In this document: positions 1 to 64,000 of the stretch, one piece after another
How positions within the stretch are numbered: position 1 is the stretch's first letter
Layout: the number at the start of each line of letters is the position of its first letter
NCBI RefSeq assembly: GCF_022024115.1
Contig: NZ_CP091792.1
Span: 1,798,001 to 1,862,000, forward strand
DNA length: 64,000 nt
Direction: 5' to 3'
Source: Prevotella communis
GTDB taxonomy: Bacteria; Bacteroidota; Bacteroidia; Bacteroidales; Bacteroidaceae
Notes under the pieces: model-generated
The model's input: the letters and a program-made list of their open reading frames with translations, nothing else
Database searches by the model: none
Told to the model about the DNA's origin: nothing
Made by a program: the position numbers and the translations under genes

Positions 1-1056
1 CCCGGTGTGCTGACACTTGGCTACTCAAAGGCAAGCGACTTTGTTAGCACCAACAGTATATACAACTACTGCGGCGAGAGTTTTGCCGGCGAGGTTAAGA
101 TTGCCGACGACCAGACGCTGGTTGACGGAAATGGAAACATTTGGAGTGGAACGCTCAGTAATGATGAGATCCAGAGCATCCACAACCAGACACTGCGACC
201 TGTTACGGGCGTGGCGCTGACGAAGGATGGCAATAACGTCTCCGCCACATTCAACGGCTCATCGGAGACGACGGTGAGCATCCCTGTGGATGTCAATGTA
301 ACTAGCGTGACCTACAACCGCGCATTTACCGAGGGCAAGCCATCCACTGTGATGTTGCCGTTCTCGCTTGGCGAAGGACAGACGCTGACGGGCGGCAAGC
401 TCTATAAGTTCTCGGGTGTTACGAAGAATGAAACGACAGGCAAGTGGGAGGCTACGATGACCGAAACGACGACGCTACAGGCAAACACTCCGTATCTGCT
501 GATGCCAGACAATAAACTGACAGACGCCAAAGTGACCTTCGATCTCAACAATAATACTGTGACGCTCAACACCAATGGCGGCGGCAACTGCGAGACGGCT
601 GCCCCTGGCAGTCACTGGACGTTTAAGGGAACATACAGATTTAAAGAATGGAATTCCAACGATTATAACGACGCTGAAGAGATAGGCCGTGCCTACGGCT
701 TTGCCGGTGTGGCGAAAGATGGCATTAATGTGGGTGACTTCGTAAGGGTAGCCAGCGGCGCCAAGATTCGCCCGATGAGAGCATACCTGCTGTGGAACGA
801 CATGCCGAATGCGGCTAATGCGCGTTCCTTCACACGTGGTGCAGCAGCTAAGGACGAGGAACTGCCACAGAGCATCATCGTGCGCCTGGTAGGCAGCAAT
901 GGCGAGACAACCGCCATCGGCACGCTCGATACTGAAACGGGCGAGATGACCTTCGACAGCGAGGCATGGTACACGCTCGACGGTGTGCGTCTGAGTGGCA
1001 AGCCAAGCAAGAAGGGACTGTATATTAATAATGGACGTAAAGTAGTAATTAAATAA
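1..1056 (+). CDS. C-terminal part of a large secreted protein with a Prevotella-type C-terminal tail (5' truncated)
   Basis: The reading frame is open through the left edge, so the start lies outside the window and about 350 residues plus the stop are visible. The sequence is rich in Thr, Gly and Asn and looks like beta-sandwich repeats; I see no catalytic motif. It ends YTLDGVRL...GLYINNGRKVVIK, almost the same tail as the M6 protease ending at 43301. Such tails are common on large exported Prevotella proteins, so this one is probably exported to or beyond the outer membrane; the route (type IX-like sorting) is inference. The enzymatic part, if any, is upstream. A GC-rich stem-loop and a small peptide gene follow. 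Confidence 0.8.
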   Translation, partial: PGVLTLGYSKASDFVSTNSIYNYCGESFAGEVKIADDQTLVDGNGNIWSGTLSNDEIQSIHNQTLRPVTGVALTKDGNNVSATFNGSSETTVSIPVDVNVTSVTYNRAFTEGKPSTVMLPFSLGEGQTLTGGKLYKFSGVTKNETTGKWEATMTETTTLQANTPYLLMPDNKLTDAKVTFDLNNNTVTLNTNGGGNCETAAPGSHWTFKGTYRFKEWNSNDYNDAEEIGRAYGFAGVAKDGINVGDFVRVASGAKIRPMRAYLLWNDMPNAANARSFTRGAAAKDEELPQSIIVRLVGSNGETTAIGTLDTETGEMTFDSEAWYTLDGVRLSGKPSKKGLYINNGRKVVIK

Positions 1057-1067
1057 AGGCGCCCCCA

Positions 1068-1097
1068 CCCTTTACCCTCCCGAGGGAGGGGGTAGGG
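1068..1097 (+). other. GC-rich stem-loop in intergenic spacer
   Basis: CCCTCC (1075-1080), a CGAG loop and GGAGGG (1085-1090) form a compact hairpin with outer CCC/GGG pairing. There is no T-run after it, so it may be a 3'-end stabilising structure or a dispersed GC-rich repeat rather than a terminator. It separates the long secreted-protein gene from the small peptide gene. Confidence 0.45.
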
Positions 1098-1118
1098 CTA
1101 TTTAAAAATTATAAAGCA

Positions 1119-1319
1119 ATGAAAAAGAAAACATACGAGAAACCCACAATGACAGTTGTCGAACTACAATATCGTACATGTCTGCTTCAGGCAAGTGGAG
1201 AGCAAAAACCTGACGCTAAAGACTACGACGACTGGCTGGGTGCCCGCGAGTTCGTACTCGATGACGACGAGCCCAGTGGCCGAAAAGCAAACGGCATATG
1301 GGACGGCGAAGAAGACTGA
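1119..1319 (+). CDS. Small conserved-type peptide, 66 aa, function unknown
   Basis: The start is ATG at 1119, 62 bp after the upstream gene. The protein begins MKKKTYEKPTMTVVELQ and continues through a cysteine (RTCLLQASG) to a strongly acidic C-terminal half. The opening pattern MKKx(Y)xKPxxxVVxLQ recurs in many short Prevotella and Bacteroides proteins that I know only as hypothetical. There is no classical signal peptide or membrane segment. Its position right after a large exported protein and before a strong terminator suggests it is the last gene of that transcript. Whether it is a chaperone-like partner, a secreted peptide or a modified-peptide precursor cannot be told from the sequence. 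Confidence 0.65.
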   Translation: MKKKTYEKPTMTVVELQYRTCLLQASGEQKPDAKDYDDWLGAREFVLDDDEPSGRKANGIWDGEED

Positions 1320-1341
1320 AATGAATAATAAATAATTACAA

Positions 1342-1377
1342 CTGTTCCTATACGACTGGTATGGGAGCAGTTTTTTT
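1342..1377 (+). terminator. Rho-independent terminator
   Basis: A 12-bp stem (CTGTTCCTATAC with GTATGGGAGCAG, two G-U pairs) with a GACTG loop is followed by seven T residues at 1371-1377. It ends the transcript of the 66-aa peptide. Confidence 0.85.
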
Positions 1378-1451
1378 ATTCACCATATTCAACTATAAGC
1401 ATTTGCAGTAAAGGGAAGATGAGGACCTGAGATAACAGCCCTGAATATTCA

Positions 1452-1538
1452 GTCTACGGATTCTTGGGACTAAAGGGATAGTGGCAGCGCCAGCGCCGCC
1501 TTGGCGGCAAGTCCTATAAGTCCTTGAAGTCCGTAGAC
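1452..1538 (+). repeat. 87-bp imperfect palindromic dispersed repeat, copy 1
   Basis: Its ends are GTCTACGGA and TCCGTAGAC, with a GC-rich core containing GCCGCC-TTGGCGGC. A second copy of identical length and orientation lies at 3877-3963 and differs at about six positions by eye. It can fold as one long imperfect hairpin. No coding sequence is present. It resembles REP-type or miniature mobile repeats; the family name is unknown to me. Copies 1 and 2 bracket the AbiE/Hip island. Confidence 0.85.
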
Positions 1539-1549
1539 AATTATAAAAT

Positions 1550-2374
1550 TCACTTAAACACAATCATGTCGGCCAATTGCAGGAAGTAGTCGTTGCTCCA
1601 GATATCGAGCTCTCGCTTGTCAATGATATAAGGGATGACATCGGCCTTTACCACATCAATGTCCGCTTTGGAAATACGTTCCTTTAGAAGCTCCAAAAAG
1701 AGTTCCTTGGTAAGGTCAATATCATTAAACTCCTTTGTCCTGACCTTTAGATGTTCAAAATCCAATGTCACACGATTTCGCACATACCATTCGAAATCGT
1801 ACCAGTCGCGTCCCTTGATACGATTCTTCCAAGCACGAAAAGTAAGAGCATGCATCTTGCCGGCATACAGATCGGGCAGGGTAAAGCAACGCGTGGTAAA
1901 CGAGAAAGGCTGCATAAGTAGCTTCTGCTCCGTAGAAAACTCAAGAGGAGGATTGACATCTACCTCTATCTTTATCTTCAATGCTTTTTCGGTCTGAAAC
2001 GTCAGGTTGTACACATCTGTATTATCCTTCAGGAAAGCTGATTCCACCTTGCCAAAGGTACGCTTATCCTTCTTTGTAATAGTAACCGTTCGCCCTAAGA
2101 TTCGAGCCTCTTCGATAATGGCAGGAAAATAGGGTTCGAGCGTAAAATCCGGATTCTTTGCCAGTAAAGAGAAATCCATATCTTCAGAATATCGCCTTAA
2201 TCCGTGAAATATCCTGAGACACGTGCCACCGTAGAAGGCTGCCTCTTTAAAGAAACCGCCACGGTAAAGACCGCTCAGCACCACCTGCTGCATCACCTCG
2301 TAGAGGGCATTCTTCCTATCGTTATCGCCTGCGATAGTATGCTGCGCTATCATTTGTTCAAAGATGTCTGACAT
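1550..2374 (-). CDS. abiEii: AbiEii-type nucleotidyltransferase toxin
   Basis: This 274-aa protein has the minimal nucleotidyltransferase signature: GGTCLR at about residues 49-54 followed by RRYSEDMDF with acidic residues D65 and D67. That matches the AbiEii/AbiGii family (type IV toxin, DUF1814), which transfers nucleotides to tRNA-type targets in characterised members. The start codon at 2374 overlaps the end of the upstream AbiEi gene by 17 bp, the usual translational coupling of antitoxin and toxin. The length is normal and the motif intact, so the toxin should be functional. The known role is phage defence by abortive infection; the target of this copy is not known. The 87-bp repeat lies just beyond its 3' end. 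Confidence 0.9.
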   Translation of the reverse strand: MSDIFEQMIAQHTIAGDNDRKNALYEVMQQVVLSGLYRGGFFKEAAFYGGTCLRIFHGLRRYSEDMDFSLLAKNPDFTLEPYFPAIIEEARILGRTVTITKKDKRTFGKVESAFLKDNTDVYNLTFQTEKALKIKIEVDVNPPLEFSTEQKLLMQPFSFTTRCFTLPDLYAGKMHALTFRAWKNRIKGRDWYDFEWYVRNRVTLDFEHLKVRTKEFNDIDLTKELFLELLKERISKADIDVVKADVIPYIIDKRELDIWSNDYFLQLADMIVFK

Positions 2375-2993
2375 GCTTTATATACTTTATTAACATGTTA
2401 ATACTCGATTGCTTGCGACTTGCTAATGCACATCGTTCAAGAAGTTTGATATCGAAGCCCTCAAGTGCGTCAGTGTCAAAACGGATGTCTTCCTCAAGAT
2501 AAGTCTCTACATCCTTCATGAAACGTAGATTCAGGCACTTGCTAAAGTTGATCACATCGCAGAGTGCCTTCTCGGGGGTAGCTATCAAGAAGTTAACACC
2601 ATCTGCATGCTCTATCCTTACGCCAACTGCGAAGTATTCTGGCGAGCAGTTCTGATAACTGAAACGGCCTACGGCATTCTCGAAATCCCTGGAGTGCTTG
2701 GTGGTAACCGATGTTACCTGATACACCCTTTCTGGTATCAAACCATAATGGCGCATGGCATATTCACAGCCCACATACGATGGCCCGTAAATATGATTGG
2801 CTATCAGTTCCTTCGACAGTTCCTTACCGGTTTCCATTTTGCTGGCCACGTACATACCTTTCTTTAAGCGTATAATCAGGCCATTCTTTTCGAGCGCACG
2901 TGCCTTCTCGGTAATATGCTTATGGTTCGGAAAAACCGCACTTAGCACATTAACGTCAAAGGGGATGTTGCCTATGTTCTCAAACGGTGTCAT
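2358..2993 (-). CDS. abiEi: AbiEi-type antitoxin / transcriptional regulator
   Basis: This 211-aa protein starts at an ATG at 2993. The first 60 residues look like a winged helix (AAxAxxKNGLIIRLKKGMY pattern), followed by the AbiEi C-terminal domain (YVGCEYAMRHYGLIPE, then FLIATPEKALCDVI). The family antagonises AbiEii without stable complex formation and represses its own promoter in characterised systems; both are assumed here by homology. It is first in the abiEi-abiEii operon. A clear -7/-33 promoter lies about 30 bp upstream, divergent from hipB. Confidence 0.88.
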   Translation of the reverse strand: MTPFENIGNIPFDVNVLSAVFPNHKHITEKARALEKNGLIIRLKKGMYVASKMETGKELSKELIANHIYGPSYVGCEYAMRHYGLIPERVYQVTSVTTKHSRDFENAVGRFSYQNCSPEYFAVGVRIEHADGVNFLIATPEKALCDVINFSKCLNLRFMKDVETYLEEDIRFDTDALEGFDIKLLERCALASRKQSSINMLIKYIKHVRHL

Positions 2994-3020
2994 CTAAATA
3001 GATTTAGTGCTTACACGGTG

Positions 3021-3052
3021 CAAATATAGTTATATTCCGTACAAAAAACAAA
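3021..3052 (-). promoter_or_regulatory. Promoter of the abiE operon
   Basis: On the minus strand the -7 box TATATTTG (3021-3028) is preceded at 20 bp by TTTG (3049-3052), the Bacteroidetes -33/-7 arrangement. Start codon is at 2993, giving a leader of roughly 20 nt. Confidence 0.8.
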
Positions 3053-3184
3053 TATTTTCTTTGTTTTCTGTTCAAAACATTACTATTTTTAACTTTGTTT
3101 AGAAAAACTATAGCCGAAACCATATAAAAATGTTAAAAATGATACATTTTATATCAGAAATGATGTAGTTTGCGAATAATTATA

Positions 3185-3192
3185 TATTTTTG
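3185..3192 (+). promoter_or_regulatory. Promoter -7 box of hipB
   Basis: TATTTTTG fits TAnnTTTG. Transcription would begin near 3198, downstream of the in-frame ATG at 3194, which supports ATG 3215 as the hipB start. Confidence 0.7.
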
Positions 3193-3214
3193 CATGCGAA
3201 ATAATATAATTTGT

Positions 3215-3418
3215 ATGGAAAAGACAAAATTATCGGTAGTGGTGAAGGCTCTGCGCAAGGAATATGGCCTTACACAGGAAGACCTGGCTATGAAGTCGGG
3301 TGTAGGTCTTTGCTTTGTACGCAATCTGGAGCAAGGAAAGTCTACTCTTAGGATGGATAAGGTCAACCAGCTACTTGACTTGTTTAACTACGAACTGACA
3401 GCAACTAAAAGGCAATGA
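3215..3418 (+). CDS. hipB: HipB-like antitoxin, Xre-family helix-turn-helix
   Basis: This 67-aa protein contains a single Xre/Cro-type HTH: VVKALRKEYGLTQEDLA...GVGLCFVRNLEQGK, followed by LRMDKVNQLLDLFNYEL. This matches the short HipB/Y4mF antitoxins found in front of HipA in Bacteroidales. I take ATG 3215 rather than upstream in-frame starts because the -7 box ends at 3192. It overlaps the hipA remnant in an ATGA junction (3415-3418), so the pair was translationally coupled. The antitoxin seems intact although its toxin is destroyed; it could persist as an orphan regulator. Confidence 0.85.
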   Translation: MEKTKLSVVVKALRKEYGLTQEDLAMKSGVGLCFVRNLEQGKSTLRMDKVNQLLDLFNYELTATKRQ

Positions 3419-3847
3419 GACAGGCTGAGATATATCGGAAGGACATCCTTGCGGGTGTCCTGACTGAAGATGGTGGTGAATACCGTTTCTGTTATGGTGA
3501 GGCGTATCTTGCACGTGAAGAACTTCTCGCTCTACCGACCGGCCGCAGACTATCAGCTGACACCGGCTTATGACCTCCTGAATGTGGCTATTGCTAATCC
3601 GAAGGACAAGGAGGAACTGGCGCTTACGCTTTGTGGAAAGAAATCAAAACTTACTATGAACGACTTCCTGACTGCGGCAAAGACGATGGGGTTGGAGGAG
3701 AACGTGGTGCAGCGTCTCATCACCAGTTTCCATAAGGCGCTACCCAAATGGCAGCAGCTCATACAGGATTCCTTCCTCAGCGAGGAGAATAAACAGGCGT
3801 ATGCAGAGCTTATTGCTTCGCGATTGGATAGATTGAAAGTGGATTAA
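3415..3847 (+). pseudogene. hipA: hipA kinase toxin remnant with large internal deletion and frameshift
   Basis: From ATG 3415 the first about 32 residues match the HipA N-terminal domain (AEIYRKDILAGVLTEDGGEY, then RFCYGEAYL). Near 3508-3525 the homology jumps, one frame over, to the C-terminal end of HipA: HVKNFSLYR, YQLTPAYDLLNVAIANP, then a terminal helical part ending at 3847. The kinase core, including the ATP-binding loop and the segment before the conserved HxKNFSL, is missing. In many Bacteroidales this locus is hipB plus a short N-terminal subunit plus the kinase, so the deletion may span a gene boundary. No active toxin can be made. The visible frame from ATG 3415 stops at a TGA near 3570. 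Confidence 0.88.
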
Positions 3848-3876
3848 GGACACAAAAATCCCATTGGATATTTTTC

Positions 3877-3963
3877 GTCTACGGACTCTAGGGACTAAAA
3901 GGACAGTGGCAGCGCCAGCGCCGCCTCGGCGGCAAGTCCTATAAGTCTTTGAAGTCCGTAGAC
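3877..3963 (+). repeat. 87-bp imperfect palindromic dispersed repeat, copy 2
   Basis: It has the same length, orientation and terminal GTCTACGGA/TCCGTAGAC as the copy at 1452-1538. It follows the hipA remnant by 30 bp, so the two copies border a 2.3-kb block holding abiEii, abiEi, hipB and hipA. Confidence 0.85.
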
Positions 3964-3972
3964 ATAAATAAA

Positions 3973-4010
3973 GTGAGCCCGGCAATTTGCCGAGCTCACT
4001 CTTTTTTTTT
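3973..4010 (+). terminator. Bidirectional terminator hairpin
   Basis: A 12-bp stem, GTGAGCCCGGCA with TGCCGAGCTCAC (3973-3984 / 3988-3999), is followed by nine T residues at 4002-4010 on the plus strand. On the minus strand the same stem is followed by a weaker T-rich stretch and lies just past the smalltalk gene. Confidence 0.85.
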
Positions 4011-4107
4011 ACGCCATGCACGAGGTGACTCCGAGTGCTGTTGCGATGGCTGACAGCATACTAATGGCTGTTTGAATCGCGAATTTCCAAAATGTCTTGT
4101 TCTTCAT
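4009..4107 (-). CDS. Smalltalk-like peptide, 32 aa
   Basis: Start ATG is at 4107 (an adjacent in-frame ATG at 4110 is possible) and stop TAA at 4009-4011. The peptide opens MKNKTFWKFAIQTAISML and ends GVTSCMA: a short basic N-terminus, then one hydrophobic helix. This is the pattern of the Bacteroidetes 'smalltalk protein' family, which is typically encoded directly downstream of HU-related proteins of the TIGR01201 type, exactly as here (39 bp downstream). The function is unknown; a small membrane peptide is plausible. The stop overlaps the T-tract of the neighbouring terminator. Confidence 0.78.
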   Translation of the reverse strand: MKNKTFWKFAIQTAISMLSAIATALGVTSCMA

Positions 4108-4146
4108 CATTCAGAATTTTAATGTTTCATGTTTAATGTTTAATCC

Positions 4147-4683
4147 TTAAGGATTCACCGGTCCGCCGCCGTTGCCAGATTCGGAGCTAGAACTGCCGCC
4201 TCCGCCGTTCTCAGGGTTCTCGCCGCCTCCGTTTTCAGGGTCTTCCACCTCGCCCGATGTTGAGGTGACGCGCTTCACTTCCTTACCGTCTCTGTCGAAA
4301 CAGGTGATCTGGATGGCGGTCTTTGCCAGCTCCTCCTTCAGGTCTGTGTCGGGCGTGAAGATGATACGACGACTGGTGATCAGCTCTGCCTTTACCTCGT
4401 TCACCGTCTCTACGCTCTTGGCACGCAGACCGAAGCGCATGGTACCCAGTCCAGGCAGTGCCACCGAGTGACCTTCCGTTGCCCATGCCTTGATGACATC
4501 ACCGGCTGCATCCCAGCATGCCTGCATCACGCCTCGGCTCACACCACTGCGAAGGGCAGCCTCCTTGATTACCTTGTCCTGTGTGAGGGCGGTGTACAAC
4601 TCAGGCATCATCACGTAGCGATACTTACCAGCGTAGGTGCCTACCTTCTGCAACTGTTCTTTTGCTTTTACTTTCATTGACAT
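4147..4683 (-). CDS. HU-related DNA-binding protein with Gly/Ser-rich tail (TIGR01201 type)
   Basis: The protein has 178 residues. About residues 10-125 fit the HU/IHF-like fold of the Bacteroidetes HU_rel family: YVMMPELYTALTQDKVIKEAA, then GVSRGVMQACWDAAGDVIK, and VALPGLGTMRFGLRAKSV. Residues about 146-178 are a disordered Gly/Ser/Asn-rich extension, typical of this family and unlike classical HU. Its binding sites and role are unknown; it is likely a nucleoid-associated protein. The smalltalk peptide gene follows. Upstream lie a conserved promoter-leader block and a large palindromic array, which may be its control region or a target. Confidence 0.85.
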   Translation of the reverse strand: MSMKVKAKEQLQKVGTYAGKYRYVMMPELYTALTQDKVIKEAALRSGVSRGVMQACWDAAGDVIKAWATEGHSVALPGLGTMRFGLRAKSVETVNEVKAELITSRRIIFTPDTDLKEELAKTAIQITCFDRDGKEVKRVTSTSGEVEDPENGGGENPENGGGGSSSSESGNGGGPVNP

Positions 4684-4770
4684 AATCTAAATGTGTTTTA
4701 AATGGTTATTAAATGTTTAATCTTTTTACCTTTGTCAATTTCGGGTCTCTAGAGTGCCTTCGTGCTTCCA

Positions 4771-4850
4771 AACTTCCTCGTGCACTAGGAAAATTTTTCT
4801 CGCTAGTTAGGGCGCAATATTTATCCCTTATTGACAATGCAAAGGTACTC
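4771..4850 (-). promoter_or_regulatory. Conserved promoter plus long leader of the HU-related gene
   Basis: On the minus strand a -7 box TACCTTTG lies at 4840-4847, giving a leader of about 150 nt before ATG 4683. The block shares long identities with 43986-44078 (for example AACTTCC-GTGCACTA and the AAATTTT run), where it precedes a DprA-like gene. A small stem TTCCT/AGGAA around GTGCAC is visible. A structured regulatory leader is inferred. The rest of 4684-4905 shows no coding signal. Confidence 0.55.
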
Positions 4851-4905
4851 ATAAAAAGCGATACCTACAAATATTCTTTGTCAAGAAATATAAAAACATG
4901 AATAT

Positions 4906-5062
4906 CTTACAATCTTACAATCTTACATTCTTACATTTCATATATTTTTTGTAGTGGTAGAGTTTAAGTAATATAATAATATTATAATATTATTATATTA
5001 CTTAATTTTCTTCCCTCATTTTTTATGCCAAATGTAAGATTGTAAGAATGTAAGATTGTAAG
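4906..5062. repeat. Large inverted-repeat array with perfect 40-bp AT palindrome
   Basis: Left arm 4906-4938 is four direct units of CTTACAAT/CTTACATT type; right arm 5030-5062 is the inverted counterpart with one unit order changed. In the centre 4965-5004 is a perfect 40-bp palindrome made only of A/T plus one G/C pair (starts TAAGTAATAT). The same design with different unit sequence occurs at 44106-44316. No coding sequence. It could extrude a cruciform or bind a nucleoid or replication protein. Confidence 0.9.
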
Positions 5063-5080
5063 GTTTAGGTGTCGTATATT

Positions 5081-5479
5081 TTATACTGCCCAGTCCTCAA
5101 TCTTCAAGCCTTCTATATGCTCAAAGTGCTTGCGGTTATGGGTTACGACTATCAGATCCTTAGCCTTAGCAGCGCAGCCAATCAATAAGTCGAAGTCTTC
5201 AATTTTCTTACCTGATTTCCAAAGTTTAGCTCTTTCCTGCGCAAAAGTATGGATGGTCTGGTCGAAGGAAATCACATTCATTTCGGCAACAAACTCTTCT
5301 ACCTGTTTGAGATTGTCTTCGATTCGATCACTGTAATATGCACCAAAAACGAGTTCTGCTACAACAATATCTGTAATGTAGCAGCTACTTTCTTCAATAT
5401 CGTTGAGTTTATTTTCAACGTTACGATTTCCTCTAAGCAGAAAAATACATGTACTTGTGTCGAGCAGATATCCGTTCAT
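5081..5479 (-). CDS. vapC: PIN-domain ribonuclease toxin (VapC family)
   Basis: This 132-aa protein has the PIN acidic residues in order: D7 in LLDTST, E42 in VVAELVFGA, D97 in IEDFDLLIGCAA, and a THNRKHF segment before the final strand. VapC-family enzymes cut structured RNAs such as initiator tRNA or 23S rRNA; the target here is unknown. The start overlaps the stop of the upstream antitoxin in an ATGA junction (5476-5479). It ends 18 bp from the palindromic array. All key residues are present, so the toxin should be active. Confidence 0.9.
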   Translation of the reverse strand: MNGYLLDTSTCIFLLRGNRNVENKLNDIEESSCYITDIVVAELVFGAYYSDRIEDNLKQVEEFVAEMNVISFDQTIHTFAQERAKLWKSGKKIEDFDLLIGCAAKAKDLIVVTHNRKHFEHIEGLKIEDWAV

Positions 5480-5739
5480 AGTTCAGCGTCAAATGTGTTA
5501 TTTGTCCTTGCAGTACGTATTTCTTCCATGATTTCTTCTGCCGAACGGCTATCCTTCCACTTACCAGCAAAACGGCTGGCCCATCCCTTGCGAGGTTCTT
5601 TCTTTTCCTCCTCTGGACGAGTCATTGAACTGCTAAGAAGCGTTATGAGCTCCAGTTTAACATTGTCGCTCAAATCCTTCAATTCTGACCAATATTTGGC
5701 GCTAATCGATGAAGGTGATACTAAAACATTGGTATTCAT
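5476..5739 (-). CDS. vapB: VapB-like antitoxin
   Basis: I start this at ATG 5739 (MNTNVLVSPSSIS); an upstream in-frame ATG at 5769 lies inside the -7 box at 5767-5774 and can be excluded. The 87 residues show an N-terminal YWSELKDLSDNVKLELI segment, a charged middle and a conserved C-terminal block KGWASRFAGKWKDSRSAEE. I know this pattern from short Bacteroidales proteins encoded before PIN toxins. The C-terminal part would wrap the toxin; the N-terminal part would dimerise or bind DNA. Both roles are inferred from the arrangement. Confidence 0.82.
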   Translation of the reverse strand: MNTNVLVSPSSISAKYWSELKDLSDNVKLELITLLSSSMTRPEEEKKEPRKGWASRFAGKWKDSRSAEEIMEEIRTARTNNTFDAEL

Positions 5740-5766
5740 ATACTCAATTTTTATTGTTTCTGACTG

Positions 5767-5774
5767 CAAAAATA
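5767..5774 (-). promoter_or_regulatory. Promoter -7 box of vapBC
   Basis: TATTTTTG on the minus strand fits TAnnTTTG, 28 bp upstream of ATG 5739, predicting a leader of about 20 nt. Confidence 0.65.
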
Positions 5775-5870
5775 AATAATAATTCCGAATTCACAAAACA
5801 ATTTATCCAAGAAAAATCGAGTCTATCATATCTTTTTCTGCTTGAAAAGCATCATTTTCGTAATCTTTTG

Positions 5871-5878
5871 TATATTTG
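5871..5878 (+). promoter_or_regulatory. Orphan promoter -7 box
   Basis: TATATTTG lies in front of a decayed reading frame (from 5891) that has no start codon. It probably drove the original gene. Confidence 0.5.
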
Positions 5879-5890
5879 CAGCGAGATTAA

Positions 5891-6147
5891 AAACATAACA
5901 ACACCAAACTTGTACACGAGGACTTCGACATTTATTCCTATCCATTCGTACTGATGGGCTGGAATTTGGGAGCCGACGTTCGTCCGCACGCATACACAAA
6001 GGACGAATGGTTCAACGGACCTCATGCTATGTTTTATTACAACGTAGAAGAAGATAAGGAGGTGCTTTATGAGTCTTAGTGAAAAAAGCTCCAGCACCTA
6101 CGCGATTACTTATTGAGAAGATCAAGCAGTATATCGCGAATAAATAA
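5891..6147 (+). pseudogene. Remnant of an unidentified gene (two frames)
   Basis: The frame open from 5891 to the TAG at 6077-6079 encodes a plausible protein segment without an initiation codon near its beginning: VHEDFDIYSYPF, LMGWNLGADVRPHAY, TKDEWFNGPHAMFYYN. It is followed directly, in another frame, by KKAPAPTRLLIEKIKQYIANK ending at 6147. The two pieces probably belonged to one protein separated by a frameshift. I do not recognise the family. The next frame is a phage-like remnant, so both may come from one lost element. Confidence 0.5.
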
Positions 6148-6159
6148 TAATGAAGCTGA

Positions 6160-6414
6160 CAGGTACCAGTCCCCAGGCGTCCTGTCAGGGCGATAATCAA
6201 CCGCTGGGCGCCGCCTAATGAGAACAATACGAAGCGGTACATTGAGAATGTATGCAGGTTCACGGGCATCGGAGCTGACGAGCCCCTGGGCATCCCCTCG
6301 GATAAGCCATCCCGCTGGATGAAGTTGGGTGCCGCGATGTGCGTCCAGGAATGCGGTGCAGAAGGACTGGATTGGATTGCCTTGCTCGACGGCTGGGCCT
6401 TGGCGAGAGAGTAG
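6160..6414 (+). pseudogene. Fragment of a 'structural protein P5'-like phage/lysis gene
   Basis: The frame is open from 6160 to TAG at 6412-6414 and carries VRAIINRWAPPNENNTKRYI followed by a helical C-terminal part. IINRWAPPxENxT is the signature stretch of the P5-like proteins common in Bacteroidetes prophages (related to PRD1 P5 and to peptidoglycan-acting proteins by annotation). The normal N-terminal part, with the NNPGNIR motif, is missing and there is no start codon, so this is a decayed fragment about 84 residues long. It marks an old phage or mobile insertion upstream of the restriction island. Confidence 0.7.
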
Positions 6415-6426
6415 GGACAACGCCTC

Positions 6427-6451
6427 AACGAGGAGGGAAATCCTCCTTGTT
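6427..6451. other. Hairpin between convergent gene ends
   Basis: AACGAGGAGG and TCCTCCTTGTT pair around a GAAA loop. No T-run follows on either strand, so it is only a possible transcription end for the P5 remnant or for the minus-strand 78-aa gene. Confidence 0.35.
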
Positions 6452-6465
6452 GGGGCGATTACTGT

Positions 6466-6702
6466 TTATACTTCCCTCATCCACCACTGGTTGGCATAAA
6501 CTTCCAGGAATTCTGATTCTGTATACCATGTGTAGTCAAACCAATTTGTGGAATCCCCAAACTTTTGACGCTTTGATGAATACTCGAGCCAATGTGTGGA
6601 ACGCAACATACCACCAAGATAATGGCAATATTGCTGTTCCGTATCCGCCTCTCTTATCAATGCCTCGAGCATCTCTTCTGTCTTAACCCATTTCTTTTCC
6701 AT
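6466..6702 (-). CDS. Small hypothetical protein, 78 aa, divergent from the R-M island
   Basis: It starts at ATG 6702 (MEKKWVKTEEMLEALIREA) and is rich in aromatic residues (TNWFDYTWYTESEFLEVY). I see no known motif. A -7 box TACCTTCG stands 12 bp upstream and the GATC-containing repeat array lies directly behind it, so it shares a control region with the dpnD-like gene on the other strand. It may be a regulator or accessory factor of the restriction system, but nothing in the protein shows that; it is too short for a typical HTH to be excluded by eye. Confidence 0.6.
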   Translation of the reverse strand: MEKKWVKTEEMLEALIREADTEQQYCHYLGGMLRSTHWLEYSSKRQKFGDSTNWFDYTWYTESEFLEVYANQWWMREV

Positions 6703-6713
6703 CTTTTTTGCTG

Positions 6714-6721
6714 CGAAGGTA
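6714..6721 (-). promoter_or_regulatory. Promoter -7 box of the 78-aa gene
   Basis: TACCTTCG on the minus strand, a variant of TAnnTTTG, sits 11 bp from ATG 6702. The repeat array begins 4 bp behind it. Confidence 0.6.
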
Positions 6722-6724
6722 AGA

Positions 6725-6786
6725 GATCAAAAGGAGAGCAGCAAAGATTTTTGATCAATTTTGATCTATTTTGTTAAGTTTTGATC
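6725..6786. promoter_or_regulatory. Helically phased TTTTGATC operator-like array overlapping GATC sites
   Basis: TTTTGATC occurs at 6749, 6759 and 6779, a degenerate copy TTTTGTTA sits at 6769, and an inverted copy GATCAAAA at 6725-6732. The four direct units are exactly 10 bp apart, one helical turn. Four of the five copies contain GATC, the recognition sequence of the adjacent DpnII-type system. The array fills the space between two divergent promoters (6714-6721 and 6815-6822). A regulator-binding site whose occupancy depends on GATC methylation is inferred. Confidence 0.7.
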
Positions 6787-6814
6787 TAATCGCAAAAATC
6801 TCCTGTATTTGTGG

Positions 6815-6822
6815 TAATTTTG
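6815..6822 (+). promoter_or_regulatory. Promoter -7 box of the dpnD-like gene
   Basis: TAATTTTG fits TAnnTTTG. The ATG at 6831 is only 9 bp away, so the mRNA should be leaderless or nearly so. Confidence 0.65.
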
Positions 6823-6830
6823 TGCCTCGT

Positions 6831-7007
6831 ATGAAGAAGTTCAGCATAGAAGTATTGGAGGTGCTAAGCCGTATCGTGGAAGTGGAGGCCTCAGACGAAG
6901 AGGACGCCATCAAACAGGTGAGGCAAAAGTATCGAAAATGCGAGATTGTGCTGGATGATTCTGACTACAAAGAAACAGAATTCAGCGTGAAAGATGAAAA
7001 ATCATAG
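6831..7007 (+). CDS. dpnD: DpnD/PcfM-like small protein
   Basis: The 58-aa protein starts MKKFSIEVLEVLSRIVEVEA and continues DEEDAIKQVRQKYRKCEIVL to a DYKETEF ending. This alternating pattern (xIEVxExLSRxVEVEAxxEEEAIxxVxxxY) is the DpnD/PcfM C-terminal domain family. DpnD is encoded with the DpnI nuclease in pneumococcus and PcfM on a conjugative plasmid; its biochemical role is not established. Here it heads a DpnII-type methylase/nuclease cluster, an unusual partner. It has its own promoter and shares the GATC array with the divergent 78-aa gene. Confidence 0.78.
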   Translation: MKKFSIEVLEVLSRIVEVEASDEEDAIKQVRQKYRKCEIVLDDSDYKETEFSVKDEKS

Positions 7008-7038
7008 TAAGTGCTGATAGTTTTCAAAAGAAAATGAC

Positions 7039-7046
7039 TATCTTTG
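7039..7046 (+). promoter_or_regulatory. Promoter -7 box before the Dam-type methylase operon
   Basis: TATCTTTG fits TAnnTTTG. With ATG 7318 the leader would be about 265 nt and would contain the 109-bp inverted repeat. Confidence 0.65.
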
Positions 7047-7135
7047 CACCGCTTTTGATACTCATCATGAGCGCAAAATGACATCGTGGAAATTAGATAG
7101 CAGTATCTAGATTCGAAGAGACCTCAGACATAAAA

Positions 7136-7244
7136 AGTCCACCAAACATTTTATACAGAGGGGCTCGGGGAATGCGGATACGCCTATTCTGTATAGGCGT
7201 ACCCCTTCCTTTCCTTCTCTCTGTATGGGCTTCTGTGGTGGACT
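7136..7244 (+). repeat. 109-bp nested inverted repeat in the methylase leader
   Basis: Three nested stems are visible: AGTCCACCA/TGGTGGACT (7136-7144, 7236-7244), TACAGAG/CTCTGTA (7154-7160, 7219-7225) and TACGCCTAT/ATAGGCGTA (7179-7187, 7193-7201). The gene-free stretch 7008-7317 holds this element and a promoter. It could be a miniature mobile element or a structured 5' leader controlling methylase expression. I see no obvious target-site duplication. Confidence 0.8.
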
Positions 7245-7317
7245 GCCTTTGTCTGGAGTTGGAAAACGAAGGTGGTGCGCTTTCTTTTTGTCCACGCCCA
7301 AAACGGCAAAAAGAACG

Positions 7318-8220
7318 ATGAGTACAGAAGCAAAGCCTTTCTTGAAATGGGCTGGAGGCAAAGGACAACTTTTATCACAACTTGACGAACATCTGCCTGG
7401 TGAATTGCAAGGGCAGGCGTTTACTTATATTGAGCCATTCGTGGGTGGTGGAGCAATGCTATTTCACATGCTTCGCAAGTTTCCCAATATCACCCATGCA
7501 GTTATCAACGACATCAATCCGCATCTGGTTACGGCTTATCGCGTCATCAAGCAGCAGCCGGAAGAATTGATACGCCGGCTCTCTGCTTTGGAGCAGGAAT
7601 ACTTCTCGCAGTCTGATGAAGAGGCAAAGAAGGACTATTTCCTTAACGTGAGGAATATCTTCAATGAAACGGTACTGGATGATGTTGAACGCACAAAGTA
7701 TCTGATGTTCCTGAATCGCACCTGTTTTAATGGTTTGTATCGTGTCAACAGCAAAGGCAAGTTCAACGTGCCCTTTGGTCGCAATTCTCATCCTACAATC
7801 TGCAACGTTGATACTATTCTGGCTGACAGTGAGGTATTGAATCGCGCTGATGTGACGATACTGAATGGCGACTTTGAACGGACTGCCGATGAAATGCAAG
7901 AAGGACCTGTCTTCTTCTATTTTGACCCTCCATATCGTCCGCTGAATGCCACCTCCAGCTTCAACTCTTATGCCAAAGAGGAGTTCAACGACGATGAGCA
8001 GATTCGCCTGCGTGATTTCTGCTCTCACCTCAATGAGCAGCCCAATGTTAGGTGGATGCTCAGCAATTCCGATTGTTCTGCCAAGAATCCTGAGGACACT
8101 TTCTTTGAGGACATCTATGCTCCTTTCCACATACATCGCGTCTATGCCTCTCGTGCCATTAATGCGAACCCAGAGAAGCGTGGTAAACTAACCGAACTAT
8201 TGATCAAGAACTATGAATAA
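7318..8220 (+). CDS. dpnM: Dam-type DNA adenine N6-methyltransferase of a DpnII-like R-M system (M1)
   Basis: The 300-aa protein starts at ATG 7318 with PFLKWAGGKGQLL (motif X region), then YIEPFVGGGAMLFH (AdoMet-binding motif I) and FYFDPPY with DPPY at 203-206 (catalytic motif IV); the order is that of alpha-class N6-adenine methylases such as DpnM and Dam. NRTCFNGLYRVN and the G-KFNVPFG stretch are also typical. Known members methylate the A of GATC in double-stranded DNA. An open frame extends upstream to 7225, but the added residues are unlike the family and come from the inverted repeat. It overlaps the nuclease gene by 8 bp. GATC specificity follows from the neighbouring nuclease family. 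Confidence 0.93.
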   Translation: MSTEAKPFLKWAGGKGQLLSQLDEHLPGELQGQAFTYIEPFVGGGAMLFHMLRKFPNITHAVINDINPHLVTAYRVIKQQPEELIRRLSALEQEYFSQSDEEAKKDYFLNVRNIFNETVLDDVERTKYLMFLNRTCFNGLYRVNSKGKFNVPFGRNSHPTICNVDTILADSEVLNRADVTILNGDFERTADEMQEGPVFFYFDPPYRPLNATSSFNSYAKEEFNDDEQIRLRDFCSHLNEQPNVRWMLSNSDCSAKNPEDTFFEDIYAPFHIHRVYASRAINANPEKRGKLTELLIKNYE

Positions 8221-9040
8221 GGATTTTGATTTGTTTATGTCTCAACTTTATGAGACAAATGCGACCCTTGATTTCTATTGTGATTTTGAAAAGATTCAGC
8301 AGAATGTAGATGAGATTTCAATAAGTCTGAATACGCTCAATTATCTCATAGGAAAAGAAGACCTTCGGACTGCAGTAAAATTATTATGGGACAGAGACCC
8401 TCGAGTTTTTCAGGTATTAGACATTCTAATTGCCACTAGACGAAAAGACGACAAGATGTATCTATTGCCTGATAAAACAGCTCGCCCAATAAAAGATTTA
8501 TATTTGTCTGTAGAAGGTGTTATGGAATTTTTAGATGGAACAGGCTTAGCACAAGTTTTTAAAAGCAGGGAAATAAAGAATCTTGTTGACTATGTATTTG
8601 GTGTAGAGACTGGACTTGATTCTAATGCTAGAAAGAATCGGAGTGGACATGTTATGGAGAATTGGGTGCATGACATTTTTACAAAGAATGGGATTCCTTG
8701 CCAAGCTGAAGTTCCATGCAAAAAGATCCCAGACGTTAAAAACGTACTTGGAGAAGATATTAAACGTTTTGACTTTGTGATACGAACCCAAAAACAGACA
8801 TATTTGATAGAGGTGAACTTTTATTCAGGTGGTGGTTCTAAACCAACTGAGACTGCAAGGTCGTATACCAAATTATCCCCCAATATTAATTCAATCAAAG
8901 GTTACAAGTTCGTATGGATTACGGATGGTATAGGATGGCATGGAGTTGGTGCGTTTAAGGAAGCATATGAAAAGATACCATATGTTTATAATCTAACTAC
9001 TATCAAAGAATTTACAGATTTAGTACGCTCGGAATTGTGA
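8213..9040 (+). CDS. dpnB: DpnII/MboI-family restriction endonuclease (GATC)
   Basis: This 275-aa protein matches the DpnII family in length and order: an N-terminal helical part, then RSGHVMENWVHDIF, and a PD-(D/E)xK-like region with KRFDFVIR followed by YLIEVNFYSGGGSKPTE, where D and ExN/E-type residues would hold the metal. The DGIGW and LT(T)I(K)EF ends also fit. The family cleaves unmethylated GATC. The gene starts inside the methylase gene (8 bp overlap) and ends in a GTGA overlap with the second methylase, so all three are translationally coupled. It is visibly more AT-rich than both methylase genes, suggesting separate origin. Confidence 0.92.
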   Translation: MNKDFDLFMSQLYETNATLDFYCDFEKIQQNVDEISISLNTLNYLIGKEDLRTAVKLLWDRDPRVFQVLDILIATRRKDDKMYLLPDKTARPIKDLYLSVEGVMEFLDGTGLAQVFKSREIKNLVDYVFGVETGLDSNARKNRSGHVMENWVHDIFTKNGIPCQAEVPCKKIPDVKNVLGEDIKRFDFVIRTQKQTYLIEVNFYSGGGSKPTETARSYTKLSPNINSIKGYKFVWITDGIGWHGVGAFKEAYEKIPYVYNLTTIKEFTDLVRSEL

Positions 9041-9918
9041 TAATACCTTACTATAAATCTCCCAACCACGATTTCAACCTGCTTCATGGCGATACGTTTG
9101 AGTTGCTGCCGCAGTTCAACTTCAAGTTCGACATGATATTTGCCGACCCTCCATATTTCCTGTCGAGTGGCGGCATCAGCGTGCAGAACGGCAAGGTGGT
9201 TTGTGTGGATAAAGGTGACTGGGACAAAAGTATGTCGCAGGAGGAGATTGATGCCTTTAACATGAAGTGGCTGGCGTTGTGCAGGGAGAAACTGAAGGAC
9301 AATGGCACCATCTGGATTTCCGGCACATACCACAATATCTTTTCTGTGGCCAACTGTCTGACGAAACTTGGCTACAAGATTCTCAATGTCATCACATGGG
9401 CTAAGACTAATCCGCCGCCTAATGTCTCTTGCCGCTACTTCACGTATTCAACGGAGTTTGTTATCTGGGCACGTAAGAAAGCGAAGGTGGCACATTATTA
9501 TAATTATGAGTTGATGAAGCACATTAATGACAATAGACAGATGACAGATGTGTGGCGCCTACCTGCTATTGCGCCCTGGGAGAAGTCGTGCACGAAGCAT
9601 CCTACGCAGAAGCCTCTGGGGCTGCTGAGTCGTATCATCATGGCTTCCACAGAGCCTGGTGCATGGATTCTCGACCCGTTTGCAGGCTCGTCAACAACGG
9701 GTATTGCAGCAAATCTGCTGGGGCGTCGTTATCTGGGCATAGAAAAGGAAGATGTGTTCGCAGGCATCAGCAGGGCTCGTCGTGAAGAGATTGAGAATCC
9801 CAAGACGTTTGCCACTTTCAAGAAAAAGATTCCTGACATCGTCAAGGCCGAATCCCTTCAGCCAGACTGCTTCATTTGTCATGATGAGATAGAAGACAGA
9901 CTCCCTTTCTTGGACTAG
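9037..9918 (+). CDS. dpnA: Second DNA adenine methyltransferase of the DpnII-like system (DpnA type, M2)
   Basis: This 293-aa protein starts at GTG 9037, overlapping the nuclease stop (GTGA). DPPY is at 37-40 (catalytic motif first), a target-recognition region with TNPPPNVSCRYFTYSTEFVIW follows, and DPFAGSSTTGIAA near residue 213 binds AdoMet: the beta-class permuted order. KHPTQKP is also typical. In pneumococcus the matching enzyme also methylates single-stranded DNA and protects incoming plasmid DNA; that property is not shown here. Gene order here is M1-R-M2, unlike pneumococcal M1-M2-R. A terminator follows directly. Confidence 0.92.
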   Translation: MIIPYYKSPNHDFNLLHGDTFELLPQFNFKFDMIFADPPYFLSSGGISVQNGKVVCVDKGDWDKSMSQEEIDAFNMKWLALCREKLKDNGTIWISGTYHNIFSVANCLTKLGYKILNVITWAKTNPPPNVSCRYFTYSTEFVIWARKKAKVAHYYNYELMKHINDNRQMTDVWRLPAIAPWEKSCTKHPTQKPLGLLSRIIMASTEPGAWILDPFAGSSTTGIAANLLGRRYLGIEKEDVFAGISRARREEIENPKTFATFKKKIPDIVKAESLQPDCFICHDEIEDRLPFLD

Positions 9919-9934
9919 AATATAAAAAAATATT

Positions 9935-9965
9935 ATCCGTATAGTTGGACTATGCGGATTTTTTT
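9935..9965 (+). terminator. Terminator of the R-M operon
   Basis: ATCCGTATAG and CTATGCGGAT pair (one G-U) around TTGGA and are followed by six T residues. Confidence 0.85.
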
Positions 9966-9966
9966 A

Positions 9967-9974
9967 TATCTTTG
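9967..9974 (+). promoter_or_regulatory. Promoter -7 box of the 343-aa gene
   Basis: TATCTTTG fits TAnnTTTG, starting 2 bp after the T-run of the preceding terminator; the leader to ATG 10057 is about 75 nt. Confidence 0.7.
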
Positions 9975-10056
9975 CAGAATATTATTACTAAAGATCTTAT
10001 TACAAAAGATACGTTAATCCGAGTAACAGAAAGATTATTATAATAGATACTCGACA

Positions 10057-11088
10057 ATGATAGAATATAAATATTTAAATGGGTTGAAGGTCGCTGATGC
10101 ACAGTATTTCAAGCTTCTAGATACTGCCGTAGAGGATGTCTGGGGGAAGAAAGAATTGGGTAGGAAACCGGAAATTAGAGTGATCGATAACTACGATTAT
10201 ATAGTAAGCCATCCAGATTCAGATGCAACAGATGAAATAGAATTCTATCTTATTTTTCCAACGACTGAACTTTACGTAAATGAGCTCATTTGTTTAGCTG
10301 AGATAATAGAATTTAGTGTAGAATTCATGTCTGTTCTTACATCCAAGAACGGTAAACTGATTGTGGCATGGAAGGAAAAGGTGATATATCAAGACCTAGT
10401 TGAAAAGAAACACGTAGATACAAGTGAATTGGTAAGTGTTGGAAATAAGTTTATTCAAGAAGTAAAATCGCTAAAGAATAATGGGGAACCAGTAAATCTA
10501 AAGGGTATCCGGGAAATACTTAACTGCTTAAAACTCGACTTCGGATGGTACTTGGGTCTAAGATTTGCCGAAATAAAAGATTTTGGCGATAAGTCTTGGT
10601 TCTATTGTCATCAAGGTGATGACACTTATTGTGAAGACTATTTGAAGACAGTTAAATCTGGAAATTATATGACCCCTTTTTGGAAGTATTATGATTTTGC
10701 CCCAATTTATGATATTTATAAACATATGATAGTGAAATGGTCAGAGATGGGTGTTTGGCAAGCTTATCTCTTGAGTAAGGCGACGGCTTTACTCCCATTT
10801 GTGTGGCATGGAGGTTATGGCAGAAAGACCCTTTTGTTCTGTAAGGAAGATAAAGCGAAAATTCCTCCATTATTCAAGCGGATAGATATTCCTGATGTGG
10901 AAGATGACCTTAGTCCAAAAGTAAGGATAGAAGGTAATGTAGCCACGGTAAGTTGCTGTTTCTGGAATGACTGGAGAGGTCTTTACAGAGAAACTGAGAA
11001 GATAACTTTAAATGATACAAGACTAGAGTTTGACGGAAACTCTAAAATAGATGTATTATTTAAATATGAATGTGGGGTAAGATATTGA
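10057..11088 (+). CDS. Hypothetical protein, 343 aa
   Basis: I do not recognise the family. The protein is soluble-looking, with no signal peptide or membrane helix; it is rich in aromatic and acidic residues (GWYLGLRFAEIKDFGDKSWF, then WHGGYGRKTLLF) and ends in a beta-rich part (VATVSCCFWNDW). The DNA is AT-rich compared with core genes of the window, like the nuclease genes on either side. It has its own promoter and sits between a DpnII system and a nuclease-like protein, which makes a defence-related role possible but unproven. Confidence 0.65.
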   Translation: MIEYKYLNGLKVADAQYFKLLDTAVEDVWGKKELGRKPEIRVIDNYDYIVSHPDSDATDEIEFYLIFPTTELYVNELICLAEIIEFSVEFMSVLTSKNGKLIVAWKEKVIYQDLVEKKHVDTSELVSVGNKFIQEVKSLKNNGEPVNLKGIREILNCLKLDFGWYLGLRFAEIKDFGDKSWFYCHQGDDTYCEDYLKTVKSGNYMTPFWKYYDFAPIYDIYKHMIVKWSEMGVWQAYLLSKATALLPFVWHGGYGRKTLLFCKEDKAKIPPLFKRIDIPDVEDDLSPKVRIEGNVATVSCCFWNDWRGLYRETEKITLNDTRLEFDGNSKIDVLFKYECGVRY

Positions 11089-11199
11089 TAAAGAACATTA
11101 GTGACAGGTCTATATCTCGGCTGATATAAGATGACATGCCCCTGGCAACTTGATAATGAAGAAATAATGAAATGTCTTGCATGTTTCCTTAAAAACTCT

Positions 11200-11207
11200 T
11201 ATATTTG
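11200..11207 (+). promoter_or_regulatory. Promoter -7 box immediately before ATG 11212
   Basis: TATATTTG fits TAnnTTTG and ends 5 bp before ATG 11212, so the transcript should be leaderless. This decides the start against the in-frame ATG at 11131. Confidence 0.75.
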
Positions 11208-11211
11208 CAGC

Positions 11212-11928
11212 ATGAAAGTAACTCAGGAAGAACAAGTAATTGAAGTGCTTCGTAATGAAGGTGGTTACGCCACATTACGAAAGCTTAATGGTCTTATTGA
11301 CTTTTCATCCTGGGCTACAAAGACACCTGAGGCTTCTGTAAGACGAATTGTTCAGAATAGTAAACGTATTTTTAGAATACGACCAGGACTGTGGGCATTA
11401 GAGGAAATGCGCAATGATGTATTGAATCAATTAAGTATTAATCCTGAGGATAAGAAAAGTGAGGATTTGTTTACTCATGGATATTATCAAGGATTGCTTG
11501 TCGAAATCGGAAAGTATCGTCATCAAAGAACTTATGTACCTGCTCAAGATCAAAACAGAGTTTTTATAGATAAAAAACTCGGAGAGATTACAGATACTAC
11601 TATATTACCAGATTTTACTCATGAAGAACTAAAGAGAAAAGCTCGTACGATAGATGTAATTTGGTTCAATGAACGAAGCATGCCAACAGATTTCTATGAA
11701 GTTGAGCATACCACAGATATAAAGAACTCACTATCCAAGTTCTACGAACTACAAGATTTTAACTCGGGTTTCTATATTGTGGCAGATGTTTGTAGAAAGA
11801 ACGAGTTTGAAGATAAACTTCATGCATCCATGTTTTCTTCAATAGAGAACCGCGTAAAATTCCTGTCCTATGATCAAGTAGCAGATTTATACCAAGGACT
11901 GAAAATCGTAGATAGAAGCCTCTGGTAG
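11212..11928 (+). CDS. Winged-helix (HARE-HTH-like) plus restriction-nuclease-like protein
   Basis: This 238-aa protein begins MKVTQEEQVIEVLRNEGGYA. Residues about 1-65 resemble a HARE-HTH or similar winged helix: VIEVLxxEGGYATLxxL, W-TKTPEASVRRIVQ, FRIRPGLWAL. The C-terminal half has D in RTIDVIWF followed by FYEVEHTTDIKNSLSKFYEL, an arrangement (D...ExE/H) seen in PD-(D/E)xK restriction nucleases, and FYIVAD. HARE-HTH modules fused to restriction nucleases have been predicted to act on modified DNA; by that analogy this could be a modification-linked nuclease. Family assignment is by eye. No methylase is adjacent to it apart from the GATC system 1.3 kb upstream. Confidence 0.65.
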   Translation: MKVTQEEQVIEVLRNEGGYATLRKLNGLIDFSSWATKTPEASVRRIVQNSKRIFRIRPGLWALEEMRNDVLNQLSINPEDKKSEDLFTHGYYQGLLVEIGKYRHQRTYVPAQDQNRVFIDKKLGEITDTTILPDFTHEELKRKARTIDVIWFNERSMPTDFYEVEHTTDIKNSLSKFYELQDFNSGFYIVADVCRKNEFEDKLHASMFSSIENRVKFLSYDQVADLYQGLKIVDRSLW

Positions 11929-12016
11929 GTAATTCAGACAATATTTCAGACTAAAGTCTCGTATGATGAACTTTAAGTCAGAGTATTATAAGTAACCATA
12001 ATAAAACGAATACGCT

Positions 12017-12325
12017 ATGCGAGAATTTGAATACGAAAACCAGAACGGAACGAAGAAATTCATTATCGTCTTTTTGACTATCTTGGTAGTCATGTTTGTG
12101 GCTGTGGGAATAGCAGGTTGGAGTTTTATATCCAAAATGAAGGAGGCTCAAAGTGATAGGAGCAATGTCCCAGCTCAAAGTCAAACTACGTATGTGGAAG
12201 ATAATAGTGCTGAGGGTGAAGGTGGATTCGTGGTCTCGGAAGAGGAATGGAATGCTCTGCAAAATGAGGTGAAGCAGTTGCGTGAGGAAATAGAGCAACT
12301 GAAGAGAAAGAGGGCTGATGGCTGA
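12017..12325 (+). CDS. Single-pass membrane protein with C-terminal coiled coil, 102 aa
   Basis: Residues 1-14 are charged, residues about 15-38 form one hydrophobic segment (FIIVFLTILVVMFVAVGIAG), and the region from about 72 on is a heptad-like coiled coil (EWNALQNEVKQLREEIEQL). I see no known domain. The last codons run into a GGCTGATG-type simple repeat. It could anchor or space a partner at the inner membrane. No clear promoter box was found; it lies 88 bp after the nuclease-like gene. Confidence 0.65.
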   Translation: MREFEYENQNGTKKFIIVFLTILVVMFVAVGIAGWSFISKMKEAQSDRSNVPAQSQTTYVEDNSAEGEGGFVVSEEEWNALQNEVKQLREEIEQLKRKRADG

Positions 12326-12362
12326 AGTCTGATGGCTGATGACTGATGTATGATGTATGAGG
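12312..12362 (+). repeat. Degenerate GGCTGATG-type simple repeat at a gene end
   Basis: Short units of the type GGCTGATG, GTCTGATG and GTATGATG follow each other from the last codons of the preceding gene. A similar run follows the Fic remnant at 13029-13107. Confidence 0.65.
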
Positions 12363-12457
12363 GAAAATGACACCTGAAATCCCGGAATCGGCTCAAAATT
12401 CATACTAAAAATATGATTATTTAGATCAAAATGAGCCGATAATTTAAAAAATATCCG

Positions 12458-12465
12458 TATCTTTG
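12458..12465 (+). promoter_or_regulatory. Promoter -7 box of the Fic remnant
   Basis: TATCTTTG fits TAnnTTTG, 23 bp before ATG 12489. Confidence 0.65.
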
Positions 12466-12488
12466 CGCCGATAAATAACGTAAAAGGT

Positions 12489-13032
12489 ATGGATATCTCT
12501 AGAGAAATATTGCAGTTTCTGCACTACCATCCACTATCCTCGCGCGACGAGATAGTTTGTGGAACGGCTTTCGAGTAATTCTGACTATCTGCAGCAGTTG
12601 ACGGTGAGCCACATAGAAGATATTCACCAGCTGCTGACCAAGGAGCTATCGGTGGACAGGGGCATCCGTCATCGCCGTGTGGGTATTACAGGTACCAACT
12701 ACCGTCCGCTAGACAATGAGTTTCAGATTCGCGAGGCCATGCACGACACCTGCGACTTGATAAACAGTCGTGATAATGTGTTTGAGAAGGCTCTGCTGGC
12801 GCTGGTACTTCTCTCGTATATTCAGGCCTTCTCAGACGGCAACAAGCGTACGGCTCGTATTACCAGTAATGCCATTTTGATAGCCAACGGCTACTGTCCG
12901 CTGAGTTTCCGTTCTGTTGACTCCATCGACTACAAGAAGGCAATGCTCATCTTTTACGAGCAGAACAATCTGTATGCCTTCAAGCAGATTTTCATCGACC
13001 AGTTCGATTTTGCTGTGAGGGAGTACTTTTGA
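12489..13032 (+). pseudogene. Fic-family AMP-transferase remnant with internal deletion
   Basis: The first 29 codons from ATG 12489 (MDISREILQFLHYHPLSSRD) match the N-terminal winged-helix start of Bacteroidales Fic proteins and end at a TAA at 12576. One frame over, from about 12574, the end of the Fic domain continues intact: HIEDIHQLL, GITGTNYRPL, then QAFSDGNKRTAR near the Fic motif HxFx(D/E)GN(G/K)R and a final SIDYKKAMLIFYEQNN. The middle, including any S/T-xxxE(G/N) inhibitory helix, is lost. The catalytic histidine position reads Gln. A GTG-started C-terminal piece of up to 157 aa could still be translated, but it is unlikely to be a normal enzyme. Confidence 0.85.
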
Positions 13033-13107
13033 TGGCTGATGGAAGAGGGAAGATGTAAGAGGGCTGAGGGCTGAGGGCTGAAGGAAGAGGCCTGATGTCT
13101 GAGGACA
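13029..13107 (+). repeat. Degenerate GGGCTGA-type simple repeat after the Fic remnant
   Basis: Tandem units of GGGCTGA and variants (GATGGCTGATG, GAGGGCTGAGGGCTGA) fill most of the spacer between the Fic stop codon and the next terminator. Confidence 0.65.
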
Positions 13108-13124
13108 AGTGAACGGATACGAAG

Positions 13125-13158
13125 AATCCCTGACCTGCTCAATTGCAGGTCAGGGATT
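13125..13158. terminator. Strong bidirectional hairpin between fic remnant and hsp20
   Basis: A perfect 14-bp stem (AATCCCTGACCTGC with GCAGGTCAGGGATT) around TCAATT. T-rich sequence follows on both strands, so it can end hsp20 transcription (minus) and the Fic transcript (plus). Confidence 0.8.
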
Positions 13159-13182
13159 ATTTACTTGCTTGAATGGGCTGTG

Positions 13183-13605
13183 TTATGACACCTCAATGGC
13201 CTTGGTCACTTTCTCCTTCGGTTCGGTCTTCGGCATGGTGATGGTCAGAATGCCGTCCTCCACCTTGGCAGAAATCTTGTCGCGGACCACATCATCAGGC
13301 AGTGTGTAGTTCTGCTCGTAGTTCGAGTAGCTGAACTCACGGCGCAGATAGTGGCGGTGACTGTCCTCATGCTTGTGTTCCTGTTTGTTCTCGATGGCGA
13401 TGGTGAGGTTGCCCTCGTCGTTGATGCCTACGCGGCAATATTCTTTCTTAATGCCTGGAGCTGCAAGTTCCATGGTGTAGGCCTTTTCACTCTCCTTGAC
13501 ATTGACTGCGGGTGCTGTACTGTTGGCACGAGGCATCCAATCATTGTTAAAGAAATCCTCAAATACTGTTGGCATCCAACTGTTCTGAAACATTACTGGT
13601 AACAT
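13183..13605 (-). CDS. hsp20: Hsp20/alpha-crystallin small heat-shock protein
   Basis: This 140-aa protein has the alpha-crystallin domain at about residues 33-130: APAVNVKESEKAYTMELAAPG, KEYCRVGINDEGNLTI, Y-LRREFSYSNYEQNYTLP and the C-terminal beta strands DGILTITMPK. It ends with a KAIEVS tail instead of a clear I-x-I motif. sHsps hold unfolded proteins as oligomers without ATP. Unusually for this phylum the gene has a perfect AGGAGGT Shine-Dalgarno 7 nt before the start, suggesting very efficient translation. It is transcribed alone, with a terminator right after it. Confidence 0.93.
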   Translation of the reverse strand: MLPVMFQNSWMPTVFEDFFNNDWMPRANSTAPAVNVKESEKAYTMELAAPGIKKEYCRVGINDEGNLTIAIENKQEHKHEDSHRHYLRREFSYSNYEQNYTLPDDVVRDKISAKVEDGILTITMPKTEPKEKVTKAIEVS

Positions 13606-13612
13606 AATTAAT

Positions 13613-13619
13613 ACCTCCT
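13613..13619 (-). promoter_or_regulatory. Perfect Shine-Dalgarno of hsp20
   Basis: AGGAGGT on the minus strand, 7 nt before ATG 13605. Most genes here have A/T-rich leaders without such a site, so this one stands out. Confidence 0.8.
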
Positions 13620-13750
13620 AATTATACTTTTAGTTTAACTTATTGTTCTATGATCGCCTCGGCCTGTTTGCTTCGGCTTTCACTAACACTTGTGCAAAGT
13701 ACGTGCCTGCGAAAATACTGACTGTCGTGCTTGTCATTCTGGCACGGAAT

Positions 13751-13797
13751 TTAAACTCGCTTAAACTATGCTGACAATCCTTTAAACTCAGTTAAAC
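13751..13797. promoter_or_regulatory. Four phased TTAAAC boxes upstream of divergent hsp20 and lipoprotein genes
   Basis: TTAAAC begins at 13751, 13761, 13782 and 13792: two pairs, 10 bp within a pair and 21 bp between the second box and the third. The pairs read TTAAACTC-GC and TTAAACTC-AG. The same-face spacing suggests a direct-repeat operator. The regulator is unknown. Confidence 0.5.
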
Positions 13798-13887
13798 GTT
13801 GGTCTGAATAATTGTCAGATAACTTTTTCTGTCTTTTGCATAGTTATATAAAAAATAAAACAGGAAAAAATACGTTGTATTATTGTT

Positions 13888-15231
13888 ATGATACGTCGGA
13901 TTTTATTTTTCTTCGCTATATTGATGGCCCTGGTGGGCTGTGGGGACAACGACTCGTTTACGACGAGTACGTCGGCCAGGTTGTCGTTTTCGATTGACTC
14001 GCTAAAGATGGACACGGTGTTTTCTACCGTGGGGTCGAGAACGTATGATTTCTGGGTGTATAACCGAAATAGTGACGGCGTCAGGTTGCAGAGCGTCAGA
14101 CTGGCTCAGGGCAACCAGACGGGCTTCCGCGTGAACGTGGACGGGGCGTACCTGGATAATTCGCTGGGCTCGGTGGTGACCGATCTGGAGGTGAGAGAGG
14201 GCGACAGCATCCGCGTGTTCGTGGAACTGACGGCACCTGAGAATGGGGCGCTGGAGCCTCAGCTGGTGGAGGATAAGCTGGTGTTCAGGCTGGAGAGCGG
14301 CGTGGAGCAGCAGCTGGTGTTGCAGGGACATACCTGGGATGCCGTGGAGATGCGCAACGTGGTGGTGCATCAGGACTCGCTGATAGAGAGCAAGAAACCG
14401 ATTATCGTGTATGGCGGACTGAAGGTGGACAGTGCGGCGACGCTGACGATACGTAACACGACGTTGTATTTCCATGAGGGTCCGGGACTGGAGGTCTATG
14501 GACGATTGCTGACGGACAGTGTGGTGATGCGTGGCGACAGGCTGGACCATATGTTTGACTACCTGCCTTACGACCGTGTGAGTGGTCAGTGGGGAATGGA
14601 TGGCGGCGTGGTGTTCCGCAGTTCGTCAACACGCAACGTGCTCAGGAATACGGAGATACGTAACGCAGGGAAGTATGGCATCTGCTGCGACTCAACAGCC
14701 TATACGGAGAACGTGAGGCGCCTGGATATGGACCATTGCATCGTACATAACTGCAAGGGAGCTGGCGTGGTGAGCTATAACGCGAATATCCGGCTGCGCT
14801 ACTGTCAGTTGTCAAACACGCAGGGCGACTGTCTGGCGGTGTATGGCGGAAAGGCCGACGTCAACAGATGTACGTTTGCGCAGTTCTATCCCTTTGTAGG
14901 CGGACGCGGTGCTGCACTACGGTTCAGCAACATACTGCCGCTCTACGGCATGAACTGCGACAGCAGTATTGTGACGGGCTATGACGAGGATGTGGTGATG
15001 GGTGTCGTGGTGGACACGCTGAAGACCTACAACTTCCAGTTCTCGAACACGCTGCTTCGCACACCCTACGAGGAAGGCGTGGACACGCTGCTTTTCAGAA
15101 ATGTGAAATGGGAATCACCCAAAGACTCTATTCAAGGAAAGAAGCACTTCAAACTGATCGATGAGGATAATTTGAAGTACGACTTTCACTTGGATTCTAT
15201 CTCACCCGTCCAGGGGTGGGGATGCTATTAA
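13888..15231 (+). CDS. Lipoprotein with right-handed beta-helix region
   Basis: This 447-aa protein has a signal peptide and lipobox (ILMALVGC, Cys18), so it should be lipid-anchored. Residues 30-150 look like a beta-sandwich with a SIDSLKMDTVFSTVGS start often seen in Bacteroidetes surface lipoproteins. From about 170 to 400 there are short imperfect strands (LTIRNTTLYFHEGPGLEVYG, VLRNTEIRNAGKYGI, HCIVHNCKGAGVV) typical of parallel beta-helix proteins. Many such proteins bind or cut polysaccharides, but no catalytic residues are recognisable. It overlaps the convergent cdd gene by 4 bp. Confidence 0.8.
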   Translation: MIRRILFFFAILMALVGCGDNDSFTTSTSARLSFSIDSLKMDTVFSTVGSRTYDFWVYNRNSDGVRLQSVRLAQGNQTGFRVNVDGAYLDNSLGSVVTDLEVREGDSIRVFVELTAPENGALEPQLVEDKLVFRLESGVEQQLVLQGHTWDAVEMRNVVVHQDSLIESKKPIIVYGGLKVDSAATLTIRNTTLYFHEGPGLEVYGRLLTDSVVMRGDRLDHMFDYLPYDRVSGQWGMDGGVVFRSSSTRNVLRNTEIRNAGKYGICCDSTAYTENVRRLDMDHCIVHNCKGAGVVSYNANIRLRYCQLSNTQGDCLAVYGGKADVNRCTFAQFYPFVGGRGAALRFSNILPLYGMNCDSSIVTGYDEDVVMGVVVDTLKTYNFQFSNTLLRTPYEEGVDTLLFRNVKWESPKDSIQGKKHFKLIDEDNLKYDFHLDSISPVQGWGCY

Positions 15232-15701
15232 AACTCCGTAAACGACAGCGGCATCAGGTTCTTGATACCATCCATCACGTAGATACGGTTCTTGCCGTAG
15301 AGCAGGATGCGCATGGGCTTGGAGAAACGGGTCTCGGTCTCGATGATGACCTGACGACAGGTGCCACAGGGACTGACAGGCTCGCTGGTGAGTTCGCCTC
15401 CGGGCTCGCGGGCAGCAATGGCAATCACCTCGACAGCCTCGTCAGGATACTGGGCTCCGGCAGCAAAGATGGCTGAGCGCTCAGCACAGATGCCTGCGGG
15501 GAAGGCGGCATTCTCCTGATTACATCCGGGTATCACAACACCGTTGGACAACTGTATGGCTGCGCCTACGTGGAAGTGGGAATACTTCGCGTAACTGTTG
15601 TTCGTAGACTCAATGGCTTTCTGCAGAAGGAACTGCTCGTCGTTGGTGAGCTCCTCCATCTGACATTCCATGATGACGGGTTTTAATTTCAGTTCTTTCA
15701 T
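15228..15701 (-). CDS. cdd: Cytidine deaminase
   Basis: This 157-aa protein has the zinc/catalytic motifs CAE (72-74, in GICAERSA) and PCGTC (111-115) and the substrate segment GAAIQLSNG...GCNQENAAFP. It deaminates cytidine and deoxycytidine to uridines in pyrimidine salvage. The dimer/tetramer type is the small homotetrameric one, judged from length. Its start overlaps the uvrA stop in an ATGA junction (15698-15701), so it is translated from the uvrA mRNA. Confidence 0.93.
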   Translation of the reverse strand: MKELKLKPVIMECQMEELTNDEQFLLQKAIESTNNSYAKYSHFHVGAAIQLSNGVVIPGCNQENAAFPAGICAERSAIFAAGAQYPDEAVEVIAIAAREPGGELTSEPVSPCGTCRQVIIETETRFSKPMRILLYGKNRIYVMDGIKNLMPLSFTEF

Positions 15702-18538
15702 ATTTTTAGCTTTAAGTATTGACCGGTTATACTGTTCTTACATTTTGCCACTTCTTCAGGTGTACCTGCGATAACGAGGTTGCCACCCTTGTCGCCACCG
15801 TCAGGACCGAGATCTATGACATGGTCGGCCAGTTTGATGACGTCCATGTTGTGCTCGATAATCAGCACGGTATGTCCGCGCGCTATCAGGGCGTCGAGTG
15901 ACGACATGAGGCGCTTGATATCGTGGAAATGCAGACCCGTGGTGGGCTCGTCGAAGATGAAGAGCGTAGGCTCCTGCTTCTCCTGACCGATGAAATAGGC
16001 CAGTTTGACGCGCTGGTTCTCACCACCGGAGAGCGTGCTGGAGTTCTGTCCCAGTTTGATATAGCCCAGACCAACATCCTCCAGGGGCTTCAGACGGTTG
16101 ACGATGGTCTTCTGTCCGTTGGCCTTGAAGAACTCGATGGCCTCGGTGATGGTCATATTCAGGATGTCGTCGATATTCTTGCCCTCGTATTTCACGTCCA
16201 GGATATCGTGCTTGAAACGCTTGCCGTGACAGGCTTCGCACTCCAGCACAAGGTCGGCCATGAACTGCATCTCGACGGTGATAGTGCCGGCACCCTTACA
16301 CTCGTCGCAGCGTCCGCCATCGGCATTGAACGAGAAATACTGCGGCGTGAAGCCCATCTGTTGCGACAGGGGCTGGTCGGCATAGAGGTCGCGAATGGCA
16401 TCGTAGGCCTTGACATAGGTGGCGGGATTGGAGCGCGAGGACTTACCGATAGGATTCTGGTCCACGAACTCCACACGACGGATAGCGTCGAGGTCGCCCG
16501 CCAGTCCGCTGTATTCGCCAGGGGCATCGCAGACGTCGCCCATATGGCGCTTGAGGGCAGGGTAGAGGATACCCTTGATAAGGCTGGATTTGCCGGAACC
16601 CGATACGCCCGTCACCACCGTGAGCACGTTGAGCGGTATCTCTACATTGATGCCGCGCAGGTTGTTCATGCGGGCGCCCTTGATATCGATATGGCGATTC
16701 CAGGGGCGGCGGCTCGCCGGCACAGGGATGGTCTCCTCGCCAGAGAGGTACTGGAGGGTGTAGGAGCGGCTAGGGGTACTAGGCTTGCTAGTTTTACTAG
16801 TCTCACTAGTAGTACTAGTAGTACTAGGATCCCCAGCATAAACAACCTCTCCTCCCAGTCGTCCTGCGTCAGGACCGATGTCGATGATATAGTCGGCAGC
16901 ACGGATAATCTCCTCGTCGTGCTCCACCACAACGACGGTATTGCCCAGCGCCTGCAGTTCCTTGAGGACATGAATCAGGCGGTCGGTGTCGCGGGAGTGC
17001 AATCCGATGCTGGGTTCGTCAAGGATATAAAGTGAACCAACCAGACTGCTTCCAAGCGATGTGCAGAGGTTGATACGCTGACTCTCACCACCAGAAAGAG
17101 AGTTGGACAAACGGTTGAGCGTCAGATAGCCAAGTCCCACATCCAGAAGGAATTGCAGGCGTGAGGTAATCTCCAGCAAGAGGCGCTTGCCCACCTCGGC
17201 ATCATGCTCAGGGAGTTGCAACTGGGCGAACCAGTCCTTCAGGCGGATAACGGGCATCTGTACGAGATCCGTGATGCTTCGTCCGTTGATTTTCACATAC
17301 TCAGCCTCTGGCTTCAGACGCGTGCCGTGACAGGTAGGACAGGTGGTCTTTCCACGATAGCGCGCCAGCATCACACGATACTGAATCTTGTACTGATTCT
17401 CTTTCACCATCTGGAAGAAAGCGTCAATACAGGGTTTCTCCTTGGCGCCGCGGTCAGAGGGCAGACCGTGCCACAGCCAGTCTTTCTGCTGTTGGGTCAG
17501 GTTGTAATAAGGTTCGAAGATAGGGAAGTCGTCGTTGGCCGCATGACGGATGAACCAGTTCTTCCATTCGCCCATCTTCTCGCCGTGCCAGCAAACCACG
17601 CAACCATCATAGACCGACAGACCTGTGTCGGGGATGACCAGATGCTCGTCGATACCCATCACCTTGCCAAAGCCCTGGCACTCAGGACAGGCACCTGCGG
17701 GTGAGTTGAACGAGAACAGCTGGTCGGTAGGCTCCTCGAACGTGATGCCGTCGGCCTCGAAACGGGTGGAGAAATCATAGCTCAACCCTGAGGGCAGCAC
17801 CATGAGGCGCATCTCGCCGTGACCCTCGAAGAAGGCTGTCTCGGCAGAGTCAACGAGTCGGCTGATGGTCTCCTTGTTATCAGAAGACGACAGGCGGTCG
17901 ATGACGAGATATGGCATCTCGGCGGGCTCTGATTCGGGATTGGACTCCAGGTAGTCGTCGATGCGGATAAACTGTTCGCCATCGGGCGTTCCTGGTGACG
18001 TCATCCTGCTGTAGCCCTGGAGGATACAGGCCTTGAGCTGTTGCTCCAGAGTACGGCCTTCAGGTACCTTAATAGGTGCCATCACAACGAACTTGGTGCC
18101 TTCGGAGAACTCCAGCATCTTCTGCACCACATCTTCCGTGGAATGTTTCTTCACCTCTTCACCGCTGATGGGAGAATAGGTGCGGCCGATGCGGGCAAAG
18201 AGCAGGCGCAGGTATTCGTAAATCTCTGTGGACGTGCCTACGGTGCTTCGTGGGTTGCGCGCAATCACCTTCTGTTCGATGGCGATGGCAGGCGGGATAC
18301 CACGGATGAAGTCGCACTCGGGCTTGTTCATTCGTCCCAGGAACTGACGGGCATAGCTGCTAAGGCTCTCCACATAGCGGCGCTGACCCTCGGCATACAG
18401 CGTGTCGAAAGCCAACGATGATTTGCCGGAACCTGATACACCAGATATGACAACAAACTTATTACGAGGGATGCGCACGTCAATATTCTTGAGATTATTG
18501 ACGCGTGCACCCTTGATTTCTATGTATTCTTGACTCAC
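15698..18538 (-). CDS. uvrA: UvrA, excinuclease ABC subunit A, with repeat-encoded linker
   Basis: This 946-aa protein carries two ABC-type ATPase halves: Walker [10 protein letters not shown] near residues 33-41 and again near 640-650, signatures LSGGESQRI and LSGGENQRV, and zinc-finger CxxC pairs ([34 protein letters not shown]). It scans DNA for bulky damage and loads UvrB. Between the first ATPase half and the second, about residues 569-590 are a Ser/Thr/Pro-rich linker encoded by seven 9-bp units (16770-16832); this insertion is not part of the usual family. The cdd gene overlaps its stop codon. Confidence 0.96.
16770..16832 (-). repeat. In-frame 9-bp tandem repeat inside uvrA
   Basis: Seven consecutive 9-mers begin with CTAG on the plus strand (CTAGGGGTA, CTAGGCTTG, CTAGTTTTA, CTAGTCTCA, CTAGTAGTA twice, CTAGGATCC). 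On the coding strand they give a tripeptide pattern x-T/P-S. Unit number changes would keep the frame and only change linker length. Confidence 0.9.
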
Positions 18539-18547
18539 CTTATTATA

Positions 18548-19999
18548 TTAGATGCGTTTCAAAACGAGCAACAGGTGATCCCATACCATCTCAACGGTGG
18601 GGATATACAGGCGCTCATCAGGTGTGTGAACATCACGCAGCGTGGGACCGAACGAGATCATGTCGATATTGGGATAGCGTTCTGAGAAGAGACCGCACTC
18701 CAGACCGGCGTGGATACCACGTACAACAGGCTCCCTGCCAAACAGCTCCTTGTAGGTCTCAACGACAGTATCGCGCAACTTGCTCTCAGCTCTCATCTTC
18801 CAGGCGGGATAGCCGTCGCTGCTGTGGGCCTCGGCACCAGCCAGTTGGAAGGTAGCTACGATGGTGGCACACATATTGTCGAGATTAGACATCACGTTAG
18901 AACGCTGTGAGGAGAGAATTGTTATTTCTGTCTCTGCAGAGTGGATAGCAGCAATGTTTGAAGAAGTCTCTACCATACCGTTTAGTTCGGGATCCTGACA
19001 GATAGCGTAGATACCATTGTCCACAGCCTGTAGTGCCCATACGAAATTGCGGGCTACCTGAGCCTCGATAACTGGCTCTGCCTCTGTGCTCTCCATCGAC
19101 CACACCATCTGGGTATCGGTCACATGGAACTCGTCCTCTACCTGGGCAGAGAAAACGTTCCAGTCGGCCTTCACGTTCTCCTTGACATCATGGGGAACGG
19201 CGATGACAAACATACCGTCGCGGGGAATGGCATTGTGGAGCTTGCCGGAATGGAACTGTGCCAGGCGTACGCCCTCGTAGCGGTTCATGGTCTGGAAGAG
19301 GAAGCGGCCCAGCAGTTTGATGGCGTTGGCACGCTTCTTGTTGATATCATCACCAGAGTGACCACCCGTCAGACCTTTCAGTTGGGCACGCAGGAAGAAT
19401 GAACCGGCAGGAGCCTCCTCACGCTTGAAGGTGAACTTGGCCTGCGTGTTGCGACCACCGGCGCATGATACGAACATCTCGCCCTCGTCCTCAGAATCGA
19501 GGTTGATGAGGTAGTCGCCGGTCATGAAGCCTGACTTCATGCCCTCGGCACCGCTAAGACCTGTCTCCTCGTCGCGGGTGAACACGCACTCCAGGGGGCC
19601 GTGCTCGATATCCTGGGCCTCAAGGATAGCCAGTTCGATAGCGCAACCGATACCGTCGTCGGCACCCAGTGTGGTACCCTTGGCCTTCAGCCAGTCGCCG
19701 TCAACATAGGTCTGGATGGCGTCCTTGTCGAAATCGAAGTCAACATCCACCAGCTTGTCGCATACCATATCCATATGGCTCTGCAGAATCACGGTCTTCT
19801 TGTTCTCGTATCCCTTGGTGGCTGGTTTGCGGATCAGCACATTACCCGTCTCGTCGACTTTTGTCTCAAGACCATGGCTCTCGCCCCAGTTCTTGAGGTA
19901 TTCAATCATCTTTTCTTCACGTTTGGAAGGACGGGGAATTTCGTTTATTTTAGCAAACTGTTCAAATACAGAAGCAGGTTTTAGTGTGCTTTTATTCAT
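18548..19999 (-). CDS. pepD: Aminoacyl-histidine dipeptidase (PepD/carnosinase-like, M20)
   Basis: This 483-aa protein has the M20C metal-site motifs SHMDMV (H75, D77), GADDGIG (D114/D115) and the catalytic DEETGLSG (E144/E145), then the lid domain and a C-terminal VRGIHAGLECGLF stretch. It hydrolyses Xaa-His and broader dipeptides in the cytoplasm, in line with peptide use by Prevotella. It is transcribed from a promoter overlapping the divergent promoter of the 70-aa gene. Length is that of the family. Confidence 0.94.
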   Translation of the reverse strand: MNKSTLKPASVFEQFAKINEIPRPSKREEKMIEYLKNWGESHGLETKVDETGNVLIRKPATKGYENKKTVILQSHMDMVCDKLVDVDFDFDKDAIQTYVDGDWLKAKGTTLGADDGIGCAIELAILEAQDIEHGPLECVFTRDEETGLSGAEGMKSGFMTGDYLINLDSEDEGEMFVSCAGGRNTQAKFTFKREEAPAGSFFLRAQLKGLTGGHSGDDINKKRANAIKLLGRFLFQTMNRYEGVRLAQFHSGKLHNAIPRDGMFVIAVPHDVKENVKADWNVFSAQVEDEFHVTDTQMVWSMESTEAEPVIEAQVARNFVWALQAVDNGIYAICQDPELNGMVETSSNIAAIHSAETEITILSSQRSNVMSNLDNMCATIVATFQLAGAEAHSSDGYPAWKMRAESKLRDTVVETYKELFGREPVVRGIHAGLECGLFSERYPNIDMISFGPTLRDVHTPDERLYIPTVEMVWDHLLLVLKRI

Positions 20000-20038
20000 T
20001 TTTAATGTTTTATTGTTTAATGTTTAATATTTAATTAT

Positions 20039-20046
20039 TACCTTTG
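20039..20046 (+). promoter_or_regulatory. Promoter -7 box of the 70-aa membrane protein gene
   Basis: TACCTTTG fits TAnnTTTG, 20 bp before ATG 20067. It lies 7 bp from the opposing pepD box, so the two polymerases would compete. Confidence 0.75.
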
Positions 20047-20052
20047 CAACCG

Positions 20053-20060
20053 CAAAGTTA
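20053..20060 (-). promoter_or_regulatory. Promoter -7 box of pepD
   Basis: TAACTTTG on the minus strand, about 53 bp before ATG 19999; the leader contains a TTTAATG-type simple repeat. Confidence 0.7.
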
Positions 20061-20066
20061 GTAAAA

Positions 20067-20279
20067 ATGGTTGAAATAATTGCAATCAGCACGTTAATAA
20101 TTGCTATCTCGATGGCATTTTTGTGCATTAAACTGGTTTTTCGTAAGAATGGGCGCTTCTCGTCGCAGCATATCCACGATTCAAAGGCCATGCGTCAGCG
20201 TGGTATCCACTGTGTGATGGATCAGGATCGTGAACAGCGCAGAAGGAGCAGCCTGGCAGTCAATGAAAGAAATAATTAA
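20067..20279 (+). CDS. Small membrane protein, 70 aa, conserved in Bacteroidales by pattern
   Basis: Residues 4-25 form one N-terminal transmembrane segment (IAISTLIIAISMAFLCIKL). The cytoplasmic part contains RFSSQHIHDSKAMRQRGIHC, a motif I recall from short Bacteroidales proteins of unknown role. It directly precedes the Skp-like lipoprotein gene (18-bp gap), so a link to envelope biogenesis is possible. No domain is recognised. Confidence 0.7.
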   Translation: MVEIIAISTLIIAISMAFLCIKLVFRKNGRFSSQHIHDSKAMRQRGIHCVMDQDREQRRRSSLAVNERNN

Positions 20280-20297
20280 TAATATCAATAACAACAA

Positions 20298-20906
20298 ATG
20301 AAAAAAAACTTTATCCGTGCTTTTGCACTTCTGACCCTCGTTGGTCTTACCTCAGCTTGTAACAACTCTGCCCCTAAGATGGACGAAGAGCCCGAGGCAG
20401 TAGCAACAACAACTGGTGAGGGTATGCGTATCGCCTACATTGAAATTGACACTTTGACAGCTCAGTATGAGTTTGCTAAGGAGAAGTCACTCGAATTAGA
20501 GAAGAAGGGTACCAATGCCCGTAATACCATCCAGGCCAAGACGGCTCAGTTGGATAAGAATGCACAGGCTTTCCAGCAGAAGCTCCAGAGCAATGGCTTC
20601 ACATCACGTGAGCAGGCCGAGGCCGCTCAGGCTAACCTGCAGCGCGAGCAGCAGAACATCGTGGCCCTGCAGCAGCGTCTGGAGAACGAGCTGGCCAACG
20701 AGCAGCAGAAATTCCTGCAGGCTTTCCAGGACAGTCTCGATAACTTCCTGGCCGACTATAACAAGGACAAGAAGTATGATATGATTGTCAACAAGGCTGC
20801 TGTGCTCTATGCTGACAAGCGCTTCGATATCACTACTGATGTGGTGAACGGCATGAACCGTCGCTACAAGAAGATGACTGCTTCTGACTCTACGAAGACG
20901 AAGTAA
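20298..20906 (+). CDS. OmpH/Skp-family periplasmic chaperone-like lipoprotein
   Basis: This 202-aa protein has a lipobox-like signal peptide (LVGLTSAC, Cys21). IAYIEIDTLTAQYEF starts the Skp-like domain at about residue 50, followed by a long Gln/Glu-rich coiled coil (residues 70-150) and the conserved end DYNKDKKYDMIVNK...D-T. Skp-type chaperones hold unfolded outer-membrane proteins with coiled-coil tentacles. A lipidated form is common in Bacteroidetes. It is likely in one operon with the small membrane protein before it. Confidence 0.88.
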   Translation: MKKNFIRAFALLTLVGLTSACNNSAPKMDEEPEAVATTTGEGMRIAYIEIDTLTAQYEFAKEKSLELEKKGTNARNTIQAKTAQLDKNAQAFQQKLQSNGFTSREQAEAAQANLQREQQNIVALQQRLENELANEQQKFLQAFQDSLDNFLADYNKDKKYDMIVNKAAVLYADKRFDITTDVVNGMNRRYKKMTASDSTKTK

Positions 20907-20954
20907 GTCATTTATATCACCCCCAGAGTATATCCATTATAAACGTCTTTACCA

Positions 20955-22328
20955 ATGACATTGATTATTATTTTATTGCTGCTGCTTAGTTATCTTTTGA
21001 TTGCTACTACTCACCTTACGGGTGTGAACAAGGCAGCTATCAGCATCTTCCTTGCAGCTATCGGATGGGTAGTCTATATCATTTGGGGTAATGACTTTGT
21101 AATGGATATGCATCCTGGGGCCTATGAGGCTTTCCTCGATGGCAATGCTGCTTCCAGCGAGCAGGTGAAGAACTTTATCTACGACAGTATTTTCCTGAAG
21201 TATGTAGGTAAGGCTGCGGCCATCGTCATGTATCTGCTGGCAACGATGTCCATCATTGAAATCCTGAATACAAATGGGTGTTTTGACTTTATCAGTGAGT
21301 GGATTCGTACACGCGAGACAAAGCGCCTGCTTTGGACCATCACGCTGGCTACCTTTATCCTTTCAGCCAATCTGGATAACCTGACCACCACGATTGTGAT
21401 GCTGGTTATCATGCATAATATCGTGAAGAGTCGTGCACAGCGCATGTTTATCGGTTCTGCTATCGTGCTGGCTGCTGTCTGTGGCGGCTGCTTTACCGTG
21501 ATTGGTGATCCTACGGGTCTGATGCTGTGGGCCAACGAGGCCGTGACGGCTTCCGACTTCTCCAGCTATCTGGCCTGGCCTGCGCTTGCAGCGTGGGTGG
21601 TGCCTACCTATCTCATCGGACGCCAGTTGCCTTCCCGCCTGGATATAGAATGGGGCGTAGCGCCTTTCCGCGGCGATGATACCCGCCTGAACCGTTGGCA
21701 GCGCATGCTGATGTTCCTGGTTGGTATCGGCGGCCTGTGGTTTGTGCCTACCTTCCTGAGTATCACGCGTCTGCCTGCTTTCCTTGGTGCCTTGGTGGTA
21801 CTGGCCCTGCTGTGGGTCGTCAACGAGGCTTTCAACCGTAAGCTGATGAATGCCGACCAGACGTCGCAGCGCCGTATTCCCCGTGTCATTCAGTATGAGG
21901 CCATCCAGCAGATGCTCTTTGTGATGGGTATCATGCTGGGTCTTGGCGTGGTGAGTGAAACGGGTGTCTTCACGGAGGTGGCCGACTGGATTGACGCGAC
22001 GATTGGTAATCTGTGGGTTGTGAGTATCCTGTCGGGTATCCTCAGTAGTCTGGTGGACTCGTTCACGATTGCTGCCAGCGATATCTTTATGTACGACGTA
22101 TGGAATGCCGGTGACTATGCCCAGAACGGTACCTACTGGAAGGTGATTGCCTATTGTACGGCAGTAGGCGGCTGTCTGCTCAGCGTAGGCAGCGTCTGTG
22201 GCCTGGCCCTGATGAAACTGGAGCATATCCACCTGAGCTGGTACATCAAGAACATCACGCTAAAAGTACTCATAGGATGGCTTTTGGGTTTAGCCATCCT
22301 ATGGTGTGAAGTACTTATTTACTCTTAA
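20955..22328 (+). CDS. nhaD: NhaD-family sodium/proton antiporter
   Basis: This 457-aa protein has about 11-13 transmembrane segments. Motifs include THLTGVNKAAISIF at the N-terminus, LSANLDNLTTTIVMLVI (helix-breaking NLDNLTT typical of NhaD/ArsB-like transporters), CGGCFTVIGDPTGLMLW and the late SSLVDSFTIAASDIFMYD. It exports Na+ in exchange for H+. In an organism with a sodium-motive respiratory chain it would link Na+ and H+ cycles with the F-type ATPase encoded at 48-55 kb; that link is inference. It ends 8 bp from the convergent porin gene. Confidence 0.93.
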   Translation: MTLIIILLLLLSYLLIATTHLTGVNKAAISIFLAAIGWVVYIIWGNDFVMDMHPGAYEAFLDGNAASSEQVKNFIYDSIFLKYVGKAAAIVMYLLATMSIIEILNTNGCFDFISEWIRTRETKRLLWTITLATFILSANLDNLTTTIVMLVIMHNIVKSRAQRMFIGSAIVLAAVCGGCFTVIGDPTGLMLWANEAVTASDFSSYLAWPALAAWVVPTYLIGRQLPSRLDIEWGVAPFRGDDTRLNRWQRMLMFLVGIGGLWFVPTFLSITRLPAFLGALVVLALLWVVNEAFNRKLMNADQTSQRRIPRVIQYEAIQQMLFVMGIMLGLGVVSETGVFTEVADWIDATIGNLWVVSILSGILSSLVDSFTIAASDIFMYDVWNAGDYAQNGTYWKVIAYCTAVGGCLLSVGSVCGLALMKLEHIHLSWYIKNITLKVLIGWLLGLAILWCEVLIYS

Positions 22329-22336
22329 GAAAAATC

Positions 22337-24520
22337 TTAGTTGAAGAAGTTCCACGATACGCCGAAATGAATAGTTGCCTCATTTTGTGCGTAGTGTGGC
22401 GTCAGGAAATAATTCTTGTTGAATGATGATGCTGTGGCATTCTGCATCATCAGGAAGAAGCGTGCGTGCTTCAGGTGCAGGTTGGCATAGACGTCAACGA
22501 AGGGGAAGTTGCCAAGCTCTGTACGGGTCTGGCCATTTTCCTGTACGGCAAACTGGTTGATGCCAGGACAGAAGTCGGGCGCATTATACTTGGTGAACCA
22601 GGTAGCGGCACCGCCCAGTTCTACGCGCAGCACACCGGCAATCATAAACTCCAGGTAGAGGTTGGAGAAGGCGTTAAGCGTGGGCAGAGGGAGCACGTCC
22701 TCATTGGATGATGACTGATAGGTCAGCACATTATCCCAATGAAGGGGACCCAGCTGCAACTTCTGGTCCAGTTGGGCGGTGAGGATATTCAGGTTGCCGC
22801 CATGCTGACGGACACCAGCCGTGAGCAGCGTATTGGTATCGTTGGCACGCGTGTAGGACATGCCGTAGTAGGTGTAGTTCTGAATCTCTTCCACAGCCAC
22901 ACGCAGCGTTGTCCTGGTCTTCTCGTAGGTGAAGTTACCCTCCACGCGTGTACGTGTCTCCTTGTCCAGGTTATTGTCCCACCAGAAATGCTTGGCGTGG
23001 AATTTACGCTCATACATCGTGTGGTTCAGCCTGTGGAAATAGCCTTTGGCAACCAGACGTACGGTGTCTCCCAGGAAGGCGAAGTTCAAGTCGGCCTGTC
23101 CGTCGAGCTTCAACTGACCCATATCCTCGCCGGCCACCCATGTCTCTGCCAGGGCGTTATAATGGAGGGTGTGTCCCTGCGTACGTTGCAGCTGTCCGCC
23201 AATGCTGACACTATGTTCATTGATGGTGCCCATCGTCGCATTGTCATTGGCAATATCCATTGGCATCTTGGCGCGGCGCAGCTCATGGGATGCGAAGACT
23301 TTCAAGCCTGCCATCGCATATTTATTGAATCCTTCCATCAGGGCGATGGCAAGGGTGTTCTTCAGACTGAAATAGTTGGTCAGGTCGAAAACGGAGTCGT
23401 TGGCATAGGTGTCATTATAACGGTTATAATAGGTATTGCCGTAATAGTTGGCTGGCGTCTGGTAGGCCTGGTATCTGCGCTCATAACTGCCCAGTTCTGC
23501 GGTGTGGATGAAACTGGTCACGGGTTTGAACTCGCGTTTCATAAACAGCATAGCAGAGTCGGGCTTAACTGTCCCGTCAGATGCGTCGATACTGTCTTTC
23601 TTATTGTCGAGTGCTGATGCCAGGGCAAACTCCTTCGCTTTTCTCTCTTCCTCGGTCATGGGCACATCCTGGTAGAAGCCCAGGCTGTAGCGGTGTGTCA
23701 GGAACAGGTGCTGGTGGTCATTACGGTTCCAGTTCTGCTGGAGGATAACGGGAATCTCGTTGGCAGAGTACGACTGCTCCGTGAGTTCCGGATGCCTGAT
23801 ATAGTCATCATTGGTGACGCCGCCATTCTCTGTAGCCTTCTGGTGATTGGTGGAGTAGAGGGCGTGCAACTGATACTGGTCGCCCAGGTAACTGGCATAG
23901 AACGTGGCCCCGAAATGGCTGATGCTCTGGTTCTGGAAATAGCCGCGGGCATAGGAATAGTTCAGGTCCATACCCAGGCCTATGCGCTTGCCTGCATTCG
24001 TAGCAAACTTAGCCTGCAGGTGATCCTCACCATTGGTCTTGTTGCCGCAGTTGTCATAACTCAGGTTGGTGATGGGCGAGAGGGTATTGGTGAAATGGAA
24101 GTCGCCGGGCTGTTTGAGTACCATATCATAGACCTCGGTGAAGGCAAACTGCTGTTTCTCCTTGCGGTCTATGAAGATACGGTTCTGGCGGGCGGTGTAG
24201 TTATTACCCAATGTGTTATACTGCATCTGTCGTCCCATGGCCAATGTGGTCTGGGGGTAGAGATGCGGCATCGTGTCTACGTCAACTCTCTTGATATCTC
24301 CGAATTTCTGGTCAACGGTCCATACGTAGATTCCCTTCGGAATCTCTTTGTGCTGCTTGGTGGAGTCGTTGTCAAAGGGATTGAATGTACGACCGTTCTG
24401 ATCATCACTGTCAAAACTGTCAAAGCTGTTGGACGATCTTTGCGTCTGTGCCAACAAATAGTGGCCGTTCAGCAAACTGACGGCCATCATTGTAAGAAGC
24501 AGATACTGCTTTTTTCTCAT
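22337..24520 (-). CDS. Putative outer-membrane porin (Porin_10-like)
   Basis: This 727-aa protein has an N-terminal signal peptide (LLTMMAVSLLNGHYLLAQ). The segment GIYVWTVDQKFGDIKRVDVD followed by LGNNYTARQNRIFIDR is characteristic of a large Bacteroidetes family called putative porin. The rest is alternating amphipathic strands ending in a C-terminal aromatic (SWNFFN), as in outer-membrane beta-barrels. Substrate is unknown. Its start overlaps the upstream 85-aa gene by 4 bp (ATGA), and a DUF4468-type gene comes first in the operon. Confidence 0.88.
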   Translation of the reverse strand: MRKKQYLLLTMMAVSLLNGHYLLAQTQRSSNSFDSFDSDDQNGRTFNPFDNDSTKQHKEIPKGIYVWTVDQKFGDIKRVDVDTMPHLYPQTTLAMGRQMQYNTLGNNYTARQNRIFIDRKEKQQFAFTEVYDMVLKQPGDFHFTNTLSPITNLSYDNCGNKTNGEDHLQAKFATNAGKRIGLGMDLNYSYARGYFQNQSISHFGATFYASYLGDQYQLHALYSTNHQKATENGGVTNDDYIRHPELTEQSYSANEIPVILQQNWNRNDHQHLFLTHRYSLGFYQDVPMTEEERKAKEFALASALDNKKDSIDASDGTVKPDSAMLFMKREFKPVTSFIHTAELGSYERRYQAYQTPANYYGNTYYNRYNDTYANDSVFDLTNYFSLKNTLAIALMEGFNKYAMAGLKVFASHELRRAKMPMDIANDNATMGTINEHSVSIGGQLQRTQGHTLHYNALAETWVAGEDMGQLKLDGQADLNFAFLGDTVRLVAKGYFHRLNHTMYERKFHAKHFWWDNNLDKETRTRVEGNFTYEKTRTTLRVAVEEIQNYTYYGMSYTRANDTNTLLTAGVRQHGGNLNILTAQLDQKLQLGPLHWDNVLTYQSSSNEDVLPLPTLNAFSNLYLEFMIAGVLRVELGGAATWFTKYNAPDFCPGINQFAVQENGQTRTELGNFPFVDVYANLHLKHARFFLMMQNATASSFNKNYFLTPHYAQNEATIHFGVSWNFFN

Positions 24521-24774
24521 ATTTTCAGTATGCGCAATGCTAATTCTATGAATTTAAAACCACACGATATTGCTAAGATCCACATGGCCACCGGCTGACT
24601 GGCATAGAAATAGACCACTAAGCCTGCAATGGCACCTATCATAAAGAGGATATTCAGCCAGAATCTCAGCTCTCGTGTCCTGCTGGAATCCCGGAAGGGT
24701 TCCAGGTTGTGGCGTTTTGGATGCTCCACCTTGTCGCGCTCTTCTGGTGGCAGCAGCGATTCTTGTTCTGACAT
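24517..24774 (-). CDS. Small two-helix membrane protein, 85 aa
   Basis: The first 35 residues are charged (EERDKVEHPKRHNLEPFRDS) and are followed by two hydrophobic helices (LNILFMIGAIAGLVVYF, MWILAISCGFKFIELAL). There is no known domain. It lies between the DUF4468-type gene (3-bp gap) and the porin (4-bp overlap), so all three are surely co-transcribed, and it may be an inner-membrane helper for the envelope protein that follows. Confidence 0.75.
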   Translation of the reverse strand: MSEQESLLPPEERDKVEHPKRHNLEPFRDSSRTRELRFWLNILFMIGAIAGLVVYFYASQPVAMWILAISCGFKFIELALRILKI

Positions 24775-24777
24775 ATT

Positions 24778-25374
24778 TTATTTCTGAAGCAACATTTTGA
24801 AACGGTTGAAGAGGTAGTCAACACGATCAACGGTCTTACGACGGAACTTTCCGCTGACACGGGCCAGCTTGTTCTTCTTCTTGTTCAGACCATACTGATC
24901 GGTAATCCATTCCTCAGCCTTATAGGTTGTCATGTCACGCTCCTCGTCGTAGATATAGACGATACGGTTCAGCTTGATATCAGCCTGTCCGTCCTTGCAG
25001 TCTGCAATAATCTGGTAAAGGAATCGTGTACGGTCCAGGTTCAGGGGCTTGTTCTTGAAAACCAGCCATTCCTGATAACTGGCTACCAGTTTGTGGGCGT
25101 CTTTGTCATCGAGCGTAATACGACTCTGCTCAATCTGATTGGGCTCCTTGGTCATTTTCAGCAGTTCGTCATGAAGCACGTCATAAATCTGCTGGGCACT
25201 CTTGCCAGGTGCGTTGATTGTCGTTGAGAATACAACGTGTCCATCAACTTCAGGCACTGCTCCTACCAAGTATTTCTGGTCAAGGTTGTTCTGTTGTACC
25301 TGTTCCCATGTGTTGTCCTGAGCTGAGATGACTAACGGCATCGACAGCATCATTGCAATCAGTATTTTTTTCAT
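24778..25374 (-). CDS. Secreted DUF4468-type protein
   Basis: This 198-aa protein has a cleavable signal peptide ending VISAQ. The mature part has VFSTTINAPGKSAQQIYDVL, a short beta/alpha unit found in DUF4468 proteins of Bacteroidetes (TBP-like fold by family annotation), and later LNRIVYIYDEERDMTTYKAE. The function of the family is unknown; many are encoded with envelope proteins, as here with a porin. It is first in a three-gene operon behind a clear -7 box. Confidence 0.78.
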   Translation of the reverse strand: MKKILIAMMLSMPLVISAQDNTWEQVQQNNLDQKYLVGAVPEVDGHVVFSTTINAPGKSAQQIYDVLHDELLKMTKEPNQIEQSRITLDDKDAHKLVASYQEWLVFKNKPLNLDRTRFLYQIIADCKDGQADIKLNRIVYIYDEERDMTTYKAEEWITDQYGLNKKKNKLARVSGKFRRKTVDRVDYLFNRFKMLLQK

Positions 25375-25399
25375 CTTTTTAGTTTATTAATCGATGATG

Positions 25400-25407
25400 C
25401 AAAGTTA
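25400..25407 (-). promoter_or_regulatory. Promoter -7 box of the porin operon
   Basis: TAACTTTG on the minus strand, 25 bp before ATG 25374. Confidence 0.75.
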
Positions 25408-25492
25408 CTAAGTTTTTTTCTTTCCTCCAATAGTTTATAACGCGTTTAAGGATTTTTTCAGTAAAATGTCGTTTTTTTATTATAATAATGTG

Positions 25493-25500
25493 TAACTTTG
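25493..25500 (+). promoter_or_regulatory. Promoter -7 box of the YrdC/Sua5-type gene
   Basis: TAACTTTG, 21 bp before ATG 25522; this excludes an upstream in-frame start at 25498 which lies inside the box. Confidence 0.75.
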
Positions 25501-25521
25501 CACCGGCAAAATCAGAATATT

Positions 25522-26091
25522 ATGACACAGGAACAGGATATTAAGAATGCCATTGAGGCAATGAGAAAGGGTGGGGTGATTCTCTATCCTACGGATACCG
25601 TTTGGGGAATCGGTTGTGATGCTACCAATGCGGAGGCCGTGAAACGTGTGTATGAAATCAAGCAGCGTGATGATTCCAAGGCGCTTATCTGCCTGGTTGA
25701 CAGCGACGCCCGTCTGCAGCGCTATGTGAGAAATGTGCCCGATGTGGCCTGGCAGCTTATTGACTGTGTAGAGAAACCTACAACGCTGATTCTTGACGGG
25801 GCTGTGAACCTGGCACCGAATCTGATTGCCGAGGATGGTTCTATCGGTATTCGCATCACGAAGGAGGCTTTCTCTCACGAACTCTGCTTCCGTTTCCAGA
25901 AGGCCATCGTATCTACTTCGGCTAATATCAGCGGTGAACCTGCTGCGCAGAACTATCGTGATATTGACCCTCGTATCCTCGAGCAGGTGGACTATGTTTG
26001 TTGGACGCGCCGTCAGGAGCATCAGCCCCATCAGCCCTCCAGCATTATTAAACTGTCGGCCGACGGACAGGTAGTGATTATCAGAAAGTAG
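25522..26091 (+). CDS. Sua5/YciO/YrdC family, probable threonylcarbamoyl-AMP synthase
   Basis: The start at 25522 gives a 189-aa protein. It opens DIKNAIEAMRKGGVILYPTD with TVWGIGCDA, contains the YrdC active-site pattern K(Q)RDDSKALICL and SIGIRITKEAF, then IVSTSANISGEPA. Sua5/YrdC proteins make threonylcarbamoyl-AMP for the t6A modification of ANN-decoding tRNAs; short members without the Sua5 extension, as here, resemble YrdC or YciO, and the true biochemical role of YciO is less clear. The C-terminal part carries a local repeat (QEHQPHQPS) that looks like an SSR expansion. Confidence 0.88.
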   Translation: MTQEQDIKNAIEAMRKGGVILYPTDTVWGIGCDATNAEAVKRVYEIKQRDDSKALICLVDSDARLQRYVRNVPDVAWQLIDCVEKPTTLILDGAVNLAPNLIAEDGSIGIRITKEAFSHELCFRFQKAIVSTSANISGEPAAQNYRDIDPRILEQVDYVCWTRRQEHQPHQPSSIIKLSADGQVVIIRK

Positions 26092-26130
26092 TTAAGGAGT
26101 TAAGACGATAGACTAACTATTAATAATAAA

Positions 26131-26166
26131 AGACTCGCTTCCATTTCGGAGGCGAGTCTCTTTTTA
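26131..26166 (+). terminator. Terminator of the YrdC/Sua5-type gene
   Basis: AGACTCGCTTCC pairs with GGAGGCGAGTCT (26148-26159) around ATTTC; a five-T run follows. Confidence 0.85.
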
Positions 26167-26185
26167 TAGTAACTGTTTTTGTGTT

Positions 26186-26250
26186 GTCTAGCTTATACGA
26201 TGACTTATCATCATCGTAAATAACCTTGACTTCGTCTAGCTTATACGATG
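26186..26250 (-). repeat. Short direct repeat of the gdhA 3' end
   Basis: GTCTAGCTTATACGATG occurs at 26186-26202 and again at 26234-26250, where it holds the last codons and stop of gdhA. The extra copy looks like a small duplication of the gene end, 48 bp away. Confidence 0.7.
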
Positions 26251-27578
26251 CCCTGAGCCATCATAGCCTTAGCAACCTTCATGAAGCCTGCTACGTTAGC
26301 ACCCTTCACGTAGTTGATGTATCCGTCAGCCTGTGTACCGTACTTCACGCAGTTCTCGTGAATGTCGTTCATGATACGCTTCAGGTAGTCATCAACCTCC
26401 TTGGCAGTCCAGCTCAGACGCTCAGAGTTCTGACTCATCTCAAGACCTGATACTGATACACCACCGGCGTTAGAAGCCTTACCAGGAGCGTACAGGATCT
26501 TAGCATCCTGGAAGATCTTGATAGCCTCGGGGAGTGAAGGCATGTTAGCACCCTCAGCAACAGCGATAACACCATTGTCTACGAGAGCCTGAGCCTGCTC
26601 GCCGTTGATCTCGTTCTGAGTTGCGCAAGGCAGGGCGATGTCAGCTTTCTCGAACCAAGGACGCTTGCCCTCGTAATATTTAGCTGTAGGATACTCCTCA
26701 ACATACTCCTTGATACGTCCGCGCTCTACATTCTTCAACTGCATGATGTAGTCGAGCTTCTCGCGAGTGATACCATCGGGATCGTAGATGTAACCGTCTG
26801 AGTCTGACATTGTCATGGGGATAGCACCGAGCTGCAAGCACTTCTCAGCAGCGTACTGTGCTACGTTACCAGCACCAGAAATCAGAACCTTCTTACCCTT
26901 CAGCTCGATGCCGCGAGTCTGCAACATTGAAACGAGGAAGTATACTGTACCGTAACCAGTTGCCTCAGGACGGATGAGTGAACCACCGAACTGGATTCCC
27001 TTACCTGTGAGAACACCCTGGAACTGATGTGTCAACTTCTTGTACTGACCGAACATGTAGCCAACCTCACGACCACCTACGCCGATGTCACCAGCAGGTA
27101 CGTCCTCATCGGGACCAATATGACGATAGAGCTCGTTCATGAAGGCCTGGCAGAAACGCATAACTTCTGCATCGCTCTTGCCGCGTGGAGAGAAGTCAGA
27201 ACCACCCTTAGCACCGCCCATAGGCAGAGTTGTCAGTGAGTTCTTGAAAGTCTGCTCGAAAGCCAGGAACTTCAGGATACCCAGGTTTACAGACTTGTGA
27301 AAACGGATACCGCCTTTGTACGGACCAATAGCGTTGTTGTGCTGAATGCGATAACCCATGTTTGTCTGAACATTACCCTTATCGTCGGTCCATGTAACAC
27401 GGAACTCAATCACGCGATCGGGGATGCAAAGACGCTCGATGAGGTTGCTCTTTTCAAACTCGGGGTGCTTGTTGTACTCTTCCTCAATAGTGGGAAGTAC
27501 CTGACTTACGGCCTGAATGTACTCGGGCTCGTTAGGAAAGCGCTGTTTCAGCTGCTCTACAACTTGTGCTGCATTCAT
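26241..27578 (-). CDS. gdhA: NADP-type glutamate dehydrogenase
   Basis: This 445-aa protein has the substrate-site motif LPMGGAKGGSDFSPRGKSD with the catalytic lysine region, EDVPAGDIGVGGREVGYMFG, and a Rossmann segment KVLISGAGNVAQYAAEK. It interconverts 2-oxoglutarate plus ammonia and glutamate; the size (about 445 aa) is the hexameric class used for ammonium assimilation in Bacteroides and Prevotella. A lone gene with its own promoter. Confidence 0.96.
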   Translation of the reverse strand: MNAAQVVEQLKQRFPNEPEYIQAVSQVLPTIEEEYNKHPEFEKSNLIERLCIPDRVIEFRVTWTDDKGNVQTNMGYRIQHNNAIGPYKGGIRFHKSVNLGILKFLAFEQTFKNSLTTLPMGGAKGGSDFSPRGKSDAEVMRFCQAFMNELYRHIGPDEDVPAGDIGVGGREVGYMFGQYKKLTHQFQGVLTGKGIQFGGSLIRPEATGYGTVYFLVSMLQTRGIELKGKKVLISGAGNVAQYAAEKCLQLGAIPMTMSDSDGYIYDPDGITREKLDYIMQLKNVERGRIKEYVEEYPTAKYYEGKRPWFEKADIALPCATQNEINGEQAQALVDNGVIAVAEGANMPSLPEAIKIFQDAKILYAPGKASNAGGVSVSGLEMSQNSERLSWTAKEVDDYLKRIMNDIHENCVKYGTQADGYINYVKGANVAGFMKVAKAMMAQGIV

Positions 27579-27635
27579 AATCTTTTACCTTTAAAATTAA
27601 TTGTTGAACTAATGGTTTGTTTCAAATTGCGGTTG

Positions 27636-27643
27636 CAAAGGTA
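27636..27643 (-). promoter_or_regulatory. Promoter -7 box of gdhA
   Basis: TACCTTTG on the minus strand, 57 bp before ATG 27578. The remaining spacer 27644-27780 is AT-rich and shows no further structure. Confidence 0.75.
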
Positions 27644-27780
27644 AAGCAAAAAATTGAAATACCAAACATTTTATCAACTTTTTTATCGAAAAACTATCTT
27701 TTTGACACATTGTTACGTAAATAGTTGACTTATGTCAAGAGGTTGTATTATGTACATTCAATCTACACCTTATTATATAT

Positions 27781-27811
27781 AAAAAGGACTCCCGAAGTAT
27801 TCCGGGAGTCC
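27781..27811 (-). terminator. Terminator of the nusB-to-DUF5606 gene run
   Basis: GGACTCCCG and CGGGAGTCC form the stem (27786-27794, 27803-27811) and, on the minus strand, five T residues follow. The hairpin sequence resembles one at 37309-37334. Confidence 0.85.
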
Positions 27812-27837
27812 ATATCGTTTTGTCTTTGCAGATCAGT

Positions 27838-28269
27838 TTAAGCTTCCTTTGCCTCTTCTGCTGTTTCGGCTTCAGCATCCTTGAATTCGCTGATACCATT
27901 CTCAATAAGGATGTTGTACCACTGGATCAGCTTCTTGATGTGGCTGTTCTGCACGCGGTCGCGGTCGAAGTTGGGCAGAATCTTTGCGAAGTATTCGCGG
28001 AGCTCATCGCCACTTGCCTTCTTGTAGTCAACGCTTGACTTCTTGCCACCTTCCACATTCTTCATGCTCTCCAGTACGTCAGTCAGGGGCACGTCGTCCT
28101 CGTCGGTGAACATAGCGATATCGTTCAGAGAGGTGATGCGGTCAGAACCGAAAGCGGGCTGACGACGGTGTGTAGCGTCGAGTGCTTCAACGATGAGGTT
28201 GTTCTTACCGTGTGATACAAGTTTGTAAAGTCCGGGTTTGCCGGCGATTGCTAAAATTGTTTCTTTCAT
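27838..28269 (-). CDS. DUF5606-type Bacteroidetes protein
   Basis: This 143-aa protein starts MKETILAIAGKPGLYKLVSH, with a compact N-terminal beta-rich domain (NLIVEALDATHRRQPAFGSDRI, then LNDIAMFTDEDDVPLTDV) and a C-terminal helical part that ends in an acidic tail. The opening is characteristic of a Bacteroidetes-only family (DUF5606) of unknown function, usually found near coaE and nusB as here. The upstream coaE gene ends 69 bp away; the spacer contains a doubled ATCACGACATG unit. Confidence 0.82.
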   Translation of the reverse strand: MKETILAIAGKPGLYKLVSHGKNNLIVEALDATHRRQPAFGSDRITSLNDIAMFTDEDDVPLTDVLESMKNVEGGKKSSVDYKKASGDELREYFAKILPNFDRDRVQNSHIKKLIQWYNILIENGISEFKDAEAETAEEAKEA

Positions 28270-28338
28270 TTTGTTTTAAATTCTTTTTTTTATTTTCGTT
28301 ATTACGCGTTATCTTGTTATGACGTTATCACGACATGA

Positions 28339-28896
28339 TCACGACATGATCTTTTTGATGATTCCTTCTATCTGTGGTTCCAGGGGACGCCCGTCGTTGA
28401 TGATTTCAAAGTCAGACCGGCTGCGCACCTTGTCCTGCGACCATTGGCGGTGAATCCATTCAAGCGCCTTCTCGCGTGTGATGCCGTCGCGCTGCATGAT
28501 GCGATGGATGCGGATATCCTCAGGAGCCGTAACAGCGATGACCTTGTCAACCAGTTGTTCGAAACCAGACTCATAGAGTATGGCACATTCCATCCACTGG
28601 TACCCGCTCTCCTGGAAGTCCTGCGCTACGGCAGGATGCACGATGGCATTGATGGCCTGTGCGTTCTGTTCTGAGAGCAACAGGTATCGGGCCACTTCGG
28701 CCTTGTTGAGCTGACCCTCCGCATCATATGTGTCAGGACCTATCAGTTTCGTGAGTTGCTGACGCAGTACTGGCGAAGTGCGCATCAGTCGCTTTGCTGC
28801 CGAGTCACAGTCATAGATGCTGATGCCATGTTGCGTGAGCAGTTGGCATACATAACTCTTGCCGCTCCCTATACCACCGGTGATAGCTATCTTCAT
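28339..28896 (-). CDS. coaE: Dephospho-CoA kinase
   Basis: This 185-aa protein has the P-loop GGIGSGKS at residues 7-14, YDCDSAAKRLM (substrate lid) and a C-terminal REKALEWIHRQW region with the LID arginine. It catalyses the last step of CoA synthesis, phosphorylating the 3'-OH of dephospho-CoA. It starts 9 bp after the ybbR-like gene, in the nusB-yajC-ybbR-coaE order common in Bacteroidales. Confidence 0.95.
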   Translation of the reverse strand: MKIAITGGIGSGKSYVCQLLTQHGISIYDCDSAAKRLMRTSPVLRQQLTKLIGPDTYDAEGQLNKAEVARYLLLSEQNAQAINAIVHPAVAQDFQESGYQWMECAILYESGFEQLVDKVIAVTAPEDIRIHRIMQRDGITREKALEWIHRQWSQDKVRSRSDFEIINDGRPLEPQIEGIIKKIMS

Positions 28897-28905
28897 GATG
28901 CGTAC

Positions 28906-29889
28906 TTATTGTTCCTCTATCAGATAGTCCACCTGCTTGACGTTCAGCGTTGCCCGTGACACACCCTCAGGTACTTTTTTCACCTGCAGGGTGCATTTGT
29001 CGGAAGTTTCATCCTTGAACTGCTCATAGTCAGCCACCACGAGGATGTCGGACGGCATGATAGCCTTATAGTTTTTCATGCCTGTGACAATCTTGACCGA
29101 AACCCTTGAAGGGAAGGTACGCAATACTTTCCCCTTCGGCATGTTGATGCCTACAACGGGAATGCTGTCGATGGTCTCCTCTGTGAGCACGTCAGTCTGG
29201 ATGTTTATCTTCACCCTGTTGGGTACAATCTTCACACCCTGCATACGTTGCAGTTCGCTCGTTACGATGAGCGTATCGTGAATGTCGGAATAGTTGAGCT
29301 CGCGCGTATATACATAATGGATACTGTCCAGCTTCTCGCGTGAGGCAAAGATGGTGACACTGTCGGGCTCTATGAGCGTCTTGGCAATGAAATAATGCGG
29401 GTCTGTCTTCAGATGACCTCTCCATCTCACAGGTACCTTCTTCTTCTCACCATTATTATAATAGAACACCAGTTTCTCCGTCTTCAGACTCGTAATCTTT
29501 GCTGATGTGGGCAACAGCTGTTCTATCATATGCTGCAGGTCGATAGCCGGTACAGATCCGATACCGTCGGGCAGGGCATATTTCGTGAAGTCAATGTCGA
29601 TGGTGTGACTGTCACGTGAATAGATAAAGGCAAAGAGACTGAATCCCTTGTCGCTGATGTTCACATGGATACTGTCCGACTCGCCCGAGGTGAGCACTGC
29701 ACTCTGGGGTACGTTGACATAACGCACGGGCAGTACGATCTCCTTCTCGTAGGTCTCGTTGAAAGTCATCATCAGCCAGAAGATGCCCGAGAGCAGGAGG
29801 AACAACAAAAAAATCAGAAATTCCCTGTTTGTTTTGCTAAACAGGAAATCTCTGATGGTATGCAGTGTGTCAGTGGGCCTGAAGGTCAT
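28906..29889 (-). CDS. YbbR-domain membrane-anchored protein
   Basis: This 327-aa protein has a membrane anchor at about residues 21-42 (FLIFLLFLLLSGIFWLMM) after a cytoplasmic RDFLFSKTNREF stretch and an extracytoplasmic part of YbbR-like beta domains (PVRYVNVPQSAVL, VPVRWRGHL, RVSVKIVTG). In Firmicutes YbbR proteins regulate the diadenylate cyclase CdaA; whether that holds here is unknown, and no cyclase gene is adjacent. It lies between yajC and coaE. Confidence 0.88.
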   Translation of the reverse strand: MTFRPTDTLHTIRDFLFSKTNREFLIFLLFLLLSGIFWLMMTFNETYEKEIVLPVRYVNVPQSAVLTSGESDSIHVNISDKGFSLFAFIYSRDSHTIDIDFTKYALPDGIGSVPAIDLQHMIEQLLPTSAKITSLKTEKLVFYYNNGEKKKVPVRWRGHLKTDPHYFIAKTLIEPDSVTIFASREKLDSIHYVYTRELNYSDIHDTLIVTSELQRMQGVKIVPNRVKINIQTDVLTEETIDSIPVVGINMPKGKVLRTFPSRVSVKIVTGMKNYKAIMPSDILVVADYEQFKDETSDKCTLQVKKVPEGVSRATLNVKQVDYLIEEQ

Positions 29890-29904
29890 TTCTCAAGACC
29901 TGGT

Positions 29905-30225
29905 TTATTTCTGCAAGCCCATGCTTGACATATCCTTGAACACATAGCTCTTGTCGACCGTGACGACAACATCGCGTGCAATCTTCACGTCAACAGTGCC
30001 CTTAGCGAGGTCAATCTTCTGAACGGTGCCATAGATACCGCCACCTGTTACAACAGAGGTTCCTTCTGTCAGTTCGTTCTGGAACTTCTGAATCTCCTTG
30101 CGCTGTTTCTGCTGAGGACGAATCATGAAGAAATACATAATGGCAAAGATCGCACCAAACATGATGACAGTCATCATCAGGTTTCCGCCTCCGTTGGGGG
30201 CTGCTTGTAAAAGGAAATTAATCAT
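29905..30225 (-). CDS. yajC: YajC, SecDF-associated translocase subunit
   Basis: This 106-aa protein has a single transmembrane segment (MMTVIMFGAIFAIMYFFMI) followed by the conserved RPQQKQRKEIQKFQNEL and VVTGGGIYGTVQKID. YajC joins SecDF to the SecYEG channel. Length and arrangement are standard. It follows nusB by 25 bp. Confidence 0.94.
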   Translation of the reverse strand: MINFLLQAAPNGGGNLMMTVIMFGAIFAIMYFFMIRPQQKQRKEIQKFQNELTEGTSVVTGGGIYGTVQKIDLAKGTVDVKIARDVVVTVDKSYVFKDMSSMGLQK

Positions 30226-30249
30226 CTTGTATAATTTGTAATTTAGTTA

Positions 30250-31194
30250 TTAATTATTGTCTTTCTTATCCATCTGCTTCAGCAGTCTGCCAGTATTAAT
30301 AAGGTGACGGGCAATGGTGTCGAGCATGCCGTTGATATAGCCGGCGCTGCGAGGGGTAGAGTAGAACTTAGCCAGCTCTACGAACTCGTTGATGGTGACG
30401 CTGAGGGGGATGCTGGGGAATGTGAGCATCTCGGCAATGGCAATCTGCATGATGATGACATCCATGTAGGCCAGACGGGAGAAATCCCAGTTCTGTGAAG
30501 CCTCAGTCATCATATGCTGATAGTCGTTTGCATTGAGGATGGTGGCCCGGAAGAGCTTGCGTGCGTAATCCTTTTCCTCTTCTGAGTCATATTCGGGGAG
30601 CAGTTCCTGCTTGTCGCCGTTTTTCTCATCGAATCGCTTGATAGTCTTCAGTACAAAGGTGTCAACCACATCCTTGTCATCATTCCAATAGAGGCTCTGC
30701 TCTTCCAGGAGTGAGTCGAGGTCTTCGTTTTCCTGAATGAAGGTGCGATAGAGCTTGCGCCACAACTCGCGATCGGCAGCATAATTATCCTCCTTATCAT
30801 TCATATAGTCCTGATAAATCTGACTCTGCTCAATCTGTTCAAACATTTTTCCGATGAATTCAGGATAATCAGCCCATGTACGTTTCTGTGTTTCCATAAA
30901 CTCTCCCAACTGGATATTACTCTCCAACTGCAGGGCGAAACGGTTGCTTGTGAATTTGGCTGATGGCATTTTCGACCCTTCGCGCAGGGCCTTTGCTTGC
31001 AGCACCTCCTGACGGCGCTGTGCTTCCCTTGTGATAGCAACTATCAAAGACAGAAGTTGGTTGTACAAGTCATAGGCTTTAGAGAGGCTGAAGAACAGCT
31101 CTTTCTCTGCGGTATCAATGTTCTTGTTACCATTTTGATAGTATGCGTAGGTTAACTGAACAATCTTAATTCTAATGATTTCTCTATTAATCAT
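30250..31194 (-). CDS. nusB: NusB antitermination factor (long Bacteroidetes form)
   Basis: I start this at ATG 31194 (MINREIIRIKIVQLTYAYYQ); the in-frame ATG at 31281 lies upstream of the -7 box at 31219-31226. The 314-aa product has an N-terminal helical extension and the NusB domain at the C-terminal end (ILNANDYQHMMTEASQNW, MDVIIMQIAIAEML, SVTINEFVELAKFYS). NusB with NusE binds boxA RNA to prevent premature termination on rRNA operons. Bacteroidetes NusB is longer than the 140-aa E. coli protein. It leads the yajC-ybbR-coaE operon. Confidence 0.93.
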   Translation of the reverse strand: MINREIIRIKIVQLTYAYYQNGNKNIDTAEKELFFSLSKAYDLYNQLLSLIVAITREAQRRQEVLQAKALREGSKMPSAKFTSNRFALQLESNIQLGEFMETQKRTWADYPEFIGKMFEQIEQSQIYQDYMNDKEDNYAADRELWRKLYRTFIQENEDLDSLLEEQSLYWNDDKDVVDTFVLKTIKRFDEKNGDKQELLPEYDSEEEKDYARKLFRATILNANDYQHMMTEASQNWDFSRLAYMDVIIMQIAIAEMLTFPSIPLSVTINEFVELAKFYSTPRSAGYINGMLDTIARHLINTGRLLKQMDKKDNN

Positions 31195-31218
31195 ACGTGT
31201 AAACTCTTTTATCGGATG

Positions 31219-31226
31219 CAAATTTA
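31219..31226 (-). promoter_or_regulatory. Promoter -7 box of the nusB operon
   Basis: TAAATTTG on the minus strand, 24 bp before ATG 31194, which decides the nusB start. Confidence 0.75.
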
Positions 31227-31310
31227 GGCATTTTTCCGCGATTACACAAGAAAAAGCTACTTTTTTTAGAAATTTTTCCACAATCGATTGTCTATATCAA
31301 TTTTTCTTCG

Positions 31311-31318
31311 TACCTTTG
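31311..31318 (+). promoter_or_regulatory. Promoter -7 box of rplY
   Basis: TACCTTTG, about 80 bp before ATG 31400, preceded by A/T-rich DNA. The leader is long for this window. Confidence 0.75.
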
Positions 31319-31399
31319 CACCCGCTTTTTTCGTGTGATGGCGAATTAAGTCAAACAATTTTATGTATTAACAACTTAATTTAGAGTAACACAAACGTT

Positions 31400-31993
31400 A
31401 TGAAAGAAATCGCAATCAATGGCCAGAAGCGCGAGCTGACTGGTAAGAAGGCTTCTAAGGAACTCCGTAAGGAAGGTCTTGTTCCCTGTAACCTGTATGG
31501 TGAGAAGAAGGGTGAGAACGGTCTGCCCGAGGCAATGTCATTCACCGCTTCATTCGCAGAGCTGCGTAAGGCTGTTTACACTCCTCACGTATTCGTTGTA
31601 AACCTGAACATCGACGGTAAGGAGCACAAGGCTATCATCAAGGAGCTTCAGTTCCACCCCACAACAGACGCTCTGCTTCACGCAGACTTCTACGAGGTAA
31701 ACGAAACAAAGGAAATCACCGTTGGTATTCCTGTTAAGCTGAACGGTTTGGCACAGGGTGTACGTGATGGTGGTAAGCTGAACCTCTCTATCCGTAAGAT
31801 TGACGTTACCGCTCCTTATAAGCAGATTCCTGAGATTCTGAATATTGACGTTACTAACCTCGGTCTGGGTAAGGCTATCAAGGTTGGTGAGCTGAGCTTC
31901 GACGGTCTGAAGCTTGCTACTCCTGCACAGGTTGTAGTATGCTCAGTTAAGGAGACTCGTGCGTCAAAGGCTGCTGCCGCTGCTGCTGAGTAA
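31400..31993 (+). CDS. rplY: 50S ribosomal protein L25 / general stress protein Ctc
   Basis: This 197-aa protein starts [20 protein letters not shown], then [15 protein letters not shown] and the TL5/Ctc-type C-terminal beta domain ([20 protein letters not shown], then [14 protein letters not shown]), ending in an Ala-rich tail. It binds 5S rRNA. It is followed by pth and an Hsp15-like gene with small gaps, a common bacterial cluster. Confidence 0.96.
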
Positions 31994-32004
31994 TCAGACG
32001 TGAG

Positions 32005-32592
32005 ATGGAAAAGTATTTGATTGTAGGCTTGGGCAACGTAGGCTCTGAATACGAATTGACCCGCCACAATACTGGATTTATGGTATTGGACGCTTTTGCT
32101 AAGGCGTCCAATATCGTTTTTGACGACCGTCGTTATGGCTTTGTGGCCGAGACATCGTTAAAGGGCCGCAAGGTTTTCCTCTTGAAACCATCGACCTATA
32201 TGAATCTGAGTGGCAATGCTGTGAGATATTGGCTCAACAAGGAGAATATCGACCAAAAACACCTGTTAGTGATATCTGATGATGTCGCACTGCCGTTGGG
32301 TGCCTTTCGTTTGAAGGCCAACGGTTCTAATGGCGGTCATAACGGACTGGGGCATATCCAGCAACTCATTGGTCAGGATTATGCACGCTTGCGTATGGGT
32401 ATTGGTAACGAGTATCCGCGTGGCGGACAGATAGACTGGGTGCTGGGGCGCTATAGTGATGAGGAGCAGAAAGCATTGCAACCCTCCATCGACCTGGCTG
32501 TGGATATCATCAAGAGTTTTGTTTTGGCAGGTATTGATATTACCATGAACCAATACAATAAGTTGGGTAAGGGAAAAGTGAAAAGTGAATAG
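32005..32592 (+). CDS. pth: Peptidyl-tRNA hydrolase
   Basis: This 195-aa protein has the catalytic and binding residues N11 and H21 in [18 protein letters not shown], then [35 protein letters not shown] and GGHNGLGHI. It frees tRNA from prematurely released peptidyl-tRNA. The gene ends with a GTGAAAA-type simple repeat (KGKVKSE codons) that continues past the stop. Same operon as rplY (12-bp gap). Confidence 0.96.
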
Positions 32593-32610
32593 TGAAAAAT
32601 TTGCTACCAC

Positions 32611-33060
32611 ATGAGTGAAGCACGTATAGATAAATGGCTTTGGGCAGCGCGTATCTTTAAAACACGCTCTATTGCTTCTGACGCCTGTAAGAACGGACGC
32701 GTGGCTGTAAACGGTGTCAACGTAAAACCCTCACGTATGGTGAAAGAGGGCGACACTATCAGCGTACGCAAGCCGCCCGTGACTTATTCGTTCAAGATTC
32801 TGAAGCCCATAGAGCAGCGCGTAGGCGCCAAACTGCTTCCTGAGATTTATGAGAACGTGACGCCGCAGGATCAGTATGAACTGCTGGAGATGAATCGCAT
32901 CAGCGGATTTGTTGACCGCGCTCGCGGCACCGGTCGCCCCACGAAGAAAGATCGCCGTCAGATGGATGCCTTTGTGGCTCCCTCGCTCGAAGGATTCGGA
33001 GGATTCGACTTCGATAGTTGGGACGATGATGAAGATGAAGATGAAGATGACGATATTTAA
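32611..33060 (+). CDS. hslR: S4-domain RNA-binding protein, Hsp15-like
   Basis: This 149-aa protein opens RIDKWLWAARIFKTRSIASD with the S4 fold over residues 4-70 (ACKNGRVAVNGVNVKPSRMV, then GDTISVR), followed by the Hsp15-like FKILKPIEQRVGAKLLPE and an Arg-rich GRPTKKDRRQMD. The tail is an acidic Asp/Glu run. Hsp15 binds stalled 50S subunits carrying peptidyl-tRNA, which fits with pth next to it. Confidence 0.9.
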   Translation: MSEARIDKWLWAARIFKTRSIASDACKNGRVAVNGVNVKPSRMVKEGDTISVRKPPVTYSFKILKPIEQRVGAKLLPEIYENVTPQDQYELLEMNRISGFVDRARGTGRPTKKDRRQMDAFVAPSLEGFGGFDFDSWDDDEDEDEDDDI

Positions 33061-33080
33061 TTAAAAATCAATAGGTTATT

Positions 33081-34178
33081 ATGGAAACTAAAAAGACTTT
33101 ATTTGGGATAATGGCAGCAGCAACAATGCTGACCTCCTGTGTGAATGACGAGGGTAATTTTAGGGCTGGTTTTGGTATAGAGAGCCCTTCAAGTAATATC
33201 TCGTATTACTATGCCAACAACGTGTCAGACTCCCTGATTTTCTTTGGCTATGGCAACTGGGATATCATTAATTTGAGTGATTACGACAACTCCTGGCTGA
33301 CGGTGCCCTTACTCAAAGGAAAAGGTGGCGTGCTTTACAGCCAGGAGGTGAAATTCGAACAGAATACTACCGATAATGGGCGTACTGCTGCCATCCAGAT
33401 TCGTGATACCAATCATCCTGGTGAGGCGCATATCTCATTGGCTTTTATCCAGTATGCCACCCGTGGCGATGGTTCGTTGGGTTCTGCTGCCGATGTGAAG
33501 TCTATCACCGGTTCTGACGATAGCAATATTACGCTCGAATATGATGTGCTTCATCGTCCTACGCTGGTGAAGATTCAGAAAGCAGAACAGACACTTGGCA
33601 ACCTGCAGATTACCTATGGTAAAAAGCAGATGACCGTGAAGGATGTCAAGAAAGGAATCACCTATAGCGTGGACTGCGGCAACGACTATCAGCCCCAGAT
33701 GCTTATCAATAGTGGCGATACCGTTGGCTATTTCACACGCTATTACAGTAGCATGGCTGTAGCTCCAGCTAATTATATCTTCAACTTCGAGCATCGTGGT
33801 GCGTTGACTTCTTCGTGCGTCACATACCGATTCACCTATAATAAATACTCGCTCAATGCCGATAGTCTGCACAATTGCGACAGCATCTTCTATTACGACA
33901 ACCAGAAGCTGACACGCAAACTGGCCCTGAGCTATGGCGAACAGGACAACCGTCACCAGACTGTTGATGCCAACCAGCTGCTGCTTGGTGTAGAGGCGTG
34001 CGATCCCTACCTGCTGGCTTCGCTCTTCCGCTATGCCCGCAACACCAGTATCATTGCCGAGGCGAAGAATGATAAAGAGAATATTCAGGTTTCCGCAACG
34101 CTGAATGCCGACAAGAGCATCCATCAGCTGATGGTAAGGCGTGACGACGAAACCATTACATATACATTTAATTATTAA
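33081..34178 (+). CDS. Lipoprotein with BACON-like beta domain, unknown function
   Basis: This 365-aa protein has a signal peptide and lipobox (TMLTSC, Cys20). The first 120 mature residues (SNISYYYANNVSDSLIFFGY, NWDIINLSDYDNSWL) resemble BACON-type Ig-like domains of Bacteroidetes. The C-terminal part is beta-rich with repeated YDVLHRPT, ITYGKKQMTV and TYRFTYNKYS strands; I do not recognise it. It is likely on the cell surface or inner leaflet of the outer membrane. It may be in the rplY-pth-hslR transcript (20-bp gap). Confidence 0.72.
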   Translation: METKKTLFGIMAAATMLTSCVNDEGNFRAGFGIESPSSNISYYYANNVSDSLIFFGYGNWDIINLSDYDNSWLTVPLLKGKGGVLYSQEVKFEQNTTDNGRTAAIQIRDTNHPGEAHISLAFIQYATRGDGSLGSAADVKSITGSDDSNITLEYDVLHRPTLVKIQKAEQTLGNLQITYGKKQMTVKDVKKGITYSVDCGNDYQPQMLINSGDTVGYFTRYYSSMAVAPANYIFNFEHRGALTSSCVTYRFTYNKYSLNADSLHNCDSIFYYDNQKLTRKLALSYGEQDNRHQTVDANQLLLGVEACDPYLLASLFRYARNTSIIAEAKNDKENIQVSATLNADKSIHQLMVRRDDETITYTFNY

Positions 34179-34184
34179 TACGTT

Positions 34185-34658
34185 ATGAGTTCAAGAGAAA
34201 ACGAAGGTCTGCAAACGCTTGGACGTAAGACCGAATACAAGATGGACTATGCCCCTGAGGTGCTGGAGACCTTCCAGAACAAGCACCCCGAGAACGACTA
34301 CTGGGTGCAGTTCAACTGTCCCGAGTTCACCTCGCTGTGTCCTATCACCGGTCAGCCCGACTTTGCAGAAATCAAAATCCTGTATATCCCCGGCGAGCGC
34401 ATGGTGGAGTCAAAGAGCCTGAAGCTCTATCTCTTCTCCTTCCGCAATCATGGCGACTTCCATGAAGACTGTGTCAACGTCATCATGAAAGACCTTGTGA
34501 AGCTGATGGACCCAAAGTATATTGAGGTTATCGGCCTGTTCACGCCCCGTGGCGGCATCAGTATCTATCCTTATGCCAACTACGGCCGGCCAGGCACTAA
34601 GTATGAAAAGATGGCAGAGCAGCGCCTTTATTCCTTTGGCTCCTCTACCTTCCGGTAG
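34185..34658 (+). CDS. queF: 7-cyano-7-deazaguanine (preQ0) reductase
   Basis: This 157-aa protein has the QueF signature [13 protein letters not shown] and the catalytic Cys52/Asp59 in [13 protein letters not shown]. It reduces preQ0 to preQ1 with NADPH for queuosine in tRNA. The short length is the unimodular YkvM type. Its end overlaps the convergent lipoprotein gene by 31 bp, an unusual mutual overlap of coding 3' ends. No other queuosine genes are adjacent. Confidence 0.95.
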
Positions 34659-35386
34659 TAGCTGCGCACGCCATCCTTGAAGCGCAGCATCAGCGAGTCG
34701 GCTTCCAGCAGCACCACGTCTGCGGTATCAGAAGCCAGCGTTTGCATCTCGCCCAGCGAGTCGGCTGCGCAATGGAACATCACAAATCGTCCGTTGAATA
34801 TTTTCCATTCGTTGTAGAATTGCGCGATGGGATATTCCACGGGCGATTCTTCGTCTGACGTCACATGTTTGACGTGAGAGCCGGGCACATACATCATGTT
34901 GTCATGCAGGATGTCCAGTCCGTATTCCTTGGGGATAGCCAGCAGCGCCTTGATGGAGTCGGGCAACTGAGCTATCTTCTGTCGCTCGGTGTTTCCCTCC
35001 ATGTCGGCACGCTCGTGCAGGGTGGGGTATACCAGGTGGCGCCATTGTCCCATGAGCTGTTCGGTGACAATCACGAGGTCGGCCACCGTCGAGTCAGTCT
35101 CGTTGCGCATGATAGCCAGTTTGTCGCCAATACGTATCTTACCCATGATATGACGCTGTTTTACAGCATCCAGGATGTACAGCGTATCGGGGTCGCTTCC
35201 GTTGTAAGGCAGTCTCAGGAATACCACCACGGTGTCGTTGCACCCGTCGCAGGCCAGTCCGTAGATAGTCTGGTCGTCAGTAACTTCTGTTGTCAGGATT
35301 TCTTCGCTTTTAGGTGCTTCCTGTTTTGTGCCACATGCTACAAGCATCAGGGCTGCTATCGTAAGAAATAATGTATTAATTTTCAT
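34628..35386 (-). CDS. Lipoprotein of unknown function, 252 aa
   Basis: The signal peptide and lipobox (AALMLVAC, Cys19) are clear. The mature part starts with a Thr/Glu-rich linker, then a compact beta domain ([20 protein letters not shown] with a CxxC), [20 protein letters not shown], and a second half rich in charged strands. I do not recognise a family; it looks like a lipocalin-like or binding lipoprotein. The 3' end overlaps queF by 31 bp. A TATCTTTG promoter precedes it. Confidence 0.75.
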
Positions 35387-35405
35387 AATTGTCCGTAATT
35401 TGCGG

Positions 35406-35413
35406 CAAAGATA
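35406..35413 (-). promoter_or_regulatory. Promoter -7 box of the 252-aa lipoprotein gene
   Basis: TATCTTTG on the minus strand, 19 bp before ATG 35386. Confidence 0.75.
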
Positions 35414-35457
35414 CGAAATTATTCTTAATTCTTAAGTAATAATTCTTATTTATTTCG

Positions 35458-35465
35458 TACCTTTG
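35458..35465 (+). promoter_or_regulatory. Promoter -7 box of the oadA-like gene
   Basis: TACCTTTG, 37 bp before ATG 35503. Confidence 0.75.
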
Positions 35466-35502
35466 CATCCAATTTGAGAATTTAGATATAAACATAGTAA
35501 TT

Positions 35503-37284
35503 ATGGCAACAAAGAAGAAAATCAAGTTTAGTCTCGTCTACCGCGATATGTGGCAGTCGTCTGGAAAATTCCAGCCACGCAAGGATCAGTTGGAGCGTAT
35601 AGCCCCTGTGATCATTGAGATGGGCTGTTTCTCACGTGTAGAAACCAATGGTGGTGCCTTTGAGCAGGTGAACCTCATGGCAGGTGAGAATCCTAACGAT
35701 GCTGTACGCGCATTCTGTAAGCCCTTCAATGAGGCCGGTATCCAGACCCACATGCTGGACCGTGGTCTTAATGCCCTCCGCATGTATCCTGTTCCCGATG
35801 ATGTGCGCGAGCTGATGTATAAGGTCAAGAAGGCTCAGGGTGTGGACATCCCCCGTATCTTCTGCGGTCTGAACGACACACGTAATATCATCCCTTCTAT
35901 CAAGTGGGCCAAGGCTGCAGGCATGATTCCCCAGGCCACCCTTTGTATCACCAACTCACCCGTTCACACTGTTGACTACTATTCAAACATTGCCGACGAG
36001 GTGATTGCTGCCGGTGCAGAGGAAATCTGCTTGAAGGATATGGCCGGTATTGGTCAGCCCGCTATGCTTGGTGCCCTGACCAAGGCTATCAAGACCAAGC
36101 ATCCTGAGATTATCATCCAGTATCACGGTCACTCAGGTCCAGGCCTCTCTATGGCCTCTATCCTCGAGGTCTGCAACAATGGTGCCGACATCATCGATAC
36201 CGCTATCGAGCCTCTGTCATGGGGTAAGGTTCATCCCGATATCATCTCTGTTCAGTCAATGCTGAAGAACGAGGGCTTCGATGTACCTGAAATCAATATG
36301 AACGCCTACATGCAGGCCCGTACACTCACTCAGGAGTTTATCGACGAATGGCTGGGCTACTTCATCAATCCTGCCAACAAGCATATGTCTTCACTCCTCT
36401 TAGGCTGCGGACTGCCTGGTGGTATGATGGGCTCTATGATGGCCGACCTGGGTGGTATCCAGACCATGATCAACAAGATCCGCGCTCAGAAAGGCGAGCC
36501 CGAGTTGACCATGGACGACATGCTGGTGAAGCTGTTCAACGAGGTAGAGTATGTATGGCCACGCGTGGGTTATCCCCCATTGGTGACCCCATTCTCTCAG
36601 TACACCAAGAATATCGCCCTGATGAACCTCCTCACCATCGAGCAGGGTAAGGGTCGCTTCGTGATGATGGACGACGCTATGTGGGGCATGATACTTGGTA
36701 AGAGCGGAAAGATTCCTGGAACTATCGACCCCGAGCTTGTTGAGTTGGCTAAGAAACAAAACCGCGAGTTCACCGATGTTGACCCCCACACACTTCTCGA
36801 GAACGCCCTCGACGGCTTCAAGAAGGAGATGGACGAGAACGGCTGGGACTACGGTAAGGACAACGAGGAGCTCTTCGAACTGGCTATGCACCCAGAGCAG
36901 TACCGCGCCTTCAAGAGCGGTCAGGCTAAGAAGCAGTTCCTGGCCGACCTCCAGAAAGCCAAGGACGCTAAGCTCGGCTCAAAGATGAGTGCTGAGGAAC
37001 TGGCTGCCTTCAAGCATGCTAAGGCTGATGCGCTGGTGGCTCCCTCTGCCGGTCAGATTTTCTACGAGTTCAATGGCGAGGGTGAGTGTGCTCCCTGTCT
37101 GGAGCCGTTCATCGGTCAGAAGTACCAGGAAGGTCAGACCTTCTGCTACCTCATGGAGAAATGGGGCGAGATTGTTCCCGTGCCTGCTGCCCTCGGTGGT
37201 AAGCTCGTTGAGGTAAGCGCCAAACAGGGTGCTAAGGTTCGCAAGGGCGACGTGCTGGCTTGGATTGAGCGCGACGATAAATAA
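35503..37284 (+). CDS. Oxaloacetate decarboxylase alpha / pyruvate carboxylase subunit B-like carboxyltransferase
   Basis: This 593-aa protein has the carboxyltransferase TIM barrel: YRDMWQSS at the N-terminus, ICLKDMAGIGQP (lysine normally carbamylated) and IQYHGHSGPG (metal histidines). A C-terminal biotinyl-like domain follows after residue 510. There the expected A-M-K-M site is replaced by CYLMEKWGE: the residue aligned with biotinyl-lysine is Glu and the only Lys is shifted by one. It also has an inserted CAPC segment. Related enzymes move CO2 between biotin and pyruvate/oxaloacetate. Whether this protein is biotinylated is therefore doubtful. It is a single-gene unit, with no beta or gamma subunit beside it. 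Confidence 0.85.
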   Translation: MATKKKIKFSLVYRDMWQSSGKFQPRKDQLERIAPVIIEMGCFSRVETNGGAFEQVNLMAGENPNDAVRAFCKPFNEAGIQTHMLDRGLNALRMYPVPDDVRELMYKVKKAQGVDIPRIFCGLNDTRNIIPSIKWAKAAGMIPQATLCITNSPVHTVDYYSNIADEVIAAGAEEICLKDMAGIGQPAMLGALTKAIKTKHPEIIIQYHGHSGPGLSMASILEVCNNGADIIDTAIEPLSWGKVHPDIISVQSMLKNEGFDVPEINMNAYMQARTLTQEFIDEWLGYFINPANKHMSSLLLGCGLPGGMMGSMMADLGGIQTMINKIRAQKGEPELTMDDMLVKLFNEVEYVWPRVGYPPLVTPFSQYTKNIALMNLLTIEQGKGRFVMMDDAMWGMILGKSGKIPGTIDPELVELAKKQNREFTDVDPHTLLENALDGFKKEMDENGWDYGKDNEELFELAMHPEQYRAFKSGQAKKQFLADLQKAKDAKLGSKMSAEELAAFKHAKADALVAPSAGQIFYEFNGEGECAPCLEPFIGQKYQEGQTFCYLMEKWGEIVPVPAALGGKLVEVSAKQGAKVRKGDVLAWIERDDK

Positions 37285-37308
37285 TCCGCAATCATGATAC
37301 TTAAGAAT

Positions 37309-37334
37309 GGGCTCTCGAAGCACTTCGGGAGTCC
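37309..37334 (+). terminator. Hairpin after the oadA-like gene
   Basis: GGGCTCTCGAAG and CTTCGGGAGTCC pair almost fully around CA. Only a weak T-run (ATTTCG) follows. The sequence is similar to the terminator at 27781-27811, so it may be one of a repeated terminator family. Confidence 0.65.
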
Positions 37335-37340
37335 ATTTCG

Positions 37341-37348
37341 TACCTTTT
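37341..37348 (+). promoter_or_regulatory. Possible promoter of the phosphopantetheinyl transferase gene
   Basis: TACCTTTT is one base off TAnnTTTG and sits 7 bp before ATG 37356, which would give an almost leaderless message. Confidence 0.45.
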
Positions 37349-37355
37349 CACACGA

Positions 37356-37922
37356 ATGAAGGTATACATCAACGACCATATAGGAGATTTCGACTTGCAA
37401 CTGGCCCTGCAAAGCATCAGCAGTCAGAGACGTGAGCAGGCCCTTCAGTTTAAGTTTGAACAGGGTCAGCGCCTCTGTGTGGCTGCTTATATGCTGCTGA
37501 AACAGGCGTTGCGTGAACAGGAGCGCATCCTGGATAATCCCATATTCGAATATGGAGAACACGGAAAACCTTCCATCGTTGGTCACCCTGAACTCTATTT
37601 CAGTCTGAGTCATTGCAAGGAGGCTGCCGTTTGCGTACTGAGCCGCAGACCCGTTGGTATTGATGTGGAAAGCATCGGACGCTACAGTGAGTCGGTAGCA
37701 CGCTATGCCATGAGCGATGACGAAATGCAGCAGATTCATCAGTCGGGTAATCCCGGACTGGCCTTCATCCGATTGTGGACCATGAAGGAGAGCCTGCTGA
37801 AACTGACTGGCGAAGGCATCAATGACAACATGAAGGAAACTCTGAAAAACGCTAAGGCAGAGTGGTTTACGACGACAGAGAGAATAGACAAGAATTACTT
37901 ATATACAGTTTGTGAACAATGA
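37356..37922 (+). CDS. 4'-phosphopantetheinyl transferase (Sfp-type)
   Basis: This 188-aa protein has FSLSHCKEAAVCVLS, the metal-binding GIDVES and LWTMKESLLKLTGEG, the two signatures of the Sfp/AcpT superfamily. It attaches phosphopantetheine from CoA to a carrier protein, probably the acyl carrier protein or one of a secondary pathway; no carrier gene is adjacent. Its stop overlaps the start of the RluA gene (ATGA, 37919-37922). Confidence 0.9.
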   Translation: MKVYINDHIGDFDLQLALQSISSQRREQALQFKFEQGQRLCVAAYMLLKQALREQERILDNPIFEYGEHGKPSIVGHPELYFSLSHCKEAAVCVLSRRPVGIDVESIGRYSESVARYAMSDDEMQQIHQSGNPGLAFIRLWTMKESLLKLTGEGINDNMKETLKNAKAEWFTTTERIDKNYLYTVCEQ

Positions 37923-38815
37923 GAATGAATACTGGATATAACCGCATGGGTGAGTATGATCACTATGTGGTGAACGAACAAAAGCCGTTGCTGGAATGGC
38001 TGTTGGAAAACGTCAAGGAGAGTCGCACCAAGATCAAGGCGACGCTGCAGGGACGTGGTATCAAGGTCAACGGCAAGACCGTGACACAGTTTGATTTCAT
38101 GCTTGAACCAGGCATGAAAGTTGCTGTGAGCAAGACCAAGCGCAACCAGCAGTCGTTTAAGAGTCGCTATGTAAAGATTGTCTATGAAGACCAGTGGCTC
38201 ATAGTCGTTGAGAAAAATATCGGTATTCTGTCGATGGCAGCAGGCCATTCCTCGCTCAATGTCAAGTCTGTGCTTGACGATTACTTCAAGAAGAGCCGCC
38301 AGAAATGTACGGCTCATGTGGTGCACCGTCTGGACCGCGACACCAGTGGCCTGATGGTCTATGCCAAGGATATGGAGACCGAGCAGATACTGGAGCACAA
38401 CTGGCACCAGATTGTCTACGACCGCCGTTATGTGGCCGTGGTGAGTGGCGAGATGGAGCAGGACGAGGGTACTATCCAGAACTGGCTGAAGGACAACAAG
38501 GCCTATGTGACCTATTCATCGCCTGTGGACAATGGTGGCAAACTGGCTATCACGCATTTCCATGTACTCGACCGTACTACCGAACATTCGCTTGTGGAAT
38601 ATAAGCTGGAGACGGGTCGCAAGAACCAGATTCGCGTACATTCTGCCGACATGGGCCATCCCGTATGCGGCGATACCAAATACGGCAATGGCGACGACCC
38701 CATTCATCGCCTCTGCCTGCATGCCTGGCTCCTGTGCTTTTCGCACCCCCGCACAGGCGAACCCATGGAGTTCGAGACCCCTGTGCCCACAGCCTTTCGT
38801 CAATTGTTTAAATAA
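37919..38815 (+). CDS. RluA-family pseudouridine synthase
   Basis: This 298-aa protein has an S4-like N-terminal domain (LLEWLLENVKESRTKIKATL, GRGIKVNGKTV) and the catalytic HRLDRDTSG at 136-144 with D139 as nucleophile, then YKLETGRKNQIRVH and LCLHAWLL. It makes pseudouridine in rRNA (RluD/RluC type by domain order); the target base cannot be told. It is coupled to the transferase gene by ATGA. An internal ATG at 37946 (MGEYDHY) is an alternative start. Confidence 0.92.
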   Translation: MRMNTGYNRMGEYDHYVVNEQKPLLEWLLENVKESRTKIKATLQGRGIKVNGKTVTQFDFMLEPGMKVAVSKTKRNQQSFKSRYVKIVYEDQWLIVVEKNIGILSMAAGHSSLNVKSVLDDYFKKSRQKCTAHVVHRLDRDTSGLMVYAKDMETEQILEHNWHQIVYDRRYVAVVSGEMEQDEGTIQNWLKDNKAYVTYSSPVDNGGKLAITHFHVLDRTTEHSLVEYKLETGRKNQIRVHSADMGHPVCGDTKYGNGDDPIHRLCLHAWLLCFSHPRTGEPMEFETPVPTAFRQLFK

Positions 38816-38826
38816 GAAAACACATC

Positions 38827-38979
38827 ATGATTAGTAACTGGATATATTATGTTGTTGCGCTGCTTGTTGTCATCCTGGCAGCATATATGATAAAAAAAGT
38901 AGCCAGCTGCATGCTGAAAATCATCGTTTTCATCGTGCTACTGGCCGCTTTAGGAGCCGGATACTTCTACCTGTCTTAG
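38827..38979 (+). CDS. Small membrane peptide, 50 aa
   Basis: ATG 38827 to TAG 38979. The product has two hydrophobic stretches: YYVVALLVVILAAYMI and IIVFIVLLAALGAGYFYL, separated by a KKVASCMLK turn. It lies 11 bp after the RluA gene in the same direction and overlaps the convergent deaminase gene by 4 bp. Base composition and clean length fit a real gene, but it has no recognised family. Confidence 0.6.
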   Translation: MISNWIYYVVALLVVILAAYMIKKVASCMLKIIVFIVLLAALGAGYFYLS

Positions 38980-39443
38980 TATTCCGTCTTATCTTCTTTC
39001 TCTTCCCACATACGGAAAGCTTCCAGCGCCTCGTCGCGCAGCAGAATTTCCGAAGGTTTGTTGCGCTTGTCGGCAGGGAGGGCTATCTCCTGGTAGATGA
39101 AGTCATCATCAAACCCTATCTTAGCAGCATCCTTGCGGTCGTTGCCCATGTAAATCTTGTCTAGGTGTGCCCAGTAGATAGCGCCAAAGCACATCGGACA
39201 AGGCTCACACGAGGTATAGATCTCGCATCCGCTCAGATCAAAAGTCTTCAGGGCTTTGCAGGCCTTGCGTATGGTTGACACCTCGGCATGCGCCGTCGGG
39301 TCGCAGTCTATCGTTACACAGTTTGACCCTTCGGCAACAATCTTGCCGTTACAGGCTATCACGGCCCCGAAGGGACCTCCGCCATTCTGGACACTCATCT
39401 TGGAGAGTTCGATGGCACGTCGCATCAATTCCTTGTTTGTCAT
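38976..39443 (-). CDS. guaD: Guanine deaminase-type nucleoside/nucleobase deaminase
   Basis: This 155-aa protein carries the CDA-fold zinc motifs HAE (52-54) and PCPMC (81-85, zinc Cys82/Cys85). The downstream KIYMGNDRKDAAKIGFDDDF matches guanine deaminases of the small CDA-type (as in Bacillus GuaD) better than tRNA-adenosine deaminases. It would convert guanine to xanthine in purine salvage. The start overlaps the HD-domain gene (ATGA). Confidence 0.87.
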   Translation of the reverse strand: MTNKELMRRAIELSKMSVQNGGGPFGAVIACNGKIVAEGSNCVTIDCDPTAHAEVSTIRKACKALKTFDLSGCEIYTSCEPCPMCFGAIYWAHLDKIYMGNDRKDAAKIGFDDDFIYQEIALPADKRNKPSEILLRDEALEAFRMWEEKEDKTEY

Positions 39444-40087
39444 ACTTCTTCGGATTTAGTTTCTAATTCATAATATTGATTGAACTTCTCACGCAACAGG
39501 GGCGTATTCGCAATGATGTTACGCAGTTCCGTCAGTTTCTCTTCATTAGGCGAGCCCGGAATCCACAGGCGTATATAGCCGTTGGCCGAGTATTTCTGGT
39601 CCATATGCTCCTTGAAGCGCAGCCAGTGATGCTCCTTGTCCAGCTCAGGATAGTTGGCCAGTCCGAACTGTACCGTGCGCTGAAATACCACCTCGGGCAC
39701 GATGTCACGGTCGGCCTCGGCCACAATCTTTCCATACAGACTGCGTGGGGCGCGTGAGGCCGAAGCCCGGTGGTCCTCAATGGCTTCCTTCATAATCTTA
39801 ATCTGCTCGGCCGAGAACCATTTCTTCAGGCGGGCATCACTTTGCAGGATTTTTCCGCCCGTGATGTGATGCACGGCACGGGGGCCCGACATGCCCACGT
39901 CGTGGTAGGCGGCAATGGTGTAAACCATATCGATGTCGGCACCTGTGCGGTTGGCTAATTCAAGCGAACGGCGAATCACACGCGTCACGTGCTCCATGTT
40001 GTGTGCACGGTCAAAATTAGCGTATTGGGGCAGTATCTGCGTCTCAATAAACTCTACGAGGTCAAGACTGGCAGTGTTTTTTATCAT
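39440..40087 (-). CDS. HD-domain phosphohydrolase-like protein
   Basis: Start at ATG 40087 (MIKNTASLDLVEF); an in-frame ATG at 40120 lies upstream of the -7 box (40110-40117). The 215-aa protein has FDRAHNMEHVTRVIRRSLEL and AAYHDVG (the HD pair) with a later ADRDIVPEV helix. HD proteins of this kind hydrolyse phosphate esters of nucleotides; the substrate is unknown. It heads a two-gene operon with the guanine deaminase-like gene, so a purine-related substrate is a reasonable guess. Confidence 0.85.
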   Translation of the reverse strand: MIKNTASLDLVEFIETQILPQYANFDRAHNMEHVTRVIRRSLELANRTGADIDMVYTIAAYHDVGMSGPRAVHHITGGKILQSDARLKKWFSAEQIKIMKEAIEDHRASASRAPRSLYGKIVAEADRDIVPEVVFQRTVQFGLANYPELDKEHHWLRFKEHMDQKYSANGYIRLWIPGSPNEEKLTELRNIIANTPLLREKFNQYYELETKSEEV

Positions 40088-40109
40088 AACTTTTTCAAGG
40101 TTTGGTTTG

Positions 40110-40117
40110 CAAATATA
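40110..40117 (-). promoter_or_regulatory. Promoter -7 box of the HD-protein/deaminase operon
   Basis: TATATTTG on the minus strand, 22 bp before ATG 40087; it decides the start. Confidence 0.75.
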
Positions 40118-40129
40118 CAAGATTTTATT

Positions 40130-40137
40130 TACTTTTG
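40130..40137 (+). promoter_or_regulatory. Promoter -7 box of menA
   Basis: TACTTTTG fits TAnnTTTG, 24 bp before ATG 40162. It excludes the in-frame start at 40102. Confidence 0.7.
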
Positions 40138-40161
40138 CAAGCGTTTTCAGAAAAAATTGAG

Positions 40162-41061
40162 ATGGACGTAAAGAAAGACTCCTTTAAGGCATGGTTTCTG
40201 GCCGCAAGACCAAAGACGCTGACAGGTGCAGCCGTACCCGTGATGATTGGTTTGTCGCTGGCTTGGAAAGATGCCCAACTGTATGCTGGTGATGTGTTCA
40301 ACTGGTGGGCGGCAGCGCTCTGCCTGCTCTTTGCCTTTATCATGCAGATAGATGCCAATTTCATCAACGACTTCGTGGACTACGCCAAGGGTACCGACGA
40401 CCGTGAGACGCGTCTGGGGCCTGAGCGAGCCTGTACACAGGGGTGGGTGAGCATCGAGCGGATGCGTCATGCCATTGCTGCCACCACCGTCCTGGCCTGC
40501 CTCGTCGGACTGCCCCTCGTGTGGTTTGGCGGTCTGGAGATGGTACTTATCGGCGTGCTCTGCGTGGTGTTCTGTTTCCTCTATACCACGCACCTCTCGT
40601 ATATGGGACTTGGCGACGTGCTGGTGCTGGTATTTTTCGGACTCATCCCTGTCAGCATCACGTACTATATCCAGTTGCATACCACCACCGTTGAGGTCCT
40701 CACGGCCTCGCTGGCATGCGGCATTGTCATTGACGGACTGCTGCTGGTCAATAATTTCCGCGACCGCGATACCGACAAGCAGGCTGGCAAGAATACCCTC
40801 GTGGTCCATGTGGGCGAGAAGGCGGCTATCATGCTCTATCTGATGGTAGGCATCGTGGCCTGTCTGATGGGCCTTGTCTTCGGGCTCAACGGCCGTTGGT
40901 GGGCGTTCGGCCTGCCGTTCATCTACCTGGTGCTGCATGTGCTCACCTATCTGAAGATGAAGCGCATCTGGAAGGGTAGGGAACTGAACAATTGTCTGGG
41001 TGCAACGGCGCGCAACATCTTCATTTACGGCCTGTTGGTATCGTTAGGTATTCTTTTTTAG
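40162..41061 (+). CDS. menA: 1,4-dihydroxy-2-naphthoate polyprenyltransferase
   Basis: This 299-aa protein has about eight or nine transmembrane segments. The first Asp-rich motif NFINDFVDYAKGTDD, followed by R-GPERACTQGWVS, and the second NNFRDRDTDKQAGKNTL mark the UbiA superfamily, MenA branch. It prenylates DHNA to demethylmenaquinone in the membrane. Menaquinone is the quinone of Prevotella, used with fumarate reductase. Single-gene unit. Confidence 0.93.
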   Translation: MDVKKDSFKAWFLAARPKTLTGAAVPVMIGLSLAWKDAQLYAGDVFNWWAAALCLLFAFIMQIDANFINDFVDYAKGTDDRETRLGPERACTQGWVSIERMRHAIAATTVLACLVGLPLVWFGGLEMVLIGVLCVVFCFLYTTHLSYMGLGDVLVLVFFGLIPVSITYYIQLHTTTVEVLTASLACGIVIDGLLLVNNFRDRDTDKQAGKNTLVVHVGEKAAIMLYLMVGIVACLMGLVFGLNGRWWAFGLPFIYLVLHVLTYLKMKRIWKGRELNNCLGATARNIFIYGLLVSLGILF

Positions 41062-41094
41062 GACAATTTTTTTTGTTTTATACAGGAAAATACG

Positions 41095-41102
41095 TACCTT
41101 TG
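41095..41102 (+). promoter_or_regulatory. Promoter -7 box of the M6 protease gene
   Basis: TACCTTTG, 57 bp before ATG 41160. Confidence 0.75.
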
Positions 41103-41159
41103 TACGCTTTTAAAAGCGATTTTTGTTAACCCATTAAAATATATTTTACAAACAAACGA

Positions 41160-43301
41160 ATGATTAAGAAACTATTGATGACAATTGCCTTGGGGATTAT
41201 CACCTCATCGGCAATAGCTGTCCCTGCCAAGCGCGGACAATGGAAAACGCTGAAGCTGGTCGACGGCACAGAGGTTAAAGCGATGCTCGTAGGTGACGAG
41301 TTTGGTCACATCTGGAAGGGTGAGGACGGCAAGGCCTACACCTTGAAGGGTGACTTCTATCAGGCCATCGACGCTCAGGTCACACTAAAGCGTGCCCGAT
41401 CGCTCCGACAGCAGGAAAATGCCCGACGTGTCCGACGCATGCCAACAGACGCTGCCACCCATTATACAGGTCAGAAAAAGGGACTGATTATCCTGGTCAA
41501 CTTCCAGGACGAGACATTCCAGGCTGAGCATACTAATGAACTGTTTACGCGTATTGCCAACGAGGAGGGCTTCTCTGAGGGTAAGTTCAAGGGCTCTATG
41601 GCCGACTATTTCAAGGCTCAGAGCCGCGGACAGTTTGAGCTCGACTTCGACATCGTAGGTCCTGTGACGGTCAGTCATAAAGCCAGCTATTACGGCAGCA
41701 ACGACTCAGAAGGCTACGACCAGCATCCTGAACAGATGGTTTTCGAGGCTGTCAACCTGGCAAAGAACGAGGTGACCAACTGGAAACAGTATGACTGGAA
41801 CAACGATGGCGAGGTGGATCAGGTCTATGTGATCTATGCCGGTATGGGTGAGGCCGACGGTGGCGCAGAGAATACCATCTGGCCCCATGCGTATTCTTTG
41901 TCTTATGGCGGTGAAACCAGTGCTGTTACAGTAGCTCAGAATCTTAAAGTCGATAATTATGCATGTGGCTCTGAGCTCAATGGCAGTCGGGAAATCGACG
42001 GTCTGGGCACCATCTGCCATGAGTTCTCTCACTGTCTGGGATATCCCGACTTCTACGACATCGACTACAGTGGCGGTCAGGGCATGGGCTCTTGGGACCT
42101 GATGTGCGCTGGTTCCTATAATGGTGATGGCTACCAGCCTGCCGGTTATACCAGTTACGAGATGTGGATGGCCGGATGGCTCGAGCCCATCGAACTGGAT
42201 GCTGAGGATGTGCAGGTGCAGAACATGAAGTCGCTGCAGAATGGCGGCCAGAGCTATATCATCTATAATAAAGGTAATAAGAACGAGTTCCTCATGCTGG
42301 AGAACCGTCAGCTGGAGGGCTGGGATGCCTCACTTTACGATGCAGGTCTGCTGATTGTACACTGCGACTACGATAAGGATGTATGGTACAATAATGGTCC
42401 TAACGATGATCCTGACCACCAGCGCATGGTGGTTGTTCCTGCCGACGGCCGTTGCCAGAAGGAAACATATATGGGCGAGACCTATTTCACCGAAGAGAAC
42501 GATGCCTTCCCTCTGACCAATGTGACAGCCTTTAACAAGGACTTCAAGACCTCTGACAAGATTGCCAAGAAGGCTGCCCAGTTCTTTAACAAGAATACCA
42601 ACGGCACCAACTGGATTGACTCTTCTGTCGAGGATATCACCCTCAATGCCAATGGCACTATCTCATTCAATTATGTGGCTGAATACACCAGCACCGGTGG
42701 CAACGGCGGTACAACTACCGATGTGCCCGAGGGAGCCGTGTTCTACGAGTCATTCAATGATTGTTCAGGAACGGGCGCCAACGATGACAACTGGGGTAGC
42801 TCTGTAGCAAGTGCAAAATTTGCTGCCGACAACGACGGATGGGATGCTGAAGCCCTCTATGGTGGCTATCAGTGTGCACGCTTCGGAAGCAGTAAGAAGA
42901 GCGGCGTTGCTACATCTCCCACTATCACGCTCGCCGGCAATACTCACACCTTGACCTTCAAGGCAGCAAGCTGGGGCAACGACGGTACCGGCCTGAAGCT
43001 CTCAGCTACTGGTGCCACCGTACTCATCGAGCCCTCAGAGTTCACGATGAAGAGCAGCGAGTGGACCACCTTCACCGCCACCATCTCAGGTACTGGCGAT
43101 GTCAAGCTGGTGTTCACTCCCGCCAAGCGTTTCTTCCTTGACGAGGTAGTTGTGGTGGATACCATGGTTCAGACCGGTATCGAGACCGCACCTCAGGCCA
43201 CCAAGCAGACCTCAGCCATTTACAACCTGAATGGCCAGAAGGTAACCAATCCCAAGAGTGGCCTCTACATCATCAACGGCCGCAAAGTCGTGATCAAATA
43301 A
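41160..43301 (+). CDS. Secreted M6-family metalloprotease
   Basis: This 713-aa protein has a signal peptide (about 1-20), a propeptide (GQWKTLKLVDGTEVKAML) and the catalytic metal site HEFSHCLGYPD (H287, E288, H291, D297), as in immune-inhibitor-A-type M6 proteases. After about residue 500 there is a Gly/Thr linker and a beta-rich domain (THTLTFKAASWGNDGTGLKL), ending SAIYNLNGQK, SGLYIINGRKVVIK. The tail nearly equals that of the gene at 1-1056 and is probably the export signal. It likely digests extracellular protein for nitrogen. A terminator follows. Confidence 0.92.
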   Translation: MIKKLLMTIALGIITSSAIAVPAKRGQWKTLKLVDGTEVKAMLVGDEFGHIWKGEDGKAYTLKGDFYQAIDAQVTLKRARSLRQQENARRVRRMPTDAATHYTGQKKGLIILVNFQDETFQAEHTNELFTRIANEEGFSEGKFKGSMADYFKAQSRGQFELDFDIVGPVTVSHKASYYGSNDSEGYDQHPEQMVFEAVNLAKNEVTNWKQYDWNNDGEVDQVYVIYAGMGEADGGAENTIWPHAYSLSYGGETSAVTVAQNLKVDNYACGSELNGSREIDGLGTICHEFSHCLGYPDFYDIDYSGGQGMGSWDLMCAGSYNGDGYQPAGYTSYEMWMAGWLEPIELDAEDVQVQNMKSLQNGGQSYIIYNKGNKNEFLMLENRQLEGWDASLYDAGLLIVHCDYDKDVWYNNGPNDDPDHQRMVVVPADGRCQKETYMGETYFTEENDAFPLTNVTAFNKDFKTSDKIAKKAAQFFNKNTNGTNWIDSSVEDITLNANGTISFNYVAEYTSTGGNGGTTTDVPEGAVFYESFNDCSGTGANDDNWGSSVASAKFAADNDGWDAEALYGGYQCARFGSSKKSGVATSPTITLAGNTHTLTFKAASWGNDGTGLKLSATGATVLIEPSEFTMKSSEWTTFTATISGTGDVKLVFTPAKRFFLDEVVVVDTMVQTGIETAPQATKQTSAIYNLNGQKVTNPKSGLYIINGRKVVIK

Positions 43302-43327
43302 AAAACAAACTATCTTATATAAAAATA

Positions 43328-43357
43328 GGGGTTGGCAATGCGCCAACCCCATTTTTT
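43328..43357 (+). terminator. Terminator of the M6 protease gene
   Basis: GGGGTTGGC and GCCAACCCC (43328-43336, 43342-43350) pair around AATGC, followed by six T residues. Confidence 0.88.
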
Positions 43358-43378
43358 GTATTTTGTAAGTACTGAAGG

Positions 43379-43818
43379 TTATGAAACAAATGGGAAGTAG
43401 GGCGTATTGGCTATCTCTTCTGCCAGTCGGTTAAGCATTAGGCATTGTTCTCGCGAGATAGTCTTACGCTGCATGTGGTAATCCCACGGACTTATCTGTA
43501 ACAGTCGGCCTTCGGAACAGGCGGTGAAAGACTCACCAGACGGCTTATAATAATCAGGGAAACCGTTCTCGCGAAGATAGATTAGGCAATAACCGCGGTC
43601 CATCGCCTCACGCATCACCTCCTTTTCCCTTTTAGCGATAGCAGCACTTATCAGAACACCGCCGTTTTCAGCAAGGGCGAGCCATTTGTTTTCAGTTCAG
43701 CAAACTCTGCGTCATTATAGGCACTATGAACGACCACCGCCGCTTTTTCTGGATTATTGAGAAGGAAACGGTTACCTACTGCCTTGCACCGCCATTTCCC
43801 TATGTTTACTTGATGCAT
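43379..43818 (-). pseudogene. DprA-like Rossmann protein gene with a single-base frameshift
   Basis: The gene starts at ATG 43818 (MHQVNIGKWRCKAVGNRFLL) and continues AAVVVHSAYNDAEFAEL. Near 43685-43697, in the run AAAACAAA, the frame changes by one base; after it WLALAENGGVLISAAIAKRE, MDRGYCLIYLRENG and GRLLQISPWDYH continue to 43379. The parts together form one about 145-aa protein with DprA/LOG-like Rossmann features (GGVLISAAI; RGYxLIxLRENGF). As written, translation from 43818 stops soon after the shift; an internal ATG at 43618 gives only 79 aa. It may be a sequencing slip, a true mutation or slippage. The conserved leader seen upstream of the HU-related gene precedes it. Confidence 0.7.
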
Positions 43819-43985
43819 AATAGTGATAATGTAATATTTTGTATTTAAACCTGTATAAGATGCTAAGGAAAAAGTTGATAGGGTAGAGAGTAGTAAAATT
43901 GTTAAACATTTTAAAGGTTGTAAATAATATTCCTATTTCTTAAAACCTTTTCCTTAATCCTTGTTTTTACTTCTAAGCTATACAG

Positions 43986-44078
43986 AACTTCCTTGTGCAC
44001 TATGAAAAATTTTCTCTTTAGCCATGTCGCAAATTCCATATGCTTTATCTGTTTTACATCTTGACGCAAAAGGTATGA
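43986..44078 (-). promoter_or_regulatory. Second copy of the conserved promoter-leader block
   Basis: On the minus strand a TACCTTTTG box is near 44064-44072, and the block shares AACTTCC-GTGCACTA, the AAAATTTT run and flanking positions with 4771-4850. Here it precedes the DprA-like gene with a 160-bp AT-rich spacer (43819-43985) in which I see nothing else. Confidence 0.5.
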
Positions 44079-44105
44079 TAATTTCAAATCTTAGATCATG
44101 TCAGG

Positions 44106-44316
44106 TTACTCACTTACAACTTACTCACTTCGGACATCTGTATTCTGAGATTATCTCTAAACAGAATTTTTATATTATAATATTAATATATTAATATTAT
44201 AATATAAGATATATTTTAGTATATTACTTCTTAATTTATCCATTTATTCCTTTTCCATATCCAATCCGATTTAGGAAAACCTAAATGTCCGAAGTGAGTA
44301 AGTTGTAAGTGAGTAA
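44106..44316. repeat. Large inverted-repeat array with perfect 36-bp AT palindrome
   Basis: A perfect 32-bp inverted repeat (44106-44137 and 44285-44316) is made of TTACTCAC/TTACAAC units and ends CGGACAT/ATGTCCG. In the centre 44171-44206 is a perfect 36-bp palindrome of A and T only (begins TATATTATAATATTAA). Layout equals the array at 4906-5062 although the unit sequence differs. The sequence 44317-44466 after it shows no gene or clear signal. Confidence 0.9.
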
Positions 44317-44466
44317 GTTTTTCTGCACTACGCATTGTAAACTAGCAATGAGCGAAATGTACCGCGGCTGGAAAATGGCTCGAGAATGATGAAAAGAACC
44401 TTTCTATTTTCTTTGCCTATTTCTAACGAGAATCTGCATTATGATAAATAGATGTTTTTTTAAGAA

Positions 44467-44507
44467 AGAGATACGTCCTCTCTCCAAGCGAGAAACGACG
44501 TATCTCT
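44467..44507 (-). terminator. Hairpin after the FadL-type porin gene
   Basis: AGAGATACGTC and GACGTATCTCT pair across a 19-nt loop; on the minus strand a TTTCTT stretch follows. Moderately strong terminator. Confidence 0.6.
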
Positions 44508-44548
44508 CATCGATAAACAACGTATCGTCTTTAACTCCTTAACTCCTT

Positions 44549-46219
44549 TTAAAACGTATAGCCCACAGTGAACAGCAGCTGATGACGATTGAACTTGACG
44601 TCGCTTGGTGTGCTGGCGTTTATCTCATAATTGTAAGAGCCGTCGTCGTTTGGCACGATATCTGTGAAGTTCATGCTCTGGAACGGGAAAAATTGTCCCT
44701 TTGTAGCGCTGTACTGATATGCCAGGTCAAAATTCCATCCCTCGTGCTTGAAACCCAGTCCGCAGGTGATGCGGTTGGTAGATTTCCAGTTGGTATAGTC
44801 GGCCGTGCTGGAATACCAGTTGCCTATGCTGCCCAGACGGGTGTCTCGTACCCCATTCTCCTGATACATGGGCGACACGTAGTTGTAGCCAAAACGTACG
44901 GCAACACTTGGATCGGGCTTGAATTCCAGACCAGCTTTAAGTGTAGAAACGCCCCTTAATGTATTCTCCGTGTGGCGGTTCATCACGTCGTCGCTATAGG
45001 AATCAGGATTGCCGTATTCGTCGTAGGTTCCGTCGTTGATGCGGTTGTCAGCGCAACCATAGTCGGCATATTCCCATCCGGCACCCAGTGCCAGGTAGTT
45101 GCCAAAGGTATGGCCGGCACTCAAGCCAAACTTCCACGGCGTGTAGTATCTGAACTCATAGGTCTCACCGCTTGAGAACTCATCATAGCCCCAGTTACGA
45201 AGGCCTGGATTCAGTTTGTTATAGTCGGTGGCGTTGATAAGCAGCGTGGCATTGCGTGACTTCAGGTTGTACCATGTTGGCGTGGTGATGGTGAGTCCGA
45301 CGCGGAATGGCGACTCATCGATTGGACGGTAGATGGCACCAAAAGCGAGGTCAACACCCGTACCTGTAATCTTACGCTCGTCGGCCAAAACGGTGTTGCC
45401 GATATAGCGGTCGCTACCATCCACGACGCGCTCCAGATACTCGCTATAGCCCTTATAGTCAACCTGTTTGACGCCCAGTGTGACACCTAGGAACAACTTA
45501 TTATTGATGTTGCCCGAGAGATTGAAATCAAAGTTGGCTATATAACCACTATGCGCACGGTCAAACTCATAGCCCTCGGCCTCGAGGAACACGTTTTTGT
45601 AGGGCTCGCTGGGGTCAAAATTGTCCTGATCCCAGTTCACGCCGTTGGTATAGACATGGTCCCACTGCGTATAGGTGTAGGCGCGGTTGTTGCTCGAGCG
45701 GTCGTGCCAGCCCTCCGCTACCCCATTCGTATTCTCTTCCAGATAGTAGCCACCCTGACGCTCGTCCTGCATGCAGCTCTTGCCATAGGCCAGTTTGCCA
45801 AGAGAGGCATGGTTGAGCGAGTTGGCAGCCGAGAGAATCTGGTCGAAGTTACGACTCTTGTGATAGTTGAACGCGAAGTTCAGGAACGAGTTGCGGTCGG
45901 TCTGCGTAGAATACACGAAACCAGCCTGATCGAAACTGAAATTGGTCTTGCCCACCTGGTCGAACCGCTTCGTATCTTCCTGGGACACAATGCCCATAGA
46001 GACACTGGCGGTGCTATGACGGAACACGCCGATGGCAGCAGGATTGGTGCCGATGGTAGAGATATCAGCGCCCAGGGCATCGAGCGCACCACCCATACCC
46101 ACATAGCGGGCTGTGCCGTTGAGATCAGCGCCCAGCAAACGGGCATTCTCGTACGTATCTTGTGCAGCCGCTGGCAACATGGCTAGCGTAAAGACTGCGA
46201 GGGAAACAATCTTTTTCAT
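44549..46219 (-). CDS. Outer-membrane protein of the OmpP1/FadL/TodX family
   Basis: This 556-aa protein has a cleavable signal peptide ending PAAAQ. Early mature motifs NARLLGADLNGTARYVGMGG and GTNPAAIGVFR match the FadL-like N-terminal hatch; the rest is a long-loop beta-barrel, with LFLGVTLGVKQVDYKGYSEY, GVDLAFGAIYRP and a C-terminal HQLLFTVGYTF ending in Phe. Such proteins import hydrophobic compounds, but in Bacteroidetes the substrate is mostly unknown. A single gene or the second of a two-gene unit after the Tyr/Trp-rich protein (68 bp gap). Confidence 0.9.
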   Translation of the reverse strand: MKKIVSLAVFTLAMLPAAAQDTYENARLLGADLNGTARYVGMGGALDALGADISTIGTNPAAIGVFRHSTASVSMGIVSQEDTKRFDQVGKTNFSFDQAGFVYSTQTDRNSFLNFAFNYHKSRNFDQILSAANSLNHASLGKLAYGKSCMQDERQGGYYLEENTNGVAEGWHDRSSNNRAYTYTQWDHVYTNGVNWDQDNFDPSEPYKNVFLEAEGYEFDRAHSGYIANFDFNLSGNINNKLFLGVTLGVKQVDYKGYSEYLERVVDGSDRYIGNTVLADERKITGTGVDLAFGAIYRPIDESPFRVGLTITTPTWYNLKSRNATLLINATDYNKLNPGLRNWGYDEFSSGETYEFRYYTPWKFGLSAGHTFGNYLALGAGWEYADYGCADNRINDGTYDEYGNPDSYSDDVMNRHTENTLRGVSTLKAGLEFKPDPSVAVRFGYNYVSPMYQENGVRDTRLGSIGNWYSSTADYTNWKSTNRITCGLGFKHEGWNFDLAYQYSATKGQFFPFQSMNFTDIVPNDDGSYNYEINASTPSDVKFNRHQLLFTVGYTF

Positions 46220-46287
46220 ATTTTCTGATTATGATGACTGATTAATATTATAGCGGTAGCAAATTTTTCACTTTTCACTCTACCTTT

Positions 46288-47298
46288 TTACCTTCTTCCT
46301 CCTCCGCTACGGCCTCCACCGCCGCCACCTGCAGAGCGTGTGCCACCACCGCTGCTGAAGCCACCGCTGGAGCGATTGCCGCCGAAGCTGCTACTGCTGC
46401 TGCTTGAGAAACTGCCGCCGTTGCCACTCTGGAAGGTAGCTGCGCGACCAGCATCGTAATTGCTGGAGCTGCTGTAGCTGCCCGACGTAGCACGAGTAGC
46501 GGTGCGATTGGTTGACCGTTCGACGGCACGTGTCGTAGAGCGCGTCGTAGAGCGGTTGGTATTGCCTGACACCGTGCTGCGTCCGCTACCACTGTTATAG
46601 GCTCGGTTGCGGGCACCGTCGAAACGGGCACTGCTGGTATAGTTGGCCACGCGTCCGCCGGTGGTAGAGCGACTATAGTTGCCGTTGCGATTCAGCGTGC
46701 CGGTATTGCCTGTGCCATAGTAGCGGGAGCCACCGTGGTAATAGCCGATGTAAGGACGGTCATAGTAAGAATAATAATGGTAGGGATAATAGCCCCAATG
46801 CCAACTGTAGTAGTCGTAGTACCAGGGATCGTAGTACCAGCTGTAGTGCCAGCCATAGGGATAGTACCACGAGTCGTACCAGGGATAGAAAGAGGTATAG
46901 TACCAGGGCGAATGCCAGTACCATGAGTCGTGACTGCCATCGTAATAGCCCTCCCAGTAGGCCTGCTTGGGTGTGTAACCCTCCCAGCGAGCCATCTTCT
47001 TGGTCAGCTGATAGTCGGCTGTAGAGTCGGGATAGACGCCCTCAACGGCTGAGAAATCGATGATGTCGCTATCCTGAGGCTGCACATCGTAATTGCCTCC
47101 GCGTCGGTTATACTCGTCGACACCGCGCTTGGAACCGGTATGGTAGACAGGTGCAGGGCTGACAGGCTCCCAGCTGGAAGCGCTGCGATAAGTACTCTTC
47201 TGCTGCTTGGCGGAGCCGAAATACATATCGTCGTCCTGTGCCATCATTGAGAGTGGCAGCAGAGCGAAAGCCATTGATAAATAGAACCAATTTTTCAT
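46288..47298 (-). CDS. Secreted low-complexity protein rich in Tyr/Trp and Ser/Gly/Arg
   Basis: I start this at ATG 47298 (MKNWFYLSMAFALLPL), giving 336 aa with a signal peptide; an ATG at 47334 lies in the promoter region. Residues about 100-190 are extremely aromatic (WYWHSPWYYTSFYPW, SWYYDPWYYDYYSWHW), followed by a Ser/Thr/Arg/Asn region and a Gly/Ser/Arg tail. No enzyme motif is visible. A plausible role is a surface or matrix protein that self-associates or binds carbohydrate, but this is a guess. Two -7 boxes precede it, divergent from prmA. Confidence 0.78.
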   Translation of the reverse strand: MKNWFYLSMAFALLPLSMMAQDDDMYFGSAKQQKSTYRSASSWEPVSPAPVYHTGSKRGVDEYNRRGGNYDVQPQDSDIIDFSAVEGVYPDSTADYQLTKKMARWEGYTPKQAYWEGYYDGSHDSWYWHSPWYYTSFYPWYDSWYYPYGWHYSWYYDPWYYDYYSWHWGYYPYHYYSYYDRPYIGYYHGGSRYYGTGNTGTLNRNGNYSRSTTGGRVANYTSSARFDGARNRAYNSGSGRSTVSGNTNRSTTRSTTRAVERSTNRTATRATSGSYSSSSNYDAGRAATFQSGNGGSFSSSSSSSFGGNRSSGGFSSGGGTRSAGGGGGGRSGGGRR

Positions 47299-47331
47299 AT
47301 CTCTAATCGTTTTAGTTATTCTTTCACGATG

Positions 47332-47339
47332 CAAAAATA
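47332..47339 (-). promoter_or_regulatory. Promoter -7 box of the Tyr/Trp-rich protein gene (proximal)
   Basis: TATTTTTG on the minus strand, 33 bp before ATG 47298. Confidence 0.6.
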
Positions 47340-47354
47340 CATCTTATTTTCATG

Positions 47355-47362
47355 CAAAGATA
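47355..47362 (-). promoter_or_regulatory. Promoter -7 box of the Tyr/Trp-rich protein gene (distal)
   Basis: TATCTTTG on the minus strand, the stronger match to TAnnTTTG, 23 bp beyond the proximal box. Confidence 0.6.
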
Positions 47363-47398
47363 GGGAAAAACCCTAAAACGTGGTAGGATTTTCCCTAT
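47360..47398. promoter_or_regulatory. Inverted repeat between divergent promoters
   Basis: ATAGGGAAAA (47360-47369) and TTTTCCCTAT (47389-47398) form a 10-bp inverted repeat with a 19-bp spacer. It overlaps the distal minus-strand box and ends 7 bp before the prmA box, an operator-like position. Confidence 0.5.
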
Positions 47399-47404
47399 TT
47401 TTAT

Positions 47405-47412
47405 TAATTTTG
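47405..47412 (+). promoter_or_regulatory. Promoter -7 box of prmA
   Basis: TAATTTTG fits TAnnTTTG, 20 bp before ATG 47433. Confidence 0.7.
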
Positions 47413-47432
47413 CAGGTAAATTTAACAAGGCT

Positions 47433-48320
47433 ATGAAGTACTACGAAGTGAATTTCACCATTGAGGCGCCTGCCGAACTGATGCAGGACGCACGCGATAT
47501 CCTCTCGGCTCTGGCTGGTGAGGCAGGTTTCGAGACGTTTGAGGATACGGACGAAGGCGTCAAGGGCTACGTGCAGCAGGGACTGTTTGAGGAAGAGGTG
47601 CTGAGGGCCCTGATAGCCGACTTCCCCCTACCCTCGTGCACCGTCGCGTATACGGTGAGCGAGGCCGAGGACAAGGACTGGAACGAACAATGGGAGCAGC
47701 AGGGCTTTGAGCCGATAGTGGTCAACGACACCCTCGTGATTCACGACGGACGCCATCTGCCTCAAATCTCAAACCTTAAACCTCAAACCTCAAACCTCAA
47801 ACCTCAAATCTCCATCGAGATTGACGCCCACCTGGCTTTCGGCACAGGCACCCACGAGACCACCCGTATGATGGTAGGTCAGCTGATGAGTCTGGACCTA
47901 ACGGACAAGCGCGTGCTGGATTGCGGCACGGGTACGGGCATCCTGGGTATCGCAGCCCTGAAACTGGGTGCACGCGAGGCTGTGGGCTACGACATCGATG
48001 AATGGAGTGCCGACAATGCGCGTCATAATGCGGTGATCAACATGGTGGACGGTCAGTTTACGTCGCTGCTTGGCGATGCCTCTATATTAAAAGAGGTAAG
48101 TGGACAGTTTGACGTCGTCCTGGCCAATATCAACCGTAATATCCTGCTGAACGATATGGAAGCCTTCGTAGGGAAGATGGCACCCCACTCTACCCTTCTG
48201 CTCAGCGGATTCTATGAGCAGGATATCCCCATGCTGGAAGAGAAAGCGGCCTCACTGGGACTGAAAAAACAAACCCAGCAGCACGATGGCGACTGGGCTT
48301 GCTTGATGTTTATGCGCTGA
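47433..48320 (+). CDS. prmA: Ribosomal protein L11 methyltransferase with internal heptad insertion
   Basis: This 295-aa protein has an N-terminal substrate domain (residues 1-100) and an AdoMet-binding domain with LAFGTGTHETT, VLDCGTGTGILGIAALKLGA and the FDVVLANINRNIL motif. It trimethylates L11 in the ribosomal stalk. Between the domains, residues about 110-126 are a repeat-encoded ISNLKPQ/TSNLKPQ stretch made by seven copies of a 7-bp unit. Because 7 is not a multiple of 3, gain or loss of one unit shifts the frame before the catalytic domain. As written the frame is intact. Confidence 0.92.
   Translation: MKYYEVNFTIEAPAELMQDARDILSALAGEAGFETFEDTDEGVKGYVQQGLFEEEVLRALIADFPLPSCTVAYTVSEAEDKDWNEQWEQQGFEPIVVNDTLVIHDGRHLPQISNLKPQTSNLKPQISIEIDAHLAFGTGTHETTRMMVGQLMSLDLTDKRVLDCGTGTGILGIAALKLGAREAVGYDIDEWSADNARHNAVINMVDGQFTSLLGDASILKEVSGQFDVVLANINRNILLNDMEAFVGKMAPHSTLLLSGFYEQDIPMLEEKAASLGLKKQTQQHDGDWACLMFMR
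47761..47809 (+). repeat. 7-bp tandem repeat inside prmA
   Basis: Seven consecutive heptamers: CTCAAAT, CTCAAAC, CTTAAAC, CTCAAAC three times, CTCAAAT. Three units together encode a seven-residue period. The same kind of short unit is common in spacers of this genome. Confidence 0.92.
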
Positions 48321-48366
48321 AACTGCTGACGCTTACAGCGATGACAGTTACAGGGGGCATTTATTC

Positions 48367-49335
48367 TTAGTTGTTCACGGAACCTCCTACGATATCGAGC
48401 AACTCGCTGGTGATAGCCTGCTGACGACTCTTGTTGTACTGCAGGTTCAACTGGCGTAGCAGTTCGTCGGCATTATCCGTAGCCGTCTGCATGGCCACCA
48501 TACGGGCGGCATGCTCAGAGGCAACGTTGTCGAGCAAGGCGGTATAGAGCATCAGATGACCCATCTTGGGGATGAGCTGCGACAGCACGGTGTGCATATC
48601 GGGCTCCACGATGAAGTTATCATTCAGCGGTGCCACCTCGTTCTCCTTCACCTGCTTCTTGCGACCCTTCTTCTTCAGGTACTCCTGTGCCTGCTTGGTC
48701 ACCACGTTCGACGTCAGGTCGCGCTCGTGGTCGGCATTCAGTTCAGACTCCAGGTCGATGGGCAGGAACGTCTTATGCGTCAGAATCTGCGAACCGGCAC
48801 TCTTGAAGTGGTGATAGATCAGCTCTACCTTGTCGATCTCGCCCTTGGCAAAGCGATCGCCCAGCTCCATGGCCAGGTCGATACACTGCTTCACGTTGGG
48901 ATGGTCCACCAGGTCGGCCAGGTCGCACTTCACGTTGTAACCCAGTTTGCGAGCCTTCTCGGTCACCTTTCGGCCTATAGGATAAACCTCCACATTCTCC
49001 TTGCCCAGTTCTTCTGAGAGTGCGTTCACAGCCTTCATCATCACCTTGATGATATTGCCGTTGAAAGCACCGCAAAGCGACGAGTTGCTGCTGAAGACCA
49101 CAAGTGCCACACGCTTTACAGGACGCTCTTGGTCATAGATGGTCTGAGCGCCTGCCTCGGCTGCCAGGAACGACTTCAGGATATGCTCCAGCATCGTCTC
49201 GTAGGGCAGCATGTTCTGGATAGCCACCTGTGCATGATGCAGCTTAGATGAAGCTACCATCTTCATCGCACTGGTAATCTTGCGTGTCGAGTTGACTGAG
49301 GATATACGTCCTTTGATTTCTTTTAAACTTGGCAT
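48367..49335 (-). CDS. atpG: F1 ATP synthase gamma subunit
   Basis: This 322-aa protein opens KEIKGRISSVNSTRKITSAM, the conserved N-terminal shaft helix, and ends RQQAITSELLDIVGGSVNN, the C-terminal helix. It is the rotating central stalk. It contains an insertion of about 30 residues (KKGRKKQVKENEVAPLNDNF) typical of Bacteroidetes gamma subunits. It is the last gene of the operon and convergent to prmA. Confidence 0.95.
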   Translation of the reverse strand: MPSLKEIKGRISSVNSTRKITSAMKMVASSKLHHAQVAIQNMLPYETMLEHILKSFLAAEAGAQTIYDQERPVKRVALVVFSSNSSLCGAFNGNIIKVMMKAVNALSEELGKENVEVYPIGRKVTEKARKLGYNVKCDLADLVDHPNVKQCIDLAMELGDRFAKGEIDKVELIYHHFKSAGSQILTHKTFLPIDLESELNADHERDLTSNVVTKQAQEYLKKKGRKKQVKENEVAPLNDNFIVEPDMHTVLSQLIPKMGHLMLYTALLDNVASEHAARMVAMQTATDNADELLRQLNLQYNKSRQQAITSELLDIVGGSVNN

Positions 49336-49338
49336 CTC

Positions 49339-50931
49339 TTAGGGGGTAGTGTGAAAGGTTCCTGCGATATCGGCCATCACAGCCTCGATCGTGTCTGTGG
49401 TCTCGTTGTCAATCTTGCCGCTGGCCAGTGTCTCGATAACCTCGGGATGGGCACTGCGCAACTTGTCGAGGAACTGGTCCTGACATTGGCGCACCTTGTC
49501 AATGGGCACTTGGCGCATCAGGCCGTGCACACCACAGTAGAGAATGGCAATCTGCTCGCCTACGGGCATAGGACTGTACTGGGGCTGAATGAGCAGCTGG
49601 TTGTTCTTGCGGCCGCGGTCGAGGGTCATCGCCGTCACGGCATCCATATCGCTGGAGAACTTTGAGAAGGCTTCGAGCTCACGATACTGAGCCTGGTCAA
49701 TTTTCAGCGTACCTGCTACTTTCTTCATAGACTTGATCTGGGCCGAACCACCTACACGAGATACGGAGATACCTACGTTGATGGCAGGACGGAAGCCCTG
49801 ATTGAAGAGGTCGGACTCCAGGAATATCTGACCATCGGTGATAGAGATCACGTTGGTGGGGATATATGCCGACACGTCGCCAGCCTGGGTCTCGATGATA
49901 GGCAGAGCGGTGAGCGAACCACCACCCTTCACATGGCCCTTCATACACTCGGGCAGGTCGTTCATCTGCTCGGCCACCTCCTGCTGCTCGTTCATCTTGG
50001 CTGCACGCTCCAGCAAGCGGGAGTGCAGGTAGAACACGTCGCCAGGATAGGCCTCACGACCAGAGGGACGGCGCAGAATCAGCGACACCTCACGATAGGC
50101 TACTGCCTGCTTTGACAGGTCGTCATAGACCACCAATGCGGGCAGACCGCGGTCGCGGAAATACTCACCGATAGCAGCTCCTGCGAATGGAGCGTAATAC
50201 TGCATAGCGGCGGGATCGGCGGCTGTTGCGGCCACGACGATGGTATAAGGCATGGCGCCGTGCTCCTTCAGGGTCTGCACCAGGGCGGCCACTGTAGAGG
50301 CCTTCTGACCGATAGCCACATAGATACAATATACGGGTTTGCCTGCCTCGTAGAAACTCTTCTGGTTGATGATGGTGTCCACGGCAATGGCGGTCTTACC
50401 CGTCTGACGGTCACCAATAATCAACTCACGCTGGCCACGACCGATAGGAATCATCGAGTCAACGGCCTTCAAACCTGTCTGCAGGGGCTCCTTCACGGGC
50501 TGACGATAGATAACGCCTGGTGCCTTACGGTCCAGGGGCATCTCGAACGAGTCTTTCAGGTCGATTTCGCCCTTGCCGTCGATGGCCTGACCCAGTGGGT
50601 TGATGACGCGGCCCAGCATATTGTCGTTCACGCGGATAGAGGCAATGCGCTTGGTACGCTTCACGACCATACCCTCCTTGATGCCCGACGTGGCGCCCAG
50701 CAGCACACAACCCACGTTGTCTTCCTCGAGGTTCATCACGATGGCCATCGTGCCGTTCTCGAATTCCAGCAGCTCGTTGGCCTCGGCATTGCGCAGGCCG
50801 TAGATACGAGCCACACCGTCAGAGACCTGAAGCACGGTACCCACCTCGTCGAACTGGGCACTGTTTGAGAGGCCGTTCAACTGTTCGAGCAGCACCTGAG
50901 AGACTTCGCTTGGTTTAATTTTATCTGACAT
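49339..50931 (-). CDS. atpA: F1 ATP synthase alpha subunit
   Basis: This 530-aa protein has the Walker [10 protein letters not shown] (about 170-178), [31 protein letters not shown] and the catalytic arginine region [16 protein letters not shown]. It is a non-catalytic nucleotide-binding subunit of the F1 hexamer. It is followed by atpG with a 3-bp gap. Confidence 0.97.
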
Positions 50932-50944
50932 TGTTTTCTTTCTT

Positions 50945-51484
50945 TTATTTCTTTAGTGTTTGTAGAATGGCGTTAAGGCGCGACTTCACACTGGCATCCA
51001 TGCGGAAGGTGTCGTATTCAAGCACGAAACCTCCGATAATGTCAGGATTAACCTGCGTCTCAAACTCCACTGTGCCATGAGTCTTAGCTTCCACCATCTG
51101 GCGCATCTTCTGCTCGGTGGCAGCTGACACACGGGTAGCGGTGGTCAGTTTTCCAAGGATGATATTCTTCTGCTGACGATAGAGCGTGACGTAAGAATTG
51201 GCCATGAACTGAATCATGTTCTCGCGACCTTCCTTGAGCACCAGGGCTATGAAAGCTTTAGAGAGAGCCGACGACTCACTGCCACCAACGGCGGTCTCGA
51301 GCAACATCTGCTTCTTCTCCTTGGCGAGCATCGGGTTGTCTATCGTGTGGCGAAGGGCGGGCACGTCAATGAAACTCTTTGCCAAGAGCATCATCTCCTG
51401 ATAGACCACGCTTTCCTGCTTCGCATCGGTGGCACTCTTCAAGAGCGCACGCGCATATCTAACCGATATTACTCCTATATCCAT
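50945..51484 (-). CDS. atpH: F1 ATP synthase delta subunit
   Basis: This 179-aa protein has the OSCP-like N-terminal helical bundle ([20 protein letters not shown]) and the C-terminal [21 protein letters not shown] segment. It links F1 to the peripheral stalk. Length and position between atpF and atpA are standard. Confidence 0.94.
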
Positions 51485-51498
51485 ACGTTTACACCTTA

Positions 51499-52014
51499 TT
51501 ATTTATTAGAAGATACATCATCCAACATACGGTCGATGAGATCCATCTGCGACTTATCGTCCTTCAGGTTCTGCTTCAGAACCTTCTCGGCGATTTCTAC
51601 ACTTAATGTAGCTACTTGCTCGCGGATATCGGCTATAGCGGCCTGCTTCTGCTGCTCAATCTCAACCTTGGCGTCATTGAGCAAACGGGCACTCTCCTCA
51701 CGGGCCTTTTCCTGGGCTTTCTCTACAATGGCATCGCGTGTCTCAGCAGCCTCCTTCAGCATCTGGGCCTGCTTTTCGCGTGCTTCCTGAAGAATGGCTT
51801 CACCTTCTTGCTTGATATTCTCAAGGCGCTCTGATGCCTCGTGTGCCTTCTGCAGACTCTCGTCGATATACCGCTTACGCTCGTCTACCATATTGATGAT
51901 AGCGGGAAAGCCGTACTTTGCGAGCACAAAGAAGACCACCAGGAACGCGATGAGCATCCAGAACAAGAGTCCGAGATCGGGCGTCAGGATTGATGGCAAT
52001 TTAGTGAAATCCAT
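51499..52014 (-). CDS. atpF: F0 ATP synthase b subunit
   Basis: This 171-aa protein has one N-terminal transmembrane helix (LGLLFWMLIAFLVVFFVLA) and then a long Ala/Glu/Lys-rich coiled coil (KAHEASERLENIKQEGEAIL, KAQEKAREESARLL). It is the peripheral stalk. 14-bp gap to atpH. Confidence 0.95.
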   Translation of the reverse strand: MDFTKLPSILTPDLGLLFWMLIAFLVVFFVLAKYGFPAIINMVDERKRYIDESLQKAHEASERLENIKQEGEAILQEAREKQAQMLKEAAETRDAIVEKAQEKAREESARLLNDAKVEIEQQKQAAIADIREQVATLSVEIAEKVLKQNLKDDKSQMDLIDRMLDDVSSNK

Positions 52015-52031
52015 TAGCGATCGTTATTTTT

Positions 52032-52271
52032 TTATTTGATAAGGAATGCACAAGCAGCAATAGCAAACAGAGCACAACCCTCCACGAATGCTGAGGTCAG
52101 AATCATGTTGGTCTGAATCTTACCTGTTGCCTCGGGCTGACGTGCAATAGCGTCCATAGCGCTACCACCGATCTTACCAATACCCAAACCTGCACCAATT
52201 GTTGCAATACCAGCACCAATACCGCAGCCCAGCTGTGCCAGACCTTCAGCGGCCAAAATAGAAATAATCAT
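52032..52271 (-). CDS. atpE: F0 ATP synthase c subunit
   Basis: This 79-aa protein is a two-helix hairpin with Gly-rich helix 1 (GIGAGIATIGAGLGIG), the ARQPEA loop and the ion-binding Glu64 in helix 2 (SAFVEGCALFA). The residue after Glu64 is Gly, not Ser/Thr, and the helix-1 Gln pattern of sodium-type rings is not evident, so proton specificity is more likely; this is an inference. Confidence 0.96.
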   Translation of the reverse strand: MIISILAAEGLAQLGCGIGAGIATIGAGLGIGKIGGSAMDAIARQPEATGKIQTNMILTSAFVEGCALFAIAACAFLIK

Positions 52272-52333
52272 AGTCGTTAATGTTTTAATTGTTATTACTT
52301 AATTTTATCTTTAATTGTTTCTCGTTGAATGAT

Positions 52334-53383
52334 TTACTCAGCGTGATGCTCCTTATGGGCCAGTCCGATAAACACGGCACTGAGCATCGTGAAGACATAA
52401 GCCTGAACAAAGGCTACCAGCAACTCCAGGCAGTTCATGAAGAGCAGCATGATGATACTGAACGTGTTCAGACCGATACCATAGCCTACGCCCATGGACC
52501 AACCCAGGAATATCACGCAGGTGAAAGAGAGGATCACGGCGTGACCGGCCATCATGTTGGCAAAAAGACGAATCATCAGGGCAAAGGGCTTGGTGATGAC
52601 ACCAAAGAGCTCGATGACGGGCATGATGGGCGCGGGATAGGCCTTCAGGAACAGAGGCACCTCTGGCCAGAAGATTTCCTTCCAGTACTCTTTGTTGGCA
52701 AAGATATTGATAGCCAGCATCGTGCAGAATGCCAGGAAGAACGTGATGTTGATATTGCCAGTCACGTTGGCACCTGCAGGGAAGATGGGAATCAGGCCAA
52801 TCAGGTTGGTGGTCAGGATAAAGAAGAACACGGTGAGCAGATAGGGCGCATAGGGCTTGTAGTGCTTCTCGCCGATGGACGACTTAATCAGATCGTCATG
52901 GATCATCATCACCACCATCTCTATGGCTCCCACAAATCCCTTGGGCGCTTCGCTATGGGCATCGTGGCGCTTATACCAGCGGGCACACGACAGGAAGATG
53001 GTGATGAGCACGATGACTACAATCCATATCTGGGCAACGGTCTTGGTGATGCTCAGGTCTATGGGGCGCACCTCTTCGCCTCCTACACGCTCATAGATCT
53101 TGCCATGATGCTCTTCACTGAAGAAAAAGGGCTCTGGCAGGGTGTGGGCTGTGCAGAAATGCCACTCGCCTGTATTCTCGCTCCTGACGATGATGGGCAG
53201 GGGCACACTGAGATGCTTGCCTTCGTACGAGGCGATATGCCACTCATAGGCATCGGCCAGATGCTCCAGCACAATCTCAGGGATGTCCAGTTCCTTGCTT
53301 TCTGCCTCTTCAGCATGGATGTGCTGGACAGGGACAAGCAGGAATGCCACCAACAGGAGTATTATAGACTTGAAATGTTTCAT
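52334..53383 (-). CDS. atpB: F0 ATP synthase a subunit with N-terminal signal-like segment
   Basis: I start this at ATG 53383 (MKHFKSIILLLVAFLLVPVQ), since the upstream frame has no family resemblance and covers the preceding gene. The 349-aa protein begins with a signal-peptide-like helix and about 100 extracytoplasmic residues, a trait of Bacteroidetes a subunits, then five or six helices with the essential Arg in FALMIRLFANMMAGHAVI. It forms the proton half-channels. Confidence 0.94.
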   Translation of the reverse strand: MKHFKSIILLLVAFLLVPVQHIHAEEAESKELDIPEIVLEHLADAYEWHIASYEGKHLSVPLPIIVRSENTGEWHFCTAHTLPEPFFFSEEHHGKIYERVGGEEVRPIDLSITKTVAQIWIVVIVLITIFLSCARWYKRHDAHSEAPKGFVGAIEMVVMMIHDDLIKSSIGEKHYKPYAPYLLTVFFFILTTNLIGLIPIFPAGANVTGNINITFFLAFCTMLAINIFANKEYWKEIFWPEVPLFLKAYPAPIMPVIELFGVITKPFALMIRLFANMMAGHAVILSFTCVIFLGWSMGVGYGIGLNTFSIIMLLFMNCLELLVAFVQAYVFTMLSAVFIGLAHKEHHAE

Positions 53384-53399
53384 TATTATTAATGTATTA

Positions 53400-53801
53400 T
53401 CACGAACGGTTAGAGACTTTCGCGAAGAAGACTGAATGATGAATGAGCAGCAGCACGTAGAACACCATGAATACCAGGAAGAATGGCAGCATGGCCTCGC
53501 GTCCTGCAATGAGATAATAGACAAACATCGTGGCCAGTGCCAGCAACATCCTGAAACCTGAAAGGGCCGTGAAGAATGTCGTCAGACTGTCTGGATGGTT
53601 CGTGGCCACCAGTCGCCAGATATTTCCTTCTGCAAGCACAATGGCCAGCGAGAACCCACAGCCGAACATCACTGGCACGCGCAGGTCGCCCACACTGGTG
53701 AATTGCTCCACCAGGAGTGTGCCTATCGTGGCAATGATGGTCAGGACAATGCCCTGCACCAGATACAGGATGCTCAGTTTGCTGATATCTTGCTTAGTCA
53801 T
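53400..53801 (-). CDS. Small membrane protein in the ATP synthase operon (AtpI-like position)
   Basis: This 133-aa protein has four predicted transmembrane segments (LYLVQGIVLTIIATIGTLLV, VPVMFGCGFSLAIVLAEG, FRMLLALATMFVYYLI, MLPFFLVFMVFYVLLLIHH). It lies between atpC and atpB, where AtpI-type assembly proteins occur. Sequence similarity to AtpI is not obvious by eye. Its role may be insertion of the c-ring or Mg2+ handling, as proposed for AtpI; this is inference from position. Confidence 0.78.
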   Translation of the reverse strand: MTKQDISKLSILYLVQGIVLTIIATIGTLLVEQFTSVGDLRVPVMFGCGFSLAIVLAEGNIWRLVATNHPDSLTTFFTALSGFRMLLALATMFVYYLIAGREAMLPFFLVFMVFYVLLLIHHSVFFAKVSNRS

Positions 53802-53807
53802 AGCTGC

Positions 53808-54056
53808 TTACTTGTTAATCTCTACACACAAACTTACTTCGTTTTTCTGAACCTCAACGAATCCACCAAGGATGTTAAGCGTGGTCTTCTGGCCAGATGC
53901 CTCCGTATATTCAGCCACTCCTGTTTCGAGTGATGAGATAATGGGTGCGTGGTCAGTAAGTATCTCAAAGTTACCAGCCATACCCGGTACCTTGACACTC
54001 GTCACTTCTCCTTCGAATTCGATTCTCTCGGGCGATACAATTTTCAGTCTCAGCAT
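53808..54056 (-). CDS. atpC: F1 ATP synthase epsilon subunit, short form
   Basis: This 82-aa protein has only the N-terminal beta-sandwich (LKIVSPERIEFEGEVTSVKV, GMAGNFEILTDHAPIISSL, LGGFVEVQKNEVSL). The C-terminal helical hairpin that inhibits ATP hydrolysis in E. coli is absent, as is usual in Bacteroidetes. Self-inhibition of the ATPase by epsilon should thus be missing. Confidence 0.93.
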   Translation of the reverse strand: MLRLKIVSPERIEFEGEVTSVKVPGMAGNFEILTDHAPIISSLETGVAEYTEASGQKTTLNILGGFVEVQKNEVSLCVEINK

Positions 54057-54060
54057 AAAT

Positions 54061-54088
54061 CTTAATTCTAAATTCTTAATTCTAAATT
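54061..54088 (-). repeat. Perfect 14-bp tandem duplication between atpD and atpC
   Basis: CTTAATTCTAAATT occurs twice in tandem (54061-54074, 54075-54088) and fills the 36-bp spacer between atpD and atpC. It adds spacing without coding sequence and might influence the atpD to atpC ratio. Confidence 0.9.
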
Positions 54089-54092
54089 AAGA

Positions 54093-55625
<1,533 letters not shown>

Positions 55626-55668
55626 TTATTTTATATTTAAAGTTATGTTTTTAATCCAAATGGTGTTG

Positions 55669-55676
55669 CAAAGGTA
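55669..55676 (-). promoter_or_regulatory. Promoter -7 box of the ATP synthase operon
   Basis: TACCTTTG on the minus strand, 50 bp before ATG 55619. The upstream operon's terminator begins 13 bp behind it. Confidence 0.8.
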
Positions 55677-55688
55677 TGAAAAAAAAAG

Positions 55689-55716
55689 AAAATGGCAAAG
55701 GTGTTTTGCCATTTTT
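55689..55716 (-). terminator. Terminator of the AraC/M49/AlkD operon
   Basis: AAATGGCAAA and TTTTGCCATTT pair around GGTG; on the minus strand a TTTTCTTTTTTTT tract follows. It separates this operon from the atp promoter. Confidence 0.82.
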
Positions 55717-55718
55717 TT

Positions 55719-56333
55719 CTAAATAAAATCTAAACCGATACTGCTTATTGCCGAATGTGCCAAACGCTGATACATCAGTCCTAGTTCCGAGAATCGGATA
55801 AGTGCTTGCATCGCTGCTTTCCTTACAGGAACAGAGGGGGATTGGAGGGCCACGAGTGCCTGGTCAATGAACTCATTGATGCCCCGCTCGTTGGGCTCTT
55901 GCTTGTTCATAAACAGGCGCGACAGGATGTGGTAGCCGCATATCTGCGGAATATCGTCGGGCGAGGCCAGCCACAGAAAGGCTTTGTCGGCGGCAAAGGG
56001 CAGGTGCTGATACAGGTTGAAGGCTGCCTGTTCGGCAATTTCAAGACTGTCGGTCTGCTCCATCCAGATGTCCACCACTTCAGGCAACATCTGTTCTGCC
56101 GGCATGATCATGGTGGCCAGGATCTTGCATTCCCTGACATTCTCCTTCCACAGGGCAATGGCCAGGTCGTAATCCTTGCCTATCTCGTCAGCCTTCTCTT
56201 TCAGGCGCGGCAAGGTGGCTCCCCAGTTCAGATGGTAGTTGACACCTTTGTCACGCATGGACTGTGCGATAGAGCCATCCATCATCTGACGGAATGACTG
56301 CTTGATTTCCTTGATCTGTTCCTGTGTACTCAT
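55719..56333 (-). CDS. AlkD-like DNA alkylation repair family protein (HEAT-like)
   Basis: This 204-aa protein is all-helical with repeated HEAT-like units (LPRLKEKADEIGKDYDLAI, ALWKENVRECKILATMIMP, VPVRKAAMQALIRFSELGL). The LW-ENVRECKILATMI segment resembles the AlkD family, DNA glycosylases for bulky alkylated bases; Bacteroidetes members of this shorter type have not been characterised as far as I know. The start overlaps the M49 peptidase gene (ATGA, 56330-56333). Confidence 0.75.
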   Translation of the reverse strand: MSTQEQIKEIKQSFRQMMDGSIAQSMRDKGVNYHLNWGATLPRLKEKADEIGKDYDLAIALWKENVRECKILATMIMPAEQMLPEVVDIWMEQTDSLEIAEQAAFNLYQHLPFAADKAFLWLASPDDIPQICGYHILSRLFMNKQEPNERGINEFIDQALVALQSPSVPVRKAAMQALIRFSELGLMYQRLAHSAISSIGLDFI

Positions 56334-58282
56334 ATTAATGTACCATACTCTGTGCTATAACGCATCATCTGATGGTCGTAGGATTCTGAATAGTTTACCT
56401 GAATGTCTGCTATTTCACCATTTTCGTCAAGCACCGGCAAGAGCCAGGGGTTAATGAATCCCTTGTAAGGAGCAAGGTTCAGTTTCTTGTAACGCTCCAG
56501 CACTTCCTGGTGCATGTCCTGGTCAATCTGTACGGCATAGTCCTCAACCAGCTGGCGGGCAGCGTCAAAGTCGCCCTCGCTCTTGATGCGCTGTATCTCG
56601 GCAAGCAACTGGGCGATGAGTCCTCTCAACTCCTCGTAGTCGTCAATGACCAACTCATAGAAACCCTTCTCGCGAGTGAGTCTCATATGTTTGGCATGAG
56701 CCAGGCACCATCTGGCTATCAGGGCACGGTTACGCATGTGGGCCTCCTCTATCTGCTGGCCTGGCTGGATGCGTACCAACTGGGTAAGCAGACCATTTAA
56801 CATATACGTGAAGTAATGTGCTTTATATGCCTCATTATTAGGTAGTAAACCTAACTCGACTAACTTCTCATCTGCCATGTAGTAGAGACCAAATAGGTCG
56901 GCCCTCGCCTCCTCTATTGTGTTGCCGTAAGCCTTCAAGGCATCAGGGTCGGTACCAGGTAATAGCTGACCACTTCCGTGACCCAGACACTCATGCAGGT
57001 CGGTATGCAGATTGTCGCACACGTCATCGTATTTGTCAATGAGCTCAAGTGTCTGAGGGTCCTTGACAAATTCCTCACGGAAACCATTCCCATGAGCTGC
57101 CTTGCTGTAGGCTTCAGTGATGTTGCTGATAGTGATACTCTTTGAGCCATAGTTAGCCCGGATCCAGTCAGCGTTGGGCAGGTTAATACCTATAGCTGTA
57201 GATGGATATTCATCGCCACCCAGCATCGCAGCACAGATAACATTGGCCGATACGCCTTTCACCACCTTCTTCTTGAAACGGGGATCTACGGGCGAATGGT
57301 CCTCGAACCATTGCGCATTATTACTAATAGTACGCGTGCGCGAGGTAGCCTCCTCGTCGATATATTCCACAAGCCCCTCCCAGGAACCTTTCAGTCCTAA
57401 GGGGTCGCCATAGACTTCGATGAAGCCATTAATGAAGTCAATCTTAGTACCGGTGGTCTGCAGCCATTTGATGGAATACTCGTCAAAGACTTTCAAATCG
57501 CCAGTCTGATAGTATTTTATCAGTAGTTCGATGGTTTCCTTCTGGTCTTCATTTTCTGCCACTTCAGCAGCTTTCGTCAGCCAGTAGACGATATGCCGGA
57601 TGGCGTTCGCGTATTTCCCGTTGGCAGACCACACCTCTTCTTTTATAACACCATTTTCCTTCACCAGGGTCGTGTTAAGGCCATAGGAAGGAGGTTCGGG
57701 GTTGTCGGACTGCTTGAGTGAAGCATAGTATTTCTCGGCTTCTTCCTGGGTGACGTCCTGGTAGAAGTTGCACGCGGAAGTAGCCACCAGATCCTCACCG
57801 TCAACTTTATTGACGCGCTTTGTTAACACTTTTTCGTCGAATATGACTGGGGCTATCTCCTCAAAGAAATCGTTGACACCCTGGCCTTCCCTTAACGGCA
57901 GACGATGGGCATCAACAATATTCATACACGTCTTCAGGTAATCGGCACTGAAGCCTGGTTTGAATTTCTCACAACCATAATGGTGATAGATACCATTCGA
58001 GAACCAGACACGTTTCAGATATACCTGCAATGCACGGAAATCATCATTGTCCCTGGGAATGCGAAGGTCGCTATATATCACCTCCAGTGTCTTGCGAATA
58101 CGTAAGTTGTGTTTTCCGAACTGGTCAAACGTGATGTCTCTGCCATACAGAGTTGCTTTCACGAGGAAGTAGACGAGACGTTTCTGATTGAGTGTTAGTT
58201 TCTCGAAACCGTTAAGCCGGTATCGTAACATCTGCAAGTCAGCGAAACGCTCGTCACTAAAATTAAATGGTGTTAATGTCAT
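56330..58282 (-). CDS. Dipeptidyl-peptidase III family (M49) metallopeptidase
   Basis: This 650-aa protein has the unusual zinc motif HECLGHGSG at 430-438 (HExxxH of M49: H430, E431, H435) and the second glutamate motif EEARAD near 457-462. It releases dipeptides from the N-terminus of peptides. In Bacteroides the homologue is a cytoplasmic enzyme of about this length. No signal peptide is present. It overlaps the AraC-type gene (58279-58282) and the AlkD-like gene, so the three are tightly coupled. Database entries for this family are sometimes mislabelled dihydrofolate reductase; nothing here supports that. Confidence 0.92.
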   Translation of the reverse strand: MTLTPFNFSDERFADLQMLRYRLNGFEKLTLNQKRLVYFLVKATLYGRDITFDQFGKHNLRIRKTLEVIYSDLRIPRDNDDFRALQVYLKRVWFSNGIYHHYGCEKFKPGFSADYLKTCMNIVDAHRLPLREGQGVNDFFEEIAPVIFDEKVLTKRVNKVDGEDLVATSACNFYQDVTQEEAEKYYASLKQSDNPEPPSYGLNTTLVKENGVIKEEVWSANGKYANAIRHIVYWLTKAAEVAENEDQKETIELLIKYYQTGDLKVFDEYSIKWLQTTGTKIDFINGFIEVYGDPLGLKGSWEGLVEYIDEEATSRTRTISNNAQWFEDHSPVDPRFKKKVVKGVSANVICAAMLGGDEYPSTAIGINLPNADWIRANYGSKSITISNITEAYSKAAHGNGFREEFVKDPQTLELIDKYDDVCDNLHTDLHECLGHGSGQLLPGTDPDALKAYGNTIEEARADLFGLYYMADEKLVELGLLPNNEAYKAHYFTYMLNGLLTQLVRIQPGQQIEEAHMRNRALIARWCLAHAKHMRLTREKGFYELVIDDYEELRGLIAQLLAEIQRIKSEGDFDAARQLVEDYAVQIDQDMHQEVLERYKKLNLAPYKGFINPWLLPVLDENGEIADIQVNYSESYDHQMMRYSTEYGTLI

Positions 58283-58743
58283 TTGCTTTTCTTTTTCACC
58301 ATAGCGGCTGCAGCCGAGGCAAGATGCTGCACCTTGTACTCTTTAGGTGTAATGCCAGTGATCTTGTAGAACGATGCATAGAACGACTGTCTGTTTGCAA
58401 AGCCTACCATATCACTTACCTCCTCAATGCGCAGGTGTTGGTAGCGCTTGTCGACAAGGATGGACATAGCCTCTTCAATACGATACTTGTTAACAAATGA
58501 TGTGTAATTCATGTGAAAACGTACGTTCACCACGGCCGAAATGTAACGCGTGTTTGTTCCAAGGTCAATTGCCAAGTGCTTGGCAGAATAATTCTTGTCC
58601 TTGTACTTCTTCTGCATCACAATCACATTGAGGATTTTTTCTTTAAGATCATCCATCAATGCAGGGCTTACCAAACTGCGATAAGCGGCCTCTCTTTCTT
58701 GTTTTTCAATAATGTTGTACTTCGTCATAACGGCATCCTTCAT
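58279..58743 (-). CDS. AraC-type helix-turn-helix regulator
   Basis: I start this at ATG 58743 (MKDAVMTKYNIIEKQEREAA); the in-frame ATG at 58800 is upstream of the -7 box (58779-58786). The 154-aa protein has the AraC double HTH: SAKHLAIDLGTNTRYISAVV and MVGFANRQSFYASFYKITGI, TPKEYK. There is no ligand domain, so it may be controlled by a partner or act constitutively. It leads the M49/AlkD operon. ATG 58728 is an alternative start. Confidence 0.88.
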   Translation of the reverse strand: MKDAVMTKYNIIEKQEREAAYRSLVSPALMDDLKEKILNVIVMQKKYKDKNYSAKHLAIDLGTNTRYISAVVNVRFHMNYTSFVNKYRIEEAMSILVDKRYQHLRIEEVSDMVGFANRQSFYASFYKITGITPKEYKVQHLASAAAAMVKKKSK

Positions 58744-58778
58744 AAGTTGGATTAAGCGAATGTCACTTAAATTTTCTG

Positions 58779-58786
58779 CAAATATA
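58779..58786 (-). promoter_or_regulatory. Promoter -7 box of the AraC/M49/AlkD operon
   Basis: TATATTTG on the minus strand, 35 bp before ATG 58743. Confidence 0.75.
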
Positions 58787-58870
58787 CAATTTTTTTTCAT
58801 ATCTCGGATAACTTTTTGCGAGAAATATTAAAAAAGTCCGCAAATCTCTGCAAAAAAAGATATTTTTTTG

Positions 58871-58878
58871 TATCTTTG
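58871..58878 (+). promoter_or_regulatory. Promoter -7 box of the purU-his operon
   Basis: TATCTTTG, 31 bp before ATG 58910; it excludes an in-frame start at 58868. Confidence 0.75.
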
Positions 58879-58909
58879 CACATTGAAAAAGAGATTTTTT
58901 AAGACAGAA

Positions 58910-59773
58910 ATGAAACCAACCGCAATTTTACTTCTGCACTGCCCAGACCAACAGGGTATTATATCAGAAGTCACAAAATTCATTACAGACAACAAAGGTA
59001 ACATTGTTGACTTAGACCAGTATGTAGATCATCAAGACGGAATGTTCTTTATGCGTGTTCAGTGGGAACTTGATTCCTTCCTGATTCCACGTGAGAAAAT
59101 CAAGGAATATATTGAGACGCTCTACAAGCAACGCTATCAGATTGAATTCAGTTTGTATTTTAGTGACCAACGTCCCCGCATGGCAATTTTCGTCTCGAAG
59201 ATGAGCCATTGCCTGTACGACTTGCTGGCACGATGGAAAGCTGGAGAGTTTGCATGCGACATTCCCTGCATTATCAGTAACCATGAGGACTTGCGCTATG
59301 TAGCCGACCAGTTTGGCATTCCTTATTATGTGTGGTCAATCAAGAAAGACCACTCCAACAAGGCTGAGGTCGAGGAGGCGGAGATGAAGTTGCTCAAGGA
59401 GAATGGAATAACCTTCATCGTACTGGCTCGTTACATGCAGATTATCAGCGATGCGATGATTGCCGCTTATCCACATCATATTATTAATATCCACCACTCG
59501 TTCTTGCCTGCCTTCGTAGGTGCAAAGCCCTATCATCAGGCATGGGAGCGTGGCGTGAAGATTATCGGTGCCACCAGCCATTATGTTACTGCGGAACTGG
59601 ATGCCGGTCCTATCATCGAACAGGACGTGACACGTATCACCCATAAGGATACACCTGAGAGTCTGGTGCTCAAGGGAAAGGACCTGGAAAAGATAGTGCT
59701 GTCAAGGGCCGTGTCCAAGCATATCCAGCGCAAGGTGCTTACCTATAAGAACAAAACAATTATCTTTAGTTGA
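58910..59773 (+). CDS. purU: Formyltetrahydrofolate deformylase
   Basis: This 287-aa protein has an N-terminal ACT domain (ILLLHCPDQQGIISEVTKFI) and a formyltransferase-like catalytic domain with NIHHSFLPAFVGAKPY (Asn and His) and DAGPIIEQD (Asp). It splits 10-formyl-THF to formate and THF, balancing C1 units. The gene runs straight into hisH (5-bp gap from stop to ATG 59779). Histidine synthesis releases AICAR, a substrate of folate-dependent purine synthesis, a possible reason for the linkage. Confidence 0.94.
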   Translation: MKPTAILLLHCPDQQGIISEVTKFITDNKGNIVDLDQYVDHQDGMFFMRVQWELDSFLIPREKIKEYIETLYKQRYQIEFSLYFSDQRPRMAIFVSKMSHCLYDLLARWKAGEFACDIPCIISNHEDLRYVADQFGIPYYVWSIKKDHSNKAEVEEAEMKLLKENGITFIVLARYMQIISDAMIAAYPHHIINIHHSFLPAFVGAKPYHQAWERGVKIIGATSHYVTAELDAGPIIEQDVTRITHKDTPESLVLKGKDLEKIVLSRAVSKHIQRKVLTYKNKTIIFS

Positions 59774-59778
59774 TAGAT

Positions 59779-60366
59779 ATGCAAGTAGCAGTCGTCAAAT
59801 ATAACGCGGGCAACATTTACTCAGTCATGAATGCATTGAAGCGACTGGGTGTGGAACCGTTGCTCACTGATGATGCCCAACAGCTGAGGCAGGCAGACCG
59901 CGTGCTTTTCCCTGGTCAGGGAGAGGCAAGTGGCGCTATGGCTTATTTGCGTGAACATGGGTTGGATCAGGTGATCCGCTCGCTGACTCAGCCTGTACTG
60001 GGTATTTGTATTGGCCAGCAGTTGCTCTGTCGCCATTCGGAAGAAGGTAATGTGGATTGTCTGGGCATCTTTGATGCGGAGGTGAAGCGTTTCTCCCCTA
60101 CCCGACATGAGGACAAGGTGCCCTGCATGGGATGGAACAAAATCTACGACACCAAGTCAGAGCTGATGACAGGCGTTGAGGGACAGTTTGTCTATTTCGT
60201 ACATAGCTTCTATGTGCCTTCTTGTCCTGAGACCATTGCTACAGCCGACTACATTCAGCCTTATTCCGCTGCATTGCATAAGGATAACTTCTACGCAACA
60301 CAGTTTCATCCGGAAAAGAGTGGAAGTGTTGGTGAACGAATCATTAGAAATTTCTTAGAACTATGA
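59779..60366 (+). CDS. hisH: Imidazole glycerol phosphate synthase, glutaminase subunit
   Basis: ATG 59779 (MQVAVVKYNAGNIYSVMNAL). The 195-aa protein has the glutamine amidotransferase nucleophile in GICIGQQLL (Cys) and the HPEKSG His/Glu pair. It feeds ammonia to HisF. The stop overlaps the hisA start by ATGA (60363-60366). Confidence 0.94.
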   Translation: MQVAVVKYNAGNIYSVMNALKRLGVEPLLTDDAQQLRQADRVLFPGQGEASGAMAYLREHGLDQVIRSLTQPVLGICIGQQLLCRHSEEGNVDCLGIFDAEVKRFSPTRHEDKVPCMGWNKIYDTKSELMTGVEGQFVYFVHSFYVPSCPETIATADYIQPYSAALHKDNFYATQFHPEKSGSVGERIIRNFLEL

Positions 60367-61097
60367 TTGAACTGATTCCTGCAATAGATATTATCGAAGG
60401 ACACTGCGTCAGACTGACCAAGGGCGACTATGAACAGAAGACTGTTTATGGCGAACCTCTGGAGATGGCCCGCCAGTTTGAAGAGATTGGCTATACCCGT
60501 CTTCATGTGGTTGATCTTGACGGAGCGAAGTCGCGTCATATCGTTAACAGCAAGGTTCTGAGCCGACTGGCCGAAGAGACATCGCTGAAGATTGACTTTG
60601 GCGGTGGCATCAAGACAGATGATGATATCGGCAAGGCTTTTGAAGCCGGTGCATCAATGGTGACTATCGGCTCTGTTGCAGTCACCCATCCGGAACTGCT
60701 GGAGCGCTGGTTGGTGAAGTATGGTCCGGAGCGCATCATCTTGGGTGCTGATGTACGTAATGGCCGTATCAGCATCAATGGTTGGAAAGATGACTCGGAA
60801 CAGGAACTCCTTCCCTTCCTGAAACATTATGTTGACATGGGTGTCGTGAATGTCCTGTGTACCGAAATCTCTAAAGACGGAACTTTGTCAGGACCGGCTA
60901 TACCTTTATATAAAAAGGTGATGGAGACGTATCCTCATTTGCATCTCATTGCAAGTGGTGGGGTTAGCTCTATTGATGATATTAAGGAACTTGATGCTGC
61001 TGGCATCCCCTCGGTGGTATTCGGGAAAGCTATTTATGAGGGAAGAATCAATTTGAAAGAACTATGGGACTGGCAAAACGAATCATCCCTTGCTTAG
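60363..61097 (+). CDS. hisA: ProFAR isomerase
   Basis: This 244-aa beta/alpha barrel has the catalytic Asp9 in [25 protein letters not shown] and [10 protein letters not shown] with the second Asp. It isomerises ProFAR to PRFAR in histidine synthesis. Its C-terminal end overlaps hisF by 34 bp. Confidence 0.94.
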
Positions 61098-61822
61098 ATG
61101 TGAAGGACGGTGAGACCGTCAAGGGAATAAATTTTGTACAACTGAGAAGTGCAGGAGACCCTGTAGAGCTCGGCAAGGCCTATAGCGAGGCTGGTGCCGA
61201 TGAATTGGTATTCCTGGATATCACGGCTAGTTTTGAGGGACGAAAGACCTTTACGGAGATGGTCACCAAGGTGGCCCAGCAACTCAATATCCCGTTTACG
61301 GTTGGCGGTGGTATCAATGAACTGGCTGACGTAGAACGCATGTTGTATGCCGGTGCAGACAAGGTGAGCATCAATAGTGCCGCCTTGCGCAATCCTCATC
61401 TGATAGAAGAGGTGGCCAACCGTTTCGGTTCTCAGGTGTGTGTGGTGGCTATCGATGCCCGACTGGATGCTGATGGCTGGCATTGCTACCTGAAAGGTGG
61501 ACGCGAGAGAACGGAACGTGGCCTGTTTGAATGGGCCCATGAGGTTCAGGAGCGTGGTGCTGGCGAGATTCTTTTCACGAGTATGAATCATGATGGCGTG
61601 AAGAATGGATATGCCAATGAGGCACTGGCGCAACTGGCCGATAATCTTGATATCCCCATCATTGCCAGTGGCGGCGCAGGTAAGAAAGAACATTTCAGGG
61701 ATGTGTTCCAACAAGGACATGCTGATGCGGCATTAGCTGCAAGTGTCTTCCATTTCGGTGAGATACCCATACCAGAATTAAAACAATATTTGACACAAGA
61801 AGGAATAAACGTAAGACTATGA
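61064..61822 (+). CDS. hisF: Imidazole glycerol phosphate synthase, cyclase subunit
   Basis: This 252-aa protein opens [19 protein letters not shown] with catalytic Asp12; the second catalytic Asp lies in [12 protein letters not shown]. It forms IGP and AICAR from PRFAR and ammonia delivered by HisH. The start ATG 61064 lies 34 bp inside hisA. The stop overlaps hisIE by ATGA. Confidence 0.95.
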
Positions 61823-62466
61823 CAATAGATTTTGAGAAGATGGGGGGCTTGGTTCCTGCCATCATACAAGATGCTGACACAAAGAATGTGTTGATGCTGG
61901 GCTTCATGAATGAGGAGGCCTATAAGAAGACTGTGGAAACAGGAAAGGTCACTTTCTGGAGTCGCACCCGTCAGACTCTCTGGACTAAGGGTGAGACAAG
62001 TGGAAACTTCCTGAATCTGGTCAGTATGGATATTGACTGCGATAATGACACATTACTTGTGAAGGTGCACCCTATTGGTCCTACCTGTCATAAAGGTACG
62101 GATACCTGCTGGGGAGAGACCAATCAGAAACCTGCCATCAGTTTCTTGTCTGAATTACAGGACTTTATCGAGAAGCGCTATCAGGAGATGCCTGAGGGAA
62201 GTTACACCACAAAACTATTCCGTGATGGTGTGAACAAGATGGCTCAGAAGGTGGGCGAAGAGGCTCTTGAGACTGTTATCGAGGCAACAAACGGTGATGA
62301 TGAACATCTGGTCTATGAGGCATCTGATATGATTTATCATCTGCTGGTGCTCCTGACAAGCAAGGGCTTACGTATAGAAAATATCGCAGAAGAATTACAT
62401 CGCCGTCATGATCCTGAATGGGATGCCAAACGTCGTAAGGCTAAGGCTGCAGGCGAGATGAAATAA
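61819..62466 (+). CDS. hisI: Bifunctional phosphoribosyl-AMP cyclohydrolase / phosphoribosyl-ATP pyrophosphohydrolase
   Basis: This 215-aa protein is a fusion: HisI part with [30 protein letters not shown] and C(D)xD(C)DNDT metal ligands, then the HisE part with [17 protein letters not shown] and the last helices. It performs two early steps of histidine synthesis. hisG, hisD, hisC and hisB are not in the window. Confidence 0.94.
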
Positions 62467-62498
62467 TTATTTTCTGTGACTGAAAAATCTTCAAATAG

Positions 62499-63200
62499 AT
62501 GTTGATAGAATATAAAAAAGTAACAGTTTGCCAAAAGGATGGTATTCCCGTCCTTAAGGATGTTGACTTCCATGTGAGTAATGGAGAGTTTGTATATATT
62601 ATAGGTAAGGTGGGCTCTGGTAAGAGTTCGCTGCTGAAAACCATCTATGCCGAACTGTTCATTGACGAGGGTGAAGAGGCAAAGGTGCTGGACCAGGATA
62701 TGCTGACATTGAAACTCAAGCAGGTGCCTGCCATCCGTCGCCAGCTGGGTGTCGTCTTCCAGGATTTTCAGCTTCTGGCCGACCGAAGCGTGCTGAAGAA
62801 TCTGCAGTTTGTCTTGAAGGCTACTGGTTGGAAGGACAAGAAGGAGATGCAGGAACGCATCGAAAAGGTGCTCAGTGATGTGGGCATGTCTGAAAAGATC
62901 AACAAGATGCCCCATGAGTTGTCGGGTGGCGAGAAACAGCGTATTGCTATTGCCCGGGCTATCCTGAATTCTCCCAAGCTCATCGTGGCCGACGAACCTA
63001 CGGCTAATCTTGACCCGGAGACGGCTGATGGTATCATGCAGCTGATGCGTCAGATATCACAGACAGGTACGGCTGTTATTATGTCAACGCATAACATGCC
63101 GCTTCTCGATAAGTATCCTGGCATCGTGTATCGTTGCTTCGATGAACATCTTGAGGAGGTTACCAACGACTTCAACAAGATGAAGATTGAGGATGATTAA
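62499..63200 (+). CDS. ftsE: FtsE-like cell-division ABC ATPase
   Basis: This 233-aa protein has Walker A GKVGSGKSS at 35-43, the signature LSGGEKQRIAIARA and Walker B LIVADEPT. The EYKKVTVCQKDGIPVLKDVD opening and STHNMPLLDKYPG end fit FtsE, which with FtsX activates septal peptidoglycan hydrolases. In Bacteroidetes ftsX is often elsewhere, as here. The gap to hisIE is 32 bp. Confidence 0.9.
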   Translation: MLIEYKKVTVCQKDGIPVLKDVDFHVSNGEFVYIIGKVGSGKSSLLKTIYAELFIDEGEEAKVLDQDMLTLKLKQVPAIRRQLGVVFQDFQLLADRSVLKNLQFVLKATGWKDKKEMQERIEKVLSDVGMSEKINKMPHELSGGEKQRIAIARAILNSPKLIVADEPTANLDPETADGIMQLMRQISQTGTAVIMSTHNMPLLDKYPGIVYRCFDEHLEEVTNDFNKMKIEDD

Positions 63201-63233
63201 ATACTGAATCACAAACACAAAAAACATATACCT

Positions 63234-64000
63234 ATGAAAGTAATGAAATTCGGTGGTACTTCAGTTGGTACCCCACAGAGAATGAAAGAGGTAACCGCAC
63301 TGGTTACAAAGTCTGGTGAGCCCGTGTTTGTAGTACTTTCTGCTATGTCTGGTACTACCAATTCCCTCGTTGAGATTTCTGACTATCTCTACAAAAAGAA
63401 TCCTGATGGAGCCAATGAGGTAATCAATGCGCTGGAGCAGAAGTATTACCGTCATCTGCCAGAGCTCTATACCACAGAGGAATATCAGACGCTGACAAAG
63501 GACTTCCTGAGTGAGGAGTTCGATTATCTGCGCTCTTTCACAAAGGAATTATTTACTTCATTTGAAGAGAAGAGCATTGTGGCTCAGGGCGAGATGATGT
63601 CCACGAATATGGTTGTCAACTATATGAAGGAGAATGGCATCAATGCTGTATTGCTGAATGCACTCGATTTCATGCGTACCGATAAGAATGCAGAGCCAGA
63701 TCCTGTATATATCAAGGAGAAACTGGGTGCATTGATGGAGAAGAATGCTGGTGCACAGGTTTATGTCACTCAGGGTTTTATCTGTCGTAACGCTTATGGT
63801 GAGATTGACAACCTGCAGCGTGGTGGTTCTGACTATACTGCTTCTCTGATTGGTGCAGCCTTGAATGCTGAAGAGATTCAGATTTGGACTGATATTGACG
63901 GTATGCATAATAATGACCCACGTGTCGTTGACAAGACTGAACCCGTTCATCAGTTGCACTTTGAGGAGGCTGCAGAGCTGGCCTATTTCGGTGCTAAGAT
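63234..64000 (+). CDS. lysC: Aspartate kinase (3' truncated by window edge)
   Basis: From ATG 63234 the 255 visible codons begin MKVMKFGGTSVGTPQRM with the kinase lysine in KFGGTSVG, then VAQGEMMSTNM, GFICRNAYGEIDNLQRGGSD and IWTDIDGMHNNDPR. It phosphorylates aspartate at the head of Lys/Thr/Met synthesis. Whether an ACT regulatory part or a homoserine dehydrogenase follows is beyond the edge; the sequence so far fits a monofunctional kinase. Confidence 0.93.
   Translation, partial: MKVMKFGGTSVGTPQRMKEVTALVTKSGEPVFVVLSAMSGTTNSLVEISDYLYKKNPDGANEVINALEQKYYRHLPELYTTEEYQTLTKDFLSEEFDYLRSFTKELFTSFEEKSIVAQGEMMSTNMVVNYMKENGINAVLLNALDFMRTDKNAEPDPVYIKEKLGALMEKNAGAQVYVTQGFICRNAYGEIDNLQRGGSDYTASLIGAALNAEEIQIWTDIDGMHNNDPRVVDKTEPVHQLHFEEAAELAYFGAK

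Follow-up and report, generated by a model that had tools for sequence, protein, structure and literature searches.

Phased GATC sites and a conserved TTAA slot form a candidate methylation-sensitive operator upstream of dpnD in a DpnII-type restriction-modification cassette

The DNA analyzed here (the window, a single stretch of 64 kb) carries a complete DpnII-type restriction-modification (R-M) system directed at GATC, encoded by four genes on the forward strand. The first, dpnD (6831-7007), specifies a 58-aa protein of the DpnD/PcfM family (PF14207, 44.2 bits against a cut-off of 25). It is followed by dpnM (7318-8220), encoding a Dam-type adenine methyltransferase (PF02086; best PDB match 2dpm, methyltransferase DpnII 1), by the gene for the DpnII restriction endonuclease (8213-9040; PF04556, E 5.3e-93), and by a second, dpnA-type methyltransferase gene (9037-9918; PF01555, with PDB matches to CcrM and DpnA). 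The endonuclease family and the presence of both a Dam-type and a DpnA-type methylase place the system among the DpnII-type R-M systems, and from this homology and the avoidance of GATC described below we infer that it cleaves and methylates GATC. Downstream of the cassette, a 343-aa open reading frame (10057-11088) with no Pfam or PADLOC match and no relative among the other loci we fetched separates dpnA from an endonuclease-like protein (11131-11928) with a weak HARE-HTH match below the Pfam cut-off (PADLOC REase_II, E 3e-6). Short repeats at 4104-4157, 19995-20042, 44106-44141, and 44283-44318 are shared with the flank of the corresponding cassette in G620, a second genome of the same species (L058, 5285-5405), and are probably dispersed elements.

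The AlphaFold model of the window DpnD consists of a two-stranded beta-hairpin and one long helix (mean pLDDT 94), with no helix-turn-helix, and it yielded neither a significant fold match nor a recognizable DNA-binding fold. The absence of a helix-turn-helix makes a role for DpnD as a stand-alone DNA reader uncertain. Our literature search found no described role for the DpnD/PcfM family.

Upstream of dpnD lie four slots at exact 10-bp steps on the forward strand: GATC at 6753-6756 (slot 1), GATC at 6763-6766 (slot 2), GTTAA at 6773-6777 (slot 3), and GATC at 6783-6786 (slot 4, proximal to the promoter). Slot 1 sits in a unit TTTTGATCAA that starts at 6749, and slots 2 and 4 sit in units TTTTGATCTA that start at 6759 and 6779. 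All three units begin with TTTTGATC, at 6749, 6759, and 6779, while TTTTGTTA begins at 6769 and GATCAAAA occupies 6725-6732. A preliminary description of this DNA, made from the sequence alone, had reported units at 10-bp steps before dpnD, and these are present as GATC/GATC/GTTAA/GATC. It had also placed the array between a divergent 78-aa gene and dpnD, about 0.5 kb before the methylase gene; the gene calls are correct, and dpnM begins 0.53 kb after the array. The unit at 6769, which it took to be degenerate, is instead a conserved nTTAA slot that is not a methylation target and that ranks among the best conserved parts of the array.

The dpnD promoter has a -7 box, TAATTTTG, at 6815-6822, 32 bp after the last GATC; the consensus given for this box is TAnnTTTG (PMC7366714). 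TTTG is absent at the usual -33 place here, and none of 36 dpnD promoters has it 19-21 bp from the -7 box. We dropped the missing -33 box as a sign of an activator, since the promoters of the dpnM leader mostly lack it too (3/29 have one, although our script may have picked the wrong -7 box in a few of them, such as L150 and L152). On the reverse strand, a divergent promoter (6714-6745) comprises TTTG (6745-6742), a 20-bp spacer, and TACCTTCG (6721-6714), and precedes the 78-aa open reading frame (6466-6702), which has no Pfam or NCBIfam match. The inverted copy that the preliminary description had counted with the array at 6725 does exist, but its GATC (6725-6728, reverse strand) belongs to this divergent promoter, 3 bp from the -7 box, an arrangement present in 11 of the 36 distinct upstream regions of standalone dpnD genes. 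Nor can the 78-aa protein, proposed earlier as a possible reader of the array, serve in that role generally: near-full-length relatives occur at only 5 of these 36 loci (plus a 28-residue piece at L139), and other array-bearing loci have a different divergent gene (L032, L035) or none visible (L054, L056).

A second regulatory element lies between dpnD and dpnM. A -7 box, TATCTTTG (7039-7046, forward strand), recognized in the sequence and by comparison of leader promoters, precedes a conserved structured leader RNA of dpnM of ~270 nt (7050-7317, with an approximate 5′ end) that is supported by fold, alignment, and covariation. The predicted fold of 7040-7330 is far more stable than those of shuffled sequences (z -6.64), the leader and its own -7 box are kept in 28/28 aligned loci, and the consensus contains 67 base pairs, nine of them with two-sided changes. 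An Rfam scan of the leader gave no match near the gathering score. One helix occurs as two haplotypes, CTCAGACA/TGTCTGGAG and TTTTAACG/CGTTAAGTGG, and the 5′ part of the leader (7059-7064) can pair with the start region of dpnM (7319-7324), a pairing that could act as a translation switch. At one locus (L133), a cassette with array, dpnD, and leader lacks dpnM, and the leader runs directly into endonuclease sequence, by deletion or assembly error. The cassette may be under two controls, the dpnD promoter and the dpnM leader; the separate -7 box and the long conserved leader of dpnM make it uncertain whether the array feeds back on dpnM directly.

We asked how unusual the array is by chance. 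GATC is depleted in the window as a whole (108 found against 305 expected) and in the coding DNA, dpnD through dpnA, that follows the array (30 against 121 expected, summed over eight cassettes). CTAG is depleted even more strongly in the window (31 against 200 expected). The preliminary description had held that four GATC sites in 62 bp far exceed chance. The sites are indeed rare in the window, but crowding as such is only modestly unusual: when 108 sites were placed at random 20,000 times, 258 placements had at least four GATC within some 62-bp stretch of 64 kb, as did 77 of 200 first-order Markov sequences, a frequency that makes plain crowding weak as proof. The pair pattern TTTTGATCnnTTTTGATC occurred on the forward strand in none of 200 first-order Markov sequences. 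In the 3.57-Mb genome from which the window derives, this pair with at most one mismatch has one match against four for a backward-read control; being no rarer than its control, the pair alone is not decisive, and we set it aside as own-genome proof. The four-slot pattern has one exact match in the same genome and one with a single mismatch, the latter a decayed scar, and its backward control has three matches with up to two mismatches. With the chance statistics thus mixed, the weight of the case rests on conservation.

The scar lies around C1:2004766-2004799 on the minus strand (L053, 4235-4299), as a 65-bp match to the array and dpnD promoter. After this match comes a short segment that looks by eye like the end of dpnA, a part for which BLAST gave no report. 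The scar is also present in G620 (L049) and is probably what remains of a second, deleted R-M cassette.

Homologous loci were gathered by several routes. Searching contigs for the endonuclease yielded 13 loci, of which three carry dpnD and the array: L032 and L034, both from Prevotella-type metagenome-assembled genomes, and L035. Further loci came from 399 genomes of the family, searched with a 28-base pattern, with dpnM, and with a DpnD profile, and from 398 genomes of the genus, searched with a DpnD profile, of which 31 had DpnD at E 1e-15 or better (30 loci were taken automatically and that of G832 by hand). The pattern search of the family genomes, which is blind to DpnD, found eight places: five dpnD units, two copies of one scar, and one that is unrelated. 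A match in G409 (L055, two mismatches), which precedes another gene rather than an R-M unit, was rejected as chance. Sought in this way upstream of dpnD and dpnM in relatives, as the preliminary description had proposed, the array proved to be kept in dozens of genomes rather than absent from all homologous loci.

Among 38 dpnD loci with 36 distinct upstream regions, the distance from a GATC to the dpnD start is exactly 78 bp in 30 loci, 68 bp in 31, and 48 bp in 33, with a few others shifted by one base. When the standalone upstream regions are aligned, the slot letters G, A, and C carry about 1.1 to 2.0 bits, and no column between the array and the -7 box exceeds 1.0 bit. The dpnM gene begins 454-544 bp after the dpnD start in 29/30 loci, and its identity to the window's dpnM ranges from about 57 to 100% over the same array.

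We then compiled 47 distinct DpnD loci: 36 standalone, nine in which DpnD is fused to a methylase, L102, and L169. L034 and L032 were dropped as duplicates of L128 and L129, as were repeat ids of one locus, and a further fusion (L170, from G414) was kept outside this set. Across these loci, GATC occupies slot 1 in 38 (nTTAA in three), slot 2 in 43, and slot 4 in all 47, and slot 3 reads nTTA in all 47 (nTTAA in 45, GATC in none); as the loci are kin by descent and mostly from one genus, these counts are not independent. The distance from slot 4 to the TAnnTTTG-like -7 box is 32 bp in 46 loci and 33 bp in one. Both this spacing and the 47/47 for slot 4 arise partly by construction, since slot 4 was picked as the GATC 28-36 bp before a -7-like box (fallback 30-34) that lay nearest to 32 bp; no locus lacked such a pair. 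The distance from the -7 box to the ATG varies from 15 to 52 bp, and a spacing that is fixed to the box while the box-to-ATG distance varies ties the array to the promoter and not to the gene start. Some arrays are partial or rearranged: L078 and L102 keep only slots 3 and 4, L056 has lost the GATC of slot 2, and L077 has slots 3 and 4 near the promoter plus a second set of GATCs in 0/10/30 spacing, built of TTTAGATC units and located 29 bp upstream.

Four things can be read directly from the DNA: the array is there, it is conserved, it keeps a fixed distance to a -7-like box, and it goes closely with DpnD-headed units. Together, the promoter spacing, the 10-bp phasing, the conserved words, and this linkage indicate that the array is very probably a dedicated operator of the dpnD unit. 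In G620 the array, dpnD, and dpnM are near-identical to those of the window; its endonuclease (272 aa) has a different N-terminal part from that encoded at 8213-9040, and since the rest of the cassette start is so similar, the endonuclease seems to have been exchanged within the cassette.

The array is also largely confined to loci with DpnD. For 29 dpnM genes without dpnD (28 distinct), the 903-1500 bp of upstream DNA contain neither GATC-N6-GATC nor GTTAA-N5-GATC. This test covered these two patterns and the 0/10/30 set, upstream of dpnM only, and its count excludes the dpnM loci of the order sample (L002-L023, L026, L027), which have only 383-605 bp of upstream DNA. In 30 genomes of the family with a DpnD-like match, 16 copies are found at a dpnM or dpnA unit, and 16/16 have at least slots 3 and 4. 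The 0/10/30 pattern is absent from 13 loci with a DpnD relative and no dpnM or dpnA gene in the stretch examined, and no array was seen in the upstream DNA of the seven of these that we read. One of the 13 genomes with such an array-less relative, G414, has a second copy that forms an array-bearing fusion to DpnA. DpnD accompanies the array in nearly every case. In G687 (L102), DpnD lies beside a HARE-type protein with slots 3 and 4 only, and the second DpnD-like gene of the window's own genome has no array. Two loci without the array are exceptions to the rule: L021, from another family of the order, has a DpnD-like open reading frame beside dpnM, and L109 has DpnD beside a HARE-type protein.

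In contrast to the separate gene of the window, DpnD forms the N-terminal domain of a fusion with a DpnA-type methylase at nine loci from the family search (one of them also supported by Pfam) and in G414. The nine fusion loci have GATC at slot 2, nTTA at slot 3, and GATC at slot 4 without exception (9/9 each); slot 1 varies, with GATC at six loci, CTTAA at two, and GTTCT at one. In seven of the nine, an extra GATC lies downstream of slot 4, a short way before the -7 box. Flanks and neighboring genes differ at these loci, and the GATC and TTA slots remain. TTTT precedes only 4/18 GATCs in the six fusion arrays used for this count, compared with 58/104 in the standalone type. That these flanks are mostly lost while the slots persist suggests that GATC and TTAA form the core of the element. 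For the G414 fusion, a 360-aa open frame, we predicted an array before fetching the upstream DNA and then found GATC, GATC, GTTAT, and GATC at 10-bp steps. At L169, dpnD and dpnA are separate neighbors, and slots 2-4 are present. The fusion of DpnD to DpnA elsewhere suggests that DpnD acts together with the methylase.

Three loci have a DpnI-type gene immediately before the array and the DpnD and DpnA genes (L157, 2400-3074; L159, 2085-2858; L169, 1811-2578), assigned by a Pfam match in the first two and by sequence likeness in the third. DpnI cuts methylated GATC, so a neighboring GATC methylase would be harmful unless it were silent or had another target, and the occurrence of DpnI-type genes beside the same operator fits poorly with a simple methylation model. 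A HARE-type endonuclease-like protein is encoded upstream of the array in five DpnD-DpnA loci and in L165 (L156, L158, L161, L162, L164, L165).

What might the array do? Our preferred reading, which we consider reasonably probable, is that it is an operator of the dpnD unit bound cooperatively by a factor that the GATC R-M system itself makes, in a methylation-sensitive manner; here we infer the binding, its sensitivity, the reader, and the sign of the effect. Because three of the four slots coincide with the word that the system methylates, control by methylation is the most likely purpose, by analogy with CfrBI, AhdI, LlaDII, and EcoRII. Promoter-methylation control and methylase-repressor fusions are described for R-M systems (PMC12707154), a Prevotella intermedia GATC methylase is reported to make m6A at GATC (PMC5608340), and in a Streptococcus mutans strain with a DpnII system, changing one GATC in the purC promoter is reported to raise output about threefold (PMC12542736).

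Under this preferred reading, the four slots would bind protein along the same side of the helix, and the array would end 32 bp ahead of the -7 box, just upstream of the sigma contact, with three slots open to methylation and one that cannot be methylated. The reader would most plausibly be a DpnA-type methylase acting with the DpnD domain, separate here and fused elsewhere. It would bind the slots in a cooperative way as long as the GATCs remain un- or hemimethylated, and the nTTAA slot would anchor it independently of methylation. Bound reader would help transcription of the dpnD unit, and full methylation would weaken binding and turn the unit down. The outcome would be strong expression when the system arrives in an unmethylated cell, settling later to a low steady level. 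On entering a new host, an R-M system has to produce its methylase ahead of its endonuclease. We favor activation by the un- or hemimethylated array because its slots are located on the upstream side of the core promoter and stop near the point at which an activator would contact sigma, though we hold this sign with low confidence.

Several other readings share part of this evidence. The operator could be dedicated and yet blind to methylation, with a host or system protein, for instance the methylase as autoregulator, reading the phased TGATC and GTTAA words. A binding protein alone would account for the conservation, the phasing, and the fixed distance to the promoter, the nTTAA slot persists though it cannot be methylated, and control by methylase-repressors is described as sometimes insensitive to catalysis (PMC12707154). 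Against this, three slots hold exactly the word that the system targets, and GATC is avoided in the rest of the cassette; we regard a methylation-blind operator as possible but rather doubtful. We think it unlikely, though attractive, that DpnD founds a new class of R-M controller, in which a domain without a helix-turn-helix, either free-standing or joined to the methylase, works with a methylation-counting operator as an epigenetic switch that senses the methylation regime of the cell; the idea draws on the presence of the same operator at DpnII systems, which cut unmethylated GATC, and beside DpnI systems, which cut the methylated site.

Phased T-tracts could curve the DNA upstream of the promoter, as a bent UP-like element in which GATC is incidental, and TTTT runs do recur at 10-bp steps in the window and before more than half of the standalone-type GATCs. 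Curvature has no need of GATC, however, and in the six fusion arrays the T-tracts have largely gone while the GATC and TTA slots remain, so T-tracts are not the conserved property and bending is a very improbable explanation. The cluster packs four target sites of the enzyme into 62 bp next to the genes of the system, and might instead be a self-target that the endonuclease cuts, or on which the methylase loads, when protection fails. We give this little credence, as it leaves the nTTAA slot, the 10-bp steps, and the 32-bp spacing to the -7 box unexplained. Shared descent might make the upstream regions alike simply because the cassettes are recent copies, and the standalone loci do come from one family, most of them from one genus. 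Yet the columns between array and box are less conserved than the slot letters, dpnM has diverged widely behind the same array, and the fusion loci retain little beyond the slots; we therefore give shared descent alone next to no credence.

The system can be compared with several known ones. Homologs of dpnM, the endonuclease gene, and dpnA, along with a DpnD-family gene, are shared with the DpnI/DpnII systems of pneumococcus, where we take dpnD to lie beside dpnC. As in R-M systems with a C-protein, a small gene heads the unit and repeats precede its promoter; unlike in those systems, the operator is built of methylation targets, the modeled DpnD lacks a helix-turn-helix, and neither DpnD nor the 78-aa protein came up as a helix-turn-helix controller in Pfam and NCBIfam scans. 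The regulatory methylases Ecl18kI, SsoII, and EcoRII likewise have a small N-terminal domain on the methylase, as do the fusion relatives here, and a conserved operator before the gene. DpnD differs from them in being a separate gene in the window, and in lacking, by the AlphaFold model, the helix-turn-helix domain of the Ecl18kI/EcoRII type. GATC sites phased by whole helical turns are also a feature of SeqA and Dam-sensitive switches. Efficient binding of SeqA in vitro is reported to need two GATCs two to three turns apart (PMC5145175), whereas the basic step in the window is one turn and the mark would be set by the system's own methylases.

With R-M systems controlled by promoter methylation, the window shares recognition sites of its own in the promoter region, conserved in relatives. 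CfrBI, AhdI, and LlaDII similarly have their own recognition sites in the promoter region of the unit that contains the methylase, and in CfrBI the site lies in the overlapping promoters of the endonuclease and methylase genes (PMC12707154). The window differs from CfrBI in having three sites plus a TTAA slot, spaced by 10 bp and placed ahead of the core promoter. The same source describes such control as logical and apparently rarely used (PMC12707154), and among the records listed by our literature search there was no report of a phased GATC operator of this kind. An operator built from the system's own targets in many Prevotella-type genomes would provide a natural, testable methylation sensor, one that may sense whether the cell's DNA is protected, and would offer a functional lead for the DpnD/PcfM family. 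The array is likely to represent a new variant among methylation-controlled R-M promoters.
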